DNA of 64,000 nucleotides, from contig NZ_SOBN01000003.1 in the NCBI RefSeq assembly GCF_004365705.1, forward strand, positions 372,001 to 436,000. Reading direction: 5' to 3'. The stretch comes from Streptomyces sp. 846.5. Its GTDB lineage: Bacteria; Actinomycetota; Actinomycetes; Streptomycetales; Streptomycetaceae. Positions within the stretch are counted from its first letter, which is position 1. Every line of letters starts with the position of its first letter. Below, piece by piece: positions 1 through 64,000 of the stretch. The translations under genes and the position numbers were made by a program. The notes below the pieces were generated by a model. It had not been told where the DNA came from. It was given only the letters and a program-made list of their open reading frames with translations, and made no database searches.

Positions 1-182
1 ACCAACGTGGTGTCCTCGGCATCACCGAGCTCGCCGCCTGGTATCAGCAAGATCCGGCCATCCTTGAGGACGAGCTCGGGCACTCACGACAAGTCGAGGC
101 GGGTGAGGACTGGCAAGACGAATGGGACCAAGACGCCCCGCTCTTCCCCAGTTGCGCGGAAGCGGGGGATGCGGCCTCGTGA
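1..182 (+). CDS. C-terminal end of a small protein, probable antitoxin partner (partial)
   Basis: This is the tail of a gene whose start lies before the window; the frame begins at base 3 and stops at 180-182. About 59 residues are visible. They are acidic near the end (EDWQDEWDQD) and contain ITELAAWYQQDPAILEDELG. The stop overlaps the GTG start of the next gene by a GTGA junction, the translational coupling typical of toxin-antitoxin pairs. The antitoxin role is inferred from its position ahead of a PIN-domain protein, because the DNA-binding part that would prove it is outside the window. Confidence 0.6.
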   Translation, partial: QRGVLGITELAAWYQQDPAILEDELGHSRQVEAGEDWQDEWDQDAPLFPSCAEAGDAAS

Positions 183-781
183 GCATCCTGCTTGACGCGG
201 GCCCCTCGCTGAACTTCCTCGCCGTCGGACAGGAGAACATCCTGATCCAGGCCGCCGCATCGCAGAAGCTCCAACTCGCAGCGCCGTCGCGAGTCGACAT
301 CGAGATCATCGGGATGACGAAGAACCCAAGGTTCGCGCGCACTGGTGTGAACTCCGCTTGGACAAGGCTGAAGACCTCACGGCGCGTCGAGATTTTGCCT
401 GACGAGCTGACCACGCAACAGTTCGCCGACGCGGTGACCCGGATCAGCGGTATGCCGGCTAAGAATCGGGTACGCGAAACCAAGAGCCTCGGCGAGATTA
501 TGGTGCTCGCCCACGCCTCGGTCTTCGCTCAGCATGGCACTGACGTCTTTGTCCTCATGGACGAGACGGACGGCCGTCGTCGCGCTGCCCAAGAGGTCCA
601 GTGGCTCCGCAGTCAAAGTGCCACCGGTGCGCTCGCTCTCTGGTCAACTCGCCAGGTCCTGCAAGAGGCGGGCAGGCAGATCGGCTGGATCAAGGGCAAT
701 CAGACTTGGGAACAGGTCTACGACGGTATGACGGCCTTCGATGATGGACTTCTGCCTCGGTCGAAGTGGTCGCGCTCTTGA
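179..781 (+). CDS. PIN-domain protein, probable toxin ribonuclease
   Basis: The 200-residue product begins MSILLDAGPSLNFLA, the usual first strand of a PIN domain with its metal-binding Asp at residue 6. Further acidic residues typical of the fold are Glu106 in SLGEIMVLAHA and Asp128/Asp131 in VLMDETDGRRRA. PIN toxins (VapC type) cut RNA with Mg2+ until neutralised by a cognate antitoxin. GTG 179 is chosen because it overlaps the upstream stop and restores the first PIN strand; an internal ATG at 122 in this frame would lie inside the previous gene. At 200 residues it is longer than a typical VapC (about 130), so a larger PIN subfamily is likely. The next element downstream is an IS66 insertion, so the locus is in accessory DNA. 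No activity can be judged from sequence alone. Confidence 0.65.
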   Translation: MSILLDAGPSLNFLAVGQENILIQAAASQKLQLAAPSRVDIEIIGMTKNPRFARTGVNSAWTRLKTSRRVEILPDELTTQQFADAVTRISGMPAKNRVRETKSLGEIMVLAHASVFAQHGTDVFVLMDETDGRRRAAQEVQWLRSQSATGALALWSTRQVLQEAGRQIGWIKGNQTWEQVYDGMTAFDDGLLPRSKWSRS

Positions 782-782
782 C

Positions 783-1069
783 CTCCGGGACAGCTCGCAC
801 TACCCATGCACGGAGGTAACCAGAAGTTGGTCCTGAGCGATGGGTGGTCCCCGGTATGCCCCCGAGTGTCTGCAGACCAAGACCGGCCGCAAATTCTGTC
901 GAAGAAACGGGCGCGGTGCTCAAATCGGCACGGGCCGGTAGACCGCACTGAGCGCCTGCGCAGAAGAGCCCCTGGAACTCGATCTAGTCCGGGGGCTCTC
1001 CGATTCCTGTAGCCAAACTTCCTGGTATGTCAGGGACGTGCGCATGGAGTCAGCCCAGATGCGAGGCCG
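783..1069. other. Non-coding stretch between PIN gene and IS66 element
   Basis: No convincing gene is seen. Frames on either strand are short, lack ribosome sites and have no recognisable protein pattern. The only structure is the hairpin at 965-999. With the IS66 left flank up to 1152 the gap exceeds 300 bases. Confidence 0.5.
965..999. terminator. Terminator-like hairpin
   Basis: Arms agagcccctgga (965-976) and tccgggggctct (988-999) pair over 12 positions with one mismatch, around an 11-base loop. There is no T-run, as is common for terminators in this GC-rich group. It lies 180 bases after the PIN gene. Confidence 0.45.
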
Positions 1070-1093
1070 AGATGAAGGTAAGCATTCACGAGG
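1070..1093 (+). repeat. IS66 left end: target duplication plus inverted repeat
   Basis: The 8-bp direct repeat AGATGAAG (1070-1077) is followed by the 16-bp left inverted repeat (1078-1093). Confidence 0.88.
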
Positions 1094-2668
1094 TCGGGTC
1101 GTCTGTGGCGAGTTGACGATGTGACAGGTCGGCCGTGGTTCTGGAAGGCTTCGTGGTCGTGTCTGCTGATGAGCCCGCCGCTTCGCGTGAGGACCTCCTC
1201 GCGCTGATCGCGGTGCTGCGTGAGCAGAACGTGGCGCTGGCCCAGCGGTGCGCGGACCTGGAGGAGCACAACGACCGGCTGACCGCGCGGGTGGCGGAGC
1301 TGGAATGGCGGCTGTCGCGTGACAGCAACAACTCCTCCAAGCCGCCGTCCTCGGACGTGTTCGGCCGTCCGCTGGACACGGTGGTCAAGCCGAAGGCGGC
1401 CCGCAGGCGCGGGCGGCAGCCCGGTGCCCCGGGGTCGGGTCTGGCGATGGCGGCCGAGCCGGACCGCATCGAGGACCATCGGCCCTCGGCGTGCGGGGAC
1501 TGTGGCGAGGCCCTGCCCCCGGCGGCCTCGGCCGGCTTCACCCGGCGCCAGGTCAGCGACGTCCCGCTGGTGACCGTGCAGGTCACCGAGCACCGCCTGC
1601 ACAAGGTCCGCTGCGACTGCGGCCACGTCACCACCGCCACTGCTCCTGAGCTGGTCGCGGGCTCGCCCGCGTCCTATGGCCCGAACCTGCGCGCACTGGC
1701 CGCCTACCTGCTGGTGTTCCAGCACGTGCCGGTCGAACGCGCCGCCCAGCTGATCGCCGACACCACCGGCGCGCAGGTGTCCACCGGCTGGACCTCGGGC
1801 ATCCTGGCCGAGGCCGCCGTCCTGGTGGAACCCTCCCTGCAGCTGGTCCGCGCCCCTGCTGGTCCTGGGGCACGTCCTGCACGCCGACGAGACCACCACC
1901 CGTATCGGCACCAAGCGCCGCTGGCTGCACGTGGCCTGCACCGAGCACCTGACCCTGCTGGGCCTGGCACCGCGCTCGCGCGAGGGCGCCAACTCCCTTG
2001 GCGTGCTGCCCGGCTTCCGCGGCACCCTGGTCCACGACTCGCTCTCGCTCTACGCCGGCTACCCGAACGCTGCCCACCAGCTGTGCGGCGCGCACCTGAT
2101 CCGCGAGCTGACCGCCGCCGAGCAGGACCACCCAAAACAGAAGTGGCCCCAGCAGATCCGCTGGGCCCTGGCCGGACTGAACCGCCAGGCCCTGCGCGTC
2201 CGCGCGGGCGAAACCGCCGCGATCAGCGACGAATCGCTGCTGTTCTACCAGCAGCACTACCACCGCGGCGTCACCGCCGGCCTGGCCCTGCACCCCAGAG
2301 CCCCGGGCCGGGGCCAGTCCCTGGCCCGCAACCTACTGGAACGCCTGCGCGACCACGCCCATGACGTGCTCCGCTTCGCCGACCACCCCCGCCAGGTGCC
2401 CTTCACCAACAACACCGCCGAACGTGCGCTCCGACCGGTCAAGACCCAAGTCAAGATCTCCGGCTGCCACCAGTCCGACCAGGGCGCGGCAGCCTGGCTC
2501 GCCGTGCGCTCCTACCTGGACTCCGACCGCAAGCACGGCCTGAGCGCCTTCGACGCCATCCACCGCGCCTTCACCGGCAACCTCTGGCTGCCACCCATCG
2601 CCCTGCCCACCTGACCAGCAGGCATCACGCAGCGTCAGAATTCAGACGCATTCCTTCTGAATGCGTAC
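1078..2668 (+). mobile_element. IS66-family insertion sequence, complete, 1591 bp
   Basis: Both ends can be read. The left end begins GTAAGCATTCACGAGG (1078-1093); the right end, read inwards, is GTACGCATTCAGAAGG (2668-2653), matching 13 of 16. IS66 elements characteristically start with GTAA and duplicate 8 bp, and here AGATGAAG directly flanks both ends (1070-1077 and 2669-2676). Only a TnpC-type transposase gene is present, without tnpA/tnpB, so this belongs to the single-gene branch. The perfect duplication suggests a recent insertion. Confidence 0.9.
1153..2614 (+). pseudogene. IS66 transposase (TnpC type), broken by a single-base frameshift
   Basis: The first frame (GTG 1153 or 1159, behind GGAAGG at 1143-1148) encodes a leucine-rich coiled coil, the IS66 signature SRDSNNSSKPPSSD, a Cys-pair zinc-binding region (CGDCGE, RCDCGH) and the start of the catalytic core. 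Near 1853-1856 (run of four C) the reading moves to the next frame, which carries the remaining DDE residues: Asp in LHADETTTR, Asp in VHDSLSLYAGY and Glu in NNTAERALRPVK, ending at 2614. Removing one C restores an uninterrupted protein of about 486 residues. The break therefore separates the N-terminal half from the catalytic half. It may be real decay, a sequencing error in the C-run, or less likely a programmed shift; no clear slippery signal was recognised. Confidence 0.85.
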
Positions 2669-2676
2669 AGATGAAG
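2653..2676 (+). repeat. IS66 right end: inverted repeat plus target duplication
   Basis: The right inverted repeat CCTTCTGAATGCGTAC (2653-2668) is followed by the second copy of AGATGAAG (2669-2676). Confidence 0.88.
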
Positions 2677-2899
2677 CGAGCAGAAACGAAAGCTACTGAG
2701 AGTAGCCTGACCGCTCGGACGATCGGAGCCCTCCCTCCCCGCAGCCGTAGCTGAAGGAGGGAACGAGTTCGATCTGGGTGCACACCCGGTGCACATGACG
2801 GGGGATCCAGGTATCCGAAGGGCTTGAACAAAACGATTTCCGCAGGTCAGCGGCATGCTGACCTGCGGAAACGCCAGAGTGCCAAATTTGTGTTTCCGC
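2677..2899. other. Non-coding stretch between the two insertion sequences
   Basis: No credible gene is seen. The stretch contains a small hairpin (ctact gag agtag, 2692-2704) and the 15-bp palindrome at 2837-2871. With the IS flanks, no gene occurs from 2615 to 3060. Confidence 0.5.
2837..2871. repeat. 15-bp perfect palindrome TTTCCGCAGGTCAGC
   Basis: Arms 2837-2851 and 2857-2871 are perfectly complementary around GGCAT. The same word, TTTCCGCAGGTCA, recurs directly at 2893-2905, exactly where the next IS inserted, and continues as GAGG after that IS (4420). It may be a terminator, a protein-binding site or the remnant of a mobile junction. Confidence 0.7.
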
Positions 2900-2926
2900 A
2901 GGTCACTCGTGTTTCGCACTTTTTGG
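2900..2926 (+). repeat. Left end of second IS: target duplication plus inverted repeat
   Basis: AGGTCA (2900-2905) precedes the 21-bp left inverted repeat (2906-2926). Confidence 0.8.
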
Positions 2927-4413
2927 GCCGCCGAGAAGGTGGACTGGTGTGCGGTGATTCGCTCGATGGGGTGAGGAAGACCCCTGCTCGGCAAGGGTGG
3001 TGACGGACGCAAAGAAGCATCGGCGGTATCTGCTTCACCCTGGTTGAGAGTGATCCGCCGATGCTTCCTGAGAAAACGATACCGCCGTCGTTGTCCGCTC
3101 TTCTGCTGGTTTGCCGGTCCTGCTTCACCGCGCCGACGTTCCGCACGTTCTGCGCGCTGCTGACCGGGATGATCGCGCAGACCCGCCGCCGCACCGTGTG
3201 CGGGATGCTCCTGGGCGCCGGGCTGGAGCGTATCTGGCACCATACCCGGGCCCACCGCCTGTTCTCCACAGCACGCTGGTCGATCGACGAGGTCGGACTG
3301 GCCCTGGCCGGCCTGATCGTCGAGCGCCTCCTACCGGCAGGTGCGCCGCTGGTGGTGGCCGTGGACGACACCCTGTTCAAGCGCTCCGGGCGCAAGGTCT
3401 TCGGCGCCGCCTGGCAGCACGACGGCGCCGCCCAAGGGCCCCGACCGGCAGGGTTCGGCAACTGCTGGGTCGTGGCCGGGATCATCGTGACGCTGCCGTT
3501 CCTGTCCAGACCGGTGTGCCTACCGATCCTGGCCCGACTGTGGCGCCCACGCCGCACCGGCAAGATCGCCCTGGCACGCGAGATGACCGAACTGCTCGCC
3601 ACCCACTTCCCCGACCGCACCGTGCACATAGTCGGCGACGCCGCCTACGTCGGCGAACACCTGCGCGGCCTGAACCCGCAGATCACCTGGACCAGCCGCC
3701 TGAAGACCACCTCCGTGCTGCACGAACTCCCACCCCCGCGCACGGGCAGGAAGGGACGTCCACGCACCCGCGGCCCACGCCTGGGCACCCCCGCCAATAT
3801 CTCCCAACTCCTCGACTGGCGCCGGGTCAAGGTCCTGCGATACGGCCGCACCGACACCGTGTTCCTGGCCGACCGGATCTGCCTGTGGTACGGCTCCTTC
3901 CACAGCCAACCCGTGCGCGTCGTACTGGTCTGGGACGAGCGCTGCGGACCCGGCACCGGCCTGAACCGCGGCTACGGCCTCGCCCTGGTCACCACCGACC
4001 TCACCAGCACACCCGAACAAATCGTGGAACGCTACGCGGCCCGCTGGTCGATCGAGACCGCATTCCACGACGCACGCCAGACCCTCGGAGCCGGCGAGGC
4101 GCGCAACCGCACCCAGACCGCCGTGGAACGCACCCTCCCCTTCGGCCTGTTCGCCTACACGGTCACGATCGCCTGGTACGCGCTGGCCGGCCACGAGCCC
4201 ACCGACACCGACGAACACCGCCTAAGGGCCCGCTGGTACACCACCAAGGCCCAGCCCTCCTTCGAGGACATGACCGCCAAGCTCCGACGCGTCATCATCG
4301 CCCACAGATTTCGCAACCCACGCCCCCACCAGGCAGAACCCGAAGAAATCCAGGCCGTCCTCACCGCCTGGGCAATCGCCGGAACATGACCACCAGGAAC
4401 CGCGAAACACGAG
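2906..4413 (+). mobile_element. Complete DDE-type insertion sequence (IS701/IS4-like), 1508 bp
   Basis: The left end CTCGTGTTTCGC (2906-2917) is repeated inverted at 4402-4413; over 21 bases 17 match. The direct repeat AGGTCA flanks the element (2900-2905 and 4414-4419) and fits a 6-bp target duplication. One intact transposase gene fills the interior. The right end lies 14 bp beyond the glnA stop codon, so the element sits in the glnA 3' region. Family assignment to IS701/IS4 rests on the transposase motifs. IS701 members are better known for shorter duplications, so the family name is less certain than the boundaries. Confidence 0.85.
3061..4389 (+). CDS. IS701/IS4-like DDE transposase
   Basis: The intact 442-residue protein catalyses movement of the surrounding element. 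The catalytic triad can be placed: Asp in VAVDDTLFKRSG (about residue 102), Asp in HIVGDAAYVG (about 192) and Glu in YAARWSIETAFHDARQ (about 331). The last block follows the Y-(2)-R-(3)-E pattern of IS4-related transposases. The N-terminal third carries RTFCALLTGMIAQTRRRTV, usual for actinobacterial members. ATG 3061 has only a weak GAGAG ahead of it. The frame is uninterrupted and both IS ends are intact, so the element may still be mobile. It is transcribed towards glnA. Confidence 0.85.
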   Translation: MLPEKTIPPSLSALLLVCRSCFTAPTFRTFCALLTGMIAQTRRRTVCGMLLGAGLERIWHHTRAHRLFSTARWSIDEVGLALAGLIVERLLPAGAPLVVAVDDTLFKRSGRKVFGAAWQHDGAAQGPRPAGFGNCWVVAGIIVTLPFLSRPVCLPILARLWRPRRTGKIALAREMTELLATHFPDRTVHIVGDAAYVGEHLRGLNPQITWTSRLKTTSVLHELPPPRTGRKGRPRTRGPRLGTPANISQLLDWRRVKVLRYGRTDTVFLADRICLWYGSFHSQPVRVVLVWDERCGPGTGLNRGYGLALVTTDLTSTPEQIVERYAARWSIETAFHDARQTLGAGEARNRTQTAVERTLPFGLFAYTVTIAWYALAGHEPTDTDEHRLRARWYTTKAQPSFEDMTAKLRRVIIAHRFRNPRPHQAEPEEIQAVLTAWAIAGT

Positions 4414-4419
4414 AGGTCA
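4393..4419 (+). repeat. Right end of second IS: inverted repeat plus target duplication
   Basis: The right inverted repeat occupies 4393-4413 and is followed by the second AGGTCA (4414-4419), 8 bp before the glnA stop codon at 4428-4430. Confidence 0.8.
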
Positions 4420-4427
4420 GAGGCCCT

Positions 4428-5843
4428 TTAGATGTCGAAGTAGAGCTCGAACTCGTGCGGGTGGGGGCGCAGTGAGACCGGGAGGATCTCGTTGGTGCGC
4501 TTGTAGTCGATCCAGGTCTCGATCAGGTCGGGGGTGAAGACGCCGCCGGCGAGGAGGTAGTCGTGGTCGGCTTCGAGGGCTGTGAGGACGGCGGGGAGGG
4601 TGGCGGGGACCTGGGGGACCGAGGCGTGCTCGTCGGGGGCGAGCTCGTAGAGGTCCTTGTCGACCGGCTCCAGCGGCTCGATCTTGTTCTTGATGCCGTC
4701 CAGGCCCGCCATCAGCATCGCCGAGAAGGCGAGGTAGGGGTTGGAGGACGGGTCGGGCGCGCGGAACTCGATGCGCTTGGCCTTGGCGTTGGCGCCGGTG
4801 ATCGGGATGCGGATCGCTGCGGAGCGGTTGCGCTGCGAGTAGACCAGGTTGACCGGGGCCTCGAAGCCGGGGACCAGGCGGTGGTACGAGTTCACCGTCG
4901 GGTTGGTGAAGGCCAGCAGCGACGGGGCGTGCTTGAGCAGGCCGCCGATGTAGTAGCGGGCCATGTCGGAGAGGCCGGCGTAGCCCTGCTCGTCGTAGAA
5001 CAGCGGGGAGCCGTCGCTCCACAGCGACTGGTGGCAGTGCATGCCGGAGCCGTTGTCGCCGAAGATCGGCTTGGGCATGAAGGTCGCGGTCTTGCCGTTC
5101 CGCCAGGCGACGTTCTTGATGATGTACTTGAACAGCATCAGGTCGTCGGCCGCGGCCAGCAGGGTGTTGAACTTGTAGTTGATCTCGGCCTGACCGGCCG
5201 TGCCGACCTCGTGGTGCTGCCGCTCGACGGTCAGCCCGGAGGCCTCCAGCTCCAGCGACATCTCGGCGCGCAGGTCGGCGAAGTGGTCCACCGGCGGGGC
5301 CGGGAAGTAGCCGCCCTTGTAGCGGACCTTGTAGCCGCGGTTGCCGCCCTCCTCGACGCGACCGGTGTTCCAGGCGCCGGCCACGGAGTCGATCTCGTAG
5401 AAGGACCTGTTCTGCTTGGTCTCGAAGCGGACGTCGTCGAAGACGTAGAACTCCGCCTCGGGGCCGAAGTAGGCGGTGTCGGCTACGCCGGAGGAGGCGA
5501 GGTAGGCCTCGGCCTTCTTGGCCACGTTGCGCGGGTCGCGGCTGTACTGCTCGCCGGTGATCGGGTCGTGGATGAAGAAGTTGATGTTGAGGGTGGTGTC
5601 CTTGCGGAAGGCGTCCAGCCGAGCCGTGCCCAGGTCGGGGATCAGGGCCATGTCGGACTCGTGGATCGCCTGGAAGCCGCGGATCGACGAGCCGTCGAAC
5701 ATCAGCGTCTCGGCGGGATCGAACGACCCGGCCGGAACGGTGAAGTGCTGCATCACGCCCGGAAGATCACAGAACCTGACGTCGATGAACTTGACGTCGT
5801 TCTCCGAGATGTAGCGGGACACCTCGTCGGCGTTGTTGAACAT
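4428..5843 (-). CDS. glnA: Type I glutamine synthetase
   Basis: Forms glutamine from glutamate, ammonia and ATP in the cytoplasm, the main route of ammonia assimilation. The 471-residue length is standard for the dodecameric GSI-beta class. Visible hallmarks are the Asp-50 loop region (FDGSSIRGF), metal-binding [11 protein letters not shown], the ATP-site block [18 protein letters not shown], the flap NRSAAIRIP and the adenylylation-loop Tyr in [10 protein letters not shown], so control by adenylylation is possible. The start has an AGGAGG ribosome site 5 bases ahead. A four-half-site GlnR operator lies about 110 bp upstream. An insertion sequence ends 14 bp after the stop codon and is transcribed convergently, which could affect the natural 3' end of the message. 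Confidence 0.98.
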
Positions 5844-5951
5844 CCATCCTCCTCGGGCCCGGCAGTCGCCAGGGTTGCAGCTCGGTTGGCGTCACAGCCG
5901 GTCCCGCCGGTCCCGCCGGCGGTACCGGTGTGGCCACGATAGGAACAGGCC

Positions 5952-5989
5952 GTTTCTCGCTTGTGACCCGTATGTTTCGTAGATGTTAA
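5952..5989 (-). promoter_or_regulatory. GlnR operator of glnA (a1-b1-a2-b2)
   Basis: Read on the minus strand towards glnA, four 5-bp half-sites are each separated by exactly 6 bases: TTAAC, GAAAC, GTCAC, GAAAC. This matches the known actinomycete GlnR pattern gTnAc-n6-GaAAc repeated. It lies about 110 bp upstream of the glnA start and implies nitrogen-responsive control. Confidence 0.88.
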
Positions 5990-6158
5990 CCGCAGCAGGT
6001 CAACGAGCGGAAAACCCTTGTGGTTCCTGGGTTTGCCCGGTGCGTCGCTTCGGTCGGGGGTTCACTCGTTGGAGAGTGGACTAGACCACTTGGGAGGGCT
6101 GTGGAGAAACCGGCACCCGGGCGCAATTGGGTCGACGTCGGGCGGATACTGTGGCGTT

Positions 6159-6629
6159 GTGGACGACAGCAGAAAAGTCATCGGATCGTGGATCGAGGGC
6201 CCTCAGGTCGGCGCCTCGCCGGTGGACGCCGAGGGGGAGTACCGGGGCCGGCGATTGGGGCTGCCCGAGCAGGGCAGCGGCTCGCTCGCCTCGACCGGGC
6301 GCCGCCTCGCCGCGGTCGTCATCGACTGGTGGCTGTGCGCGCTCATCTCCTACGGGCTCGTGGCTCACGGCAACACGGTGCTCGCCAACTACTGGGCGAT
6401 GTTCGTGTTCTTTGTGATGAGCCTGCTCACCGTCGGCACCATCGGCAGCAGCCCGGGCAAGCGGCTGCTCGGCCTGCGCGTGGTCAGGGTGGACGGCGGC
6501 AGGGCCTCGCTGGGCCAGGTGGCGCTGCGCACCTTCCTGCTGCTGCTGGTGATCCCCGCGGTGGTCTGGGACCGCGACGGCCGAGGGATGCACGACCGGG
6601 CCGTCGGCACGGTAGAGGTCCGGATGTAG
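6159..6629 (+). CDS. RDD-family integral membrane protein
   Basis: The 156-residue product carries the RDD pattern: STGRRLAAVVIDWWL with the conserved Arg and Asp, a hydrophobic middle with two to three membrane spans (ALISYGLVAHGNTVLANYWA, MFVFFVMSLLTVG, FLLLLVIPAVVW), the glycine-rich GSSPGKRLLGLRVV and the C-terminal MHDRAVGTVEV. RDD proteins are membrane proteins of mostly unknown role, some implicated in ion transport. GTG 6159 is chosen because the upstream part of the frame has no domain and reads through the glnA promoter region. The gene is divergent from glnA, a neighbourhood known in Streptomyces. Confidence 0.85.
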   Translation: MDDSRKVIGSWIEGPQVGASPVDAEGEYRGRRLGLPEQGSGSLASTGRRLAAVVIDWWLCALISYGLVAHGNTVLANYWAMFVFFVMSLLTVGTIGSSPGKRLLGLRVVRVDGGRASLGQVALRTFLLLLVIPAVVWDRDGRGMHDRAVGTVEVRM

Positions 6630-6663
6630 TCCGAATGTAGTCCCTGCTCGGCAGGAATGACGG

Positions 6664-6710
6664 CGGCCCTGGCCGCGCCCCTCGGAGTGAGGAGGGCGCG
6701 GCCGGGGCCG
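6664..6710. terminator. Bidirectional terminator hairpin
   Basis: Arms cggccctggccgcgccc (6664-6680) and gggcgcggccggggccg (6694-6710) pair with one wobble. It sits between the convergent RDD and DUF4191 genes. Confidence 0.75.
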
Positions 6711-6750
6711 TTCGGTGGTATCCGGTGGTTCTCGTCGCAGGACGGGACGG

Positions 6751-7443
6751 TCAGCGCGGACGGCCGCCCTTGGGCATCCGCGCGCCCTTGGGCAGCGGGC
6801 CCTTGGGGATCGGCGCGTTGGTCATCAGGTCGCCCATGGCCCGCAGCCGGTCGTTGATCTGGGTGACCTGGGACGCGGGGAGCGTCCGGGACATCCGGGT
6901 CAGGTGCAGCTGGAGCTTCTTCAGCGGGATCTGGCCCTCGTCGTCGCCGACGATGATGTCGATCACCGGCACGTCACCGACGACCCGGCTCATCCGGCGC
7001 TTCTCGGCGGCCATCATCGGGCGCAGCCGGTTGACGTTGCCCTCGCCCACCAGCACGATGCCGGGGCGGCCCACCGCGCGGTGCACGGCGTCCTGCTGGC
7101 GCGTGGCCGCGACCACCGGGGTGACCGTCCAGCCGCGCTTGATGTTGTTGAGGACGGCGGCGGCCGCGCCGGGCTGCCCGTCCATCTGCCCGAAGGCGGC
7201 CTTCTCGGCCCTGCGGCCGAAGACCACGACAGCGGCCAGCAGCCCCGCGAAGAGGCCCAGCACGCCCAGATAGATCGGGTGTCCGATCAACAGGCCGATA
7301 ACCAGGAGCACCGCGAAGGTGCCGAGCCCGATACCGGCGATGATGAGACCGATCTTCGGGTCGACCCGCTTGGTCATGGTGTACGCCAGACGGATCTGCT
7401 TCAGCCGTCCGGGGTTTTCGTCGGTGGTTTCCTGCCTCGCCAT
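6751..7443 (-). CDS. DUF4191 membrane protein
   Basis: The 230-residue protein starts MARQETTDENPGRLKQIR, has two closely spaced membrane spans (IGLIIAGIGLGTFAVLLVIGL and YLGVLGLFAGLLAAVVVFG, about residues 32-75) and a long cytoplasmic C-terminal part ending in a basic KGPLPKGARMPKGG tail. This is the actinobacterial DUF4191 pattern. Its function is unknown; homologues regularly sit beside lipA and glnA. ATG 7443 gives the conserved N-terminus, and longer frames upstream carry no matching sequence. Confidence 0.85.
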   Translation of the reverse strand: MARQETTDENPGRLKQIRLAYTMTKRVDPKIGLIIAGIGLGTFAVLLVIGLLIGHPIYLGVLGLFAGLLAAVVVFGRRAEKAAFGQMDGQPGAAAAVLNNIKRGWTVTPVVAATRQQDAVHRAVGRPGIVLVGEGNVNRLRPMMAAEKRRMSRVVGDVPVIDIIVGDDEGQIPLKKLQLHLTRMSRTLPASQVTQINDRLRAMGDLMTNAPIPKGPLPKGARMPKGGRPR

Positions 7444-7535
7444 GCGGCCATCGTACGGTGCGACTGATCCGGTTACCCAAGCCCGGGGGTCGGAAACCGT
7501 ATCGGGTTGATCTCGTTGCGGCAGTTGGCGGGGCG

Positions 7536-7769
7536 TCAGCGGGCCGAGTGGACCAGCACCCGACGGACGTCCTCGCGGTCCTGGGCGTAGCGGCGGTTCT
7601 CGCAGACCGCGTCCCAGGCGTTCCGCCGGGCGGTCTGCTGCCCGCCGCGGAGCAGGACGGACTCCGCCATCCGCAGGGCGCCTCCGAGCAGGCCGCCGCT
7701 CAGACTCGTACTGATGTGGCCGGTGACGGGCTGCCCCGCACCGGGTCGTACGTGTTTCGTCGACTGCAT
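7536..7769 (-). CDS. Small conserved hypothetical protein (77 aa)
   Basis: The product MQSTKHVRPGAGQPVTGH... ends in ENRRYAQDREDVRRVLVHSAR and is rich in Arg, with no membrane span. ATG 7769 lies about 9 bases after a GGGAG ribosome site. It resembles the short unnamed protein found between lipA and the DUF4191 gene in Streptomyces. No function is recognised. The gene reads in the same direction as its neighbours on both sides. Confidence 0.6.
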   Translation of the reverse strand: MQSTKHVRPGAGQPVTGHISTSLSGGLLGGALRMAESVLLRGGQQTARRNAWDAVCENRRYAQDREDVRRVLVHSAR

Positions 7770-7914
7770 CCTGAACCACTCCCCTCGTGGTCGTGCTGTC
7801 CGGATCAAGCGCTTCGGGGTGGCGCCGCGATCGTGTTGCGCTGTCGCTGCGACTACCACCCCCATCGTCACCACACCGTGTTACCGCGCGGTGACCCCCG
7901 GGTCAAACATGCAT

Positions 7915-7934
7915 GAAACCCTCTGACGGGTTTC
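7915..7934. terminator. Weak terminator-like hairpin after lipA
   Basis: GAAACCC (7915-7921) and GGGTTTC (7928-7934) pair around a 6-base loop, just past the lipA stop. Confidence 0.35.
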
Positions 7935-7945
7935 GGGCGTTCTGT

Positions 7946-8896
7946 TCAGACGGTGGCCCCGCGACGTTCAAGGGCCTGGCGGTACAGCCGTCCGGCGCGG
8001 TAGGAGGAGCGGACCAGCGGGCCCGACATGACGCCGGCGAAGCCGATCTCCTCGGCCTCCTGCTGCAGCTCCACGAACTCCTGCGGCTTGACCCAGCGCT
8101 CCACGGGGTGGTGCCTGGGGGAGGGGCGCAGGTACTGGGTGATGGTGATCAGCTCGCAGCCGGCCTCGTGCAGGTCCCGCAGGGCCTCGCTGACCTCCTC
8201 GCGGGTCTCGCCCATGCCCAGGATCAGATTGGACTTGGTGACCAGGCCGACCGCGCGGGCCTCGGTGATGACCTTGAGCGAGCGCTCGTAGCGGAAGCCG
8301 GGGCGGATCCGCTTGAAGATCCGGGGCACCGTCTCGACGTTGTGCGCCAGCACCTGCGGGCGGGACGAGAAGACCTCGGCCAGCTGCTCGGGAACGGCGT
8401 TGAAGTCGGGGATCAGCAGCTCGACGCCGGTGGTCCCGGTGGGCCGGTCGGCGGTCACCGCGTGGATCTGGCGCACCGTCTCGGCGTAGAGCCAGGCTCC
8501 GCCGTCCTCCAGGTCGTCGCGGGCGACGCCGGTGATGGTGGCGTAGTTGAGGTCCATGGTGAGCACGGACTCGGCGACCCGGCGCGGCTCGTCACGGTCG
8601 AAGTCGGCCGGTTTGCCGGTGTCGATCTGGCAGAAGTCGCAGCGCCTGGTGCACTGGTCGCCGCCGATCAGGAAGGTGGCCTCGCGGTCCTCCCAGCACT
8701 CGAAGATGTTGGGACAGCCGGCCTCCTGACAGACCGTGTGCAGCCCCTCCTTCTTCACCAGCGACTGCAGAGCCGTGTACTCGGGCCCCATCTTCGCCCG
8801 GGTCTTGATCCACTCCGGCTTCCGCTCGATCGGGGTCTCGCTGTTGCGGACCTCCAGACGCAGCATCTTCCGACCGTCGGGTGCGACAGCGGACAC
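7946..8896 (-). CDS. lipA: Lipoyl synthase
   Basis: A radical-SAM enzyme that inserts two sulfur atoms into octanoyl groups on lipoyl domains, using one [4Fe-4S] cluster for SAM cleavage and a second as sulfur donor. Both cluster motifs are present: [12 protein letters not shown] (CX4CX5C) and CTRRCDFC (CX3CX2C), plus the C-terminal RSSYRAG Ser ligand of the auxiliary cluster. The 316-residue length is normal. GTG 8896 is chosen for the GGGAG ribosome site 8 bases ahead and the usual N-terminus. It follows lipB by 104 bp on the same strand and would act on the SucB E2 encoded 8 kb away. Confidence 0.96.
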
Positions 8897-9000
8897 GTAG
8901 CGGCTCCCTAGATGTTGATGTGGTGCAAGCTCTGACTGCCAGGCGGTCCCCCCAGGGTACGCCTGCGATTCCATGGGTCGGTCGGCCCCCTGGGCAACCT

Positions 9001-9852
9001 TCAGACGGCAACAGCGGCGGACGGCTGCTGATTCCCGCCTGCCTGAGTCCCGGCCGGCTGACTTCCGCCCGGCGCTGCCGCTTCGCCGAGGACCTCGGCC
9101 AGATGCCGCCGCACCGCGGGCAGCGCCTCGGCCACGGTGACGTCCCGGCCCAGCTCGGTGCTGAGCGAGCCCACCCCGGCGTCGCGGATGCCGCAGGGGA
9201 TGATCTGGTCGAACCAGGTCATGTCCGGGTCGCAGTTCAGGGCGAAGCCGTGCATGGTCACCCCCCGGGCGACGCGGACGCCGATGGCGGTCAGCTTGCG
9301 GTCGTCGCCGCGCTGGCCGGCGTTGGACGCGGCGTACTCGGGACCCGCCAGTCGCGGGTCCAGGCCGATCTTGGCGCCCATCCGCAGGGTCAGCGCACCA
9401 AAGTCGACCACCTTGTCCTGGTCCACCACCGCGCCGGGCAGTTCCTCGCCCAGCACCCACACGCCGCTCCGGCCCTCGATCCTGGTGGTCGCCACGCCGA
9501 AGTCGGCGCAGGCCCGGATCAGGGCCTCCTCCAGGCGGCGCACATAGGCGACCACGTCCATCGGCTCGGGCAGCTTCACGATCGGGTAGCCGATCAGCTG
9601 GCCCGGGCCGTGCCAGGTGATCTCGCCGCCCCGGGTCACCTCGACGACCGGGGCGCCGTCCAGCGGGTAGTCCTCGCGGCGGGTGCGGCGGCCCGCGGTG
9701 TAGACGGGCTGGTGCTCCAGCAGCAGGACGGTGTCCGGGATCTCGTCGGCGACCCGCAGGGCGTGCAGCCGCTGCTGCTCGGCCAGGGCCTCCTCGTAGG
9801 GGACGGCCCGCTCGCCGATGCCCAGGTGTACAAAGCGCAGACCGTCGCCCAC
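9001..9852 (-). CDS. lipB: Octanoyltransferase (lipoate biosynthesis)
   Basis: Transfers octanoate from acyl carrier protein to lipoyl domains, making the substrate of LipA. The 283-residue protein shows [11 protein letters not shown], the conserved [14 protein letters not shown] block, the catalytic Lys in [11 protein letters not shown] and the acyl-binding Cys in [14 protein letters not shown]. The Gly/Ala/Gln-rich C-terminal tail ([16 protein letters not shown]) is longer than in enteric LipB and probably disordered. GTG 9852 has a purine-rich AAGAGGGG site about 10 bases upstream. Probably co-transcribed with lipA. Confidence 0.95.
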
Positions 9853-9918
9853 CGCTGCCGCCCCTCTTCCGTCCGTCTTCTGCTCCTGGCCACTCTACGA
9901 CTGTCGGCTTCGCTGAAT

Positions 9919-9948
9919 GGGATGACAGATATTGAAATCTGTCATCCC
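9919..9948. promoter_or_regulatory. 12-bp perfect palindromic operator, probable TetR-regulator site
   Basis: GGGATGACAGAT (9919-9930) and ATCTGTCATCCC (9937-9948) are perfectly complementary around ATTGAA. It lies 54 bp before the aldo/keto reductase gene, which is followed by a tetR-family gene. A long symmetric site in this place is the usual arrangement for autoregulation, so assignment to that regulator is inferred. Confidence 0.75.
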
Positions 9949-10001
9949 CTTGTGCATAGTTGTCATCAGAAGGTTAGAAGCCCCCGAAAGGACAGACCCT
10001 C

Positions 10002-11003
10002 ATGGACCTCCGTCAGCTCGGCAGCACCGGCCCCCGCGTCTCCGCCATCGGCCTGGGCGCCATGGGCATGTCCGGCATGTACGGTCCCGCCGACGAGACC
10101 GAGTCGATCGCCACCGTCCATGCAGCCATGGACGCCGGCGTCACGCTCATCGACACCGGCGACTTCTACGGCATGGGCCACAACGAACTGCTGATCCGCG
10201 ACGCACTGCGCAGCAGCGGCCGCGGCCGCGACGAGGTGCAGATCAGCGTGAAGTTCGGCGCGCTGCGCGACGCCGACGGCGGCTGGCTGGGCAACGACGC
10301 CCGCCCGCAGGCCGTCAAGAACTTCCTCGCCTACTCGCTGGGCCGGCTGGGCACCGACCACGTCGACATCTACCGCCCGGCCCGGCTGGACCCCGACGTC
10401 CCGATCGAGGAGACCGTCGGCGCCATCGCCGAGCAGATCCAGGCCGGGCACGTCCGCCACATCGGGCTGTCCGAGGTCGGCGCCGAGACCCTGCGCCGCG
10501 CCCACGCCGTGCACCCGATCGCCGACCTGCAGATCGAGTACTCGCTGATCTCCCGCGGCATCGAGGCCGAGATCCTGCCCACCGCCCGCGAACTGGGCAT
10601 CGGCATCACCGCCTACGGCGTGCTCTCCCGCGGCCTGATCAGCGGCCACTGGAGCGCCGACCGGGCCACGGCCCCGGGCGACTTCCGCGGCATCATCCCC
10701 CGCTTCGCGGCCGGCAACGTGGAGACCAACCTGCGGCTGGTCGAGACCCTGCGAGCGGTCGCCGAGACCAAGGGCGCCACGGTCGCCCAGACCGCCATCG
10801 CCTGGGTGCTGGCCCAGGGCGAGGACATCGTGCCGCTGGTCGGCGCCCGCCGCCGGGAGCGGCTCAGCGAGGCGCTGGGTGCGCTCGACCTCAAGCTGGC
10901 GGCCGACGACCTGGCCGCGATCGAGGCCGCGGTCCCGGCCGGTGCCGCTGTGGGCGACCGGTACATTGCTGCCCAGATGGCACACCTGGACAGCGAGAAG
11001 TAG
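10002..11003 (+). CDS. Aldo/keto reductase lacking the usual catalytic His
   Basis: The 333-residue TIM-barrel oxidoreductase probably reduces carbonyl compounds with NADPH. The N-terminus (MDLRQLGSTGPRVSAIGLGAMGMSG) and the Asp and Tyr of the tetrad (DTGDFYGMGHNE) are clear, and the Lys is in QISVKFG. Where most family members have LHR in the VDLYQLHRxDP motif, this protein has YRPARLDP, so the tetrad His is replaced. Some actinobacterial members share this form, which may mean altered proton relay or substrate range. The TetR gene begins 16 bp after it, and a 12-bp palindromic operator lies upstream, so expression is probably induced by a ligand of that regulator. Confidence 0.88.
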   Translation: MDLRQLGSTGPRVSAIGLGAMGMSGMYGPADETESIATVHAAMDAGVTLIDTGDFYGMGHNELLIRDALRSSGRGRDEVQISVKFGALRDADGGWLGNDARPQAVKNFLAYSLGRLGTDHVDIYRPARLDPDVPIEETVGAIAEQIQAGHVRHIGLSEVGAETLRRAHAVHPIADLQIEYSLISRGIEAEILPTARELGIGITAYGVLSRGLISGHWSADRATAPGDFRGIIPRFAAGNVETNLRLVETLRAVAETKGATVAQTAIAWVLAQGEDIVPLVGARRRERLSEALGALDLKLAADDLAAIEAAVPAGAAVGDRYIAAQMAHLDSEK

Positions 11004-11019
11004 GGCCGGACTACACGCG

Positions 11020-11607
11020 ATGGCGGAAACAGCGCTCACCAGCGAGCAGATCATCGAGGCGGCGGAGGACGTGCTGCGCCGCTTCGGGCCCGCCAAGGCC
11101 ACGGTGGTGGATGTGGCCCGGGTCCTCGGGGTGAGCCATGGCACGGTCTACCGCCACTTCCCCAGCAAGGCGGCGCTGCGCGCGGCGGTGACCCGGCGCT
11201 GGCTGGCCCGTGCCCATGCGGCGCTGCCCGCGATCGCCACCGGGTCCCAGTCGCCCGACCGCCGGCTCCGGCTCTGGCTGGAGGCGCTGTACCGGGCCAA
11301 GAAGAGCAAGGCCCTGGACGACCCTGAGCTGTTCGCCACCTACTCGGTGCTGGCCGTGGAGAGCAGCAGCGTGCTCGACGAGCACATCAGGGCGCTGGAG
11401 GCGCAGCTCGCCGTGATCATCGCGGAGGGCCAGGACGACGGGATCTTCGCCCGCGACGGCGACCCGCTGACCCTGGCTCAGATCGTGTTCCAGGCCACCG
11501 GCCGGTTCCACGACCCGGTCTACGCAGCCGTCTGGTCCGCCCCGACCGCGGACCGCGACTTCGCCGCTCTGGTCGGCCTGCTGCTGCGGGGGCTCGCGGC
11601 CCGCTGA
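11020..11607 (+). CDS. TetR-family transcriptional regulator
   Basis: The 195-residue protein has an N-terminal helix-turn-helix (QIIEAAEDVLRRFGPAKATV, then VARVLGVSHGTVYRHFPSK, residues about 10-55) and a helical ligand-binding C-terminal domain. TetR proteins are usually ligand-released dimeric repressors. ATG 11020 follows the reductase stop by 16 bases, so the two form an operon. The probable target is the palindrome at 9919-9948. The inducer cannot be inferred. Confidence 0.92.
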   Translation: MAETALTSEQIIEAAEDVLRRFGPAKATVVDVARVLGVSHGTVYRHFPSKAALRAAVTRRWLARAHAALPAIATGSQSPDRRLRLWLEALYRAKKSKALDDPELFATYSVLAVESSSVLDEHIRALEAQLAVIIAEGQDDGIFARDGDPLTLAQIVFQATGRFHDPVYAAVWSAPTADRDFAALVGLLLRGLAAR

Positions 11608-11836
11608 CAGCCGGCTGACGCCGCCTCAGCAGCGGGGGCGGGGTGACGTTGTCACGGCCGTCGCCCTTGTCGCCTCAACGAGGGGCTGTTGTCACTCGAT
11701 CGGACGAACGTGGAGACGTATTCGGCCATACGGGTCAAATGCTCGCTACATTCACGCCGTTCCCGTAGGGAGCTCGCGGGGCGTTCCGGGGAGCGCACCC
11801 CGGTGCCGCCGAGAGCCCCCGGAAGGTGAGTGTCCT

Positions 11837-13573
11837 ATGCCCCAACGGCCAGTAACCGAGCGGCCGTCGACCGAGCCGCGTCCGGACCGCAACGCGGTCC
11901 AGGACCACCCTCGGTCGGTCGACCACCGGATCAGCCCGCCCCGGGCTTTGGAGCCACCCATGAGCCCTGGTCCGTCCCGTCCCGTCCCGCACCAGGCGTC
12001 ACCGCCGGAGGCCCGCTCCCAGGCCGACCGGTCGCAGAACGCGCGGCTGGCCGCGCTGATCGAGGAGGCCGGCTTCTCCCACGCCGGCCTGGCGCGCAGG
12101 GTCGACCAGCTCGGGCTGGAGCACGGTCTGGACCTGCGCTACGACAAGACCTCGGTCACCCGCTGGCTGCGCGGCCAGCAGCCGCGCGGCGCGACCCCGG
12201 CGCTGATCGCCGAGGTGTTCACCCGCCGCCTGGGCCGCCGGCTGAGCGCCCAGGACCTCGGTCTGGACGCCTGCGCGCCGGTGTACGCGGGGCTGGAGTT
12301 CGCCGAGACCCCGGCCGAGGCCGTGGACATCGTCAGCAGCATGTGGCGCAAGGACACCGGCGCCCACTCCGAGCTGCGACGGATCGCCTTCACCCCGGCG
12401 GGCCTGGTGGTCCCCAGCCGGGACTGGCTGATCGGCCGCACCGACGACCGGGTCGCCCGGGAGACCCCGCAGGAACTGGGCATCGCCGCACCGCCGTTGC
12501 GGCCGGGGCTGCGCCCCGGGCTCCCGGGCATCCCCGCGCAGACCCGCCGCCCGCTCACCCCCGGAGCGCTGGGGGTCGGCGCACCGGGCGCGGGTTCGGG
12601 CGGGATCGGTCACGGCGAGGCGCTGCCCGCCCCGGCCCCGTCCGCCCACCTGCCGCGCGGCCTGCAGCGGGTTGGCCGCGGGGACGTCGCCGCCGTTCGC
12701 GCCGTCGGCGACCTGTTCCGCTCGCTGGACAACGCCTACGGCGGCGGCCACGCCAGGCAGGCGCTGATCCGCTACCTGGAGAGCGAGGCCGAGCCCATGC
12801 TGCGGGGCCGCTACAGCGAGCCCATCGGCCGCTCGCTGTTCGGCGCCGTCGCCGACCTCACCCGGCTGGCCGGGTGGACCTCCTACGACATCGGCGCGCA
12901 CGGCCTGGCCCAGCGCTACTTCGTGCAGTCGCTGCGGCTCGCCCAGGCGGCCAACGACCGGCTCTACGGCGCGTACATCCTGGTCACCATGAGCCGCCAG
13001 GCGGTCTACCTCGGCCACGGCCGGGAGGCCGTACAGCTGGCCCGCGTGGCCCAGCAGGGCATCGGCAGCGCCGCGCCCAGCCCGGTCCAGGCCCTGATGC
13101 ACGCCGCGGAGGCGCGGGGGCACGGGGTGATCGGCGACGCCAGGTCCTGCACCACCTCGCTGGTCAGGGCCGAGCGTGCGCTGCAGACCGCGCGGCCCGG
13201 CGACGACCTGCCGCCGTGGGCGCGGTTCTTCGACGAGGCCCAGCTGGCCGACGAGTTCGGCCACTGCTACCGCGATCTGCAGCAGTGGCGCCCCTGCGCA
13301 CAGCATGCGGAGCGGTCGCTCCGGCTGCGGGGGGTGGGGTACGCCCGTAGCAGGGTCTTCTGCCGCATCGTGCTGGCCACGGCGAGGTTGGGCATGGGCG
13401 AGGTCGACGAGGCCTGCACAGGCGCCACGGAGGCGCTTCGTGGGGCGGCGGAGATGCGGTCGCTCCGGGCGGTGGAGTATGTCCGCGAGTTCAGCCGCCG
13501 ACTGGGGCCCTATCGGGGGACCACAGCCGTCCGCAGCTTCGAGGAAGCGGCCCATGCGGCAGGCGTGATCTGA
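11837..13573 (+). CDS. NsdA-like regulator: HTH plus tetratricopeptide-type repeats
   Basis: The 578-residue protein begins with a Pro-rich, probably disordered segment (to about residue 60). A helix-turn-helix-like region follows (NARLAALIEEAGFSHAGLARRVDQLG ... KTSVTRWLRGQQPRG). A second Pro/Gly-rich linker lies near 225-270. The C-terminal half is all-helical with TPR-like repeats (GLAQRYFVQSLRLAQAANDRLYGAYI, MHAAEARGHGVIGDARSC). This layout is that of the Streptomyces NsdA group, which affects sporulation and antibiotic production. ATG 11837 has GGAAGG 10 bases ahead. Its target is unknown. It stands alone and converges on the next gene across a palindromic repeat. Confidence 0.78.
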   Translation: MPQRPVTERPSTEPRPDRNAVQDHPRSVDHRISPPRALEPPMSPGPSRPVPHQASPPEARSQADRSQNARLAALIEEAGFSHAGLARRVDQLGLEHGLDLRYDKTSVTRWLRGQQPRGATPALIAEVFTRRLGRRLSAQDLGLDACAPVYAGLEFAETPAEAVDIVSSMWRKDTGAHSELRRIAFTPAGLVVPSRDWLIGRTDDRVARETPQELGIAAPPLRPGLRPGLPGIPAQTRRPLTPGALGVGAPGAGSGGIGHGEALPAPAPSAHLPRGLQRVGRGDVAAVRAVGDLFRSLDNAYGGGHARQALIRYLESEAEPMLRGRYSEPIGRSLFGAVADLTRLAGWTSYDIGAHGLAQRYFVQSLRLAQAANDRLYGAYILVTMSRQAVYLGHGREAVQLARVAQQGIGSAAPSPVQALMHAAEARGHGVIGDARSCTTSLVRAERALQTARPGDDLPPWARFFDEAQLADEFGHCYRDLQQWRPCAQHAERSLRLRGVGYARSRVFCRIVLATARLGMGEVDEACTGATEALRGAAEMRSLRAVEYVREFSRRLGPYRGTTAVRSFEEAAHAAGVI

Positions 13574-13593
13574 CCCTGAGTGCATGGTTGGCA

Positions 13594-13666
13594 GCGCAGT
13601 TCCCCGCGCCCCTGAGGTTTTGCAACTGGGCCAGTTGCAATTGGATAGGGGCGCGGGGAACTGCGC
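13594..13666. repeat. Nested-palindrome repeat, copy 1
   Basis: Outer arms gcgcagttccccgcgcccct (13594-13613) and its exact complement (13647-13666) enclose an inner palindrome TTGCAACTGG/CCAGTTGCAA. Four more copies occur in the window, all at 3' ends of genes. Here it separates two convergent genes, so terminator activity is plausible. Confidence 0.9.
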
Positions 13667-13690
13667 GATAAGCCGACTACGGTCCGCACC

Positions 13691-15004
13691 TTAGGCAGCC
13701 AGCTCAGCCCCGGCAGCGCTGGGCAACCCCAAGTCCCGCAGCACCGCGCCCGCCGCCCGCCGCCCTGACAGCAGGGCGCCCTGCACCGTGCTGGTGTCGC
13801 GGTGGTCGCCGCAGACGTAGAGCCCGTGGAGGACCCGTACCGGCCGCCTGAAGTGGTGCGGCGGCACCATCGCGGGGAGGGCGTCCGGGACGTGCCGGAC
13901 CGTCAGGAACTCCCAGCCGGACGGGTCCACCCCGTACAGCCGGCCCAGGCGCCGCCGCACCTGCGGCTCCAGCGCTGCCGGGCCGTCAGGCCCGAAGTGC
14001 GGACGGCCGAGCACCGTGGAGGAGATCAGCGCGCCGCCGCCGGGGGCGTAGGAGCGGTCCACCTCGCTGAGCACCAGCGTGTGGGCGACCAGTGAACTGC
14101 CCCGGTCCGCGTCCAGCAGCAACTGCGGCGCGGCCAGCGGGGAGTCCGCGGCGACGTGGTAGTAGGTCGTCACCGGGTGGTGTCCGGGCTGGTGCAGCCC
14201 GGGAAGCAGCTCGCCGGCCGAGCGGGAGTCCGCGGCCACCACCACGGCCCGGCAGGGCACCCGGCCGTGCCGTTCGGTGTCCACACCGTCCGCCGAGACC
14301 GACGTCACCCGGACGCCCAGCCGGACCGTCCCGGCCGGCAGCGCCTCGGCGAGCTGCGCGGGGACGGCGCCGATGCCCCCGGCCGGGAGGCTCAGCCCGC
14401 CGCGGGCGTAGCCGCGCAGCACCAGGTCCGCCACCCTGCTGCTGCTGGCCAGGTGCGGGTCGCTGAGCAGCGCGGCCAGCAGCGGGCGCAGGAAACCGTC
14501 GACGGTCCTGGCCGGGATCCCGCGCAGCGCCAGCGCCTCGGCGGCGGTCCGCTCGGGGCGGCCCAGCAGCTGTTCGGTGGGGGTCGCGGCGAACCGGGTC
14601 AGCGCCGCACCGAGCCGGGCCTTGTCCCAGGGCGCGCCGATGGGGGCGCGAACGGAGGTGAGTGCGTTGCGGGCGCGGGGGGCCGCCCCGATCCGGTGCC
14701 GCCGTCCCCGCTGATGCACCAGCACCTCCGGGCTGAGCGGACGCAGTTCGAGCCGCTGCAGGTCGAGGCTGCGGTCGAGCTCCGGGAACGAGGGGTTGAG
14801 CAGGTGCGAACCGTGGTCGAGCCGGAAGCCGTCGTGGTGGTCGCCCGCGGTCCGGCCGCCGGTGCGGGTCGTGGACTCCAGGACGGTCACGGTCAGCCCG
14901 GCGGTGGTGAGCTGTCGCGCGGCGGCCAGTCCGGCGAGTCCGGCTCCCACGACGACCACGTCGACCGGACGGGACATTCTGTGCAGCAGAGGCGTTGCGG
15001 GCAC
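13691..15004 (-). CDS. FAD-dependent amine-oxidase-type oxidoreductase
   Basis: The 437-residue flavoprotein has the dinucleotide-binding motif VVVVGAGLAGLAAARQL near its N-terminus, the TRTGGRTAGD arginine/glycine motif that follows in amine oxidase, desaturase and protoporphyrinogen-oxidase relatives, and a C-terminal FAD block YVCGDHRDTSTVQGALLSG. The substrate is not evident. GTG 15004 is preferred because GGAGGG lies 9 bases ahead; ATG 14977 (MSRPVDVVVV) is a possible shorter start without a ribosome site. Confidence 0.85.
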   Translation of the reverse strand: MPATPLLHRMSRPVDVVVVGAGLAGLAAARQLTTAGLTVTVLESTTRTGGRTAGDHHDGFRLDHGSHLLNPSFPELDRSLDLQRLELRPLSPEVLVHQRGRRHRIGAAPRARNALTSVRAPIGAPWDKARLGAALTRFAATPTEQLLGRPERTAAEALALRGIPARTVDGFLRPLLAALLSDPHLASSSRVADLVLRGYARGGLSLPAGGIGAVPAQLAEALPAGTVRLGVRVTSVSADGVDTERHGRVPCRAVVVAADSRSAGELLPGLHQPGHHPVTTYYHVAADSPLAAPQLLLDADRGSSLVAHTLVLSEVDRSYAPGGGALISSTVLGRPHFGPDGPAALEPQVRRRLGRLYGVDPSGWEFLTVRHVPDALPAMVPPHHFRRPVRVLHGLYVCGDHRDTSTVQGALLSGRRAAGAVLRDLGLPSAAGAELAA

Positions 15005-15248
15005 GGTGCGGCTCCCTCCGTGTGCCTCGGTCGGCCGACGCCGATCGGTCTCCGCTTCATGCCCCGTCACGGTGCTGATCAGACCGCCGGTTTCGGCCGT
15101 GGTGAACGGAGGGCGACAATCCGGCCACGGCGGGTGACGAGGGAGATGAAGAGGGGCGCAGGCGAGCGCGGAGGGTTACAGGAACCTCGGCGTGCGCCCC
15201 CGGCGTGCGCCTGTACGCCGTCCGCGCGGACGGCGTGTCAGGTCCGGC

Positions 15249-16166
15249 TCAGAGCGCCGCCTCGACGGCCTGGTCCACGGTCGTGTGCGTGAACCGGAAA
15301 CCCGCGTCCAGCAGCCTGGCGGGCACCGTACGGTGGCTGCCCACCACCTCCACCGCCATCTCGCCCAGCGCCAGCTTCAGCGCGAACTCGGGGACGGCGG
15401 CCAGGGTCGGACGGTGCATCACCCGGCCCATCGCGGCGGTCACCTCCCGGTTGGTCACCGGCTCCGGGGCGCACAGGTTGAAGGGGCCGCTCAGCGTCTC
15501 GGTGTCGACCAGGAAGCGCAGGGCGGCCACCTCGTCGTGCATGGAGATGTAGCTCCAGTACTGCCGGCCGCTGCCCAGCCGGCCGCCGAGGCCGTACCTG
15601 AACAGCGGGAACAACTTTCCCCAGGCGCCGCCGTCGCCGGACACGACCAGGCCGGTCCTGGCGTGCGCCACCCGGATGCCGGCCGCCTCGGCCGGGGCGG
15701 TGGCCTGTTCCCACTCCACGCAGACCCGGGCCAGGTAGTCGCCGCCCGCGGGTGCGGTCTCGTCGATGATCCGGTCGCCGGTCTGCCCGTAGTAGCCCAC
15801 CGCCGACCCGCTGACCAGCACCTTCGGCGGCTGCTCCAGACCGGCCACGGCCTCGGCGATGGTGCCGGTCCCCAGCAGCCGGCTCTCGTGGATCTCCCGC
15901 TTGTAGGACGCGGTCCAGCGGTGGTCGGCGATTCCGGCTCCGGCCAGGTGCACCACCGCGTCCAGCGGGGCGCCGTCGGCGCCCTTCGCCAGGGCGGCGC
16001 GGTCGATCTCGCGCAGCCGGGGGTTCCAGCGGACCTCGGTACTACCGTCCGGGCGTGGGGCGGGCGGGCGGCGCACCAGGCGGACGACGTGGTGACCGTC
16101 GCTGAGCAGCGAGCGGACGAGTGCGGACCCGATGAGGCCGGTCGAGCCGGTGACGGCAATGCGCAT
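15249..16166 (-). CDS. TIGR01777-family NAD(P)-dependent epimerase (YfcH-like)
   Basis: The 305-residue short-chain-dehydrogenase-like protein begins MRIAVTGSTGLIGSALVRSL, the Rossmann nucleotide site. It has LAGAGIADHRWTASYKREIHESR, which is characteristic of TIGR01777, and the atypical active-site segment SAVGYYGQTGD. The C-terminal 50 residues (VPEFALKLALGEMAVEVVGSHR) form the DUF1731 domain. The biochemical role is unknown, with a sugar-nucleotide or quinone-type substrate possible. ATG 16166 gives the exact conserved start. Confidence 0.9.
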   Translation of the reverse strand: MRIAVTGSTGLIGSALVRSLLSDGHHVVRLVRRPPAPRPDGSTEVRWNPRLREIDRAALAKGADGAPLDAVVHLAGAGIADHRWTASYKREIHESRLLGTGTIAEAVAGLEQPPKVLVSGSAVGYYGQTGDRIIDETAPAGGDYLARVCVEWEQATAPAEAAGIRVAHARTGLVVSGDGGAWGKLFPLFRYGLGGRLGSGRQYWSYISMHDEVAALRFLVDTETLSGPFNLCAPEPVTNREVTAAMGRVMHRPTLAAVPEFALKLALGEMAVEVVGSHRTVPARLLDAGFRFTHTTVDQAVEAAL

Positions 16167-16223
16167 GGTGCCATCCTGGCAGGTCGGGCAATGTTGGACG
16201 GCGGGTGCGACCGTAGTTGGCTG

Positions 16224-16301
16224 GTCGCGCAGTTCCCCGCGCCCCTGGGGGTCTGCAACTGGTCCAGTTGCACCAGCTAGGGGCGCGGGGAACTGCGCGA
16301 C
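16224..16301. repeat. Nested-palindrome repeat, copy 2
   Basis: Arms gtcgcgcagttccccgcg... (16224-16246) and the exact complement (16279-16301), 23 bp each, with inner CAACTGGTCCAGTTG. It lies between two genes on the minus strand, downstream of the DUF4240 gene. Confidence 0.9.
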
Positions 16302-16322
16302 AAACCATGCAAGCGCCGCACG

Positions 16323-16841
16323 CTACCCGCCGAACCGGTCCCACAGCCGGGGGAAACGTTCCTCCATGATCCGGGCGTCGTCGAAGTCGAAGGACCGTCC
16401 CGTCGGCTTTCCCGACTTGGACCTGATGCCGAGATCCGGCAGCGGCAGCCCGGTCAGCTGTTCGTGTGCCCGGTCCGCGGCGTCGCCGAGCTCCTCGGCG
16501 TCGCCGTCCTCCTCGTCGTCGAAGTCGGGGACCAGGTCCGCCAGCTCGTCCGGATCCGCCAGCGCGCCCTCGAAGACCTCGCGGCCCTGGCCGATCAGCC
16601 AGCAGCAGAAGAAGTCGAAGGCGTCGTCGCTCGCCCCTCCCAGCAGCAGATCCGCCGCTCCCCAGAGGTCCCAGCGCCAGGCCCGCACCATGCGGGCCTC
16701 GAACAGCCTGGCGAAGTCGATCACCTCGTCCGGCGTGCGCTCCACCAGCCGCTCGACCAGCAGGTCCGCGTGCTCCACCGGGTCGCCCTGAGCTCCCTCA
16801 CGGGTCTCGTCGATCAACTGCCAGAAGTCCGTCTCGTCCAT
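16323..16841 (-). CDS. DUF4240 protein
   Basis: The 172-residue acidic protein starts MDETDFWQLIDETREG, the hallmark of DUF4240, and continues with FEARMVRAWRWDLWGAADLL and a middle stretch very rich in Asp/Glu (PDFDDEEDGDAEELGDA). No catalytic motif or membrane span is visible. The function is unknown. It sits downstream of the sucB terminator, so it is likely transcribed on its own. Confidence 0.85.
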   Translation of the reverse strand: MDETDFWQLIDETREGAQGDPVEHADLLVERLVERTPDEVIDFARLFEARMVRAWRWDLWGAADLLLGGASDDAFDFFCCWLIGQGREVFEGALADPDELADLVPDFDDEEDGDAEELGDAADRAHEQLTGLPLPDLGIRSKSGKPTGRSFDFDDARIMEERFPRLWDRFGG

Positions 16842-16867
16842 AGCCCTGATCCTCGCAGGTCTCCGGA

Positions 16868-16915
16868 GACGCCGCTGCCCCCGTCCGCCGAAGCGGCGAC
16901 GGGGGCAGCGGCGTC
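16868..16915 (-). terminator. sucB terminator hairpin
   Basis: Left arm gacgccgctgcccccgt (16868-16884) pairs exactly with the right arm (16899-16915), extended by CGCCG/CGGCG after one bulged base. It is just past the sucB stop. Confidence 0.8.
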
Positions 16916-16921
16916 GAAGGG

Positions 16922-18679
16922 TCAGAGCCCGAGGTCGCCCTCGAACGCGCCTTCCTCCAGGCGGGCCTTGACGGTGCCCAGGAAGCGGGCGGCGTCGGCG
17001 CCGTCGACCACGCGGTGGTCGTAGGACAGGGCCAGGTAGACCATGTCGCGCACGGCGATGGTCTCGCCGAGCTCCGGCGTGGTGACGACCACGGCACGCT
17101 TGACCGTCGCGCCGATGCCCAGGATCGCGACCTGCGGCGGCGTGAAGATCGGGGTGTCGAACAAGGCGCCGCGCGAGCCGGTGTTGGTGACGGTGAAGGT
17201 GCCGCCGGACAGCTCGTCCGGCTTGACCTTGTTGTCCCGAGTGCGGGCGGCAAGGTCTGCGGTCTTCTTGGCGATGCCGGCGATGTTGAGGTCGCCCGCG
17301 TCGTGGATGACCGGGACCATCAGGCCGCGCTCGGTGTCCACCGCGATGCCCACGTGCTCGGCGGCGTGGTAGGTGATCGTGCCCTCGGCGTCGTTGACGG
17401 TCGAGTTGACGATCGGGTTGGACTTGAGCGCCTCGGCGGCGGCCTTCACGAAGAAGGGCATCGGCGAGAGCTTGACGCCCTCACGGACGGCGAAGGCGTT
17501 CTTGGCCTGGGCGCGAAGGCGCATCACCTTGGTGACGTCGACCTCGACGACCGTGGTGAGCTGCGCGGTGGTCTGCAGCGCCTTCAGCATGTTGTCGGCG
17601 ATGACCTTGCGCATGCGGGTCATCTTGACGGTCTGGCCGCGCAGCGGGGAGGCCTCGGCGACGGTCGCCGGAGCCTTGGTCGCAGCCGGGGCGGCGGACG
17701 CGGCTGGGGCTGCGGCGCGGGCGGCCTCCGCGGCGGCGAGCACGTCCTGCTTGCGGATCCGGCCGCCGACGCCGGTGCCCTGGACCGAGCTGAGGCTGAT
17801 GCCCTGCTCGGAGGCCAGCTTGCGGACCAGCGGGGTGACGTAGGCGTCGCCGCCGTCGGCCGGGGCCGCCGGCGCGACCGGGGCGGCCACGACGGGAGCC
17901 GGAGCGGCGACGGGCGCCGGGGCGGCCGCGACCGGGGCCGGGGCGGCCACGACCGGCGCCGGGGCGGCGACCGGGGCGACGGGGGCCGGGGGAGCGACCG
18001 GGGCGGCCGGCGCGGGAGCCGCGACCGGGGCCGGGGCGGCCGGAGCAGCCGGGGCGGGGGCGGCGGCGCCGGGGGCCCCGATGACGGCCAGTTCGGCACC
18101 GACCTCGACGGTCTCGTCCTCGCCGACGGAGATCTTCAGCAGGACGCCGGACACCGGGGCCGGGATCTCGGTGTCGACCTTGTCGGTGGAGACCTCCAGC
18201 AGCGGCTCGTCGGCCTCGACGGTGTCGCCCTCGGCCTTGAGCCAGCGGGTGACGGTGCCCTCGGTCACGCTCTCGCCCAGGGCGGGGAGCAGGACCGGGG
18301 TGCCGGCCACGGCGGCCGGGGCGGCAGCGGGGGCGGCCGGCGCGGCGACGGGCGCCGGAGCGGCGGCCACCGGGGCCGGGGCCGCCGGAGCCGCGGGGGC
18401 CTCGACGGCGGCGGGGGCGGGCGCGGGCGCCGGCGCGCCGGTGCCGTCGTCGATGATCGCCAGCTCGGCGCCGACCTCGACGGTCTCGTCCTCGCCGACC
18501 TTGATCGAGGCCAGGATGCCGGAGGCGGGCGCCGGGATCTCGGTGTCGACCTTGTCGGTGGAGACCTCGAGCAGCGGCTCGTCGGCCTCGACGCGCTCAC
18601 CCTCGGCCTTGAGCCAGCGGGTGACGGTGCCCTCGGTCACGCTCTCGCCGAGAGCGGGCAGTGTTACTGAGACTGCCAT
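16922..18679 (-). CDS. sucB: 2-oxoacid dehydrogenase E2 (dihydrolipoamide acyltransferase, SucB type)
   Basis: Core acyltransferase of the 2-oxoglutarate/pyruvate dehydrogenase complexes. The 585-residue protein has two N-terminal lipoyl domains, each with the lipoylated Lys in [10 protein letters not shown] (first at residue 43, second near 170). They are joined by long Ala/Pro linkers ([19 protein letters not shown]) that act as flexible arms. An E3-binding domain follows ([21 protein letters not shown], about 295-335), then the catalytic domain ending with the His/Asp motif [18 protein letters not shown]. This is the actinobacterial SucB layout. ATG 18679 gives the standard first lipoyl strand. 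lpdA (E3) lies 56 bp upstream on the same strand, and LipA/LipB are encoded nearby. Confidence 0.95.
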
Positions 18680-18735
18680 GAGTTCAGGTACTCCTACTTG
18701 GTGCGTGCGGATGGATGGCGGCGTAACCGGGGAGG

Positions 18736-20124
18736 TCAGTCGTGATTGTGCAGGGGCTTTCCGGCGAGCGCCAGGTGTGCCTCGCCGAGAGCCTCGTTCT
18801 GGGTCGGGTGCGCGTGGATCAGCTGGGCGACCTCGGAGGGCAGGGCCTCCCAGTTGTAGATCAGCTGTGCCTCGCCGACCTGCTCGCCCATGCGCTCGCC
18901 GACCATGTGGACGCCGACCACGGCGCCGTCCTTGACCTGGACCAGCTTGATCTCGCCGGCCGTCTTGAGGATCCGGCTCTTGCCGTTGCCGGCCAGGTTG
19001 AACTTGGCGGTGACGACCTTGTCGGCGCCGTAGAGCTCCTTGGCCTTGGCCTCGGTGATGCCGACGGAGGCGACCTCGGGGTTGCAGTAGGTCACTCGCG
19101 GCACACCGTCGTAGTCGATCGGGACGACCTTGAGGCCGGCCAGCCGCTCCGCGACGAGGATGCCCTCGGCGAAGCCGACGTGCGCCAGCTGCAGGGTCGG
19201 CACCAGGTCGCCGACGGCGGAGATGGTGGGGACGTTGGTCCGCATGTACTCGTCGACGAGGACGTAGCCGCGGTCCGTGGCGACGCCGGCCTCCTCGTAG
19301 CCGAGGTTCTGCGAGACCGGGCCGCGGCCGACGGCGACGAGCAGCAGCTCGGCCTCGATCTGCTTGCCGTTCTCCAGCGAGGCCCGGACGCCCGTCTCGG
19401 TGTACTCGACGCCGGCGAAGCGGGCGCCCAGCTCGAACTTGATGCCGCGCTTGCGGAAGGCGCGCTCCAGCAGCTTGGAGGAGTTCTCGTCCTCCAGCGG
19501 GGCCAGGTGCGGCAGCGCCTCGATGATGGTGACCTCGGCCCCGAAGGACTTCCACACCGACGCGAACTCGACGCCGATGACGCCGCCGCCGAGCACTATC
19601 ACCGACTGCGGCACGCGGTCCAGGGTGAGCGCGTGGTCCGAGGAGATGATCCGGTTGCCGTCGATGGCCAGACCCGGCAGGGACTTCGGCACGGAGCCGG
19701 TCGCCAGGACGATGTGGCGGCCGGTGTAGCGCTCGCCGTTCACGTCCACCGAGGTGGGGGAGGAGAGGCGGCCCTCGCCGGTCACGTAGGTGATCTTGCG
19801 GCTGGCCACCAGGCCCTGCAGGCCCTTGTAGAGGCCGCTGACGACGCCGTCCTTGTAGGCGTGGACGCCGTTGATGTCGATGCCCTCGAAGCTGGCCTTC
19901 ACGCCGAAGCCCGCGCTCTCGCGGGTCTGGTCGGCGACCTCACCGGCGTGCAGCAGCGCCTTGGTGGGGATACATCCCTGGTGGAGGCAGGTGCCACCGA
20001 GCTTGTTCTTCTCGATCAGAGCGACCTGGAGTCCAAGTTGGGCCGCCCGCAGAGCCGCGGCGTATCCGCCGCTTCCGCCTCCGAGAATGACTACGTCGAA
20101 AACGGTGCTGGCGTCGTTCGCCAC
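18736..20124 (-). CDS. lpdA: Dihydrolipoyl dehydrogenase (E3)
   Basis: Reoxidises dihydrolipoamide of E2 with FAD and NAD+. The 462-residue length is exact for the family. Visible are the FAD site [21 protein letters not shown], the redox disulfide [16 protein letters not shown], the NAD site [17 protein letters not shown], the second FAD block [15 protein letters not shown] and the C-terminal His-Glu pair [15 protein letters not shown] 20124 has GGAGGA 6 bases ahead, and the extension to an upstream TTG is not needed. Probably an operon with sucB. Confidence 0.96.
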
Positions 20125-20300
20125 GTCACGTCCTCCATGCAAAGGGTGCGGATCGTCCCGGTCGGTCGCCGGCCGGGGAGCGGTACTCCCTTGTGGGGAG
20201 ACCAGTCGTGCCGGAAATACATCTTCGCACTTGTTTCCCGTGCTCGATGTCCGGGGTTGCCCTGTGGACGCGGCGAGTATGTGGTTGCGCTCATGGCGAA

Positions 20301-20355
20301 CGCCGGAGCGTCCAGTTCTGTCGACGTTGAGTCAACGTAACTGGACGCTCCGGCG
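20301..20355 (-). terminator. Long terminator hairpin after pepA
   Basis: A 17-bp perfect stem (20301-20317 with 20339-20355) encloses a second short palindrome ACGTTGA/TCAACGT (20324-20338). It lies between the pepA stop and the lpdA leader. Confidence 0.8.
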
Positions 20356-20406
20356 TCACGGTGTGCTGAGAGTCACGCCCGCCCTGCGGCGCGCGACCCC
20401 TGCGGC

Positions 20407-21918
20407 CTACAGTTCGCCCTCGGCGGCCTGCTCGGCGAGCTGGACCAGGGTGCGCACCGCGGAGCCGGTGCCGCCCTTGGGGGTGTAGCCGTACGGGGCG
20501 CCCTCGTGGAAGGCGGGGCCCGCGATATCGAGGTGCGCCCAGGCGGTGCCCTCGCTGACGAACTCCTGCAGGAACAGACCGGCCACCAGACCGCCGCCCA
20601 TCCGCTCGCCCATGTTGGCGATGTCGGCGGTCGGCGAGTCCATGCCCTTGCGCAGCTCGGCCGGCAGCGGCATCGGCCAGGACTGCTCGCCAGCGGCGGT
20701 CGCCGCGGCGAACACCTTGTCGCGGAAGCCGTCCTGATTGGCCATGATGCCGAAGGTGCGGCCGCCCAGCGCCATCACCATGGCGCCGGTCAGGGTCGCC
20801 ACGTCGACGATCGCGTCCGGCTTCTCCTCGCCCGCGCGGACGATCGCGTCGGCGAGGACCAGCCGGCCCTCGGCGTCGGTGTTGAGGACCTCGACGGTCT
20901 TGCCGCCGTACATCTTCAGCACGTCGCCCGGACGGGTCGCCGAGCCCGAGGGCATGTTCTCGGCGAGCGCCAGCCAGCCGGTGACATTGACCTGCAGGCC
21001 GAGACGGGCGGCGGAGACCACGGCGGCGAACACGGCGGCGGCGCCGGACATGTCGCACTTCATGGTCTCGTTGTGGCCGGCCGGCTTGAGCGAGATGCCG
21101 CCTGAGTCGTAGGTGATGCCCTTGCCGACGTAGGCGAGGGTCTGCTTGGCCTTGGGGTGCGTGTAGGCGACCTTGACCAGGCGCGGCGGACGGGCCGAGC
21201 CGACGCCGACGCCGAGGATGCCGCCGAAGCCGCCCTTGGCGAGCGCCTTCTCGTCCAGGACCTCGACCTTGAGTCCGTGCTCCTTGCCGGCGGCGGTGAC
21301 GATGTCGGCGAAGGACTTGGGGAACAGGTCGTTGGGAGGGGTGTTGATGAGGTCGCGGGTGCGGTTCATCTCCTCCGCGAGCACGGTGGCGCGTTCGACC
21401 GCGGCCTTGGCCGCCTTGTCCCCGCGCTTGCCGCCGACCAGGGCGATCTCGCCGAGCGGGGCCTTGCCGGCGGCCTTGGCCGCGTCGCCGCGGAAGGCGG
21501 TGAAGGCGTAGGCGCCGAGGAGCGCTCCCAGGGCGACGGCCTCGACCGAGGCGGCGTCGCCGACGGGCAGCGCGAAGGCGGCCTTCTTGGAACCGTGCAG
21601 GGTGCGGGCGGCGGTGCCGGCGGCGCGGCGCAGCGCCTCGGCGTCGAAACCGCCGTCCTCGGCGGTCTCGCCCAGGCCCACGACCAGGACCAGCGAGGCC
21701 TTGACGCCGGCGGGGGCGGGGAGCTTCACGGCCTCACCCTCGGCGCCGGTGGCGCCCAGGGTGCCGAGAACGTCGGCCAGCTTGCCGTCGAACGCCTCGT
21801 CGACCGTCTCGGCGCCCGGGGCCAGCACGAGGCCCTTGGGACCCTTGGCCACGGCCACGACGACGGCGTCCGCGCGCAGCGCGTGGGCCGCGGAGGTGCT
21901 CAGAGACACTGAAGTCAC
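20407..21918 (-). CDS. pepA: Leucyl aminopeptidase (peptidase M17)
   Basis: Cytosolic two-metal aminopeptidase that trims N-terminal residues from peptides. The 503-residue protein has a variable N-terminal macro-like domain (1 to about 170) and a conserved C-terminal catalytic domain. Metal and active-site residues are in VGKGITYDSGGISLKP, MKCDMSGAAAV and the family signature NTDAEGRLVLADAI, with the bicarbonate-site Arg in the last. GTG 21918 has AGGAC 7 bases upstream. The gene appears monocistronic, with its own terminator. Confidence 0.95.
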   Translation of the reverse strand: MTSVSLSTSAAHALRADAVVVAVAKGPKGLVLAPGAETVDEAFDGKLADVLGTLGATGAEGEAVKLPAPAGVKASLVLVVGLGETAEDGGFDAEALRRAAGTAARTLHGSKKAAFALPVGDAASVEAVALGALLGAYAFTAFRGDAAKAAGKAPLGEIALVGGKRGDKAAKAAVERATVLAEEMNRTRDLINTPPNDLFPKSFADIVTAAGKEHGLKVEVLDEKALAKGGFGGILGVGVGSARPPRLVKVAYTHPKAKQTLAYVGKGITYDSGGISLKPAGHNETMKCDMSGAAAVFAAVVSAARLGLQVNVTGWLALAENMPSGSATRPGDVLKMYGGKTVEVLNTDAEGRLVLADAIVRAGEEKPDAIVDVATLTGAMVMALGGRTFGIMANQDGFRDKVFAAATAAGEQSWPMPLPAELRKGMDSPTADIANMGERMGGGLVAGLFLQEFVSEGTAWAHLDIAGPAFHEGAPYGYTPKGGTGSAVRTLVQLAEQAAEGEL

Positions 21919-21950
21919 GTAATGCGTCCTGTTCTGTATGCGGTCCTCGG

Positions 21951-21978
21951 CACGCGGTCCATGGCACGCGGTCCATGG
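21951..21978. repeat. 14-bp perfect tandem duplication in the pepA leader
   Basis: CACGCGGTCCATGG occurs twice head to tail (21951-21964 and 21965-21978), 33 bp upstream of pepA. Each unit contains the palindromic half CCATGG. The duplication could be recent slippage or a doubled binding site. Confidence 0.7.
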
Positions 21979-22144
21979 CCCAGGGGTACTGAGGAGGGCG
22001 AGGGTGAGGGGTTGCTGGTTGTCCAGACCGCAAGCGGCCTGTCCAGCATGGTAGTCCGCATGGTGGAATGTTGTGCCCATCATTCCGAGGTCAGTCACCC
22101 CGGCTTGTGGTGACAGCATCTCAGACCGCCCCTCCGCCGCTGCG

Positions 22145-22939
22145 TCAGGCTGCGGCGAAGAGGGTCCAGACCACCAGCGCGGCTGTGGTCGCCGTCTCCA
22201 CCATGGCACCCAGGACGTCACCGGTGATGCCGCCGAAGCGGCGCACGCAGTGCGCCAACAGCAGTGCGGCACAGGCGAGTCCGCAGGCCAGGGCGAGCAG
22301 CGCGCCCACCGCGAGCCGCAGGCCGGCCGTGTCGGCGCCGCCCGCAGCCCAGCCGCCGACGCCCAGCGCGGTCGTCACGGCCACCCCTGCGACCAGCGCG
22401 AATGCCGGTGTCACCGTTCCGGCGACCGTCGCGCCCAGTCCGTCGGGACGAGCCGAAGGGGTGCCGTCCAGACAGCCCCTGAGCAGGGCCGCCCGCCCGG
22501 TGGTGGCGGCCAGCACCACGCCGAACGCCCCCAGCCGGCCCGAGACGGTGAACGCCTGGGCGAGTGCGGCCACTTGGGTGAACAGCACCAGGACCAGCAC
22601 CAGTACGCCGAAGGGGCCGATGTCCGACGCCTTCATGATCGCCAGGGCGGCGGCGGCCGGCTTGTTGCTGCCCAGGCCGTCGGCGACGTCGGCGAGGCCG
22701 TCCAGGTGCAGGCCCCGGGTGAGCGCGGCCAGCGCGGCCACGCAGGCGACGGCGGCGAGCAGCGGACCGCCGTGCAGCTGGCGCAGCCCGCCGCCGAGCA
22801 GCGCGGCCAGCCCTCCCAGCACCACGCCGACCAGCGGCGCGCACAGCATGGCCCGCCCCGCTGTCGGCCGGTCCCAGCGGTGCACCCGCACCGGCAGCAC
22901 CGAGAGGGTGCCGAAGGCGAAGCGCAGGCCGGCCGTCAC
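22145..22939 (-). CDS. cobS: Adenosylcobinamide-GDP ribazoletransferase
   Basis: Membrane enzyme that joins alpha-ribazole to adenosylcobinamide-GDP, the last assembly step of adenosylcobalamin. The 264-residue protein is strongly hydrophobic (six to seven spans) and holds the conserved RGLHLDGLADVADGLG with catalytic acidic residues. KASDIGPFGVL and GRAALL also fit the family. Its GTG start overlaps the cobT stop in a GTGA junction, so translation is coupled. Confidence 0.93.
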   Translation of the reverse strand: MTAGLRFAFGTLSVLPVRVHRWDRPTAGRAMLCAPLVGVVLGGLAALLGGGLRQLHGGPLLAAVACVAALAALTRGLHLDGLADVADGLGSNKPAAAALAIMKASDIGPFGVLVLVLVLFTQVAALAQAFTVSGRLGAFGVVLAATTGRAALLRGCLDGTPSARPDGLGATVAGTVTPAFALVAGVAVTTALGVGGWAAGGADTAGLRLAVGALLALACGLACAALLLAHCVRRFGGITGDVLGAMVETATTAALVVWTLFAAA

Positions 22940-24048
22940 ACCGCGGCCTCGTCCTGGTCCGTGGGCTCGGCGGGCTCCGTAGCCTTCTGGTCCTCGGCCG
23001 GTTCCACCGGCGCGAGCGGGAGTTCCGCCAGCAGCACCGAGGCGGCCTGCAGCACCGGCAGCGCCATCAGCGAGCCGAGGCCCTCGCCAAGCGCGACCCG
23101 CTGCTCCAGCAGCGGCTCCACGCTCATCCGCTCATACGCCTTGGTCTGGGCCGGCTCGCCGGTGGCCTGCCCGGCCCGCCACCACTCCGGGGCGCGGAAC
23201 GCGATCCGCTGCGCGACCAGCGCGCAGGCCGCCGACACCACGCCGTCCAGCACCACCGGGGTCCGCCGTAGCGCCGACTGCAGCAGGAAGCCGGTCATCG
23301 CGGCGAAGTCCGCGCCGCCGGTCGCCGCCAGCAGGTCGAGCTGGTCGCCGAGGACCGGACGGGCCCGGCGCAGCGAGTCGCGGACCGCCGCGCACTTCAC
23401 CATCCACACCCGGTCGTCGATGCCGGACCCGCGCCCGGTGACGGCGGCGGCGTCGGTCCCGCACAGCGCGCCGACCAGGACCGAGGCCACCGTGGTGGAG
23501 CCGACCCCGATGTCGCCCAGCAGCACCAGGTCGGTGCCCGCGTCGGCCTCCTCGTCGGCGACGGCCATCCCGGCCCGGAAGGCGGCCTCGGTCTCCTCCC
23601 GGGTCAGTGCGTTCTCGATGTCGATCCGGCCCGAACCCCGGCGGACCCGGTGCCGGACCACCTCGGCCGGGAACTCCTCCGGGTCGGCGTCGACGGCCAT
23701 GTCCACCACCCGCACCCGGGCGCCGAACTGCTCGGCCAGCAGACTGACCGGTGCGGTGCCGTCCAGCACCGCGCGCACCCGGCGGGCGGTACTGCCGGCG
23801 GGCAGCGCGGACACGCCCAGCGCGGCCACCCCGTGGTCGGCGGCGAACAGCACCGCCTTGGCCCGGCGTACCGGGGCCGGCGGGCACGCGGCCTGTACGG
23901 CGGCCAGCCAGCCGCCCAGCTCCTGCAGGGTGCCCAGCGAGCCGCGGGGAAGGCCGAGCGCGCGGTAGCGCTCCTCGGCCGCCTGCCGGTACTCGTCGTC
24001 GGGGCGCGCCACCAGCGCGGAGAACTCGTCGAGGTCGAAGGTACTCAC
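22936..24048 (-). CDS. cobT: Nicotinate-nucleotide--dimethylbenzimidazole phosphoribosyltransferase
   Basis: Makes alpha-ribazole phosphate, the lower ligand of cobalamin. The 370-residue protein includes AKAVLFAADHGVAALGVSALP, the substrate motif LLGDIGVGSTTVASVLVGAL and the C-terminal EPLLEQRVALGEGLGSLMALP with the catalytic Glu. GTG 24048 gives a normal length; the longer upstream frame is out of phase with cobU and has no homology. It lies between cobU and cobS in one minus-strand operon. The C-terminus is extended and acidic (PVEPAEDQKATEPAEPTDQD). Confidence 0.92.
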   Translation of the reverse strand: MSTFDLDEFSALVARPDDEYRQAAEERYRALGLPRGSLGTLQELGGWLAAVQAACPPAPVRRAKAVLFAADHGVAALGVSALPAGSTARRVRAVLDGTAPVSLLAEQFGARVRVVDMAVDADPEEFPAEVVRHRVRRGSGRIDIENALTREETEAAFRAGMAVADEEADAGTDLVLLGDIGVGSTTVASVLVGALCGTDAAAVTGRGSGIDDRVWMVKCAAVRDSLRRARPVLGDQLDLLAATGGADFAAMTGFLLQSALRRTPVVLDGVVSAACALVAQRIAFRAPEWWRAGQATGEPAQTKAYERMSVEPLLEQRVALGEGLGSLMALPVLQAASVLLAELPLAPVEPAEDQKATEPAEPTDQDEAAV

Positions 24049-24074
24049 CGGCGGAACGTTACCGTTCCCACGGC

Positions 24075-24698
24075 TCAGGACGCAGGGTCCAGTCGCAGCG
24101 CCCGACCGGCGACGACCAGCAGGACCTCGTCGGAGGCGGCGGCGACGGCGGCGTTCAGCCGTCCCAGCTCGTCCCGGAACCGCCGCCCGGACGCGGTCGC
24201 GGGGACGACCCCGCAGCCGACCTCGTTGCTGACCGCGACCACCCGGCGCGGTGAGGAGCGCCAGGCCGCGACCAGTCCGGCGGTACGGGACCGCAGTTCG
24301 GCCTCGCCGCCGGCCGCCCAGACCGCGTCGTCCCAGGCGTCGCAGTCGTCCATGGCGGCGGTGAGCCACAGCGACAGGCAGTCGACCAGCAGCGGAGCCG
24401 GATGGCGCGCCGTCAGCAGCGGTTCCAGGTCGCAGGTCTCGGCGGTCCGCCAGGAGGCCGGGCGCCGCTCCTGGTGCAGCGCCACCCGCTGCGCCCACTC
24501 CGCGTCCCCGTCCCGTAGGCCCCCGGTGGCGACGTAGAGCACGTCCTGACGGTCGCTCAGCATCCGCTCGGCCGTGACCGACTTGCCGGAGCGCGCGCCG
24601 CCCAGGACCAGGGTGCGCCGGGGCCCGGGAGCGGCGGGGCCGAACTCGACGCCGACCCGGCGGCGACCGTCCTGCTTACGTTCCGCGTAGATCCGCAC
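24075..24698 (-). CDS. cobU: Bifunctional adenosylcobinamide kinase/guanylyltransferase
   Basis: Phosphorylates adenosylcobinamide and attaches GMP to give the CobS substrate. The 207-residue protein has the P-loop LVLGGARSGKSVTAERM, the WRTAETCD segment, LVDCLSLWLTAAM and SNEVGCGVVPATASGRRFRDELG, all typical of CobU. A short N-terminal extension of about 28 residues precedes the P-loop. GTG 24698 was chosen as the nearest start with purine-rich GGGACGGG ahead. It is the first gene of cobU-cobT-cobS. No cobalamin riboswitch was recognised in the 115-bp divergent upstream region. Confidence 0.92.
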   Translation of the reverse strand: MRIYAERKQDGRRRVGVEFGPAAPGPRRTLVLGGARSGKSVTAERMLSDRQDVLYVATGGLRDGDAEWAQRVALHQERRPASWRTAETCDLEPLLTARHPAPLLVDCLSLWLTAAMDDCDAWDDAVWAAGGEAELRSRTAGLVAAWRSSPRRVVAVSNEVGCGVVPATASGRRFRDELGRLNAAVAAASDEVLLVVAGRALRLDPAS

Positions 24699-24813
24699 AA
24701 ACCCGTCCCTTGCTCTGGACTTCAGGTGTGACCAGCGTAAACACCGGATTTGGCGTTGTGTCGACCGGCTGCGATGTTGGTCATTCGGACCCATCCCTCG
24801 GAAGGGGACCAGC

Positions 24814-25139
24814 ATGAATGTCCGCAGGATCGCTTCGCCGTCCCAGGACCGCGCCGACGCGGTGTCCGGGGTGCCGACCGTGATCGACCTCTACACCGGC
24901 AGCCTGCCGACCGAGCGGGCGCTGGTCGCGCCGACCTCGGCGCCGCTGCACGGGCGGGCCGTCATCAGCGACGACGGGACCGCCGTCTACACCTCCGTCC
25001 CCGGCTTCGCCGGCGCGACTCCTTCGGCTACCGCTTCACCGACGAACGCGGCCACAGCTCCCGGGTGACCGTCGCGATCCAGGTGGCCCCGGATGACGAG
25101 CCCGAAGCCGGAGATCCCGCACTGGCTTACGCGGCCTGA
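24814..25139 (+). pseudogene. Small Ig/cadherin-like domain protein, frameshifted
   Basis: ATG 24814 follows GGAAGGGG by 7 bases and reads MNVRRIASPSQDRADAV... to VYTSVPGFAG, a pattern seen in cadherin-like bacterial Ig domains (xxVYTPxPGFxGxDSFxYxxTDxxG). Near 25013-25018 the matching continuation DSFGYRFTDERGHSSRVTVAIQVAPDDEP lies in another frame and runs to 25139. One missing base (ggcgcgac for ggcggcgac) explains the break; restored, the protein would have about 108 residues. It has no signal peptide. It may be a real lesion or a sequence error. Confidence 0.65.
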
Positions 25140-25201
25140 CGGACTGGGTAACCTGCGCAGGAACGAGATGTCCCGGCGGAACCGGCGGAAGGAGCCCCAG
25201 C

Positions 25202-25405
25202 ATGGTGTGGACGTGGCGTTTTGAGAAGGCCGACGGCTCGGTGACGGCCTCGGCCAACGGCACGGAGGAGTTCCCCACCCAGGGCGATGCCGAGTCGTGG
25301 ATCGGGGAGAGCTACAAGGACCTGCTCGGCGAGGGGATCGACCAGGCGGTGCTGCTGGAGGACGGCGAGAAGATCTACGGGCCGATGAGCCTGCACCCGT
25401 CCTGA
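25202..25405 (+). CDS. Small conserved hypothetical protein (67 aa)
   Basis: MVWTWRFEKADGSVTASANGT... is an acidic soluble protein with Trp residues near the start and an EEFPTQGDAESWIGESYKDLL helix. It matches a short unnamed family common in actinomycetes. AAGGAG lies 8 bases before ATG 25202, a strong ribosome site. No function is recognised. Confidence 0.8.
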   Translation: MVWTWRFEKADGSVTASANGTEEFPTQGDAESWIGESYKDLLGEGIDQAVLLEDGEKIYGPMSLHPS

Positions 25406-25426
25406 GCGGGGCCGCCCGCCCCGGCA

Positions 25427-25464
25427 CCGCGTCCGCCCGGCCGCTCGGGGCCAGGCGGACACGG
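25427..25464. terminator. Bidirectional terminator-like hairpin
   Basis: ccgcgtccgcccgg (25427-25440) pairs with ccaggcggacacgg (25451-25464) at 12 of 14 positions plus wobbles. It lies between convergent genes. Confidence 0.55.
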
Positions 25465-25485
25465 TGACGTCAGAGGCGGTGTCGG

Positions 25486-26487
25486 TCAGGGACGGGACTT
25501 GGGCGAGTTGGCCGCGGTCCGCGCCGGGTCGAACTCGGCGACCGGGGCCAACACGGCGTCCATCCGCTTCAGCAGTTCGGCGTCCAGCTTCACCCCGGCG
25601 GCCCGGACGTTCTCGGTGACCTGCTCCGGACGGGAGGCCCCGATGATCGCCGCCGAGACGTTCGGGTTCTGCAGCACCCAGGCGACCGACAGCTGGGCCA
25701 GCGAGAGCCCGGCCTCCTCCGCCAGCGGGCGGAGCTGCTGCACCCGCTCCAGCACCTCGTCCCCGAGGTAGCGGGTGACGAAGTTGGAGCCGTTGGCGTC
25801 GGTGGCGCGCGAGCCCTCGGGGACCGGCTGCCCGGGCAGGTACTTGCCCGTCAGCACGCCCTGGGCGATGGGCGAGAAGACGATCTGACCCAGGCCCAGC
25901 TCGGCGCAGGCGGGGACGACCTCGGCCTCGATGACCCGCCACAGCGCGGAGTACTGCGGCTGGTTGGAGACCAGCGGGATCCGCAGCTCCTGGGCCAGCG
26001 CGTGCGCCGCGCGGATCTGCTCGGCGGTCCACTCGGACACGCCGATGTAGTGGGCCTTGCCCGAGCGCACCACGTCGGCGAAGGCCGTCATGGTCTCCTC
26101 CAGCGGAGTGCTGGTGTCGTAGCGGTGGGCCTGGTACAGGTCGACGTAGTCGGTCTGCAGGCGGCGGAGCGAGCCGTCGATCGACTCCATGATGTGCTTG
26201 CGGCCCAGGCCCCGGTCGTTGCGGCCGGGACCGGTCGGCCAGTAGACCTTGGTGAGGATCTCCAGACCCTCGCGCCGCTCGCCCTTCAGCGCCCGGCCGA
26301 GGACGGCCTCGGCCCGGGTCTCGGCGTAGACGTCGGCGGTGTCGAAGGTGGTGATCCCGGTGTCCAGGGCGGCCCGGACGCAGGCGACCGCCGCGTCCTC
26401 CTCCACCTGGGAGCCGTGGGTGAGCCAGTTGCCGTAGGCGATCTCACTGATGATCAGGCCGCTGCGGCCGAGATGACGAAACTCCAT
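25486..26487 (-). CDS. Aldo/keto reductase (potassium-channel beta-subunit-like)
   Basis: The 333-residue NADPH-dependent oxidoreductase has all four tetrad positions: Asp and Tyr in FDTADVYAETRAE, Lys in EILTKVYWP and His in VDLYQAHRYD. NADPH-site residues appear near the C-terminus (AAIIGASRPEQVTENV). It resembles the Kv-beta/YghZ branch. The substrate is unknown. ATG 26487 (MEFRHLGRSGL) is the conserved start, and the longer frame adds an unrelated leader. Confidence 0.9.
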   Translation of the reverse strand: MEFRHLGRSGLIISEIAYGNWLTHGSQVEEDAAVACVRAALDTGITTFDTADVYAETRAEAVLGRALKGERREGLEILTKVYWPTGPGRNDRGLGRKHIMESIDGSLRRLQTDYVDLYQAHRYDTSTPLEETMTAFADVVRSGKAHYIGVSEWTAEQIRAAHALAQELRIPLVSNQPQYSALWRVIEAEVVPACAELGLGQIVFSPIAQGVLTGKYLPGQPVPEGSRATDANGSNFVTRYLGDEVLERVQQLRPLAEEAGLSLAQLSVAWVLQNPNVSAAIIGASRPEQVTENVRAAGVKLDAELLKRMDAVLAPVAEFDPARTAANSPKSRP

Positions 26488-26510
26488 GCGGCTGACCCTA
26501 CCCCCGGCGA

Positions 26511-27347
26511 TCAACCGGGCCGGGTGCCCACCAGATGGAGCAACGCGGCCACGGAACGGTAGGGGTCGCTGCGCCCGGCCCGCTCCTCGGCGTCCAGCAG
26601 CTGGGCCAGCTGCCGCCCGTCGACCGGCGGGCCGACATGGTCCGGCGTCTGGTCGGTGAACACCCGGACCCCGTACCAGCGGCGCAGCGGGACCACGATC
26701 TCGGACAGGGTCCGGGTCAGCGGCTCCAGCCGGTCGGCGCGGGTGGCCAGGCCCAGGCGGTTGGTGTACCGGTCGGTGCCGAAGGCCTCGATGGCCCCGC
26801 CCCAGTCCCCGGCGCAGCCGGGCCGCATGGCCAGCGCGTCACCGTTGCGGACCACCACGGACAGCATGCCGCCCGGAGCGAGCACCCGGGCCAGCGAGGC
26901 CAGCATCGGCTCCGCCTCGGGCATGTACATCAGCACCCCGTGGCAGAGCACCACGTCGAAGGTGCCGGGACCGAACCAGCGGCCGCAATCGCCACCCTCG
27001 CCGGTCAGCAGGCTGATCCGCTGCTGCACCTGCTGCGCCTCGGCGCCGATGGCGTTCTGGGCCGCCCCCAGCGTCACCGCGTCCGGGTCGAGCCCGGTGA
27101 CCAGATGGCCGGCCCGGGCCAGGCGCACCACCTGGGTGGCCTGGCCGCAGCCGACGTCCAGCACCCGTAGCGGCCGCGCCTCGGCGGCGCCGTCGGCGAA
27201 GAAGTGCTCGGTGATCTGCTCGGCCAGCTGCCTGGCGACCAGCTCCTGGCGCACGATGTTCCGCAGCCCGGACAGTCCGGCCAGCCAGGTCTCGGCGCCA
27301 CCCTCGCTCCAAGGTCCCGAGTTGGCGGCCTGCCGCTGCTCCGGCAT
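26511..27347 (-). CDS. SAM-dependent methyltransferase
   Basis: The 278-residue class I methyltransferase has motif I VLDVGCGQATQVVRLA, the acidic motif II GLDPD and motif IV FDVVLCHGVLMYMPE, followed by the post-motif LARVLAPGGMLSVVV. The target is unknown; the fold resembles tRNA uridine cmoM-type enzymes. ATG 27347 was chosen because the protein pattern starts shortly after; no strong ribosome site precedes it. It follows the DUF3043 gene by 26 bp and probably shares its transcript. Confidence 0.85.
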   Translation of the reverse strand: MPEQRQAANSGPWSEGGAETWLAGLSGLRNIVRQELVARQLAEQITEHFFADGAAEARPLRVLDVGCGQATQVVRLARAGHLVTGLDPDAVTLGAAQNAIGAEAQQVQQRISLLTGEGGDCGRWFGPGTFDVVLCHGVLMYMPEAEPMLASLARVLAPGGMLSVVVRNGDALAMRPGCAGDWGGAIEAFGTDRYTNRLGLATRADRLEPLTRTLSEIVVPLRRWYGVRVFTDQTPDHVGPPVDGRQLAQLLDAEERAGRSDPYRSVAALLHLVGTRPG

Positions 27348-27373
27348 GCGGCCCCGGTGGACATAGGCCTCGA

Positions 27374-27970
27374 TCAGGGCTTCTGCCCTCGCTTGACCTG
27401 GGGCTTGGGCAGCCGCAGCCGGCGCATCTGCAGGGTGCGCATCAGCGCGTACGGCACCGCGCCCTTGGTGCTCTTCTCCGGGAAGCGCGTGGCGAGCTGC
27501 TTGCGCAGGCCGAACGAGAGGATGAAGGAGTGCACCACGATCAGCCCGATGATCAGCACCCAGAGCACCAGCGAGATCGCGGTCAGCGCGGGGCTGCGCA
27601 TCACACTGAGCAGCAGGATGATCACGGCGAACGGCAGGAACCACTCCGCCGCCGTCATCCGGGAGTCCACGTAGTCACGCGCGAAGCGCCGCACCGGGCC
27701 CTTGTCGCGGGGCGGCAGCGCCGACTCGTCGCCGTTCAGCAGCGCGGCGCGCTGCCGCTCGCGGGCGGAGCGGTCGCGGCCGCGGGCGTCCTTGGCGGCC
27801 TCCTTGCGGTCCTTGGGCACATAGGCGCGACCGCGGCGGTTGGCCTCGGCCTCACTGCGCTTGGGCGTGGGGCGGCCCTTGGGCGCTTGCGCGTCGGGGC
27901 GGTCGGCGGCGTCAGTCTTCTCGAACGTGACGGCGTCGGCGGGGGCATCCTGGGAGCTTCGTCGGAACAC
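27374..27970 (-). CDS. DUF3043 membrane protein
   Basis: The 198-residue protein has a charged N-terminal half rich in Lys/Arg and Glu (KRSEAEANRRGRAYVPKDRKE) and two membrane spans (WFLPFAVIILLLSVM and TAISLVLWVLIIGLIVVHSFIL), then a basic C-terminal tail. This is the actinobacterial DUF3043 family of unknown function, generally found next to pspA as here. Confidence 0.88.
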   Translation of the reverse strand: MFRRSSQDAPADAVTFEKTDAADRPDAQAPKGRPTPKRSEAEANRRGRAYVPKDRKEAAKDARGRDRSARERQRAALLNGDESALPPRDKGPVRRFARDYVDSRMTAAEWFLPFAVIILLLSVMRSPALTAISLVLWVLIIGLIVVHSFILSFGLRKQLATRFPEKSTKGAVPYALMRTLQMRRLRLPKPQVKRGQKP

Positions 27971-28231
27971 AGGGTAAGAGTACGTGGTCAGCCGGTGTAA
28001 TCCCTAGCCCTGCTGGGCAGACCGCTGCCGCGACGGCCCCCGTACCGCCTCCGGGGCCCTGCTCCTGCCTGCGGTCGAGGCGACACCTGGCGGTATCCCT
28101 CGCACGGATGACGCCGCTTCGGTGTTGCTGTAGCACTCTTGTTGCAGGCCGGTGCGCTGCGGTGAACGCCCCGCGCCCCGTAGTCTTGGGTACGAGAACC
28201 GGCAGGCCGGAGAAGGGGGCGCGCGAGGCCC

Positions 28232-29017
28232 ATGAGCGACGGAATTATGAGGCGGATGTCGATGATCTTCCGCGCCAAGGCCAACAAGGCCTTGGACCGT
28301 GCGGAGGACCCACGGGAGACACTCGACTACTCGTACCAGAAGCAGCTCGAACTGCTGCAGAAGGTGCGTCGTGGAGTGGCGGATGTGGCGACGTCCCGCA
28401 AGCGCCTGGAGCTCCAGCTCCAGCAGCTCCAGAAGCAGTCCTCCACGCTGGAGGAGCAGGGCCGCAAGGCGCTCTCCCTCGGCCGTGAGGACCTGGCCCG
28501 TGAGGCGCTCACCCGCCGTTCCGGGATCCAGCAGCAGGTCGCCGACCTGGAGACGCAGTACCAGGCTCTGCAGGGCGAGGAGGAGAAGCTCACGCTCGCC
28601 TCCCAGCGGCTGCAGTCCAAGGTCGACGCCTTCAGGACCAAGAAGGAGACCATCAAGGCCACCTACACGGCCGCGCAGGCGCAGACCCGTATCGCCGAGT
28701 CCTTCTCCGGCATCTCGGAGGAGATGGGCGACGTCGGCCTGGCGATCCAGCGGGCCGAGGACAAGACGGCGCAGATGCAGGCGCGGGCCGGAGCGATCGA
28801 CGAGCTGCTCGCCTCGGGCGCGCTCGACGACCCGACCGGGATGCGCAAGGACGACATCACGGCCGAGCTGGAGCGGATGTCCAGCGGTTCGGATGTCGAG
28901 CTGGAGCTTGCCAGGATGAAGGCCGAGCTGTCCGGCGGCAGTGCCGAGCCGACCCCCGCCATCGAGCAGGGGCAGAAGCCGGCCACCCCGCAGGACCAGC
29001 CGCGCTTCGACAAGTAA
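28232..29017 (+). CDS. pspA: PspA/IM30 family envelope-stress protein
   Basis: The 261-residue protein is almost entirely coiled coil (about 40-220), preceded by a short amphipathic start (MRRMSMIFRAKANKALDRAEDP) that binds membranes in this family. PspA/IM30 proteins assemble into rings or rods that protect the cytoplasmic membrane. ATG 28232 is preceded by a purine-rich leader; ATG 28247 (MRRMSMIF) is an alternative start. pspAA begins 11 bp downstream, forming the known actinobacterial pair. Confidence 0.92.
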   Translation: MSDGIMRRMSMIFRAKANKALDRAEDPRETLDYSYQKQLELLQKVRRGVADVATSRKRLELQLQQLQKQSSTLEEQGRKALSLGREDLAREALTRRSGIQQQVADLETQYQALQGEEEKLTLASQRLQSKVDAFRTKKETIKATYTAAQAQTRIAESFSGISEEMGDVGLAIQRAEDKTAQMQARAGAIDELLASGALDDPTGMRKDDITAELERMSSGSDVELELARMKAELSGGSAEPTPAIEQGQKPATPQDQPRFDK

Positions 29018-29028
29018 GGGAGAGTCTC

Positions 29029-29307
29029 ATGATCGTCAGGATCATGGGGGAGGGCCAGTTCGAGGTCCCGGACAGCCTGGTGGACCGGCTCAACGAGCTG
29101 GACAACGCCGTGCTCGCCGCTCTCGACACGGTCGACCGGGCCGACTTCAAGGTCAGCCTGGCCGCCCTGCTCGCCGCCGTCCGCGCCGCCGGCACGCCGG
29201 TCGCGGACGACGTCCTGGTCCCCTCGGACGCCACCCTGCCGTTCGAGGACGCCACGGTCGAAGAGGTTAAGGCACTGCTGCACGACGACGGGCTCATCCC
29301 CGGGTAG
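29029..29307 (+). CDS. pspAA: PspA-associated protein PspAA
   Basis: The 92-residue acidic protein starts MIVRIMGEGQFEVPDSLVDRLNELD, the conserved beginning of PspAA, and ends ATVEEVKALLHDDGLIPG. It has no membrane span. It is thought to act with PspA, probably by binding it. GGGAGAG lies 6 bases before the start. A strong terminator follows. Confidence 0.9.
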   Translation: MIVRIMGEGQFEVPDSLVDRLNELDNAVLAALDTVDRADFKVSLAALLAAVRAAGTPVADDVLVPSDATLPFEDATVEEVKALLHDDGLIPG

Positions 29308-29316
29308 ATGTGGCAT

Positions 29317-29356
29317 ACGCAGGAGGGGCACCCCGGTCGGGGTGCCCCTCCTGCGT
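29317..29356. terminator. Bidirectional terminator, 18-bp perfect stem
   Basis: acgcaggaggggcacccc (29317-29334) pairs exactly with 29339-29356 around GGTC. It serves the convergent pspAA and nadA genes. Confidence 0.9.
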
Positions 29357-29368
29357 TGTGATGAAGGG

Positions 29369-30547
29369 TTACGGCAGGGCCAGCATCTGGTCCAGCGCCG
29401 ACTTGGCGTGCTTCTCGGTCTCCGGGTCGACCGTGATCACATTGGGAACCCGGCCCTCGACCAGCGACTCCAGGGTCCAGACCAGGTGCGGCAGGTCGAT
29501 CCGGTTCATCGTCGAGCAGAAGCAGACGGTGCGGTCCAGGAACACCACCTCCTTGTCCGGGTGCGCCTTGGCCAGTCGGCGGACCAGGTTCAGCTCGGTG
29601 CCGATGGCCCACTTGCTGCCGGGCTCGGCGGCGTCCAGGGCCCTGATGATGTACTCGGTCGAGCCCACCAGGTCGGCGGCCTCGACGACCTCGTGCTTGC
29701 ACTCGGGGTGCACCAGCACGGTGACCCCGGGGACGCGCTCGCGGACCTCGTTCACCGAGTCCAGCGAGAAGCGGCCGTGGACCGAGCAGTGGCCGCGCCA
29801 GAGGATCATCTTCGCCGCGCGCAGCTGCTCGGGGGTGAGCCCGCCGCCCGGCTTGTGCGGGTTGTAGACCACGCAGTCGTCGGGGCTGAAGCCCATCTCG
29901 CGCACGGCGGTGTTGCGGCCCAGGTGCTGGTCCGGCAGGAACAGCACCTTCTCGCCCTGCTCGAAGGCCCACTCCAGGGCCCGCTTCGCGTTGGACGAGG
30001 TGCAGATGGTGCCGCCGTGCCGGCCGGTGAAGGCCTTGATGTCGGCGGAGGAGTTCATGTAGGCGACCGGGACGACGGTGTCGGCGACGCCCGCGTCGGT
30101 GAGCACGTCCCAGCACTCGGCGACCTGCTCGGCGGTGGCCATGTCGGCCATGGAGCAGCCGGCCGCCAGGTCCGGGAGGATGACCTGCTGGGCGGCGCTG
30201 GTGAGGATGTCGGCGCTCTCGGCCATGAAGTGCACGCCGCAGAAGACGATGTACTCGGCCTCCGGCTTGTTGGCGGCGTCGCGGGCCAGCTTGAAGGAGT
30301 CGCCGGTGACGTCGGCGAACTCGATGACCTCGTCGCGCTGGTAGTGGTGGCCGAGGATGAACACCCGGTCGCCGAGGGCGGTCTTGGCGGCGCGGGCGCG
30401 GGCGACCAGGTCGGGGTCGGAGGCGGCGGGAAGGTCGCCGGGGCAGTCGACGCCGCGTTCGCTGGCGGTGTCGGCCTCACGGCCGAGCAGCAGCAGGGCC
30501 AGCGGGGTGGGCGCGGGCTCTTGGTACGTACTACCGGTGGTGGTCAC
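29369..30547 (-). CDS. nadA: Quinolinate synthase
   Basis: Condenses iminoaspartate with dihydroxyacetone phosphate to quinolinate, a step of de novo NAD synthesis, using a [4Fe-4S] cluster. The 392-residue protein carries the expected cluster cysteines in IVFCGVHFMAES, RGHCSVHGRF and FCSTMNRIDLPHL, plus the substrate His in LGHHYQRDEV. GTG 30547 has AGGAGGG about 9 bases ahead. nadB and nadC are not adjacent. An AT-rich palindrome 62 bp upstream may be its operator. Confidence 0.96.
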   Translation of the reverse strand: MTTTGSTYQEPAPTPLALLLLGREADTASERGVDCPGDLPAASDPDLVARARAAKTALGDRVFILGHHYQRDEVIEFADVTGDSFKLARDAANKPEAEYIVFCGVHFMAESADILTSAAQQVILPDLAAGCSMADMATAEQVAECWDVLTDAGVADTVVPVAYMNSSADIKAFTGRHGGTICTSSNAKRALEWAFEQGEKVLFLPDQHLGRNTAVREMGFSPDDCVVYNPHKPGGGLTPEQLRAAKMILWRGHCSVHGRFSLDSVNEVRERVPGVTVLVHPECKHEVVEAADLVGSTEYIIRALDAAEPGSKWAIGTELNLVRRLAKAHPDKEVVFLDRTVCFCSTMNRIDLPHLVWTLESLVEGRVPNVITVDPETEKHAKSALDQMLALP

Positions 30548-30608
30548 GGGCGGACTGCCCTCCTGTGGGGGAGGGGCAGCGGTCGCCCCACCCTTTTCGT
30601 CTTTCTGA

Positions 30609-30625
30609 CGTTATCTATGATAACG
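30609..30625. promoter_or_regulatory. AT-rich palindrome CGTTATC-TAT-GATAACG upstream of nadA
   Basis: Two 7-bp arms are perfectly complementary around TAT, in otherwise GC-rich DNA, 62 bp before nadA and 109 bp before the divergent ltrA-like gene. A NAD-responsive repressor such as NrtR is a reasonable guess, but the match to its motif was not verified. Confidence 0.55.
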
Positions 30626-30733
30626 CGCTTGCGCCACGGTGACGACGGGCGCTGTGGGAGTGTGACGTACACCGCTCTGTGCGAGGGTCGCAGGTGGGGG
30701 GCCATCGGAGGGCCAGGGGAAGGGTATGCGTAG

Positions 30734-31924
30734 GTGAGCGTCAGGTCGACCGGCGTCGGTGCGGGAGTGCAGCGGATGGTGCGCCGGGAGCGTACCGAGG
30801 AGCACCGGGCGTCCACCCCGCTGGAGTGCTTCTTCGACCTCTGCTTCGTGGTCGCGGTGGCCCAGGCGGGCCAGCAGCTGGCCCATGCCTTCGCGGCGGG
30901 ACACGGCTGGAACGCGCTGCCGCACTACCTGCTGGTGTTCTTCGGGATCTGGTGGGCCTGGATGAACTTCACCTGGTTCGCCTCGGCCTACGACAACGAC
31001 GACGTCGCCTACCGGGTGGCGACCTTCGTCCAGATCACCGGCGCGCTGGTGTTCGCGGCCGGGGTGCCCCGGATGTTCGAGAGCCGGATCGCGGTCGCCG
31101 TGCTCGGCTTCGTGGTGATGCGGACGGTGATGATCACCCAGTGGCTGCGGGTGGCCTCGTCGTCCAGCGGCCCGGAAAGGTCGATGGCGCTGCGCTACGC
31201 CGGCGGTGTCGCGCTCTGCCAGAGTCTGTGGGTGGTGGCGGTCTTCCTGCCGCACCGGGTGCAGGTCTGGGCGGTGCTCCCGGTCGTCGTGCTGGAGATG
31301 CTGGTCCCGCTGTTCGCCGAGCGGCGCTACCCGACCACCTGGCACCCCGAGCACATCTCCGAGCGCTACGGCCTGTTCACCCTGATCGTGCTGGGCGAGA
31401 CGGTCGCGGCGGCCACTGTCGCGGTGCAGTCCGGGGTGAACGGGCACGACGACCTCGGGAAGGTGCTGCCGATCGCCGCCGGCGGCCTGCTGATCTGCTT
31501 CTCGGCCTGGTGGATCTACTTCGCCCGGCCGATCCACGGCTACCTCCGCTCCAACCGGCAGGCGTTCGTCTGGGGGTACGGCCACTACGTGGTGTTCCTC
31601 AGCGCGGCCGGGATCGGGGCCGGACTGGAAGTGGCCGTCGAGCACGCCGTCGGCACGGCGCAGCTCTCGGCGACCGGGGCCGCCGCGGTGGTGACCGGGC
31701 CGACCGCGCTCTTCCTGTTCACCGTGTGGGTGATCCACTCCCGGCACAACAAACACGGCGCGGCCCAGATGATGCTGCTGCCGGTCGGGGCGCTGGTGGT
31801 GCTGGCGGCCACCTTCCTCGGCGGCGCCGCGGCGGTGCTGGCGGCCGGGGTGGTCTGCGCGGCCACGACCGCGGCCGGCGTCCTGCTCCACCTGCGCGAA
31901 GCCGGGGCCGAGCAGGCGGGTTGA
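30734..31924 (+). CDS. Low temperature requirement protein A (LtrA) family membrane protein
   Basis: The 396-residue integral membrane protein has about ten spans and the family motif STPLECFFDLCFVVAVAQ near the N-terminus, then TWHPEHISERYGLFTLIVLGE in the middle. The LtrA family was first linked to cold growth in Listeria; its transport or signalling role is unresolved. GTG 30734 is preceded by GGAAGGG at moderate distance. It is divergent from nadA and followed by an Lrp gene after 31 bp. Confidence 0.88.
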   Translation: MSVRSTGVGAGVQRMVRRERTEEHRASTPLECFFDLCFVVAVAQAGQQLAHAFAAGHGWNALPHYLLVFFGIWWAWMNFTWFASAYDNDDVAYRVATFVQITGALVFAAGVPRMFESRIAVAVLGFVVMRTVMITQWLRVASSSSGPERSMALRYAGGVALCQSLWVVAVFLPHRVQVWAVLPVVVLEMLVPLFAERRYPTTWHPEHISERYGLFTLIVLGETVAAATVAVQSGVNGHDDLGKVLPIAAGGLLICFSAWWIYFARPIHGYLRSNRQAFVWGYGHYVVFLSAAGIGAGLEVAVEHAVGTAQLSATGAAAVVTGPTALFLFTVWVIHSRHNKHGAAQMMLLPVGALVVLAATFLGGAAAVLAAGVVCAATTAAGVLLHLREAGAEQAG

Positions 31925-31955
31925 GTCCGGTCGCGGGTGTGCTAATCCTGTACGC

Positions 31956-32414
31956 GTGCCCGCACCGCTGAATACCGCCGCCGCCCGCCTGGACGAGACC
32001 GACCGCAAGGTCCTGGAAGTGCTGAGCCGGGACGGGCGCGCGAGCTACGCGGAGATCGGGCTGCTGGTCAACCTGTCCGCGACGGCCGTCAAGCGGCGGG
32101 TGGACCGGCTCCGGGAGCGCGGGGTGGTCCGCGGCTTCACCGTGGTGCTGGACCCGACCTCGCTGGAATGGCGTACCGAGGCCTTCGTCGAGGTCTACTG
32201 CCGGGAGCGGACCTCCCCGGAGGAGATCCTGGCCTCATTGCGGCAGTTCCCCGAGGTGGTGGCCGCCTGGACGGTCACCGGGGACGCCGATGCGCTCGTG
32301 CACTTGCGCGCGGCGGACACCGGGCACTTGGAGGCGGTGATCGAGCGGATTCGCCGGGAGCGGGGGGTGCAGCGGAGCCGTAGTCAGGTGGTGCTGAGCC
32401 GGTTGATCGGCTAG
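31956..32414 (+). CDS. Lrp/AsnC-family transcriptional regulator
   Basis: The 152-residue protein has the N-terminal helix-turn-helix (LDETDRKVLEVLSRDGRASYAEIG, VNLSATAVKRRVDRLRERGV) and the C-terminal RAM ligand domain (EAFVEVYCRERTSPEEILASL, AAWTVTGDADALVHLRA). Such regulators sense amino acids. Its position before the PLP decarboxylase gene and after ltrA suggests it might control one of them, but a palindromic repeat separates it from the former. GTG 31956 starts the frame. Confidence 0.9.
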   Translation: MPAPLNTAAARLDETDRKVLEVLSRDGRASYAEIGLLVNLSATAVKRRVDRLRERGVVRGFTVVLDPTSLEWRTEAFVEVYCRERTSPEEILASLRQFPEVVAAWTVTGDADALVHLRAADTGHLEAVIERIRRERGVQRSRSQVVLSRLIG

Positions 32415-32431
32415 CAGGCAGTGGGTGGCTT

Positions 32432-32509
32432 GTCGCGCAGTTCCCCGCGCCCCTGGGGGTCTGCAACTGAGCCAGTTGCACTTGGCAGGGGCGCGGGGAA
32501 CTGCGCGAC
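32432..32509. repeat. Nested-palindrome repeat, copy 3
   Basis: Outer arms of 23 bp (32432-32454 and 32487-32509) are perfectly complementary; the inner core is TGCAACTGAGCCAGTTGCA. It lies after the lrp stop. Confidence 0.9.
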
Positions 32510-32662
32510 CAGCCGTGCACGCGCCGCACCTGTCGGAAACCGTCGCGGTGGGGCGGGTAAGCGCAGGAATGCTGCGTGGGGCGGTGGGTTCTGACATGCC
32601 GGGTGGGACTGGCGCTGCCTAGGGTTGGTCACGACCTGAGCCCGCCCTGAGAGGACCCTCCC

Positions 32663-34030
32663 GTGACGCAGCGCATGCACCGGTACGACGCCAGGACGGT
32701 CGACCTGGTCTTCGACTACATGCGGGAGCGGCTGCAGTACGACCCGGTGCCGCTGGACCACCCGGGTGACGGCGAGCGGCTCGGTACGGTGCTGGACGGG
32801 CTGCTGAGCCCCGGCGGAAACGATCCTGCGGACGTGCTGAAGTTCTACGACCACGAGCTGTCGCGCGCCGTGATCTCAGCTGACAGTCCCCGTTATCTGT
32901 CATTCATTCCCTGTGCCCCCACCAAGGCCGCGCTGCTGTTCGACATGGTGGTCTCCTGCGCCTCGTTGCAGGGCATCTCCTGGCTGGAGGCCGCAGGCGC
33001 GATCGCCGCCGAGAACCAGGTGCTGCGGCTGATCTCGGACCGGGCCGGACTGCCCGCTTCGGCCGGCGGCTGCTTCGTCTCCGGCGGTTCGGCCGGGAAC
33101 CTGTCGGCCCTGGTGGTGGCCCGGGACACGGCCAGGCGCCGGCTCGGGGTCGGCGTGGGCGCCCGGCTGCGGGTCGCCGTCAGCGACCAGACCCACTCCT
33201 CGGTCACCAACACGCTCAACATCATCGGCGTGGAGAAGCTGGTGGTGCCGACCGCCGACCACCGCCTCACCGGCGCCGCGCTGCGCGCGGCTCTCGCCGC
33301 CGACGAGGACCCGGCGTCGGTCTTCGCCGTGGTCGGCACGGCAGGCACCACCAACGCCGGGATCGTCGACGACCTGGCCGGGCTCGCCGAGGTGGCCCGC
33401 GAGTACGACCTGTGGTTCCACGTCGACGGCGCCTACGGCGGGGCCGGCCTCTTCGCCCCGTCGGTCCGGGCCAAGTACGACGGCATCGAGCACGCCGACT
33501 CCTTCGTGGTGGACCCGCACAAGTGGCTGTTCGCGCCGTTCGACTGCGCGGCGCTGATCTACCGCGACCCGCGCCCGGCCAAGGCCGTGCACACCCAGGA
33601 CGCCTCCTACCTGGACGTGCTGCACACCGGCGACCACGAGCAGGAGTGGAACCCCACCGACTACGCCTACCACCTCACCCGCAGGGCCCGCGGCCTGCCG
33701 CTGTGGTTCTCTCTCGCGGTGCACGGCACCGACGCCTACAGCGAGGCGATCGAGACCGGCATCGCGCTGGCCAGGGACACCGCCGCGCTGATCCGCGCCG
33801 AGTACCCGCACCTGGAGGTCGTCCGCGAGCCCGAGCTCTCCAGCCTGGTCTACCGGCGCCTGGGCTGGCAGGCCGCCGACTACTACGCCTGGTCCGAGAA
33901 GCTGCTGGCCGACCAGGTGGGCTTCGTCACACCGACCGGCTGGGAGGGCGAGGTGGTCTCCCGGTTCGCCTTCCTGCACCCCGGCACCACCATGGCGATG
34001 GTCCGGGAGATCCTGGACACCATGGGCTGA
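32663..34030 (+). CDS. Pyridoxal-phosphate-dependent (group II) amino acid decarboxylase
   Basis: The 455-residue protein belongs to the glutamate/aromatic-amino-acid decarboxylase group. The PLP Lys is in VVDPHKWLFAPFDCAALIY, the cofactor-binding Asp in WFHVDGAYGG, and the stacking His in SDQTHSSVTN. Relatives act on aromatic amino acids or 2,4-diaminobutyrate; the substrate cannot be fixed here. GTG 32663 lies 6 bases after GAGAGGA. The end is 2 bp from the convergent GNAT gene. Confidence 0.9.
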   Translation: MTQRMHRYDARTVDLVFDYMRERLQYDPVPLDHPGDGERLGTVLDGLLSPGGNDPADVLKFYDHELSRAVISADSPRYLSFIPCAPTKAALLFDMVVSCASLQGISWLEAAGAIAAENQVLRLISDRAGLPASAGGCFVSGGSAGNLSALVVARDTARRRLGVGVGARLRVAVSDQTHSSVTNTLNIIGVEKLVVPTADHRLTGAALRAALAADEDPASVFAVVGTAGTTNAGIVDDLAGLAEVAREYDLWFHVDGAYGGAGLFAPSVRAKYDGIEHADSFVVDPHKWLFAPFDCAALIYRDPRPAKAVHTQDASYLDVLHTGDHEQEWNPTDYAYHLTRRARGLPLWFSLAVHGTDAYSEAIETGIALARDTAALIRAEYPHLEVVREPELSSLVYRRLGWQAADYYAWSEKLLADQVGFVTPTGWEGEVVSRFAFLHPGTTMAMVREILDTMG

Positions 34031-34032
34031 GG

Positions 34033-34911
34033 TCAGAGGTAGGCGCCCGACGGCAGGTACGGGGCCGGCGGGCGCATCCCCCGCAGGGCGAGATAGCCGC
34101 GGTTGTGCACGGTGAGGCCGCCGGCCAGGCCGACGGCCACGGCCCAGTCCTGCTCGGCGGTGGCGTTGGCGATCCGCACGTCGGTCCCGGCCGGGACCCG
34201 GGCCAGCGCCTCGATCAGCAGCCGCGAGGCGAGGCGGCGCGAGGTGGCCGCCAGCAGCACGATCCGTCCCTCTCTGCGGTAGCAGTAGCCGCTGCCGCTG
34301 AGGGTGTCGACGACCAGCAGCTCGTCGCTGGTGCGCAGCAGCACCGGGTGGTCCGGGCCGTGCGCCCCGCCCCTGGTGCGGCGGTCCACCGAGTCCAGCA
34401 GCGCCAGGTGCGAGGCGTCGCCGAGGTGCACCGGGATGCCGCCTGGGTCGGGCAGGGCGGTCCGGTCGACCTGGCCGGTCAGCTCCATCGTCGGGTGCAG
34501 CTTGAACCCCGCGGCCTGGTAGCGGCGGGCGGCCCGCGGATCGCGGGAGACGGCGATGACGCCGCGCAGGCACCCCCGGCCGTAGGCGACGGCATGGTCC
34601 AGCAGCAGCCGTCCCACCCCCTTGCCCTGCGCCTCCGGGACCACGCAGAACAGCGAGAGCCCCCACAGGCCCTCGCGGCGCAGGGCCAGGGCCGCGCCGA
34701 TCGGGATGCCGTCCTCCTCGGCGAGCCAGCAGCCGCCCGGATCGGTGACGGCGAGATGCCGGGTGCGGATGTTCTCGACCGCGACGGCCGCCGGTGTCGG
34801 TTCTCTCGGCTCCTCGCCGAGGCTGCGTTCCAGGGCGTTGAAGGCCGCGGTGGTCACCGCGCGGACGGCGGCGGCGTCGGAGGCGCTGTCACGGACCGGG
34901 CGCAGGAGCAT
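34033..34911 (-). CDS. GNAT-family acetyltransferase
   Basis: The 292-residue protein has an N-terminal GNAT domain with the acetyl-CoA motif CVVPEAQGKGVGRLLLDHAV and YQAAGFKLHP. A second part (about 170-290) looks like another, degenerate GNAT fold (RLASRLLIEALARVPAGTDVRIAN). The substrate is unknown. ATG 34911 is supported by the purine-rich GGGGAGAGACTGGGGGC leader; the longer upstream frame crosses the opposing gene's promoter region. Confidence 0.85.
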   Translation of the reverse strand: MLLRPVRDSASDAAAVRAVTTAAFNALERSLGEEPREPTPAAVAVENIRTRHLAVTDPGGCWLAEEDGIPIGAALALRREGLWGLSLFCVVPEAQGKGVGRLLLDHAVAYGRGCLRGVIAVSRDPRAARRYQAAGFKLHPTMELTGQVDRTALPDPGGIPVHLGDASHLALLDSVDRRTRGGAHGPDHPVLLRTSDELLVVDTLSGSGYCYRREGRIVLLAATSRRLASRLLIEALARVPAGTDVRIANATAEQDWAVAVGLAGGLTVHNRGYLALRGMRPPAPYLPSGAYL

Positions 34912-35016
34912 GCCCCCAGTCTCTCCCCGGAGCGGCGCGGGAGGGGACGGTTCCGGCCGGGTCCGCCGCGCGGTGTGCGAGCATGGAGGTGCCCCTACCA
35001 CTTGGGGGCAATCCCC

Positions 35017-35042
35017 GGAATACTTCGGGGGCGCCGCCGGTT
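35017..35042 (+). promoter_or_regulatory. SigR-type promoter for the Fe-S carrier gene
   Basis: GGAAT (35017-35021) is followed by exactly 18 bases and GTT (35040-35042). This is the known consensus of Streptomyces SigR, the thiol-oxidative-stress sigma factor. The implied transcript start is about 40 bases before ATG 35089. Confidence 0.7.
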
Positions 35043-35088
35043 TGCCGCTGGTAGCAGCAGTACGTCGTCAAAACCCGGGAGTATGCAG

Positions 35089-35442
35089 ATGACCGTCCAG
35101 GACGAGACCAACGTCGAGAGCGGGATCCTCCTCAGCGATGCCGCCGCGGCCAAGGTCAAGAGCCTGCTGGAGCAGGAGGGCCGCGAGGACCTCGCGCTGC
35201 GCGTCGCCGTGCAGCCCGGTGGTTGCTCTGGCCTGCGCTACCAGCTGTTCTTCGACGAGCGCTCGCTCGACGGCGATGTCGTGAAGGACTTCGGCGGCGT
35301 GAGCGTCGTCACCGACCGGATGAGCGCTCCGTACCTCGGCGGCGCCTCCATCGACTTCGTCGACACCATCGAGAAGCAGGGCTTCACGATCGACAACCCC
35401 AACGCCACCGGCTCCTGCGCCTGCGGTGACTCCTTCAGCTAG
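35089..35442 (+). CDS. erpA: Iron-sulfur cluster carrier/insertion protein (HesB/IscA/ErpA type)
   Basis: A-type carrier that holds Fe-S clusters and passes them to target enzymes. The 117-residue protein has the three conserved cysteines: PGGCSGLRYQLFFDE and the C-terminal SCACGDSF. ATG 35089 is preferred over ATG 35083 because GGGAG is 7 bases ahead of it. The gene follows a SigR-like promoter and two short leader hairpins (34990-35010, 35013-35030). Likely clients encoded nearby include LipA and NadA. The symbol follows the closest known family; IscA-like naming is also possible. Confidence 0.92.
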   Translation: MTVQDETNVESGILLSDAAAAKVKSLLEQEGREDLALRVAVQPGGCSGLRYQLFFDERSLDGDVVKDFGGVSVVTDRMSAPYLGGASIDFVDTIEKQGFTIDNPNATGSCACGDSFS

Positions 35443-35460
35443 TCGCTCCGCGCACGGCCG

Positions 35461-35500
35461 AACAGCGGCGCTCCACCCGTTGGGGTGGGGCGCCGCTGTT
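35461..35500. terminator. Bidirectional terminator hairpin
   Basis: aacagcggcgctccaccc (35461-35478) pairs with ggggtggggcgccgctgtt (35482-35500) around GTT, with one bulge. It lies between convergent genes. Confidence 0.8.
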
Positions 35501-35512
35501 GTGTGAGCTGAA

Positions 35513-36091
35513 TCAGTTCGGCTTGGTCGGGCCGTGGGTGACGACGCGGTCACTGGGCATCGGGTCGGTGACCGACAGGGTCTTCCCGGTGGTGGTGTCC
35601 ACCACGCTGCGGCCGTCCAGCGGCGAGGCCAGAGTGGTGCTGACCGTCTGCGGGGTCATCACGGCCGGGCACATCTGCCCCGGCTTGGGGCCCTGGGTGA
35701 CCACCACGGTCACCTTGACCTCGCCGGAGACCGACTCGTCCGCGTGCAGGCCGTACTTCTCGCAGACACCGCCGTAGAAGTGCACGCTGAGGGTGGTGCC
35801 GGAGACGGAGTAGCCGGTGGCCGTCGTTCCCTTCGCCGCGGTCGACGAGGAGCCGGAGCCGGAGCTCGACGGGGCGGGGATGTTCGGCCCGCCCGGCTGG
35901 ATGCTGCTCCCGCTGCTCGCCGACGGCACCGTGACGACCACGGACGCCGAGGTCGAGGGCGCCGCCGAACTGCCGGCGTTCACCGCGGAGCCCGAAGCGC
36001 ATGCCGTGGCGCTGCCGAGAGCGACGGCCCCGAGCACCGCGAGTGCCGCCGCCGTCCGCGCGGTCGTCCGGGTAGTCGTCCTGTGAGTCAC
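35513..36091 (-). CDS. Secreted Ser/Thr-rich protein, possible lipoprotein
   Basis: The 192-residue protein has a basic start with Thr/Arg (THRTTTRTTARTAA), a hydrophobic core ALAVLGAVALGSATA and a Cys that could be lipidated (ATAC; imperfect lipobox). A long low-complexity Ser/Pro linker follows, then a compact C-terminal domain with two cysteines (GGVCEKYGLHAD, GQMCPAVMTPQ) that may form a disulfide. GTG 36091 has GGGAGG 6 bases ahead. No known domain is recognised. It is exported or membrane-anchored by inference. Confidence 0.75.
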   Translation of the reverse strand: MTHRTTTRTTARTAAALAVLGAVALGSATACASGSAVNAGSSAAPSTSASVVVTVPSASSGSSIQPGGPNIPAPSSSGSGSSSTAAKGTTATGYSVSGTTLSVHFYGGVCEKYGLHADESVSGEVKVTVVVTQGPKPGQMCPAVMTPQTVSTTLASPLDGRSVVDTTTGKTLSVTDPMPSDRVVTHGPTKPN

Positions 36092-36164
36092 TGCTGCCTC
36101 CCGTGCTGTCCCGTATAGCTGAACGAGGATGGGACGCGGAAGGTGCGGAACAGGTTCCGCCGGA

Positions 36165-36389
36165 TCAGTCGCCGAAGTCGGAGAGGTCCCGGACCAGGGC
36201 GGCGGAACGTGCGCTGACCTTGAAGCCAGGGTGCACGGGCTGGTCGGCGGCGGCCTTGTCGGTGGTGGCCAGCAGCGGCCAGAACAGGCCCATCCGGCGG
36301 GAGGTGTGCACCAGACCCGCGAGGGTGTCGGCGTCGGCGTCACCGCGGAGGTGGGCGGGGACGTGGATCGGGTTGTTCCTGGGCAGCAT
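36165..36389 (-). CDS. Small hypothetical protein (74 aa)
   Basis: MLPRNNPIHVPAHLRGDADADTLAGLV... ends ALVRDLSDFGD. ATG 36389 is preceded at 8 bases by GGAG. It has no membrane span or known motif. It lies 74 bp upstream of the secreted-protein gene on the same strand, so the two may be co-transcribed. Confidence 0.6.
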   Translation of the reverse strand: MLPRNNPIHVPAHLRGDADADTLAGLVHTSRRMGLFWPLLATTDKAAADQPVHPGFKVSARSAALVRDLSDFGD

Positions 36390-36503
36390 GGCGCGCTCCG
36401 AGGTCGGCTCCGGCGGCGAGGGTCCCGTCGCCTACTTCCGACCCTAGATCGGGAACAGAGCGCATTCCAGCCCTACCAGAGGGTAACCGGCCGGTACCGG
36501 TGA

Positions 36504-37574
<1,071 letters not shown>

Positions 37575-37608
37575 GTGGTCGGCTCTACGTCGGCGGTGGT
37601 TGATGTTC

Positions 37609-37680
37609 GCGCAGTTCCCCGCGCCCCTGACATGTGCAACTGAGCCAGTTGCAGACCCATAGGGGCGCGGGGAACTGCGC
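37609..37680. repeat. Nested-palindrome repeat, copy 4
   Basis: Arms 37609-37628 and 37661-37680 are exact complements; the inner core is TGCAACTGAGCCAGTTGCA. It abuts the stop codon of the desulfurase fusion gene (2 bp) and separates convergent genes. Confidence 0.9.
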
Positions 37681-37682
37681 GC

Positions 37683-39065
37683 TCAGCTGAGACGGCGGAT
37701 CACATAGGCCACTGCGTTCAGCCCCTCCGCGGGTTCGCTCCCCACGTACTCCTGCGAACGCATCTCGCACCAGGCCGGGATGTCCAACGCCGCGGCCTCG
37801 TCGTCGGAGAGGACTCTGATGAGCCCGCCGACGGGGACGTCGGCGAGGTGTTTGGCCAGCTCGATCACCGGGATCGGACAGCGGCGGCCCAGGGTGTCCA
37901 GGGTCAGTTCGTCCGTCGACGGGGTTGCTGACGGTGCGTCGAGCGTGGCGCGGACCGCCGCGACCGCCCGGGGGAGGACTTCCAGGAAACTGTCGATGTC
38001 GGCGTCCACGCAGTCCCGCGGCAGGGACACCCGGATGTTGCCCTCGGTGAGAACCCCCATCGCGGCCAGCACATGGCTCGGCGTCAGCGTGCTCGACGTG
38101 CAGGAGGAGCCCGAGGTGACGGCGAAGCCGGCCCGGTCCAGTTCGCCCAGCAGGGCCTCCCCGTCGACGTAGAGGCAGGAGAAGGTCAGCAGGTGGGGCA
38201 GCCGCTCCTCGGGCGCGCCGAGCACCGCCAGGTCGGGGACCAGGCCCGGCAGGGCCTCCCGCAGTCGGGCGATCCTGGCGTGCTGGACGGCGTTCAGCGC
38301 CGCCGCCTCCTGCCGGACCGCGCGCAGCGCGACCGCCGCGGCGATCACCGCGGGGACGTTGACATAGCCGGGCACCCGCCCGGCCTCACGGTCGTCGGCC
38401 GGGAGCGGCGAGCGGTAGCGGACGCCCTTGCGGACCGCCAGCACGCCGACCCCGGCCGGTCCGCCCCACTTGTGCGCGGAGGCGGTCAGCAGTGACCAGC
38501 CCTCCGGCGCGCCCAGCGGTCCGGCCGACTGCGCGGCGTCGACCAGCAGCGGCACCCCCCGCTCCGCGCACAGCGCGGCGACCTCGGCGACCGGCTGCAC
38601 CGTCCCCACCTCGTGGTTGGCCGACTGCAGGGCGGCCAGCGCGGTGCCGGGGCGCAGCGCCTCCGCGAACGCCTCTGGGCGGACCCGTCCCTGACGGTCG
38701 ACCGGGACGGCGGAGGAGGTTCCCCCGTCCGCCTGATGTCGCTCGGCCGCATGGAGTACGGAGGAGTGTTCGACCGCGGAGTGGACCAGGTGTCGTCCGT
38801 TCCGGTGATTCCCGGCGAGCGCGCCCAGCACCGCGAGCTGGTTGGCCTGCGTCCCCGACGTGGTGAACGCCACTTCGTCGGTACGGGCCCCGAGTTCCGC
38901 GGCGACGGTCTCGCGGGCGGCGTCCAGCAGCATCCTGGCCCGGCGCCCGTCCCGGTAGAGCCTGGCCGGGTCGGCCCAGCCCTCGTCGAGCGCGGACAGC
39001 AGCGCCTGCCGGGCGAGCGGGTGCAGCGGGGCGGTCGAGGCTGCGTCGAAGTACGGCACCTTCAC
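37683..39065 (-). CDS. Cysteine desulfurase fused to a TusA-type sulfur carrier
   Basis: The 460-residue protein joins two sulfur-relay partners. Residues 1 to about 385 are a class V aminotransferase-type desulfurase with the PLP Lys in LLTASAHKWGGPAGVGVL, the substrate His in VHSAVEHSSVLHAAE and the sulfur-accepting Cys in TSGSSCTSSTLTPSHVLAAMG. Residues about 390-460 are TusA-like, with the CPxP motif in LGRRCPIPVIELAKHL. Direct transfer of persulfide sulfur from one domain to the other is the natural inference, perhaps for tRNA thiolation or molybdopterin. ATG 39065 opens with the typical VPYFDAASTAPLHP. Confidence 0.9.
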   Translation of the reverse strand: MKVPYFDAASTAPLHPLARQALLSALDEGWADPARLYRDGRRARMLLDAARETVAAELGARTDEVAFTTSGTQANQLAVLGALAGNHRNGRHLVHSAVEHSSVLHAAERHQADGGTSSAVPVDRQGRVRPEAFAEALRPGTALAALQSANHEVGTVQPVAEVAALCAERGVPLLVDAAQSAGPLGAPEGWSLLTASAHKWGGPAGVGVLAVRKGVRYRSPLPADDREAGRVPGYVNVPAVIAAAVALRAVRQEAAALNAVQHARIARLREALPGLVPDLAVLGAPEERLPHLLTFSCLYVDGEALLGELDRAGFAVTSGSSCTSSTLTPSHVLAAMGVLTEGNIRVSLPRDCVDADIDSFLEVLPRAVAAVRATLDAPSATPSTDELTLDTLGRRCPIPVIELAKHLADVPVGGLIRVLSDDEAAALDIPAWCEMRSQEYVGSEPAEGLNAVAYVIRRLS

Positions 39066-39396
39066 ACGGTAGCGAGCCGGTCCTTGTCGGCACGTCAGGG
39101 GGCCGTCCGCACGGTGATCGTCCGGGTCGCTTATGGTGTGTCAGCCGGGTGCCGCCGGTGCGTCGCCGGAACGGTCCCAGGGTGTGCGAAGTGCCCATCT
39201 GACCAGGGATTCCACCCGTTCGGGGGCCATCCGGGGGCCGCACCGGCGCGTTAGCCGGACCTGCCCGCGAAGCTCCGACAGCCCTGGAGTAGGGTTTGGC
39301 CCGCATAAACATCCAAACCCTGCCCGCTGACCGGGCCGCCGGGACCACAGTTACCCGGGTGGCGCGTGAGCGGGCGAGACTTCGGGAAGGCGCTAC
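39066..39396 (+). other. ctaC upstream region
   Basis: This 331-bp gap between the divergent desulfurase fusion and ctaC genes holds no gene. It must contain the ctaCDF promoter. The only structure noticed is the inverted repeat at 39291-39321. Confidence 0.5.
39291..39321. promoter_or_regulatory. 9-bp inverted repeat upstream of ctaC
   Basis: AGGGTTTGG (39291-39299) and CCAAACCCT (39313-39321) are perfectly complementary across 13 bases, 75 bp before ctaC. It could be an operator or a leader hairpin; no regulator can be named. Confidence 0.45.
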
Positions 39397-40266
39397 GTGA
39401 GTCCCAACGGCTCCGACCGCTCGCCGCGGCGCTCGATGCGGCGGAAGCTGCTCTCTGCGCTGACGCTGGGCCTCGTCCTTGCCACCGCCACTGGCTGCTC
39501 GTCCTCGCAACTGCCCCGGCTCGGCCTGCCCACTCCGCGTGACGAGCAGGGCAAGACCGTCCTCTTCATCTGGCAGAGCTCGTGGATCGCCGCGCTGGCG
39601 GTCGGTGTCCTCGTCTGGGGACTGATCCTGTGGAGCGTGTTCTTCCACCGGCGCAGCCGTTCCAAGATCGAGGTGCCACCGCAGTTCCGGTACAACATGC
39701 CGGTCGAGGCGCTGTTCACCGTGGTCCCGCTGATCATGGTGTCGGTGTTCTTCTTCTACACCGCGCGCGACGAGGACTACCTGCTCAAGACCCCGACGCC
39801 GGCGACCACGGTCAATGTCGTCGGTTTCCAGTGGAGCTGGGCGTTCAACTACAACCACAGCGTCACCAACAAGAGCCAGGGCGACGTGGCCGGTGACGAC
39901 GGCGGCGCCTACGACGTCGGCACGCCGGGAACCCCGCCCACGCTGTGGCTTCCGCTGGAGGAGAAGGTCGAGTTCGACCTCACCTCGCGTGACGTGATCC
40001 ACGGCTTCTGGCCGGTCGACTTCCTGATGAAGATGGACATCATCCCCGGTGTCGTGAACAAGTTCGAGGTGACGCCCACCGCGCTCGGCACCTTCCGCGG
40101 GAAGTGCACCGAGCTCTGCGGTGTCGACCACTCGCAGATGCTGTTCAACGTCAAGGTGGTCACCCCGGCGGAGTACGACGCGCACATCGCCGAGCTTCGC
40201 GCCAAGGGCCAGAAGGGCTTTGTGCCCGCGGGCATCACGACCACCGGAGCGGACAACGCCAAATGA
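39397..40266 (+). CDS. ctaC: Cytochrome c oxidase subunit II (aa3)
   Basis: Carries the CuA centre that accepts electrons from the bcc complex. The 289-residue protein starts with a signal ending in a lipobox-like ATATGC (Cys near residue 34). Two membrane spans follow ([38 protein letters not shown]), then a cupredoxin domain with the CuA ligands His in SRDVIHGFW and [15 protein letters not shown] 39397 has GGAAGG 7 bases ahead. Its stop overlaps the ctaD start (ATGA). Confidence 0.96.
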
Positions 40267-42026
40267 CGATCCTCAACGAACCCCAGGGTCTCAGCGGCGG
40301 GACCACCGCCGTGCGCCGGAAGAGCGCGCTTGAGCGCAAGTCCGGCACCCAGGTCATCAAGTGGATGACCACCACGGACCACAAGACCATCGGCACGCTG
40401 TACCTGGTCACCTCGTTCGCGTTCTTCATCATCGGCGGCATCCTGGCGCTGACGATGCGTGCGCAGCTGGCGCAGCCGAACGGCTCGGTTCTGACGAACG
40501 AGCAGTTCAACCAGGCGTTCACCATGCACGGCACGATCATGCTGCTGATGTTCGCCACCCCGCTCTTCGCCGGCTTCACCAACTGGATCATGCCGCTGCA
40601 GATCGGTGCGCCCGACGTGGCGTTCCCGCGGCTGAACATGTTCGCGTACTGGCTGTACCTGTTCGGCTCGCTGATCGCGGTGGGCGGCTTCCTCACCCCG
40701 CAGGGCGCGGCCGACTTCGGCTGGTTCGCCTACTCGCCGCTGTCGGACGCGATCCACTCGCCGAGTGTCGGCGCCGACATGTGGATCATGGGTCTGGCGC
40801 TCTCCGGCTTCGGTACCATCCTCGGCTCGGTCAACTTCATCACCACCATCATCTGCATGCGCGCCCCCGGCATGACGATGTTCCGGATGCCGATCTTCTG
40901 CTGGAACGTGCTGCTCACCGCCGTTCTGGTGCTGCTGGCCTTCCCGGTCCTCGCGGCGGCCCTGCTGGCGCTGGAGGCGGACCGCAAGTTCGGTGCGCAT
41001 GTCTTCGACCCGGCCAACGGCGGGCCGATCCTCTGGCAGCACCTCTTCTGGTTCTTCGGCCATCCAGAGGTGTACATCATCGCGCTGCCGTTCTTCGGGA
41101 TCATCTCCGAGGTCATCCCGGTGTTCTCGCGCAAGCCGATGTTCGGGTACCAGAGCCTCATCGCGGCGACCATCGCCATCGCCGGCCTCTCGGTCACCGT
41201 GTGGGCCCACCACATGTACGTCACCGGCGCGGTGCTGCTGCCGTTCTTCTCCTTCATGACGTTCCTCATCGCGGTCCCGACCGGGGTGAAGTTCTTCAAC
41301 TGGATCGGCACCATGTGGCGGGGCTCGCTGAGCTTCGAGACGCCGATGCTGTGGAGCGTCGGCTTCCTGGTGACCTTCCTCTTCGGCGGTCTGACGGGTG
41401 TTCTGCTGGCTTCCCCGCCCATCGACTTCCATGTCTCGGACTCCTACTTCGTGGTGGCGCACTTCCACTACGTGGTGTTCGGCACGGTCGTCTTCGCGAT
41501 GTTCGCGGGCTTCCACTTCTGGTGGCCCAAGATGACCGGCAAGATGCTGGACGAGCGCCTGGGCAAGATCACCTTCTGGATGCTGTTCGTCGGCTTCCAC
41601 ACCACCTTCCTGGTGCAGCACTGGCTGGGCGCCGAGGGCATGCCGCGTCGCTACGCGACCTACCTGCCCACCGACGGCTTCACCACGCTGAACCTGATCT
41701 CCACCATCGGGTCGTTCATCCTCGGCGCCTCGATGCTGCCGTTCTTCTACAACGTCTGGAAGACCGCGAAGTACGGCGAGAAGGTCGACGTCGACGACCC
41801 GTGGGGCTACGGCCGCTCGCTGGAGTGGGCGACCTCCTGCCCGCCGCCGCGGCACAACTTCCTCACCCTGCCGCGGATCCGCTCCGAGTCCCCGGCGTTC
41901 GACCTGCACCACCCGGAGATCGCGGCGCAGGACTACCTGGAGAACCACGGCGAGGTGCCCCCGCACCTGGTCGCCGCACTGGAGGCAGCCGCTGCCGACA
42001 CCGAGAAGGAGGCGGGTGACCGATGA
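40263..42026 (+). CDS. ctaD: Cytochrome c oxidase subunit I (aa3)
   Basis: Catalytic subunit that reduces O2 and pumps protons. The 587-residue, twelve-span protein has the low-spin haem His near residue 89 ([10 protein letters not shown]) and the CuB ligands in [13 protein letters not shown] (His and cross-linked Tyr) and [10 protein letters not shown]. The haem a/a3 histidines are in [11 protein letters not shown]. The hydrophilic C-terminal tail (about 540-587) is typical of actinobacteria. ATG 40263 overlaps the ctaC stop and the gene's stop overlaps ctaF, so all three are translationally coupled. Confidence 0.97.
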
Positions 42027-42421
42027 GGGAACAGGGCAAGATCTTCGCTGGCTTCGCCGTCTTCGTCCTCGGCATCGCGATCTGGTACGGCATCTGGTCC
42101 AAGGACCCGACCGGCACCACGGCGCTGTTCATGGCCTTCGCGCTGGGTGCGTTCATCGCCTTCTACCTGCTGTTCACCGCCAAGCGGGTGGACACCGGCG
42201 CCTCGGACAACCCGCAGGCCGAGGTGTCCGACGACGCCGGCGTCCAGGGCTTCTTCAGCCCGCACAGCTGGCAGCCGCTGATGCTGGGCATCGGCGGGGC
42301 GCTGATGTTCAGCGGTGTCATCTTCGGCTGGTGGCTGATGTACTTCTCCACCCCCATCCTTCTGATCGGCATCTTCGGCTGGGTGTTCGAGTACTACCGG
42401 GGCGAGAACCAGACGCAGTGA
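42023..42421 (+). CDS. ctaF: Cytochrome c oxidase subunit IV (actinobacterial CtaF)
   Basis: Small four-span subunit of actinobacterial aa3 oxidase. The 132-residue protein starts [25 protein letters not shown] and ends [13 protein letters not shown], the conserved C-terminus. ATG 42023 overlaps the ctaD stop by 4 bp. A strong terminator follows, closing the ctaCDF operon. Confidence 0.94.
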
Positions 42422-42433
42422 GGTTCTCCCCGT

Positions 42434-42485
42434 GAAGGGGCGGCAGACCGTGGAAACGGTCCGCCGCCCCTTCTGCATTTTTTCC
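42434..42485 (+). terminator. Intrinsic terminator of ctaCDF
   Basis: A hairpin with arms gaaggggcggc... (42434) and ...ccgccgccccttc (to 42473) is followed by a T-rich stretch (TGCATTTTTTCC), unusual in this GC-rich DNA. Confidence 0.88.
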
Positions 42486-42582
42486 GGGTCACTCGTTGGG
42501 GTGCTGCGAGTGGGTGTAATGCAGTGATTCTTCCTAGGATGTGACGGTACGTCGCCTATCGGCGCATCGGAAGGACAAGGGC

Positions 42583-43821
42583 ATGAGGGCTCGGTTTCTG
42601 GCAGCAGCGGCGATGATCACGGGTCCGTTGCTGCTCTGCGGGTGCAGCGGCGGCTCCGGCGGCCTGGGCCATGAGAGCTCGGTGGACGCGGCCGGGCTGG
42701 TCAGCCTCAGCCCGTCCGGGCGGACCGTGGATCCGAGCCTGCCGGTGCTGGTGACGGCCGCCCGCGGGCAGCTCACCGATGTCGTCGTCACCGCCGCCGA
42801 CGGGCGCAGGCTGGCCGGGGCGATCACCGCCGACGACCGCAGCTGGCGCTCCAGCGGGCCGCTGAGCGCGGGGGAGCAGTACACGGTGCGGATCAGCGCC
42901 GACAACGGCGACGGCGGGCGCGGAACCACCGTCCAGGAGTTCGCCACCAGGCCCGCGCCGAAGACCCTGACCATGAAGCTCACGCCCGGCGACAAGGCCG
43001 TCTACGGCGTCGGGGAGCCGATCACGGCGACCCTGAGCACCCCCGTGCACGACCAGGACGCCAGAAGGGCCGTGGAGCGCGGTCTGACGGTCGATTCCAC
43101 CCCCTCGGTGCAGGGCGGCTGGTACTGGGTGGACGACAGCACCCTGCACTTCCGTCCCAAGTCCTACTGGCCCGCGCACGCCGTCGTCAGCGCCGCCTTC
43201 GACATGCAGGGCCGGCCGGTCGGTGGCGGCCTCTACGCAGGAGCCCCCAGCCGGATCTCCTTCAGCACCGGCGACAAGCTCTTCGCGCTCACCGACGCCG
43301 GCAGCGACCAGATGACCGTCTACCGCAACGACCAGGTGATCCGGACCCTGCCGATCACCACAGGGAAGCCGGGCTTTTCCACCCGCAGCGGGTTCAAGGT
43401 GGTGCTGGAGCAGTCGCCGGTGGTCCTGATGGACTCCAGCACCATCGGCATCCCGGCGGGAAGTTCCGAGTCGTACCACAAGGACGTGCACTGGGACACC
43501 AGGGTCACCTGGAGCGGTGAGTACGTGCACGCGGCGCCCTGGTCGGTGGACGAGCAGGGGATCGCCAACGTCAGCCACGGCTGCACCGGGATGAGCACCG
43601 CCAACGCGCACTGGTTCTACGACACGGTCCGGCGCGGCGACGTGGTGCAGGTGGTCAACAGCTACGGCCACCGGATGGAGAGCTTCAGCAACGGCTTCGG
43701 CGACTGGAACCTGTCCTGGGACGACTGGCTCAAGGGCAGCGCGCTGGGCCGTCCGGTCAGCACCGGCGCGGTCTCCGGGCCGGTGTCGACGCCGGTGGGG
43801 TACCTCCGTCCCCAGGCCTGA
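42583..43821 (+). CDS. L,D-transpeptidase lipoprotein
   Basis: Makes 3-3 cross-links in peptidoglycan outside the membrane. The 412-residue protein has a signal with the lipobox LLLCGC (Cys near residue 21), two Ig-like domains (about 35-250; TVVPRxx-like GLTVDSTPSVQGGWYWVDDST fits the second) and a YkuD catalytic domain with the active-site Cys in NVSHGCTGMSTANAHWFY. This is the layout of mycobacterial Ldt enzymes. ATG 42583 has GGAAGG 8 bases ahead; longer frames lack a signal. It lies between the two respiratory operons with its own terminator. Confidence 0.92.
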   Translation: MRARFLAAAAMITGPLLLCGCSGGSGGLGHESSVDAAGLVSLSPSGRTVDPSLPVLVTAARGQLTDVVVTAADGRRLAGAITADDRSWRSSGPLSAGEQYTVRISADNGDGGRGTTVQEFATRPAPKTLTMKLTPGDKAVYGVGEPITATLSTPVHDQDARRAVERGLTVDSTPSVQGGWYWVDDSTLHFRPKSYWPAHAVVSAAFDMQGRPVGGGLYAGAPSRISFSTGDKLFALTDAGSDQMTVYRNDQVIRTLPITTGKPGFSTRSGFKVVLEQSPVVLMDSSTIGIPAGSSESYHKDVHWDTRVTWSGEYVHAAPWSVDEQGIANVSHGCTGMSTANAHWFYDTVRRGDVVQVVNSYGHRMESFSNGFGDWNLSWDDWLKGSALGRPVSTGAVSGPVSTPVGYLRPQA

Positions 43822-43836
43822 CCGACCCTCAGCAGA

Positions 43837-43877
43837 CCGAAGGCCCCTCCCGCAGCATGTGCGGGAGGGGCCTTCGG
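43837..43877. terminator. Bidirectional terminator, 18-bp perfect stem
   Basis: ccgaaggcccctcccgca (43837-43854) pairs exactly with 43860-43877 around GCATG, between the convergent ldt and qcrB genes. Confidence 0.9.
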
Positions 43878-43889
43878 GTTGGAGCGGGA

Positions 43890-45566
43890 TCAGTGGTGGC
43901 CGTGGCCGCTGGTGATCTCGGCGTGCTCCTCCGGGGTCGGCTTGGGGATCTGCGCGGCCTCGCCGAAGTAGCTCTGCGAGAGCTTGGCGCGGAGCTTGGT
44001 GACCGCCCCGACCTTCCGCTTGACGCCGTTCTCGTCCACCTCGGCCGGCAGCTCCATGGGCTGGAACTGGTCGTGCGCGGTGATGGTGTGCAGCGCCTCC
44101 GGGGAGAGCTGCTCGTGCACCTCGATGAACTCACCGTGCGGCAGGCGCTTGATGGTGCCGGTCTCGCGGCCGTGCAGCACCTTCTCCCGGTCACCGCGCT
44201 GCAGCCCGATGCACCAGCGCTTGGTGACCGTGAAGGCGATCACCGGGCCGACGAAGAACAGGATCCGGCAGGCCCAGGTGATGGTGTTGATCGAGAGGTT
44301 GAAGTGCGTGGCGAACAGGTCGTTGCCGCCCGCCACCAGCAGGATCAGGTACTCCGCGATCCAGGCGACGCCGAACGCGGTGCGCATCGGCGCGTTGCGC
44401 GGGCGGTCCAGGATGTGGTGCTCGCGCTTGTCGCCGGTGATCCACCCCTCCAGGAAGGGGTAGACCGCGATCACGATCATCACCAGGCCGAAGATCATCA
44501 GCGGGATGAAGACGCCGAGCTCCAGGGTGTGCCCGAAGGCCCTGATCTCCCAGCCCGGCATGATCCGGATCAGGCCCTCGGAGAAGCCCATGTACCAGTC
44601 CGGCTGGGCGTCGGTGGACACCTGGTCGGGGCGGTACGGGCCGTAGGCCCAGATCGGGTTGACCGAGGCGATCGCCGAGACCATCGCGATGACACCGAAG
44701 ACCAGGAAGAAGAAGCCTCCCGCCTTGGCCATGTAGACCGGCATCAGCGGCATGCCGACGACGTTCTTCTCGGTCCGGCCGGGGCCCGCGAACTGGGTGT
44801 GCTTGTGGTAGAAGACCAGGATCAGGTGGGCCACCAGCAGGCCCAGCATGATGCCCGGGATCAGCAGCACATGGATGGTGTAGAAGCGCGGGATGATGTC
44901 GTTGCCGGGGAACTGGCCCCCGTACAGGAACATCGCGATGTAGGTGCCGACGATCGGCATCGACAGGATCGCGCCCTCCATGAAGCGGATACCCGTACCG
45001 GACAGCAGGTCGTCCGGGAGGGAGTAGCCCATGAAGCCGTCGAACATGCCCAGGAAGAGCAGCAGGAAGCCGAACAGCCAGTTGATCTCGCGGGGCTTGC
45101 GGAACGCGCCGGTGAAGAAGACGCGCATCATGTGCACCAGCATGGCCGCCACGAAGACGATGGCCGCCCAGTGGTGGATCTGACGGATCAGCAGGCCGCC
45201 GCGGACGTCGAAGCTGATGTCCACGGTGGACTTGTAGGCCTCCGACATCCGGATGCCGTTCAGCGGGGTGTAGGAGCCGTGGTAGACGACCTCACCCATG
45301 CTGGGGGTGAAGAACAGCGTCAGGTAGACGCCGGTCAGGATGATGATGATGAAGCTGTAGAGGCAGATCTCGCCGAGCATGAAGGACCAGTGGTCCGGGA
45401 AGATCTTCCGCAGGTTGGCCTTGGCCAGCCCGTAGATGCCGAGCCGGCCGTCGACCCAGTCCGCCGCCTTCTCGCCGAGGTGGGCCTGTTCGACCCCGGC
45501 CTCGCTGTGGCCGACCTGGTGGTCGTCGTGATCGCCGACCGCTGTGGGTTCCGCGTGAGTGGTCAT
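43890..45566 (-). CDS. qcrB: Cytochrome bc1 complex cytochrome b subunit
   Basis: Haem b subunit of the bcc complex that oxidises menaquinol. The 558-residue protein has eight or more spans. The haem histidines are paired in IRQIHHWAAIVFVAAMLVHMMRV and in FYTIHVLLIPGIMLGLLVAHLILV (the latter near 250), and the Qo-site motif DPEW is replaced by QPDWYMG as in relatives. A hydrophilic His/Asp-rich N-terminus and a long C-terminal tail are actinobacterial. Its ATG follows the qcrA stop by 2 bp. Confidence 0.96.
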   Translation of the reverse strand: MTTHAEPTAVGDHDDHQVGHSEAGVEQAHLGEKAADWVDGRLGIYGLAKANLRKIFPDHWSFMLGEICLYSFIIIILTGVYLTLFFTPSMGEVVYHGSYTPLNGIRMSEAYKSTVDISFDVRGGLLIRQIHHWAAIVFVAAMLVHMMRVFFTGAFRKPREINWLFGFLLLFLGMFDGFMGYSLPDDLLSGTGIRFMEGAILSMPIVGTYIAMFLYGGQFPGNDIIPRFYTIHVLLIPGIMLGLLVAHLILVFYHKHTQFAGPGRTEKNVVGMPLMPVYMAKAGGFFFLVFGVIAMVSAIASVNPIWAYGPYRPDQVSTDAQPDWYMGFSEGLIRIMPGWEIRAFGHTLELGVFIPLMIFGLVMIVIAVYPFLEGWITGDKREHHILDRPRNAPMRTAFGVAWIAEYLILLVAGGNDLFATHFNLSINTITWACRILFFVGPVIAFTVTKRWCIGLQRGDREKVLHGRETGTIKRLPHGEFIEVHEQLSPEALHTITAHDQFQPMELPAEVDENGVKRKVGAVTKLRAKLSQSYFGEAAQIPKPTPEEHAEITSGHGHH

Positions 45567-45568
45567 GG

Positions 45569-46636
45569 TTAGCTGCGCTCCCAGAAGCCGGGGCCGACGG
45601 GCTTGCTGAAGTCGCCGAGTGCCTCGAGGTAGCCGTCGCTGTTGACCGAGATCTGCAGCTGCGGCAGGGGGTGCCCGGCCGGGCCGAAGATCACTCGGCC
45701 GCCGTCGGAGAGGTCGAAGGTCGACTGGTGGCACGGGCAGAGGACGTGGTGCGTCTGCTGCTCGTAGAGGCTGATCGGGCAGCCGACGTGGGTGCAGATC
45801 TTGGAGTAGCAGAGGACGCCCTCGTAACCCCAGCCCGCGGACGCCTGGTCCTTGATGTCGGCGGGCTGCATCCGCACCAGCATCACCGCGGCCTTGGCGA
45901 TGACCTCCTGGAAGTTCTCGTCGCTCTCCTCCACGCCTTCCGGCTTGGCGAAGGTCAGCGAGCCCACCGTGATGTCGGAGGCCTTCATCGGCTCGTTGGT
46001 GTTCATGTTGACCAGGCGCTTGCCCTTGGCCCACTCGGTGGTGTCGAGCTTCTTCTCCGGTAGCGGGCCGAGGTCGCGGAACAGCACCACCGCGGACAGC
46101 GGGACCATCGCCATGGCGCCGATCATCGTGTTGCGGATCAGCTTGCGACGGCCGAAGCCGCTCTCCTTGGCGCCCTGGCGGAAGTCCGCGAAGACCTGCT
46201 CGCGCACCTCGGGGGAGGCCTCGATCGGGTGGCGCTCGGCGATGTGCTCCTCGTCCGACATCAGCGTGCGGGCCCAGTGGACCGCGCCGGCGCCGATGGC
46301 GAACAGCGAGACGCCGAGGGTCATGCCCAGCGCGAAGTTGAGCTTGCTGATGTGGCCGATCGGGAAGATGTAGACCGTGTTCCCGAGCTCCGGCCCCGGC
46401 TTGAAGATCACGTAGGACGCGATGAAGCCGATCGTCGCGACCATCGAGAGCAGGAACCACATCGCCACCTGGCGCTCCGCCCTCGCGGCGGCACGCTCGT
46501 CGATGTCGGTACGGCGGTGCTCGTGGGGCGGCAGCCCCGGATCGGCGAAGGCGTCGCCGTGGACGGCGAGCTCTCCGCCGTGGGCCCCGTGGGCCTCCGG
46601 CAGGTGTTCTTCAGACATGTTGTCCTGGCTCGTCAT
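45569..46636 (-). CDS. qcrA: Cytochrome bc1 complex Rieske iron-sulfur subunit
   Basis: The 355-residue protein moves electrons from quinol to the dihaem cytochrome c. It has three membrane spans (MWFLLSMVATIGFIASYVIF, LNFALGMTLGVSLFAIGAG, IRNTMIGAMAMVPLSAVVLF), as known for actinobacteria. The Rieske domain has the [2Fe-2S] ligands CTHVGC and CPCHQS. ATG 46636 overlaps the qcrC stop in ATGA, favouring it over the internal MSEEHL start. Confidence 0.96.
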   Translation of the reverse strand: MTSQDNMSEEHLPEAHGAHGGELAVHGDAFADPGLPPHEHRRTDIDERAAARAERQVAMWFLLSMVATIGFIASYVIFKPGPELGNTVYIFPIGHISKLNFALGMTLGVSLFAIGAGAVHWARTLMSDEEHIAERHPIEASPEVREQVFADFRQGAKESGFGRRKLIRNTMIGAMAMVPLSAVVLFRDLGPLPEKKLDTTEWAKGKRLVNMNTNEPMKASDITVGSLTFAKPEGVEESDENFQEVIAKAAVMLVRMQPADIKDQASAGWGYEGVLCYSKICTHVGCPISLYEQQTHHVLCPCHQSTFDLSDGGRVIFGPAGHPLPQLQISVNSDGYLEALGDFSKPVGPGFWERS

Positions 46637-47436
46637 GACTTCTTGGCCTTGGGGGTGCGGGCGGCGATCCAGATCGCGATGCCGATCAGGGCGCCCAGTG
46701 CGAAGATCCAGCCGAACAGGCCCTCGGTCACCGGGCCCAGTGCGCCCAGGGTCAGACCGCCGTAGCTGGGGTTCTTCGCCGGGTCCGTGGTGTGCTGCAC
46801 GTAGGCGATGATGTCCTGCTTGTTCTGCTGGGACAGGGTGCTGTCCGGGAAGTTCGGCATGCTCTGCGGGCCGGTGAGCATGGCCTCGTAGAGGTGCTTG
46901 GCGCTCACGCCGTCCAGCGAGGGTGCGTACTTGCCCTCGGACAGCGCGCCGCCGGATCCGGCGAAGTTGTGGCACATCGCGCAGTTGGTACGGAACAGCT
47001 CTCCACCCTTGGCGACGTCGCCGGCGGCGTACTGCTCGGACGTCGGGATCGACGGTCCGGCGCCCAGGGAGGCCACGTAGGCGGCCAGCTCGTTGATCTC
47101 GTCCTGGGTGTAGATCACCTTCTTGGCCGGGATCTGCGCGCCGGGCTGCTGGGCCGGCATGCGCCCGGTGCCCACCTGGAAGTCAACGCTGGCGGAACCC
47201 ACGCCCACCAGGCTGGGCCCGATGCTCGTCCCCTCTCCGCTGAGAGCGTGGCAGCTGGAGCAGCCGACGGCGAACAGCTTCTTGCCCTGCTCGATCTGCA
47301 GGGACTGGCTGGTGTCGGCCTGGGCGGTGCCGGCCGGCGCGAACGCCGCGTACAGCCCCCCGGTCGTCGCCAGCGCAAAGAGTAGGACGACGAGCGCTGC
47401 CAGCGGGTGGCGCCGTCGTGCGGAGAGCTTTTTCAC
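46633..47436 (-). CDS. qcrC: Dihaem cytochrome c subunit of the bcc complex
   Basis: The 267-residue protein has an N-terminal membrane anchor or signal (PLAALVVLLFALATTGGLYAA) and two c-type haem motifs, CSSCH (near 59) and CAMCH (near 152), each followed by a Met-ligand region (GRMPAQQ, SMPNFPD). A C-terminal span (GWIFALGALIGIAIWIAA) completes it. The two haems replace a soluble cytochrome c, passing electrons directly to CtaC. GTG 47436 is the start. It is 108 bp after ctaE. Confidence 0.96.
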   Translation of the reverse strand: MKKLSARRRHPLAALVVLLFALATTGGLYAAFAPAGTAQADTSQSLQIEQGKKLFAVGCSSCHALSGEGTSIGPSLVGVGSASVDFQVGTGRMPAQQPGAQIPAKKVIYTQDEINELAAYVASLGAGPSIPTSEQYAAGDVAKGGELFRTNCAMCHNFAGSGGALSEGKYAPSLDGVSAKHLYEAMLTGPQSMPNFPDSTLSQQNKQDIIAYVQHTTDPAKNPSYGGLTLGALGPVTEGLFGWIFALGALIGIAIWIAARTPKAKKS

Positions 47437-47544
47437 GGATTAACCCCGGTGTGAGGATCTGGAGCGTCTGGAGTCTGGTTGACCGTCAGGTCGGTCTGTG
47501 GGGAACCGCCCGGCGGTGCGCCGAGAGGACGGTCCGACCCTGGC

Positions 47545-48165
47545 CTACTTGATCAGGTAAATGGTCGCGAAGAGGCCGATCCAGACCACGTCGACGAAGT
47601 GCCAGTAGTAGGACACGACGATCGCCGCTGTGGCCTGCTCGTGCGTGAACCGCTTGGCGGCGTACGTACGGCCGAGGACCAGCAGGAAGGCGATCAGACC
47701 ACCCGTCACGTGCATGCCGTGGAAGCCGGTGGTCAGGTAGAACACCGAGCCGTAGGGGCCCGAGGACAGAGAGATGTGGTCATCCCGGACCAGGCTCGTG
47801 TACTCGTAGATCTGACCGCCGATGAACATCGCACCCATGATGAAGGTGACGATGAACCAGGCCCTGAGCTTCTTCACGTCGCCGCGCTCGGCGGCGAAGA
47901 CACCCATCTGGCAGGTGAAGGAGGAGAGCACCAGCACCGTGGTGTTCACCGACGCGAAGGGAACGTTGAGGGCATGGTTGATTGAGTGCCAGTACTCCGT
48001 CCCGGTGACCGAGCGGAGTGTGAAGTACATCGCGAAGAGGGCCGCGAAGAACATCAGCTCGGAAGCCAGCCAGACGATGGTTCCGACGCTGACCAGGTTC
48101 GGCCGGTTGACCGATCCGTGTGCGTGCCCGGTTTCTACTGCAGTTGCTGTCGCCACGACGGTCAT
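47545..48165 (-). CDS. ctaE: Cytochrome c oxidase subunit III
   Basis: The 206-residue membrane subunit of aa3 oxidase has five spans. Family hallmarks include [44 protein letters not shown] and the C-terminal [20 protein letters not shown]. It heads the ctaE-qcrC-qcrA-qcrB transcription unit, separated from ctaCDF as in other actinomycetes. Confidence 0.95.
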
Positions 48166-48498
48166 TATGTCGGTCGCTTATTCCGTCTTCACTCCGGGGG
48201 GTGTTCCTCGGTGTGTCCGCCCGGTGACGTACCCTCCGGCGGTGGTCGGACCCCTGACGACCTCGCAGGTAGCCCGGATGGCCGGGGGCGCCACCCGGCG
48301 GTGCCGGTGCGCGACAGGCCGCCGGGTCCCTCGAAATGGTGAACCCTGAACGGCCGGACGGCTGCCGTCCGGCCGACGTCCCGATCTTCCCGGTACGCAC
48401 CGGTGCTGAGGGGGGTGGATCGGGAGTAGCATCCGGCGCAGACGACGAAGTGACCCCGATCACTTGCCGGACCGAGGACATCCCCAGGGGGACGGACC
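48166..48498. other. Divergent promoter region of ctaE and the receiver-like gene
   Basis: 333 bp without a gene. The only marked structure is the hairpin at 48351-48375. The ctaE-qcr promoter must lie here, but no element could be assigned with confidence. Confidence 0.5.
48351..48375. repeat. 11-bp inverted repeat upstream of the receiver-like gene
   Basis: CGGCCGGACGG (48351-48361) and CCGTCCGGCCG (48365-48375) pair perfectly around CTG, 124 bp before ATG 48499. It may be a terminator or a binding site. Confidence 0.5.
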
Positions 48499-48912
48499 AT
48501 GGCACTGCATGTTCTTGTCTACAGCGACGACCGCAGCACCCGCGAGCAGGTCCTGCTGGCGCTCGGGCACCGCCCGGCGACGGACCTGGCAGAGCTTGAG
48601 TACCTGGAGTGCGCCACCGCGCCGGCCGTGCTGAAGGCGCTGGACGCCCACGCCAAGGGGACCCGGCGGCTGGACCTGCTGGTGCTGGACGGCGAGGCCA
48701 CCCCGGTCGGCGGGATGGGGCTGGGCCGGCAGCTGAAGGACGAGGTCTACGGCTGCCCGCCGGTGCTGGTCCTCATCGGCCGCCCGCAGGACTCCTGGCT
48801 GGCCGGCTGGAGCCGCGCGGACGCCGCCATCGCCGCGCCGGTGGACCCGGCGGCCCTGGCCGAGGCCGCGGTGGCCCTGCTCCGCAGCGATCGGCCCCAT
48901 CTCGTCGGTTGA
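48499..48912 (+). CDS. Degenerate response-regulator receiver domain protein
   Basis: The 137-residue protein looks like a lone receiver domain: the acidic pair in VLVYSDDRSTREQVLLALG, the phosphorylation-site Asp position in LDLLVLDGEATPVGG, and the final helix. The conserved Thr/Ser after strand 4 is replaced (VLIGRPQD) and the Lys of the KP motif is missing (AAPVDPAAL). So it probably does not work as a normal phospho-switch. There is no output domain. GGGGGAC lies 6 bases ahead of the start. Homologues occur in Streptomyces at this place, before trpD. Confidence 0.75.
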   Translation: MALHVLVYSDDRSTREQVLLALGHRPATDLAELEYLECATAPAVLKALDAHAKGTRRLDLLVLDGEATPVGGMGLGRQLKDEVYGCPPVLVLIGRPQDSWLAGWSRADAAIAAPVDPAALAEAAVALLRSDRPHLVG

Positions 48913-48946
48913 GATCTTCCACGGGGCGGCCCAGGCGGTCGCTAGG

Positions 48947-48984
48947 CTGGGCCTCTCCTTAATCCTTTCCAGTGAGAGGCCCAG
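48947..48984 (+). promoter_or_regulatory. Hairpin sequestering the trpD ribosome site
   Basis: CTGGGCCTCTC (48947-48957) pairs perfectly with GAGAGGCCCAG (48974-48984). The only ribosome site of trpD, GAGAGG (48974-48979), is inside the right arm, 8 bases before ATG 48988. If the left arm is transcribed, the hairpin would hide it. Confidence 0.6.
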
Positions 48985-48987
48985 GCC

Positions 48988-50058
48988 ATGGCGAACGTGA
49001 TCCCTGCGAACGGCGGCGGCGACCCCGTGCAGGCGCGGTCCTGGCCGGATCTTCTGAGCACCCTGATCGCCGGCACCGACCTGTCGACCGACGAGACCGC
49101 CTGGGCGATGGACCGGATCATGTCCGGGGAGGCCTCGCCGATCCAGATCGCCGGCTTCCTGGTCGGGCTGCGGGCCAAGGGCGAGACCGTGGAGGAGATC
49201 GCCGGGCTGGTCGACTCCATGTACGCGCACGCGAACGTGATCGAGGTGCCGGGCCGGGCCGTGGACATCGTCGGCACCGGCGGCGACCGGGCGAAGACCG
49301 TCAACATCTCCACCATGTCGGCGATCGTCGCGGCCGGGGCCGGGGCGCTGGTGGTCAAGCACGGCAACCGGGCCGCCTCCTCCGCGAGCGGGGCCACCGA
49401 TGTGCTGGAGAAGCTGGGCGTCAACCTGGAGCTGACGCCGCATCGGGTGGCCGAGGTCGCCCTGGAGGCCGGGATCACCTACTGTCCGGCCCCGGTGTTC
49501 CACCCCTCGATGCGCCACGCCGGACCGGCCCGGGTCGGCCTGGGCGTCCCCACCGCGTTCAACCTGCTCGGCCCGCTCACCAACCCGGCCCGGGTCGGCG
49601 CCAACGCGGTGGGCTGCTTCGACAGCAGGATGGCCGGCCTGATCGCCGGGGTGCTGGCCCGGCGCGGCGCCTCCGCGCTGGTCTTCCGCGGTGACGACGG
49701 CCTGGACGAGCTCACCGTGACCGGGACCTCCACGGTGTGGCAGGTTCGCGACGGCGAGGTCGAGCAGATCCGCTTCGACCCCCGGGACGTCGGCATCACC
49801 CCGGTCGGCATCGAGGCGCTGCGCGGCGCCGACTCCAGCTACAACGCCGAGGTGGCCCGCCGGGTGCTGGCGGGGGAGCAGGGCCCGGTCAGGGACGCGG
49901 TGCTGCTGAACTCGGCCTCGGCCCTGGTCGCCCTGGACCAGACCGACGAGCCGCTGGCCGAGCAGCTGGCGGCGGCGATGAAGCGCACCGCGGAGTCGAT
50001 CGACTCCGGCGCGGCGGCCGCGGTGCTGACCCGCTGGGCTGCGGCGACGCACAAGTAG
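48988..50058 (+). CDS. trpD: Anthranilate phosphoribosyltransferase
   Basis: Second step of tryptophan synthesis, joining anthranilate and PRPP. The 356-residue protein has the PRPP-binding [20 protein letters not shown], the [18 protein letters not shown] block and [18 protein letters not shown], all family signatures. ATG 48988 has GAGAGG 8 bases ahead, inside a hairpin. The gene is not next to other trp genes. It may alternatively supply a secondary pathway, but nothing nearby points to one. Confidence 0.96.
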
Positions 50059-50204
50059 GCAGCTTCACCCCCAGCGGGTCGGGGCCTACGCGGGCCGGCC
50101 ACCGGCGGGTTTGCGCAGGGGTACGGGGAGTCGCGCCCCGGAAAGTTGGAGCGTCCCAGATGCCGGACAGGGGGTTCGCCCACCGGGCGGACCTCTGGCA
50201 TAGT

Positions 50205-50345
50205 TCTCACCAGGTCACGAGTGACAGCGCGCGGTTTCTGACCGCTGCAGCCCCGGCTTGCTGTCCGGCAACCCTCCGTCCGTGGCGGGGTGCCTCCGGG
50301 TGACGACCAGGCCCTACGGCAACAATGCCGCAGGGCAAGCACGGA
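50205..50345 (+). promoter_or_regulatory. SAM-IV riboswitch
   Basis: The sequence follows the actinobacterial SAM-IV consensus: GGTCACGAGTGACAGC (50213-50228), then CCCCGGCTTGCTGTCCGGCA (50251-50270), ACCCTCC, GGCGGGGTGC (50284-50293) and CCGGGTGACGACCAGG (50296-50311), with a closing GGTC/GACC pair. A further hairpin (GCCCT/AGGGC, about 50311-50336) follows. It ends some 60 bases before GTG 50400. SAM-IV RNAs switch off sulfur-metabolism genes when S-adenosylmethionine is plentiful. Outer boundaries are approximate. Confidence 0.88.
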
Positions 50346-50399
50346 TCCCTTCTGATCAGGCCTTGTGCCAGGGGTCCACTGGATTCCCTGGAGGGGTCT

Positions 50400-51776
50400 G
50401 TGTCGGCGTACCCGAATGCTGCTTCTGTGCAGGTCTGTCAGCCGCTGGCGGTGCTCGGCCGCGATGTCGAGGTCCCGCTGGTCAGCGGCGCCAAGGTGAC
50501 CTATGCCGCGCTCGACTACGCCGCCAGCGCGCCGGCCCTGCAGCGGGTCTGGGACGACATCGCCGCCTACGCCCCCTACTACGGCAGCGTGCACCGCGGC
50601 GCGGGCTACCTCTCGCAGCTGTCGACCGACCTGTTCGAGCAGAGCCGGGCGACCGTCGCCGAGTTCCTGGACCTGCGCGAGGACGACCAGGTGGTGTTCA
50701 CCCGGGCCACCACCGACTCGCTGAACCTGCTGGCCGGCGTGCTGCCGGCCGGGACCAGGGTGTTCGCCTTCGAGACCGAGCACCACGCCTCACTGCTGCC
50801 CTGGCGCAAGCAGGACCTGACCGTCAGCTACCTGCGCGCCCCGCGCTCCCCGGAGGAGGCGGTGGCGGCGTTGGAGGAGGCGCTGGCGGGCAGTGCGGCC
50901 GGACCCAAGCTGGTGTGCGTGACCGGCGCGTCCAATGTCACCGGGGAGATCTGGCCGGTCCGGGAGCTGGCCGCGACCGCGCACCGGCACGGCGCGCGGA
51001 TCGTCCTGGACGCCGCCCAGCTCGCCCCGCACCACCCGGTCTCGGTCCGCGAACTGGACGTCGACTGGGTCGCCTTCTCCGGGCACAAGCTCTACGCGCC
51101 CTTCGGCGCCGGCGTGCTGGCCGGCCGCGGCGACTGGCTGGACGCGGCCGAGCCCTACCTGGCTGGTGGCGGCGCGAGCCGCACGGTGGCCAGGGAGACC
51201 GACGGCTCGGTGGCGGTGGAGTGGCACCGGGGCCCGCAGCGGCACGAGGCCGGCTCGCCCAATGTCATCGGCGCCTACGCCATCGCCTCCGCCTGCCGCG
51301 CCCTGGGGGAGGTCGGCTTCGACGCGCTGGTGGCCAGGGAGCAGTACCTGATCGACCGTCTGCGGACCGGGCTGGCCGGGATTCCGCAGGTCAGGGTGTT
51401 GACCCTGTTCGGCGAGGATCACCCGCGGGTGGGCGTCCTGTCCTTTGTCGTCAGGGACTGGAACAGCTCGCACTTCTCCGCTGCGCTCTCCGCGGAGTAC
51501 GGCATCGGGGTGCGCGACGGGCTCTTCTGCGCGCACCCGCTGGTGCGGACGCTGCTCGGCGGGGAGGCGGCTGCACCTTCCGAGTGCGGTGCGCCTGAAG
51601 CTTCGCTTCCGGGGGAGCGGAGCTTGAACGCCATCCGAGTGAGTTTTGGCGCGGGGACGCCGGATGAGCATGTGGACCGGTTTGTGGAGGCGGTGCGCGA
51701 GTTGGTCACCGACGGGCCGAAGTGGGCTTATCGCACTGAAGGTGGGCGGTGCGTGCCGGATACGCGGCGGGGCTGA
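50400..51776 (+). CDS. Class V aminotransferase (cysteine desulfurase-like), SAM-riboswitch controlled
   Basis: The 458-residue PLP enzyme has the cofactor Lys in WVAFSGHKLYAPFGAGVLAG, the Asp in ARIVLDAAQLAPHH and the His in FETEHHASLLPW. A Cys sits in RDGLFCAHPLVRTLL, where SufS-like desulfurases have theirs. GTG 50400 lies 5 bases after GGAGG; the longer frame would start inside the riboswitch 3' part. The upstream SAM-IV riboswitch ties it to sulfur amino acid metabolism, so a cysteine or homocysteine-related C-S enzyme is likely. The substrate is not proven. Confidence 0.88.
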   Translation: MSAYPNAASVQVCQPLAVLGRDVEVPLVSGAKVTYAALDYAASAPALQRVWDDIAAYAPYYGSVHRGAGYLSQLSTDLFEQSRATVAEFLDLREDDQVVFTRATTDSLNLLAGVLPAGTRVFAFETEHHASLLPWRKQDLTVSYLRAPRSPEEAVAALEEALAGSAAGPKLVCVTGASNVTGEIWPVRELAATAHRHGARIVLDAAQLAPHHPVSVRELDVDWVAFSGHKLYAPFGAGVLAGRGDWLDAAEPYLAGGGASRTVARETDGSVAVEWHRGPQRHEAGSPNVIGAYAIASACRALGEVGFDALVAREQYLIDRLRTGLAGIPQVRVLTLFGEDHPRVGVLSFVVRDWNSSHFSAALSAEYGIGVRDGLFCAHPLVRTLLGGEAAAPSECGAPEASLPGERSLNAIRVSFGAGTPDEHVDRFVEAVRELVTDGPKWAYRTEGGRCVPDTRRG

Positions 51777-51809
51777 GGATTTTCGGCTGCGGCGTCTGCA
51801 TGGCTTGTC

Positions 51810-51892
51810 GCGCAGTTCCCCGCGCCCCTAGGGGGCTGCAACTGACCCACTGAGAGCAAGTTGCACCTACCCAGGGGCGCGGGGAACTGCGC
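51810..51892. repeat. Nested-palindrome repeat, copy 5
   Basis: Arms 51810-51829 and 51873-51892 are exact complements. The inner palindrome is interrupted (TGCAACT ... AGTTGCA with 15 bases between), unlike the other four copies. It separates convergent genes. Confidence 0.88.
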
Positions 51893-51915
51893 GCCCAGCC
51901 AGGCACATGCGGCAC

Positions 51916-52197
51916 CTAGTCCTCCAGGCCCAAAGCAAAGGCCGCGTCCAGGTCGTGCCGCGAGTACGTGCGGAAGGCGATGTGGGTCTCCGTGGACTCC
52001 ACCCCGGGGACCTTGTTGACCTGGCCGGGGATGACCTCGGCGAGGTCCTCGTGGGCCCGTACCCGGACCATCGCCACCAGGTCGTGCTGGCCGGTCACGG
52101 AGTACACCTCGGTCACCCCGTCGATCGCGGCGATCGCCTCGGCGATCTCGGGAATCCGGTCGACGGCGGTCTTGATGAGCACGATCGCGGTGATCAC
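51916..52197 (-). CDS. Stand-alone Lrp/AsnC ligand-binding (RAM) domain protein
   Basis: The 93-residue protein is a RAM domain only: MITAIVLIKTAVDRIPEIAEAIA, VYSVTGQHDLVAMVRVRAHEDL and GVESTETHIAFRTYS. It lacks a helix-turn-helix, so it probably binds a small molecule or other Lrp proteins without binding DNA itself. ATG 52197 overlaps the rhomboid stop by 4 bp, so the two genes are translationally coupled. Confidence 0.9.
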   Translation of the reverse strand: MITAIVLIKTAVDRIPEIAEAIAAIDGVTEVYSVTGQHDLVAMVRVRAHEDLAEVIPGQVNKVPGVESTETHIAFRTYSRHDLDAAFALGLED

Positions 52198-52976
52198 GGG
52201 GGGTCTCCTGGGAGTACGGCGGTGTTCGTCGGATCAGCGTAGCCGCGCCCGCGGCAGTACAGCAGCCAGGCGAAGAGGAAGCCGCCGACGAAGCCGATCA
52301 GGTGGGCCGTGTAGGCCACCCCGGTGACCGCGGCCGAGGGCGCGCCGACCGAGGCCCACTGGATCGCGAACCACACGCCCAACACCAACCAGGCGGGGAA
52401 CCGCAGCGGCAGGAACAGCAGGAAGGGCAGCAGGCTGGTCACCCTGGCCCTGGGGTGCAGCCGCAGATACGCCCCGAGGACGCCGGCGATCGCGCCCGAT
52501 GCGCCGACCAGGGTCTGGGTGGCGCTGTCGCCGCCGGCGGCGAACACCGCGTAGCCGTAGGTCGCCAGATAGCCCAGGGCGACATAGCTGAGCAGGTACG
52601 GCAGCCGCCCCATCCGCTCCTCGGCCATCGCGCCGAAGACATAGAGGAAGAGCATGTTGCCCAGCAGGTGCAGCCAGCCGCCGTGGACGAACATCGCGGT
52701 CAGCACCGACAGGGCCGGGATCTTCGGGAAGCTGTCCGGCGCCGGGCAGCCCGGGGTGGCGGTGGCCGCGAGCGGCTGATTGTCCATCAGCTCGCTGGGG
52801 ATCACCCCCCAGTGGTGGTAGTAGGCCAGTTCTGCGCAGGCGCGGGCGTTCCCGCCGCCGTACAGCGGATCGAGCCCGGAGACCGGGCCGACCAGGAAGA
52901 CCAGCACGCACGCCGCGATCAGGGCGTAGGTCACCAGCGGAACGAACGGATCTTCTTTGCTTACCGGCCTCAGCAT
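52194..52976 (-). CDS. Rhomboid-family intramembrane serine protease
   Basis: The 260-residue membrane protein has six spans, the catalytic Ser in TLVGASGAIAGVLGAYL and the His in AYTAHLIGFVGGFLF, plus the oxyanion segment VHGGWLHLLGNMLFLYVFG. It cleaves transmembrane segments; the substrate is unknown. ATG 52976 opens MLRPVSKEDPFVPLVTYALI. Joint operon with the RAM-domain protein is unexplained but conserved-looking. Confidence 0.9.
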   Translation of the reverse strand: MLRPVSKEDPFVPLVTYALIAACVLVFLVGPVSGLDPLYGGGNARACAELAYYHHWGVIPSELMDNQPLAATATPGCPAPDSFPKIPALSVLTAMFVHGGWLHLLGNMLFLYVFGAMAEERMGRLPYLLSYVALGYLATYGYAVFAAGGDSATQTLVGASGAIAGVLGAYLRLHPRARVTSLLPFLLFLPLRFPAWLVLGVWFAIQWASVGAPSAAVTGVAYTAHLIGFVGGFLFAWLLYCRGRGYADPTNTAVLPGDPP

Positions 52977-53092
52977 GGAGTGAGCATTCCTTGACCGGAC
53001 AAATCTGACACCGGTTGTCCTGCCGTATCAGCCGGTGAGGGCGAGGCCATAGGGTTGTGCAGGTAGGCGTACCCGTTGCGAGAGGACCACTC

Positions 53093-53365
53093 ATGTCACT
53101 TCCCCTTCCCACCGAGGGGACCCGGTGGCGCTGCACCCTGTGCGGCAACCTGACCCGCTTCGACGTGACCCGGTCCTCCCGAGTGGTCGAGTTCGTCCAT
53201 CTGGACCTGGCCGGCGAGCCGCGGGTGGAGGAGCGCGAGGTGCTGAGCGAGACCGTGGAGTCCGTGCGCTGCCGCTGGTGCAACGCGGTGGACCAGGTGG
53301 AACTGGTGGACCGTCCGGGTGCGGAGGCCGAGGCGGCCGCGCAGGCAGGGCGTACCGAGGTCTGA
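53093..53365 (+). CDS. Small zinc-ribbon-like protein (90 aa)
   Basis: MSLPLPTEGTRWRCTLCGNLTRFDV... contains two Cys pairs, CTLCG and CRWCN, about 50 residues apart, which would coordinate a zinc ion. The rest is acidic, ending in an Ala/Glu-rich tail. ATG 53093 has AGAGGA 7 bases ahead. Similar unnamed proteins are common in Streptomyces. No function is recognised. Confidence 0.82.
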   Translation: MSLPLPTEGTRWRCTLCGNLTRFDVTRSSRVVEFVHLDLAGEPRVEEREVLSETVESVRCRWCNAVDQVELVDRPGAEAEAAAQAGRTEV

Positions 53366-53494
53366 GGTTCTGGCCGGTCGCCCCGGGGCGGGTGGCCCGA
53401 GGCATGTGTGGCGCGGTGACGAGTAGGGGGTGGGGCGGGCGAGAATGGTTACTGCGGGCAGTAGTCCCGCAGGACCGGATCGGAGACAGCGGAC

Positions 53495-54910
53495 GTGGTG
53501 GAGCGAGACCGGGCGGACGCCGCCGCGGGGCCCGACGGCCCCGACGAGGCGGCGGACCTCGCGCTGCCCGCCGCCGAACCGGCTGAGCCCGTCGAGCCCG
53601 TCGAGCAGCTCGACCGGCCGCTGCCCGAGGGGGTGCGGCGCAGGGTCGTCGGCATCGCCGCCGACGGGCTCAGCGCCATGCCGCTCGCCGAGCTGCCGCC
53701 CCGGCTGCGCCCGTACGCCAAGTTCACCCCGGTGCAGCGGGCCCGGCGCGGGGCCACCGCCATCGCCGCCGCGCTGGAGACCGAGCCCGGCTTCCGGTCG
53801 CGGATAGCGGAACGCGTCAGACAGGGCCAGCCCGACCTGGTCGCGGCGCTGGAGAACGGACAGGTCCCGGCCGCCGCCGATCCGCAGGACGTCGCCGCGG
53901 TGGCGTACCTGCTGCGCCCGGTCGGCTGGAGCAAGCTGGTCGGCGACGCCGGCGAGGAGGTCGAGCGGGCCGAGTCCGAGGGCGCCGCCGCCGAGGCCGC
54001 CCGGCTGGTGGAGAAGCTGCAGGCGGAGCTGTCCGCGCTGCGCGAGACCAGCAGGGCCGAGGCGGACCGGAGCCGGGTCGAGCTGGACGAGACCAGGAAG
54101 GAGCGGGACTCGCTCCGTCGCCGGGTGCGCAGCCTGGAGGCCGACACAAAGCGCGCCGAGGCGGCGACCCGCAAGGTCGCCGCCGAACTGGAGGCGCTGC
54201 GCGCGGCCGGCGCCACCGAGCGCGGCAGCACCGACAGCGAGGTCCGCCGGCTGAAGCACCGGCTGGCCGAGGCCGAGTCGGCCGTCGAGGCGGCGAGGCG
54301 GACCTCCAGGGAGGGGCGCAGCGCCGAGGAGATGCGGCTGCGGCTGCTGCTGGACGTGGTGCTGCAGGGCGCCCAGGGGCTGCAGCGGGAGCTGGGGCTG
54401 AAGCCGGTCACCACTCGTCCCGCGGACACGGTGGAGGCGGTGTCGCCGACCACGGCCTCACCCCACGACGTGGCCAGGCGTGCCCTGGACGGGGACGATC
54501 CCGCGCTGCTGGACCAGCTGCTGGCGCTCCCTCAGGTGCATCTGCTGGTGGACGGCTACAACGTCACCAAGAGCGGCTATCCGACGCTGCCGCTGGAGAA
54601 GCAGCGGGTCAGGCTGCTCAACGGGCTGTCCATGCTCGCCGCGCACAGCGGCGCGGAGATCACCTGCGTGTTCGACGGCAAGGATCTGGACGCGCCGGTG
54701 CCGATGGCTCCGCCGCGCGGGGTGCGGGTGCTCTTCAGCCGTTCCGGCGAGAACGCCGACGAGTTGATCCGCCGTCTGGTGCGGGCCGAGCCCGAGGGCC
54801 GTCCGGTGGTGGTGGTGTCGACCGACCGGGAAGTGGCCGACGGAGTACGGAAGGCCGGCGCGCGTCCGGTGCCCTCGGCGATGCTGCTGCGGCGTCTTGT
54901 TCGCACCTGA
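53495..54910 (+). CDS. NYN-domain (YacP-like) probable RNase with coiled coil
   Basis: The 471-residue protein has an acidic Pro/Glu-rich start, a helical region (about 50-160), a long coiled coil rich in Arg/Glu (about 160-280) and a C-terminal NYN domain. The latter shows VHLLVDGYNVTKSGYP with catalytic Asp, CVFDGKDLDAPVPM and VVVVSTDREVADGV. NYN proteins are PIN-like nucleases acting on RNA, as in YacP/Rae1. GTG 53495 is taken (a second GTG follows). Nuclease activity is inferred from the motif residues. Confidence 0.88.
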   Translation: MVERDRADAAAGPDGPDEAADLALPAAEPAEPVEPVEQLDRPLPEGVRRRVVGIAADGLSAMPLAELPPRLRPYAKFTPVQRARRGATAIAAALETEPGFRSRIAERVRQGQPDLVAALENGQVPAAADPQDVAAVAYLLRPVGWSKLVGDAGEEVERAESEGAAAEAARLVEKLQAELSALRETSRAEADRSRVELDETRKERDSLRRRVRSLEADTKRAEAATRKVAAELEALRAAGATERGSTDSEVRRLKHRLAEAESAVEAARRTSREGRSAEEMRLRLLLDVVLQGAQGLQRELGLKPVTTRPADTVEAVSPTTASPHDVARRALDGDDPALLDQLLALPQVHLLVDGYNVTKSGYPTLPLEKQRVRLLNGLSMLAAHSGAEITCVFDGKDLDAPVPMAPPRGVRVLFSRSGENADELIRRLVRAEPEGRPVVVVSTDREVADGVRKAGARPVPSAMLLRRLVRT

Positions 54911-55087
54911 GGGGTCGTTCGGGGCGTCTTAAACCCTTTCATATAAAGGACATTGCGCCCATTCACGCCCGGACTTCCCGTCCAAGGCGACAGAGTCACA
55001 TCTCTCTCACTAGTCTCTCCCTTCGAACCTCTGTCTGTGAACCGCTGTCTGTGTTCGCCAGCGTTTGCTCGAAGGGAACCAGCTTCT

Positions 55088-56164
55088 GTGGCCACGCACC
55101 GTCGCCCCAAGCAACCCAGCCGCGCCAAGGTGTCGATCCTGACCGCGGCCGCCGCCACCGCTGTGGCCCTCTCGGCCCAGGCATCCGCGCAGGCAGCGCC
55201 GATGACCACCAGCGACCAGGCGAAGTCCCAGGTCGAGGCGGACCAGGCGGCGGCGAGCGCGGCGACTGAGCAGTACGACCAGGCGCAGACCCAGGAGCAG
55301 GCGCTGCAGCGGCAGACCAATGTGCTCCAGGACGAGATAGCCCGGCAGCAGGCCGCTGTGAACAAGGAGTTGGGCCAGCTGGGGCAGATGGCCAGCGCCG
55401 AGTACCGCAACGGCGCGGTCGACCCGACGGTGAAGCTGCTGCTGGCCTCGAACCCGAGCGAGTACCTGAGCCAGGCGTCCACCCAGAGCCGGGTCGCCGG
55501 CAGCCAGGCCGCAATGCTCCAGCAGTTGCAGAGCCAGCAGAAGACCCTGGCCGAGGAGAAGGCCCAGGCGGCCCAGGAGCTGACGGCCCAGCAGACGCTG
55601 CTGCAGCAGATGCAGACGGCCAAGAACACCGCCCAGTCCAAGCTCAACCACGCCCAGAGCGTGCTCAGTTCGCTGTCCGCAACGGCGCGTGCCGCGGTGC
55701 AGGCGGCGGTGGCCAAGTCGCAGGGGACCAGCAGCAGTGGCGGTGGCTACGGCTCCGTGAACTCCACCGACAACCACATGTCGGTGTCGCAGATCAACCT
55801 CTCCGGGATATCCGCCGCCGCCCGTACGGCGATGGAGGCGGCGATGAGCAAGGTCGGGGTCGCCCCCTACTCCTTCGGTGCCGCAGGCCCCAACGCCTTC
55901 GACTGCTCCGGCCTGGTGATGTGGGCCTTCGCCCACGCCGGAATCAGCCTGCCGCACTCCTCCTACTCCGACGAGTCGGTGGGCACCCTGGTGGCCTCCA
56001 GCGCCGACCTGAAGGTGGGCGACATCGTGGTGCTGGAGCACGGCAACCACGTCGGTCTGTACGCCGGCAACGGGATGCTGCTGAACGCCCCCGAGTACGG
56101 CTACAACGTGTCCATCCAGCCGATGTCCTACTTCGGGTCGATCGTGGCGATTCGTCGCTTCTGA
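55088..56164 (+). CDS. NlpC/P60 cell-wall endopeptidase 1
   Basis: Secreted peptidoglycan hydrolase of 358 residues. It has a basic start and signal peptide (THRRPKQPSRAKVSILTAAA, cut near AQAAP), a coiled-coil domain (about 40-225), a Gly/Ser linker and an NlpC/P60 domain. The catalytic Cys is in NAFDCSGLVMWAFAHAG, the His in HGNHVGLYAGNG and a third polar residue in LNAPEYG. GTG 55088 follows GAAGGG at about 10 bases. No riboswitch was found in its 177-bp leader. It is the first of three paralogues in a row. Confidence 0.92.
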   Translation: MATHRRPKQPSRAKVSILTAAAATAVALSAQASAQAAPMTTSDQAKSQVEADQAAASAATEQYDQAQTQEQALQRQTNVLQDEIARQQAAVNKELGQLGQMASAEYRNGAVDPTVKLLLASNPSEYLSQASTQSRVAGSQAAMLQQLQSQQKTLAEEKAQAAQELTAQQTLLQQMQTAKNTAQSKLNHAQSVLSSLSATARAAVQAAVAKSQGTSSSGGGYGSVNSTDNHMSVSQINLSGISAAARTAMEAAMSKVGVAPYSFGAAGPNAFDCSGLVMWAFAHAGISLPHSSYSDESVGTLVASSADLKVGDIVVLEHGNHVGLYAGNGMLLNAPEYGYNVSIQPMSYFGSIVAIRRF

Positions 56165-56181
56165 CGGAGAGCCATCTCCGT
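56164..56181 (+). terminator. Small hairpin at the end of NlpC/P60 gene 1
   Basis: ACGGAGA (56164-56170) pairs with TCTCCGT (56175-56181), starting at the last base of the stop codon. Confidence 0.4.
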
Positions 56182-56419
56182 GCCGAAGGTTTGGGAGTCG
56201 GCTGGGGCGAGGGTTGTCTCGTGATGTGACTCACGTCACCACGGTCTCGAACGCCCCGGCTGGATGACCGATTTGACCGCCATGTCGTCGCCAGATGGTC
56301 ATACTGCGACTACGTTCCGTTTGAAATCTGATGCGGTGTCGTAACCAAAGATAGTTTTTACTTACAGGGATTTGAACGGATCACGGTTGGGTCACTAGTG
56401 TCATCGATCGAACCACCGC
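56182..56419 (+). other. Promoter region of the second NlpC/P60 gene
   Basis: No gene is seen between 56165 and 56664. This part holds the Crp-like site and an AT-richer stretch (TAACCAAAGATAGTTTTTACTTA, about 56341-56365) where the promoter may lie; the riboswitch follows. Confidence 0.45.
56225..56240. promoter_or_regulatory. Crp-like site upstream of the c-di-AMP riboswitch
   Basis: TGTGACTCACGTCACC fits TGTGA-N6-TCACn and the reported Streptomyces Crp form GTG-N6-GNCAC exactly. It lies some 200 bp before the riboswitch. Short motifs of this kind also occur by chance. Confidence 0.5.
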
Positions 56420-56645
56420 GAAGTCGATCACCCATCCCGGGTGACAGCGGGGGTTTCCGCCGAGTCCGACCGCACGGCAGGCCGTCCCGAAGCCATCGGG
56501 GTGACCACAGGGGAGCGCCGTCAGTCTCGGAGCCGGGGAACCACGTTCCTCGGGGTGAATCGACGCCAGGCCGGTACGCCGGTGAAGCGTCGTAGGGCAC
56601 GTCTTCCAGCCCGAACCCGTCAGCTCACCCGGTAGGCGGACGTAG
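56420..56645 (+). promoter_or_regulatory. Cyclic di-AMP (ydaO/yuaA) riboswitch
   Basis: The conserved 3' half is clear: GCCGGGGAACC (56532-56542), CGGGGTGAAT (56551-56560), GTAGGG, then CCGAACCCGTCAGCTCACCC (56611-56630) and GGTAGGCGGA (56631-56640). The 5' half begins near the ATCCCGGGTGACAGCGGGGG block. Such RNAs turn off cell-wall hydrolase and osmolyte genes when c-di-AMP is high. It ends about 20 bases before GTG 56665. The 5' boundary is approximate. Confidence 0.9.
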
Positions 56646-56664
56646 GAAGAAGGAGCTCGCCTTC

Positions 56665-57732
56665 GTGGCGTCCCATCGTCGTCCCAAAGCCCCTGGTCGC
56701 GCTCGCATAACCGTGCTCACGGCTGCAGCGGCCACCACCGTCGCCCTCTCCGCGACCGCTGCCCAGTCGGCGCAGGCGGCCCCGACGCAGACCACTGCCC
56801 AACTCAAGGCGCAGATCGACAAGCTGAACACCGACGCCGACACGGCGGTTCAGCAGTACGACAAGGCGCAGTCCGACCAGCAGGCCCTGCAGAAGCAGGT
56901 CAGCACGCTGCAGGACCAGGTCGCCCGCCAGCAGGCCTCGGTCACCGCCAAGGCGACCGCCCTCGGCTCGGTCGCCAGCGCCCAGTACCGCAGTGGGTCG
57001 ATCGACCCCTCGGTCCAGCTGATGCTCGCCTCGGACCCGTCGACATACCTGAACCAGGCGTCGGCGCAGAGCCAGATCACCGCCAGTCAGTCGAACATGC
57101 TGGCCGAGTTGAAGGGCGAGCAGTCGACGCTCAACAACGAGAAAGCCCAGGCCGAGAGCAAGCTGAAGGCCCTCGACGCCACCAGCAAGCAGCTCGCCGC
57201 CTCCAAGGCCGCGGTGCAGCAGAAGCTCGCCGCCGCCCAGGCGAAGCTGGACTCCCTCACCTCCGCCCAGGCGGCCGCGCTCAAGGCCGCCAACGCCACT
57301 TCCGCGGCCAAGGCCGCCGCCTCCGTGAGCAGCTCCTCGTCCTCCTCCAGCAGTGCCTCGGGTTCGAGCTCGTCCAAGGCCGGCGACTCGGTGGAGGCGA
57401 CCGCCTACGCCGCCGCCCAGACCAAGCTCGGCGACGCGTACGTCTACGGCGCCACCGGTCCGAACACCTTCGACTGCTCCGGCCTGACCCAGTGGGCCTT
57501 CGCCCAGGCCGGGGTGGCCATCGGCCGCACCACCTACGACCAGATCAACGCCGGCACCGCGGTCAGCCGCGCCAACCTGCAGGTCGGCGACCTGGTCTTC
57601 TTCAACAACGACTCGCACGTCGCCATCTACGCCGGCAACAACATGGTGCTGCACGCCCCGCACACCGGCACCGTGGTGAAGTACGAGAGCATCGACACGA
57701 TCGGCTCCATCTACGCGATGCGCCACATCTGA
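56665..57732 (+). CDS. NlpC/P60 cell-wall endopeptidase 2, c-di-AMP controlled
   Basis: The 355-residue secreted hydrolase has the shared start ASHRRPKAPGRARITVLTAAA with signal peptide, a coiled coil (about 45-220), a Ser-rich linker of over twenty residues (SVSSSSSSSSSASGSSSSK) and the NlpC/P60 domain. Catalytic Cys is in NTFDCSGLTQWAFAQAG, His in NDSHVAIYAGN, third residue in VLHAPHTG. GTG 56665 lies 9 bases after AAGGAG. It follows a c-di-AMP riboswitch that would lower its expression when the nucleotide is abundant. Confidence 0.93.
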   Translation: MASHRRPKAPGRARITVLTAAAATTVALSATAAQSAQAAPTQTTAQLKAQIDKLNTDADTAVQQYDKAQSDQQALQKQVSTLQDQVARQQASVTAKATALGSVASAQYRSGSIDPSVQLMLASDPSTYLNQASAQSQITASQSNMLAELKGEQSTLNNEKAQAESKLKALDATSKQLAASKAAVQQKLAAAQAKLDSLTSAQAAALKAANATSAAKAAASVSSSSSSSSSASGSSSSKAGDSVEATAYAAAQTKLGDAYVYGATGPNTFDCSGLTQWAFAQAGVAIGRTTYDQINAGTAVSRANLQVGDLVFFNNDSHVAIYAGNNMVLHAPHTGTVVKYESIDTIGSIYAMRHI

Positions 57733-57775
57733 GTTCGGCACATCCGAGTTCGGCCGAGCCGCCCCAAACGGCTGT

Positions 57776-57809
57776 ACGGGCCCGCTCCCCTCATGGGGGT
57801 CGGGCCCGT
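57776..57809 (+). terminator. Terminator hairpin after NlpC/P60 gene 2
   Basis: ACGGGCCCG (57776-57784) pairs with CGGGCCCGT (57801-57809), extended by CTCCCC/GGGGG around TCAT. Confidence 0.75.
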
Positions 57810-57963
57810 CGCCATGTCCGGGCCCACCCCTCCCGACGTGGCGTTTCGTCAAGTTGTACTAATTTAGGGGATATTTTCGTCCTTGCCGGGGTTTGGACTC
57901 AATGTGTCCGACTCGCTAACGTCGGCGCTCGGCCCTCTGCTTCGACGAATGGAGCCAGTCCCC

Positions 57964-59058
57964 GTGGCGTCCCACCGACGTGCCCGACCGCTGGGCCAGT
58001 ACTCCACCGTGGCAGCCCTGTCGCGCACCGCGGCGACCGTGGCGGCGGCCACGGCGGCGGTCCTGGCGGCCGGCGGCAGCGCGCTGGCCACTCCGGGCGC
58101 CCCGGGCGGCGACACGTCCGGCGGCGGTGCCCCGGTCACCGCTGACGACGTGCAGCACCAGCTGGACGGCCTCTACGCGCAGGCGGAGGTGGCCGGCCAG
58201 CAGTACGACGGGGCGCGGGAGAAGGAGCGCGCGCTCCAGCGCGAGTCCGTGCTGCTGCAGCAGCGGGTCGCCGAGGAGCAGCAGCATGTGAACGCCCTGA
58301 TCCAGTCCATGGGTTCGATCGCCAGCGCCCAGTACCGGCAGGGCGGCGGTGTGGACCCGCTGGTGAGACTGCTGCTCAACGCGCACCCCGACCAATACCT
58401 GGAGCAGGCCTCGACTGCGGACCAGGCCGACACCGTGGCCGCGCTGAAGCTCCAGCAGATCGAGGAGGACCAGCGGCAGCTGGTGCAGGACCGGACCGAG
58501 GCGGTGGCCCAGCTGGCCCAGCTGGAGACGCTGCGGAAGTCCATCGCCGGCAGCAAGACCCAGGTCCAGCAGCGGCTCGGCCATGCCAAGGCGCTGCTGG
58601 ACACGCTCACCGCGGCGCAGCGCGCGCAGCTCCAGCAGACCGAGGCGGACGCGGCGGGGGTGGCGGCGCAGGTCGCGGAGCAGCAGCTGCCGTCTGACCA
58701 GGGACCGGCCTCGGGGCGCGCGGCCGAGGCGCTGGCGGCCGCGGAGGGCGCCCTCGGCAAGCCCTATGTCTACGGATCCGCGGGCCCGGGATCGTTCGAC
58801 TGCTCCGGGCTGATGTACTGGTCCTGGCGTCATGCCGGAGTGACGCTGCCCCGTACCTCGCAGGGCCAGGCCTTCGCCGGGCAGCGGATCCCGCTGAGCC
58901 AGGCGAGGCCCGGTGACCTTGTGATCTACTACGGCGACATGCACCACGTCGGGATGTACGCAGGCAATGGGACGGTCATCCATGCGCCCTACCCGGGGGC
59001 CAGGGTCCGCTACGAGCGGGTCGGCGACATGCCCGTCGCCAGTGTGGTCCGGATCTGA
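57964..59058 (+). CDS. NlpC/P60 cell-wall endopeptidase 3
   Basis: The 364-residue paralogue starts ASHRRARPLGQYSTVAALSRTAATVAAA with a signal peptide, has a coiled coil (about 55-240) and an NlpC/P60 domain with Cys in GSFDCSGLMYWSWRHAG, His in DMHHVGMYAGNG and HAPYPG. The sequence is less similar to copies 1 and 2 than they are to each other and lacks their Ser linker. GTG 57964 has GGAG about 10 bases ahead. The AT-rich stretch 57851-57876 (GTTGTACTAATTTAGGGG) probably holds its promoter; no riboswitch is seen. Confidence 0.91.
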   Translation: MASHRRARPLGQYSTVAALSRTAATVAAATAAVLAAGGSALATPGAPGGDTSGGGAPVTADDVQHQLDGLYAQAEVAGQQYDGAREKERALQRESVLLQQRVAEEQQHVNALIQSMGSIASAQYRQGGGVDPLVRLLLNAHPDQYLEQASTADQADTVAALKLQQIEEDQRQLVQDRTEAVAQLAQLETLRKSIAGSKTQVQQRLGHAKALLDTLTAAQRAQLQQTEADAAGVAAQVAEQQLPSDQGPASGRAAEALAAAEGALGKPYVYGSAGPGSFDCSGLMYWSWRHAGVTLPRTSQGQAFAGQRIPLSQARPGDLVIYYGDMHHVGMYAGNGTVIHAPYPGARVRYERVGDMPVASVVRI

Positions 59059-59082
59059 CCCTTCCCGGGGACGGTGCCGCTG

Positions 59083-60360
59083 ATGGCGGCCGGACGCCGG
59101 GCGGTGCTGGCCGCCGGTGCCGCGCTGCTGGTCGCCGGCGCCCTGGGCGGCGAGGAGTGGCACGACCGGGGGCACTCCGCCGCCGGACCTGCCGCGGACC
59201 CGGCCACCTCGGCGGCCCTGCAGGCCGTCCTGGACCGCCGCGCCGCCGCCGTACGGGCCCGGGACCAGGCCGCGCTGGCCGCGACGGTGCTGCCCACCGC
59301 GCAGGCCCTGCGCGACAGCGGCGCCGCGATGCTGGGCAATCTGGCCCAGGTGCCGGTCGGTGCGTGGGAGTACCGGCTCAAGGCCCTGGACGCCTATCCG
59401 CTGCCGGCGGTGATCGGCGCCGAGGGCGCGGCGCGGCTCGCGACCCGGGTCGAACTGTCCTACCGGCTCAGCGGTTTCGACTCCGAGCCGGTCACCGCGA
59501 CCCAGTACCTCACTTTCACGCGCAGCGCGGGCGGCGGCGCGTGGCTGCTCAGCTCGGACAGCGACCACCCCGGCGGCGACGTCCAGCTCTGGGACCTCGG
59601 CCCGGTCACCGTGGTCCAGGGCCGCTCCAGCCTGGTGCTGGGGCTGCGCGACCCGAGCACGCTGCAGCAGCTCGCCGCCGAGGCGGACCGGGCGGTCCCG
59701 GCCGTCAGCGCGGTCTGGGGCACCGGCTGGGGCCGGCGGACGGTCCTGCTCGCCCCGCTCGGGCTGGACCAGTTCGGACGGCTGCTCGGCGCCGACCCGG
59801 CCGGCTACTCCGCGATCGCCGCCGTCACCACCGGGGAGCTGGGCGCGGCCGAGGCCGGCCGCACCGAGCGGATCACCGTCAACCCCCAGGTCTGGGACAC
59901 TCTCAACGCGCTCGGCCGACGGGTGGTCACCACCCATGAGACCACCCATGTCGCCACCCGGGCGATCACCGAGCAGTGGACCCCGCGCTGGCTTGCCGAG
60001 GGCGCCGCCAACTGGACCGGCTACCTCGGCACCGGCCGCACCCCGGCCCAGATCGCCCCGGAGCTGCTGGCCGACGTCAGGGCGGGCCGGATCCCGGACC
60101 GCCTGCCCGCGGACGCGTCCTTCGACGGCTCGGCCGCGGACCTCCCGCAGGCGTACGAGCAGGCCTGGTTCGCCTGCCGGAGCATCGTCCTGCGCCACGG
60201 CCAGAAGGCCCTGGTCGCCCTTTACAGCGCGGTGGCGGCGGTCGGCGGAGGGGGAGGGTCGGACACCGCGCTGGACTCGGCGCTGCGCCGGACCGTCGGC
60301 TCCGGACTCAGCGCCTTCACGGCTGAGTGGAAGGTCGATCTTCGGCTAGCGGCACAGTAG
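59083..60360 (+). CDS. Secreted HExxH metallopeptidase-like protein
   Basis: The 425-residue protein has an N-terminal signal (GRRAVLAAGAALLVAGALG). A long middle domain without a known pattern follows, then a zinc site: VVTTHETTHVATRAIT (HExxH near 290) and WLAEGAANW with the third-ligand Glu, as in the MA clan. ATG 59083 is taken; GTG 59074 is possible but too near GGGGAC. It follows NlpC/P60 gene 3 by 24 bp and may share its transcript. Its last 44 bases overlap the 3' end of the convergent glycosyltransferase gene. The substrate is unknown. Confidence 0.82.
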   Translation: MAAGRRAVLAAGAALLVAGALGGEEWHDRGHSAAGPAADPATSAALQAVLDRRAAAVRARDQAALAATVLPTAQALRDSGAAMLGNLAQVPVGAWEYRLKALDAYPLPAVIGAEGAARLATRVELSYRLSGFDSEPVTATQYLTFTRSAGGGAWLLSSDSDHPGGDVQLWDLGPVTVVQGRSSLVLGLRDPSTLQQLAAEADRAVPAVSAVWGTGWGRRTVLLAPLGLDQFGRLLGADPAGYSAIAAVTTGELGAAEAGRTERITVNPQVWDTLNALGRRVVTTHETTHVATRAITEQWTPRWLAEGAANWTGYLGTGRTPAQIAPELLADVRAGRIPDRLPADASFDGSAADLPQAYEQAWFACRSIVLRHGQKALVALYSAVAAVGGGGGSDTALDSALRRTVGSGLSAFTAEWKVDLRLAAQ

Positions 60361-61735
60361 TCTCCAGCACCGTCGCAGGCACGGCGCCCGGGACGGACGG
60401 GACGGATTCCGGGTCCGGCCGCATCGTCTCGCGCCACAGCCGGCGGCAGGAGACCACGGCGGCCGCCGCCAGCAGCAGGTTGCGGACGATCAGGACCGAG
60501 ACGCCGAGCGGCTTGAACGCCGCCAGGTCGCCGAAGAAGACCGGGAACTCCAGGAAGGTGAACAGGCTCGCGGCGGCGATCAGCCAGGCGGTGGGGCGCT
60601 GGGTGGTCTGCGGGGAGACCAGGCAGACGGCGGCGATGCCGATCAGCCAGACCAGGTACTGCGGGCTGATCACCCGGCTGGTGACGGTGAACAGCAGCAG
60701 TGCGGCCAGGGCCGCGTCGCAGGGGGTCGCCGCGGTCCAGCGGCGGGCGCGGAACCGCCACAGCAGCAGCCAGGCGAAGGCCGCCAGCGACAGCGCCACC
60801 ATCAGCTTGCCGACCAGGTCGACCCCGGTGCCCAGGAACTCCGTCGAGCCGTAGTGCATCTCGGCGTGGCCGCGCCAGCCGAAGAGGTGGGCCAGGTAGA
60901 AGGGCAGCGCGCCCAGCGACTCGATCTCGACGCCGCGGTTCTCCTGGAAGCTCATGAACGAGTAGGCGCCGACATTGGTGACCGCGTAGTAGAAGCCGAT
61001 CGCCAGCGCCGAGACCACCATCGCGATCCAGGTCTCCCTGGTCTTCCGGCCGCGCGGGGTGCCCAGCACCATCAGCACCGGCCAGACCTTCAGCATCGCG
61101 CCCATCCCGGCCAGCACCCCGCCCAGCCGCGGCCGGGTGGCCGCGGCCAGCAGCCCGACCACCGCCACGGCGGTGACCACCAGGTCGAAGCGGCAGTAGA
61201 CGGTCGGCCCGAGCAGCGGCACCACCAGGGCCCACAGCCAGGCGCCGGCCCTGCTCCGGCCGTGCCGGGAGGCCCGCAGCAGCAGACCGAGCACCACGGC
61301 GTCGGAGACGGCGACCATCACCAGGAAGCCGGTGAAGTAGGTCCACGGCAGCCAGTGCGGCACCAGCATCACCAGCGCGGTCAGCGGCGGGTACTGCCAG
61401 GTCACGTCGTCCAGCGGGAAGGTGCCGGTCTGCAGCACCTGGGCCCAGCCCTGGTAGATCACCTTGACGTCGCTGGTCACGTCGCTGGTGCCGAGCTGCA
61501 GCAGCCCCAGCACCGCCAGCATCACCAGGCTCCGGGTCACGGCCCAGCTCACGCCCACAGCCGCCCAGGCACGCCGCGTCGCCCGGTCGCGCGACGGCGC
61601 CGGGGTCTCCGCCGGTTCGGCCGGGCGGGACAGCGGGTGCAGCTGAGTAGTGATGGAATCCTCGCCCGGGGAATGGAAGCCGACAGGGAACCGCAGGGTG
61701 GATCGAACGGCAGAGTGGAACACGCTCGCGGACAC
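60317..61735 (-). CDS. GT87-family polyprenyl-linked glycosyltransferase (membrane)
   Basis: The 472-residue membrane protein has about ten spans and the GT87 (PimE/AftC-type) hallmarks: a periplasmic loop with WQYPPLTALVM, then YCRFDLVVTAVAVVGLLAA and ISPQYLVWLIGIAA. Such enzymes add mannose or arabinose from polyprenyl phosphate outside the membrane; the acceptor is unknown. GTG 61735 is the frame start without a good ribosome site, so a later start near the first span is possible. It overlaps the metallopeptidase 3' end. Confidence 0.8.
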   Translation of the reverse strand: MSASVFHSAVRSTLRFPVGFHSPGEDSITTQLHPLSRPAEPAETPAPSRDRATRRAWAAVGVSWAVTRSLVMLAVLGLLQLGTSDVTSDVKVIYQGWAQVLQTGTFPLDDVTWQYPPLTALVMLVPHWLPWTYFTGFLVMVAVSDAVVLGLLLRASRHGRSRAGAWLWALVVPLLGPTVYCRFDLVVTAVAVVGLLAAATRPRLGGVLAGMGAMLKVWPVLMVLGTPRGRKTRETWIAMVVSALAIGFYYAVTNVGAYSFMSFQENRGVEIESLGALPFYLAHLFGWRGHAEMHYGSTEFLGTGVDLVGKLMVALSLAAFAWLLLWRFRARRWTAATPCDAALAALLLFTVTSRVISPQYLVWLIGIAAVCLVSPQTTQRPTAWLIAAASLFTFLEFPVFFGDLAAFKPLGVSVLIVRNLLLAAAAVVSCRRLWRETMRPDPESVPSVPGAVPATVLETTVPLAEDRPSTQP

Positions 61736-61843
61736 TCGTGCGGTTGCCGCACTGCCCTATCGTACGGATCACGTCCCGCCGGTCACAGAACGCCTCCCGA
61801 TGATTGCGGGTGGGACGGGGGTCGAACCCCGGAAAGATGGAGC

Positions 61844-62974
61844 ATGAACAAGACGCTGATCGTCACCAACGACTTCCCGCCCCGCCCCGGTGGGATCCAG
61901 ACGTTCGTGCACAACATGGCGGTGCGGATGCCGGCCGAGCAGATTGTGGTGTATGCCTCATCCTGGCGCGACGGCGCCGAGGTCGCCCGCTTCGACGCCG
62001 AGCAGCCGTTCCAGGTGGTCCGGGACCGGACCACGATGCTGCTCCCCACGCCCAGGGTCACCCGCCGGGCCGCCGAGATCCTCGCCGCCGAGGGCTGCGG
62101 CTCGGTCTGGTTCGGGGCCGCGGCGCCGCTCGGGCTGATGGCCCCCGCGCTGCGGAAGGCCGGCGCCGGGCGGCTGCTGGGGATGACCCACGGGCACGAG
62201 GCCGCCTGGGCCCAGCTCCCCGCCTCCCGGCAGCTGCTCCGGCGGATCGGCGCCGGCACGGACACCCTCACCTACCTCGGCGAGTACACCCGCTCGCGGA
62301 TCGCCGCCGCGGTCGGCCCGGAGGCGGCGGCGCGGATGCGCCAGGTCCCGCCGGGCGTGGACGAGAAGACCTTCCACCCGGACTCGGGCGGGGCCGAGGT
62401 GCGGGCCGCGCTGGGGCTGAGCTCGCGCCCGGTGGTGGTGTGCGTCTCCCGGCTGGTGCCGCGCAAGGGCCAGGACACGCTGATCAGGGTGCTGCCCGGG
62501 GTGCTGGCCGCCGAACCGGACACGGTGCTGCTGATCGTCGGCGACGGGCCCTACCGGGGCGATCTGGAGAAGCTGGCGGCCTCGGTCGGGGTCTCCGCCT
62601 CGGTGCGGTTCACCGGCGCCGTGCCCTGGTCCGAGCTCCCGGCCCACTACGGCGCCGGCGACGTCTACGCGATGCCCTGCCGGACCCGCCGCGGCGGTCT
62701 GGACGTGGAGGGGCTCGGCATCGTCTACCTGGAGGCGTCAGCGACCGGACTGCCGGTGGTCGCAGGGGACTCCGGCGGGGCGCCGGACGCGGTGCTGGAG
62801 GGGGAGACCGGCTACGTGGTCCCCGGGCGCGACCGGGAGGCCCTGACGGAACGTCTGGTGACGCTGCTTCAGGACCCGTCCCTGCGCGCCCGGATGGGCG
62901 AGCGGGGACGGGCCTGGGTGGAGCAGAACTGGCGCTGGGACCTGTTGGCCGGGCGGCTGGCCGCGCTGCTCTGA
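61844..62974 (+). CDS. GT4 glycosyltransferase (PimB'-like mannosyltransferase)
   Basis: The 376-residue cytoplasmic enzyme starts MNKTLIVTNDFPPRPGGIQTFVHNM, the GT4 acceptor-side signature. It carries VVVCVSRLVPRKGQDTLIR, GDGPYRGDLEKLA and the donor-site EGLGIVYLEASATGLPVVAG (EX7E). It closely resembles mycobacterial PimB', the second mannosyltransferase on phosphatidylinositol. ATG 61844 has GGAAAG about 9 bases ahead. It is divergent from the GT87 gene, suggesting a shared envelope glycolipid role. Confidence 0.9.
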   Translation: MNKTLIVTNDFPPRPGGIQTFVHNMAVRMPAEQIVVYASSWRDGAEVARFDAEQPFQVVRDRTTMLLPTPRVTRRAAEILAAEGCGSVWFGAAAPLGLMAPALRKAGAGRLLGMTHGHEAAWAQLPASRQLLRRIGAGTDTLTYLGEYTRSRIAAAVGPEAAARMRQVPPGVDEKTFHPDSGGAEVRAALGLSSRPVVVCVSRLVPRKGQDTLIRVLPGVLAAEPDTVLLIVGDGPYRGDLEKLAASVGVSASVRFTGAVPWSELPAHYGAGDVYAMPCRTRRGGLDVEGLGIVYLEASATGLPVVAGDSGGAPDAVLEGETGYVVPGRDREALTERLVTLLQDPSLRARMGERGRAWVEQNWRWDLLAGRLAALL

Positions 62975-63005
62975 CGAGCGGTCGGCCGAGCGGTCGGCCG
63001 TACGG

Positions 63006-64000
63006 TCAGCGGGCCGAGTAGAGGGCCTCGATCTCAGCGCCGAAGTCCTTGGCCACCACCGCGCGCTTGAGCTTCAGCGAGGGGGTGATGTGGCCCGACT
63101 CCTCGGTGAAGACGGTGTCGAGGATGTGGAACTTCTTCACCGCCTCGGCGTGCGAGACCGCGGCGTTGCCGTCGTCCACCGCGGCCTGGACCGCGGCCAG
63201 CAGGTCGGCGTCCTGGAGCAGGTCGGCGACCGAGGCCTCGTCGGGCTTGCCGTTGAGCTTCTTCCAGGTCGGGAAGAACTCCGGGTCGATGGTGATCAGG
63301 CAGGCGATGAAAGGCTTCCGGTCGCCGACCACCATGCACTCGCCGATCAGCGGATGGGCCCGGATCCGGTCCTCGATCACGGCGGGGGCGACGTTCTTGC
63401 CGCCGGCCGTGACGATGATCTCCTTCTTGCGTCCGGTGATGGTGAGGTAGCCGTCGTCGTCCAGCTCGCCGATGTCGCCGGTGGAGAACCAGCCGTCCTG
63501 CAGCGCCTCGGCGGTGGCCTCGGGGTTCTGCCAGTAGCCGGTGAAGATCTGCGGGCCCTTGAGCTGCACCTCGCCGTCGTCGGCGATCCGGATCGAGGAG
63601 CCGGGCAGCGGCTGGCCGACGCTGCCGATCCGCGGCTCGTCGTGCGGGTTGAAGGCGGTGGCGGCGCAGGACTCGGTGAGGCCGTAGCCCTCCAGCACAG
63701 TGAAGCCGATGCCCCGGTAGAAGTGGCCGAGCCGCTCGCCGAGCGGGGCCCCGCCGGAGATGGCGTGGGTGGCCCGGCCCCCCAGTGCGGCCCGGAGCTT
63801 GCTGTACACCAGCGCGTCGAACAGCTTGTGCCGCAGCTTCAGGCCCAGCGAGGCGCCTTCCGCGTCCAGCGCCCGGCTGTAGGCGATCGCGGTCTCGGCT
63901 GCGCGGTCGAAGATCTTGCCCTTGCCCTCGCTCTGCGCCTTGGCCCGGGCCGAGTTGTAGACCTTCTCGAAGACCCGGGGGACGCCCAGGATCAGGGTCG
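63006..64000 (-). CDS. Long-chain acyl-CoA synthetase (AMP-forming), C-terminal part
   Basis: The visible 331 residues are the C-terminal part of a FadD-type enzyme; the start lies beyond the window. Motifs are [14 protein letters not shown] (AMP-binding A5), [22 protein letters not shown] with the adenylate Asp, and the C-terminal Lys region [12 protein letters not shown]. It activates fatty acids to acyl-CoA with ATP. The sequence [20 protein letters not shown] at the window edge is typical of the FadD15 branch. It converges on the GT4 gene. Confidence 0.93.

Follow-up and report, generated by a model that had tools for sequence, protein, structure and literature searches.

The locus lies in a stretch of 64,000 nucleotides from Streptomyces sp. 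846.5, here called the window, and consists of a SAM-IV riboswitch aptamer followed by the gene for a PLP enzyme (Table 1). We searched the window against all Rfam families with cmscan and obtained two matches, one of which was SAM-IV (RF00634), aligned over the full length of the model (positions 1-116) with an E value of 7e-15; the score of 89.9 bits compares with a gathering threshold of 38 bits. The earlier note on this DNA had claimed a SAM-IV riboswitch, and the covariance search proposed there now confirms it by a wide margin. The blocks conserved in the SAM-IV alignment are kept (GGUCA-GAGUG-CAGCG, CCGGCAACC, GGGUGA-GACC, and GGCAAGC-CGGAUC), and the PK-1 strand AGCCCCGG was recognized by its presence in the sequence alone. 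For PK-2, which joins the P3 loop with the 3' end in the part of the cryo-EM work cited here (PMC6890682), the window offers six standard pairs, UCCGUG with CACGGA, judged by complementarity only.

Table 1. Elements of the riboswitch-enzyme locus, observed and proposed (positions within the window)
Feature	Position	Strand	Basis
Possible -10 element, CATAGT	50199..50204	+	Read from sequence; 8 nt 5' of aptamer
SAM-IV riboswitch aptamer	50213..50347	+	Rfam RF00634, 89.9 bits
Extra hairpin inserted in P2 arm, GCGGU-UUCUG-ACCGC	50231..50245	+	20 non-model positions there in cmscan alignment
PK-2, P3-loop strand UCCGUG	50279..50284	+	Complementary to 50340-50345, read from sequence
PK-2, 3' strand CACGGA	50340..50345	+	Complementary to 50279-50284, read from sequence
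Strand A GGAUCCC, aptamer end, proposed alternative partner of strand B	50343..50349	+	Covariation in homologues; window A x B state
Predicted hairpin CCAGGG...CCCUGG, 3' arm overlapping the ribosome-binding site (RBS)	50368..50391	+	Folding with and without PK-2
Strand B GGGGUCC, inside 5' arm of the RBS hairpin (proposed)	50371..50377	+	Matched to A by eye
Shine-Dalgarno sequence GGAGGGG	50390..50396	+	Sequence and conservation, together with start codon
Gene for SufS-type (group II) PLP cysteine desulfurase-like enzyme, 458 aa, GTG start	50400..51776	+	Profiles, alignment, predicted structure

In its full match far above threshold and its PK-2 complementarity, the window aptamer resembles the rest of the SAM-IV family; it differs in the extra hairpin of the P2 arm and in the proposal, set out below, that its PK-2 3' strand can also pair with the RBS hairpin. 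Similar insertions in the P2 arm occur in near relatives of the window. It could be argued that the element has lost its SAM response or senses another ligand, given that the clade with the extra hairpin scores lower (89.9 bits in the window, 86.4 in L015, and 81.9 in L082, with most relatives at 82-120), but the core blocks are kept and PK-2 is able to form all six pairs, and we regard such a change as very improbable. Upstream of the aptamer, CATAGT could possibly serve as a -10 element, which would place the transcript start at the aptamer. In some relatives, TAGAGT or TATAGT stands at roughly this position; a consensus scan found no promoter in the window leader, and the assignment is weak for that reason. 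Elsewhere in the window, cmscan placed a c-di-AMP (ydaO) riboswitch at 56506-56654 (+), with 74.8 bits, and the ORF 3' of it (56665-57732) looks secreted by eye.

GTG 50400 is the most likely start of the coding region, because GGAGGGG and a GTG or ATG start codon are kept at the same place in the five nearest relatives (L010-L014). An in-frame ATG at 50325 was considered and rejected, since it lies inside the aptamer and the conserved RBS and start are at 50390 and 50400; the end point of 51776 given previously is correct. In Pfam, the protein belongs with Aminotran_5 (PF00266, 251.5 bits). The best NCBIfam model was SufS (TIGR01979), whose cut-off of 475.1 bits the protein missed with 256.5, and the model for the cargo desulfurase of family 2A encapsulins (NF041166) gave 218.4 bits against a cut-off of 800. 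With both scores below the family cut-offs, we rejected the names SufS and encapsulin cargo for this enzyme.

Across 26 aligned sequences from many families, window included, H65, H128-H129, N179, D204, Q207, H229-K230, R372, C377, and R413 are invariant, and C377 is the desulfurase-like cysteine that had been pointed out before in a PLP enzyme. We take K230 to be the PLP lysine, C377 the catalytic cysteine, H65 and H128-H129 the histidines, and R372 and R413 the substrate arginines of a group II desulfurase, so that the full catalytic set of that group appears to be present. An AlphaFold2 model built from 24 alignment rows reached a pLDDT of 87.8 and a pTM of 0.88. When the predicted structure was used as a query, the 50 PDB matches listed were all group II cysteine desulfurases at 27-33% identity, comprising SufS and its synonyms, plant Nfs2, and one encapsulin cargo enzyme; for example, 9ddd matched with a TM score of 0.75-0.86. 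Judging by sequence and predicted structure, the gene encodes a divergent cysteine desulfurase-like enzyme of the SufS type (group II). Since the catalytic residues of group II are all present, cysteine is the first candidate substrate, which narrows what the earlier note had left as an unknown substrate.

The closest named protein relative in our scan, from Streptacidiphilus carbonis, is 94% identical, which places the window in or near that genus. The same genome encodes a SufS (614 bits) beside a SufU (160 bits), a family 2A encapsulin shell (504 bits) with an adjoining cargo desulfurase (854.7 bits; L039, on G000:C2), and a NifS-like protein below its family cut-off (368 of 531 bits). Because these Suf, encapsulin-linked, and NifS-like desulfurases are encoded separately, the window enzyme is an additional, SAM-IV-linked desulfurase-like enzyme. 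It shares the fold and catalytic residues of SufS and other group II desulfurases but reaches only about half the SufS cut-off score, is linked to SAM-IV, and stands apart from the genome's own SufS beside SufU. Likewise, it is of the group II desulfurase type, like the family 2A cargo enzyme, a true example of which is present in the genome; it differs from that enzyme in that its sequence is without the cargo domain, and the shell gene adjoins L039 instead.

We then asked how widely the gene and the switch occur together. The gene, called at an E value of at most 1e-60, was found in 197 of 200 Streptomycetaceae genomes, and SAM-IV was found in 197 of 200, both being absent from the same three. 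This shared loss may be trivial, because many of these genomes have a single SAM-IV match. In a set of 296 genomes of the class, where the limit was an E value of at most 1e-70, the gene occurred in 110, of which 83 lie outside the Streptomycetaceae, and SAM-IV occurred in 188. We examined 195 upstream regions (30 from the 200-genome set, 80 from the scan of relatives, 83 from the class set, and two plasmid-collection records), and SAM-IV lay upstream of 189 of these homologues. Within the Streptomycetaceae, it was present in 110 of 110 (109 by sequence motif and one by Rfam), and both plasmid-collection records had it as well. Outside the family, Rfam detected it in the fetched upstream DNA of 77 of 83 homologues (12 of 18 plus 65 of 65); the six without a SAM-IV match upstream were four in family f36, one in f26, and one in f16. 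The SAM-IV/desulfurase pair is therefore conserved across many actinomycetes and near-universal in the Streptomycetaceae sampled.

Several loci in these searches deserve separate mention. At L104, in a record titled Microtetraspora glauca, the enzyme is 77% identical and a small ORF of the Streptomyces type is present; the name or assembly of this record is doubtful, and it is counted here among the Streptomycetaceae. At L178 (G229), a SAM-I element, and at L229 (G243), a second SAM-IV element, each lies on the opposite strand, divergent from and adjoining the enzyme gene. Three viral contigs (IMG/VR; L261-L263) encode relatives of the enzyme at 47-48% identity; the SAM-IV core motifs were looked for at L261 and L263, and none were found. 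In L262, the relative lies between homing-endonuclease-like and head-tail-adaptor-like genes, with a major head protein further on, and in L263 an RNA ligase is encoded 2 kb away.

The pairing of riboswitch and gene is not new, having already been annotated in two species. In the passages compared, S. lividans TK24 SLIV_26975 is listed as a cysteine desulfurase with a SAM-IV element (PMC8079986), and a premature transcript with a predicted SAM-IV is described for S. clavuligerus CRV15_21540 (PMC8269248). Their leaders have the same riboswitch class before a likewise-named gene, equated here by name and family rather than by sequence. Neither an expression platform nor a small ORF is mentioned for them in those passages, and the window is without the small ORF described below. 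The same account of TK24 lists SAM-I before "threonine biosynthesis" genes (PMC8079986), and in M. avium a SAM-IV is placed ahead of an O-acetylhomoserine sulfhydrylase gene in the section cited (PMC3774663). Our literature search returned no enzyme assay and no worked-out platform for the SAM-IV/desulfurase pair; in the parts of the sources it covered, no SAM-IV with an RBS platform was found, and Weinberg 2008 may describe one. What is proposed as new here is the expression platform and, in relatives, the small ORF.

A possible platform emerges from the end of the aptamer. Strand A can be drawn either into PK-2 or into a helix with strand B, in the 5' arm of the RBS hairpin. We computed the duplex energy of each A strand with its own downstream region and compared it with A strands dealt out among the sequences in 2000 permutations. 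Outside the Streptomycetaceae, own A gave -13.7, compared to -12.5 +/- 0.2 when dealt out (65 distinct sequences), and over all sequences it gave -14.2, compared to -12.8 +/- 0.1 (n = 174); relatedness among the sequences is ignored in these figures, and in neither set was any of the 2000 permutations as good as the real pairing. Own A surpassed the mean of the other A strands for 47 of the 65 sequences from outside the family and for 129 of all 174, leaving 18 and 45, respectively, for which it did not. Co-varying A/B pairs include GGACCCC/GGGGUCC, GGAUUCGAC/GUCGGGUCC, GGGUUCGC/GCGGACCC, and GGAUUCC/GGAGUCC. Counted in the same way, regardless of relatedness, A x B helices of 7 bp or more were found in 67/79, 18/30, and 47/67 sequences of three groups, versus 10, 7, and 12% after shuffling, and the RBS was more open under an imposed A x B helix than under an imposed PK-2 in 75 of 144 leaders and less open in 15. 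Among the direct Streptomycetaceae leaders alone (n = 18), 13 were more open and 5 less (p 0.1).

The case is weaker for the window itself. There, the openness of the RBS rises from 0.20 with PK-2 to 0.50 with A x B, but the A x B state pays a penalty of about 8 kcal/mol relative to the fold constrained to PK-2 (-22.2 against -30.1). Left unconstrained, the 3' part favors a 13-bp helix between 50340-50352 and 50390-50402, in which both the site and the start codon are buried. Given this lower stability and the 13-bp competitor, an ON state in the window would have to be kinetic. Taken together, the pairing data make the A x B platform likely for the family and leave it unproven for the window.

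The reading that we favor, and consider reasonably probable, is that abundant SAM, acting through the SAM-IV riboswitch, stops translation of a SufS-type cysteine desulfurase paralogue. The aptamer recognized by the covariance model would bind SAM, as expected of its family. SAM would lock PK-2 through the aptamer 3' strand and leave the downstream hairpin to cover the RBS; without SAM, strand A would pair with the hairpin 5' arm B and open the site, a scheme that draws on covariation and folding in relatives and less firmly on the window. To judge from its conserved catalytic residues and fold, the enzyme would then take sulfur off cysteine as the Cys377 persulfide or as sulfide, leaving alanine. 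The regulation and the gene neighbourhoods suggest that this sulfur would pass to homocysteine and methionine synthesis, so that sulfur would be passed from cysteine into methionine only under SAM shortage. Roughly half of the Streptomycetaceae sampled, the window excepted, have a six-codon ORF between switch and gene, and there the switch would gate this ORF instead.

This small ORF, of the pattern M-x-K/Q-R-M-R-stop, lies behind SAM-IV at 79 of 110 Streptomycetaceae loci (L091 and L118, for example); the 31 counted as being without it include L148, which could not be assessed. The peptide is mostly MSKRMR (57 loci), followed by MNQRMR (8), MQKRMR (5), and others, and we found no mention of MSKRMR in the literature searched. 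All 79 ORFs use a CGA arginine codon and a TAG stop, although the pattern left both free. At position 2, the serine codons AGC, AGT, TCG, and TCT are all used, and the residue there varies too. The pattern was found in 94 of 200 Streptomycetaceae genomes, once in each, and a reversed control pattern gave zero matches. All 90 of these 94 matches that could be placed adjoin the switch or the gene: 77 lie 11-61 nt 3' of a listed SAM-IV, 60 of which (those for which the place of the gene was compared) are also 69-262 nt before the enzyme match, and thirteen more, placed by the gene alone, are 99-298 nt before it. Seven genomes of the same genus as the window carry the small ORF (G030, G037, G042, G050, G058, G066, and G074), and the window had no match to the pattern with up to two mismatches.

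A stem begins at the G of the small-ORF stop codon. Of the 72 distinct sequences, 71 have a stem of 4 bp or more and 49 have one of 5 bp or more; the control, done for the 5-bp limit only, gave 9% (largest, 18%) in 300 shuffles. The arms co-vary, as in GGGCC/GGCCC, GGGCG/CGCCC, and GAGGC/GCCTC. The folding energy of the 34 bases 3' of the stop codon was not unusual compared with shuffles (mean z, -0.54); the evidence for the stop-codon hairpin is the fixed start of its stem.

Together with the premature transcript of S. clavuligerus, whose CRV15_21540 leader sequence was not compared, this stem suggests a relay in which the riboswitch acts on polymerase by way of the ribosome. The SAM-IV of Streptomyces and its relatives may act on the six-codon ORF and not on the gene directly, and the ribosome reading that ORF would block a terminator-like UAG hairpin, so that polymerase passes; we put this forward tentatively, as a possibility that falls a little short of an even chance. 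The metabolite signal would be handed from the RNA fold to the ribosome and then to polymerase, the codon set CGA-AUG-CGN-UAG may stall the ribosome, and the direct layout of the window would be a small-ORF-less variant within the same genus. Comparable arrangements are described for mycobacteria, where, in the sections cited, a B12 riboswitch (PMC11260477) and a Mg (Mbox) riboswitch (PMC12810186) gate small upstream ORFs. The Streptomyces relatives likewise have a riboswitch and then a conserved small ORF, with premature termination, and they differ in ligand and peptide and in having a downstream stem that begins at the stop codon.

The premature transcript reported for the same gene in S. 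clavuligerus (PMC8269248, as far as the cited part goes) is not predicted by purely translational control and weighs against the translational model. The platform could instead be mainly transcriptional, with SAM causing polymerase to stop in or after the leader, at a Rho-dependent site or a U-poor terminator, and with the RBS hairpin secondary. Consistent with such a stop, the read ratio of the CRV15_21540 premature unit is among the most extreme of 150 in that part of the source (PMC8269248), 21 of 22 leader elements in S. lividans, SAM-IV being among the 22, are highly transcribed in the 5' UTR according to the passage cited (PMC8079986), and nearly all distinct sequences with the small ORF have the stop-codon stem. 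Against it, no terminator-like site was found in the window leader, and the window hairpin overlaps the RBS. We judge a mainly transcriptional platform to be somewhat unlikely, noting that transcriptional and translational control act together in the mycobacterial Mbox system, as described in the cited section (PMC12810186).

That the enzyme acts in methionine/cysteine metabolism, as the earlier note had supposed, is supported by the SAM-IV elements upstream of nearly all homologues, by neighbouring genes, and by the other genes behind SAM-IV. The window's own genome (G000, 9.03 Mb, 5 contigs) has four further SAM-IV elements. A divergent pair serves genes for an amino-acid ABC transporter and NtaA/DmoA-type (FMN) monooxygenases; another site precedes a GNAT gene (recognized by eye, with no NCBIfam match), and another precedes a monooxygenase gene (by eye) adjoining a divergent O-acetylhomoserine sulfhydrylase gene. 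A SAM-IV-linked monooxygenase-like gene at L007:5415-6538 (-), on G000:C2, has a frameshifted look, with two overlapping frames, the one carrying on the other, that may reflect a real break or an assembly error. The window gene itself follows a gene that we read as trpD, and no other sulfur gene was recognized beside it in the window. Sulfur-related neighbours occur in 5 of 16 neighbourhoods from other families: an alkanesulfonate-monooxygenase-like gene with the same kind of GNAT, again by eye (L249), an NtaA/DmoA-type monooxygenase (L254), a Cys/Met PLP enzyme about 3 kb away (L256), a GTPase read as CysN (L257), and TauE (L260). In the other 11, including L247, which gave no gene calls, no sulfur gene was recognized. 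The SAM-IV set and these neighbours fit sulfur salvage and the movement of sulfur to methionine, and the role that we propose is SAM-repressed release of sulfur from cysteine toward methionine.

The same gene set would also suit a C-S lyase or desulfinase of organosulfur salvage acting on cystine, cysteine sulfinate, or S-substituted cysteine, and not a cysteine desulfurase. FMN monooxygenases, ABC transporters, and GNAT (by eye) lie near the enzyme or in the same SAM-IV set, the similarity to SufS is low, and the weak matches include EgtE, a PLP C-S lyase. The persulfide-transfer residues, the cysteine included, are nevertheless invariant, and, to our knowledge, simple C-S lyases of this fold do not require a catalytic cysteine, which we count against this assignment; we think it unlikely.

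Finally, the enzyme may be a dedicated sulfur donor for MetO, the carrier of the Streptomyces MetM/MetO homocysteine route, with both being SAM-repressed. MetM is reported to be a homocysteine synthase with a SAM riboswitch upstream in S. albulus (Hasebe 2024, as cited in the relevant passage of PMC12172450). A metM-metO-like pair lies behind SAM-I in all six genomes looked at, the window's own included, and, in the class set, MetM occurs in 91 of 110 genomes with the enzyme, versus 103 of 186 without it. Under the E-value limits used, however, 19 of the 110 enzyme genomes are without MetM and 103 MetM genomes are without the enzyme. In G008, G012, and G112, the three Streptomycetaceae in which searches found neither enzyme nor SAM-IV, the SAM-I before metM-metO is kept. 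The loss of metM/metO expected in these three was thus not seen, and, with the 19 class-wide exceptions, a dedicated donor is weakened to the point of seeming quite unlikely. The enzyme is thus at most one of several sulfur donors.

The riboswitch-enzyme pair is real, is of an ordinary kind, and had been annotated in Streptomyces before; bench tests would be best spent on the platform and the small ORF. If true, the SAM-controlled release of sulfur proposed here would show how actinomycetes time the movement of sulfur from cysteine to methionine. SAM-IV would gain a testable expression platform, and SAM would become a further ligand whose riboswitch works by way of a conserved small ORF.
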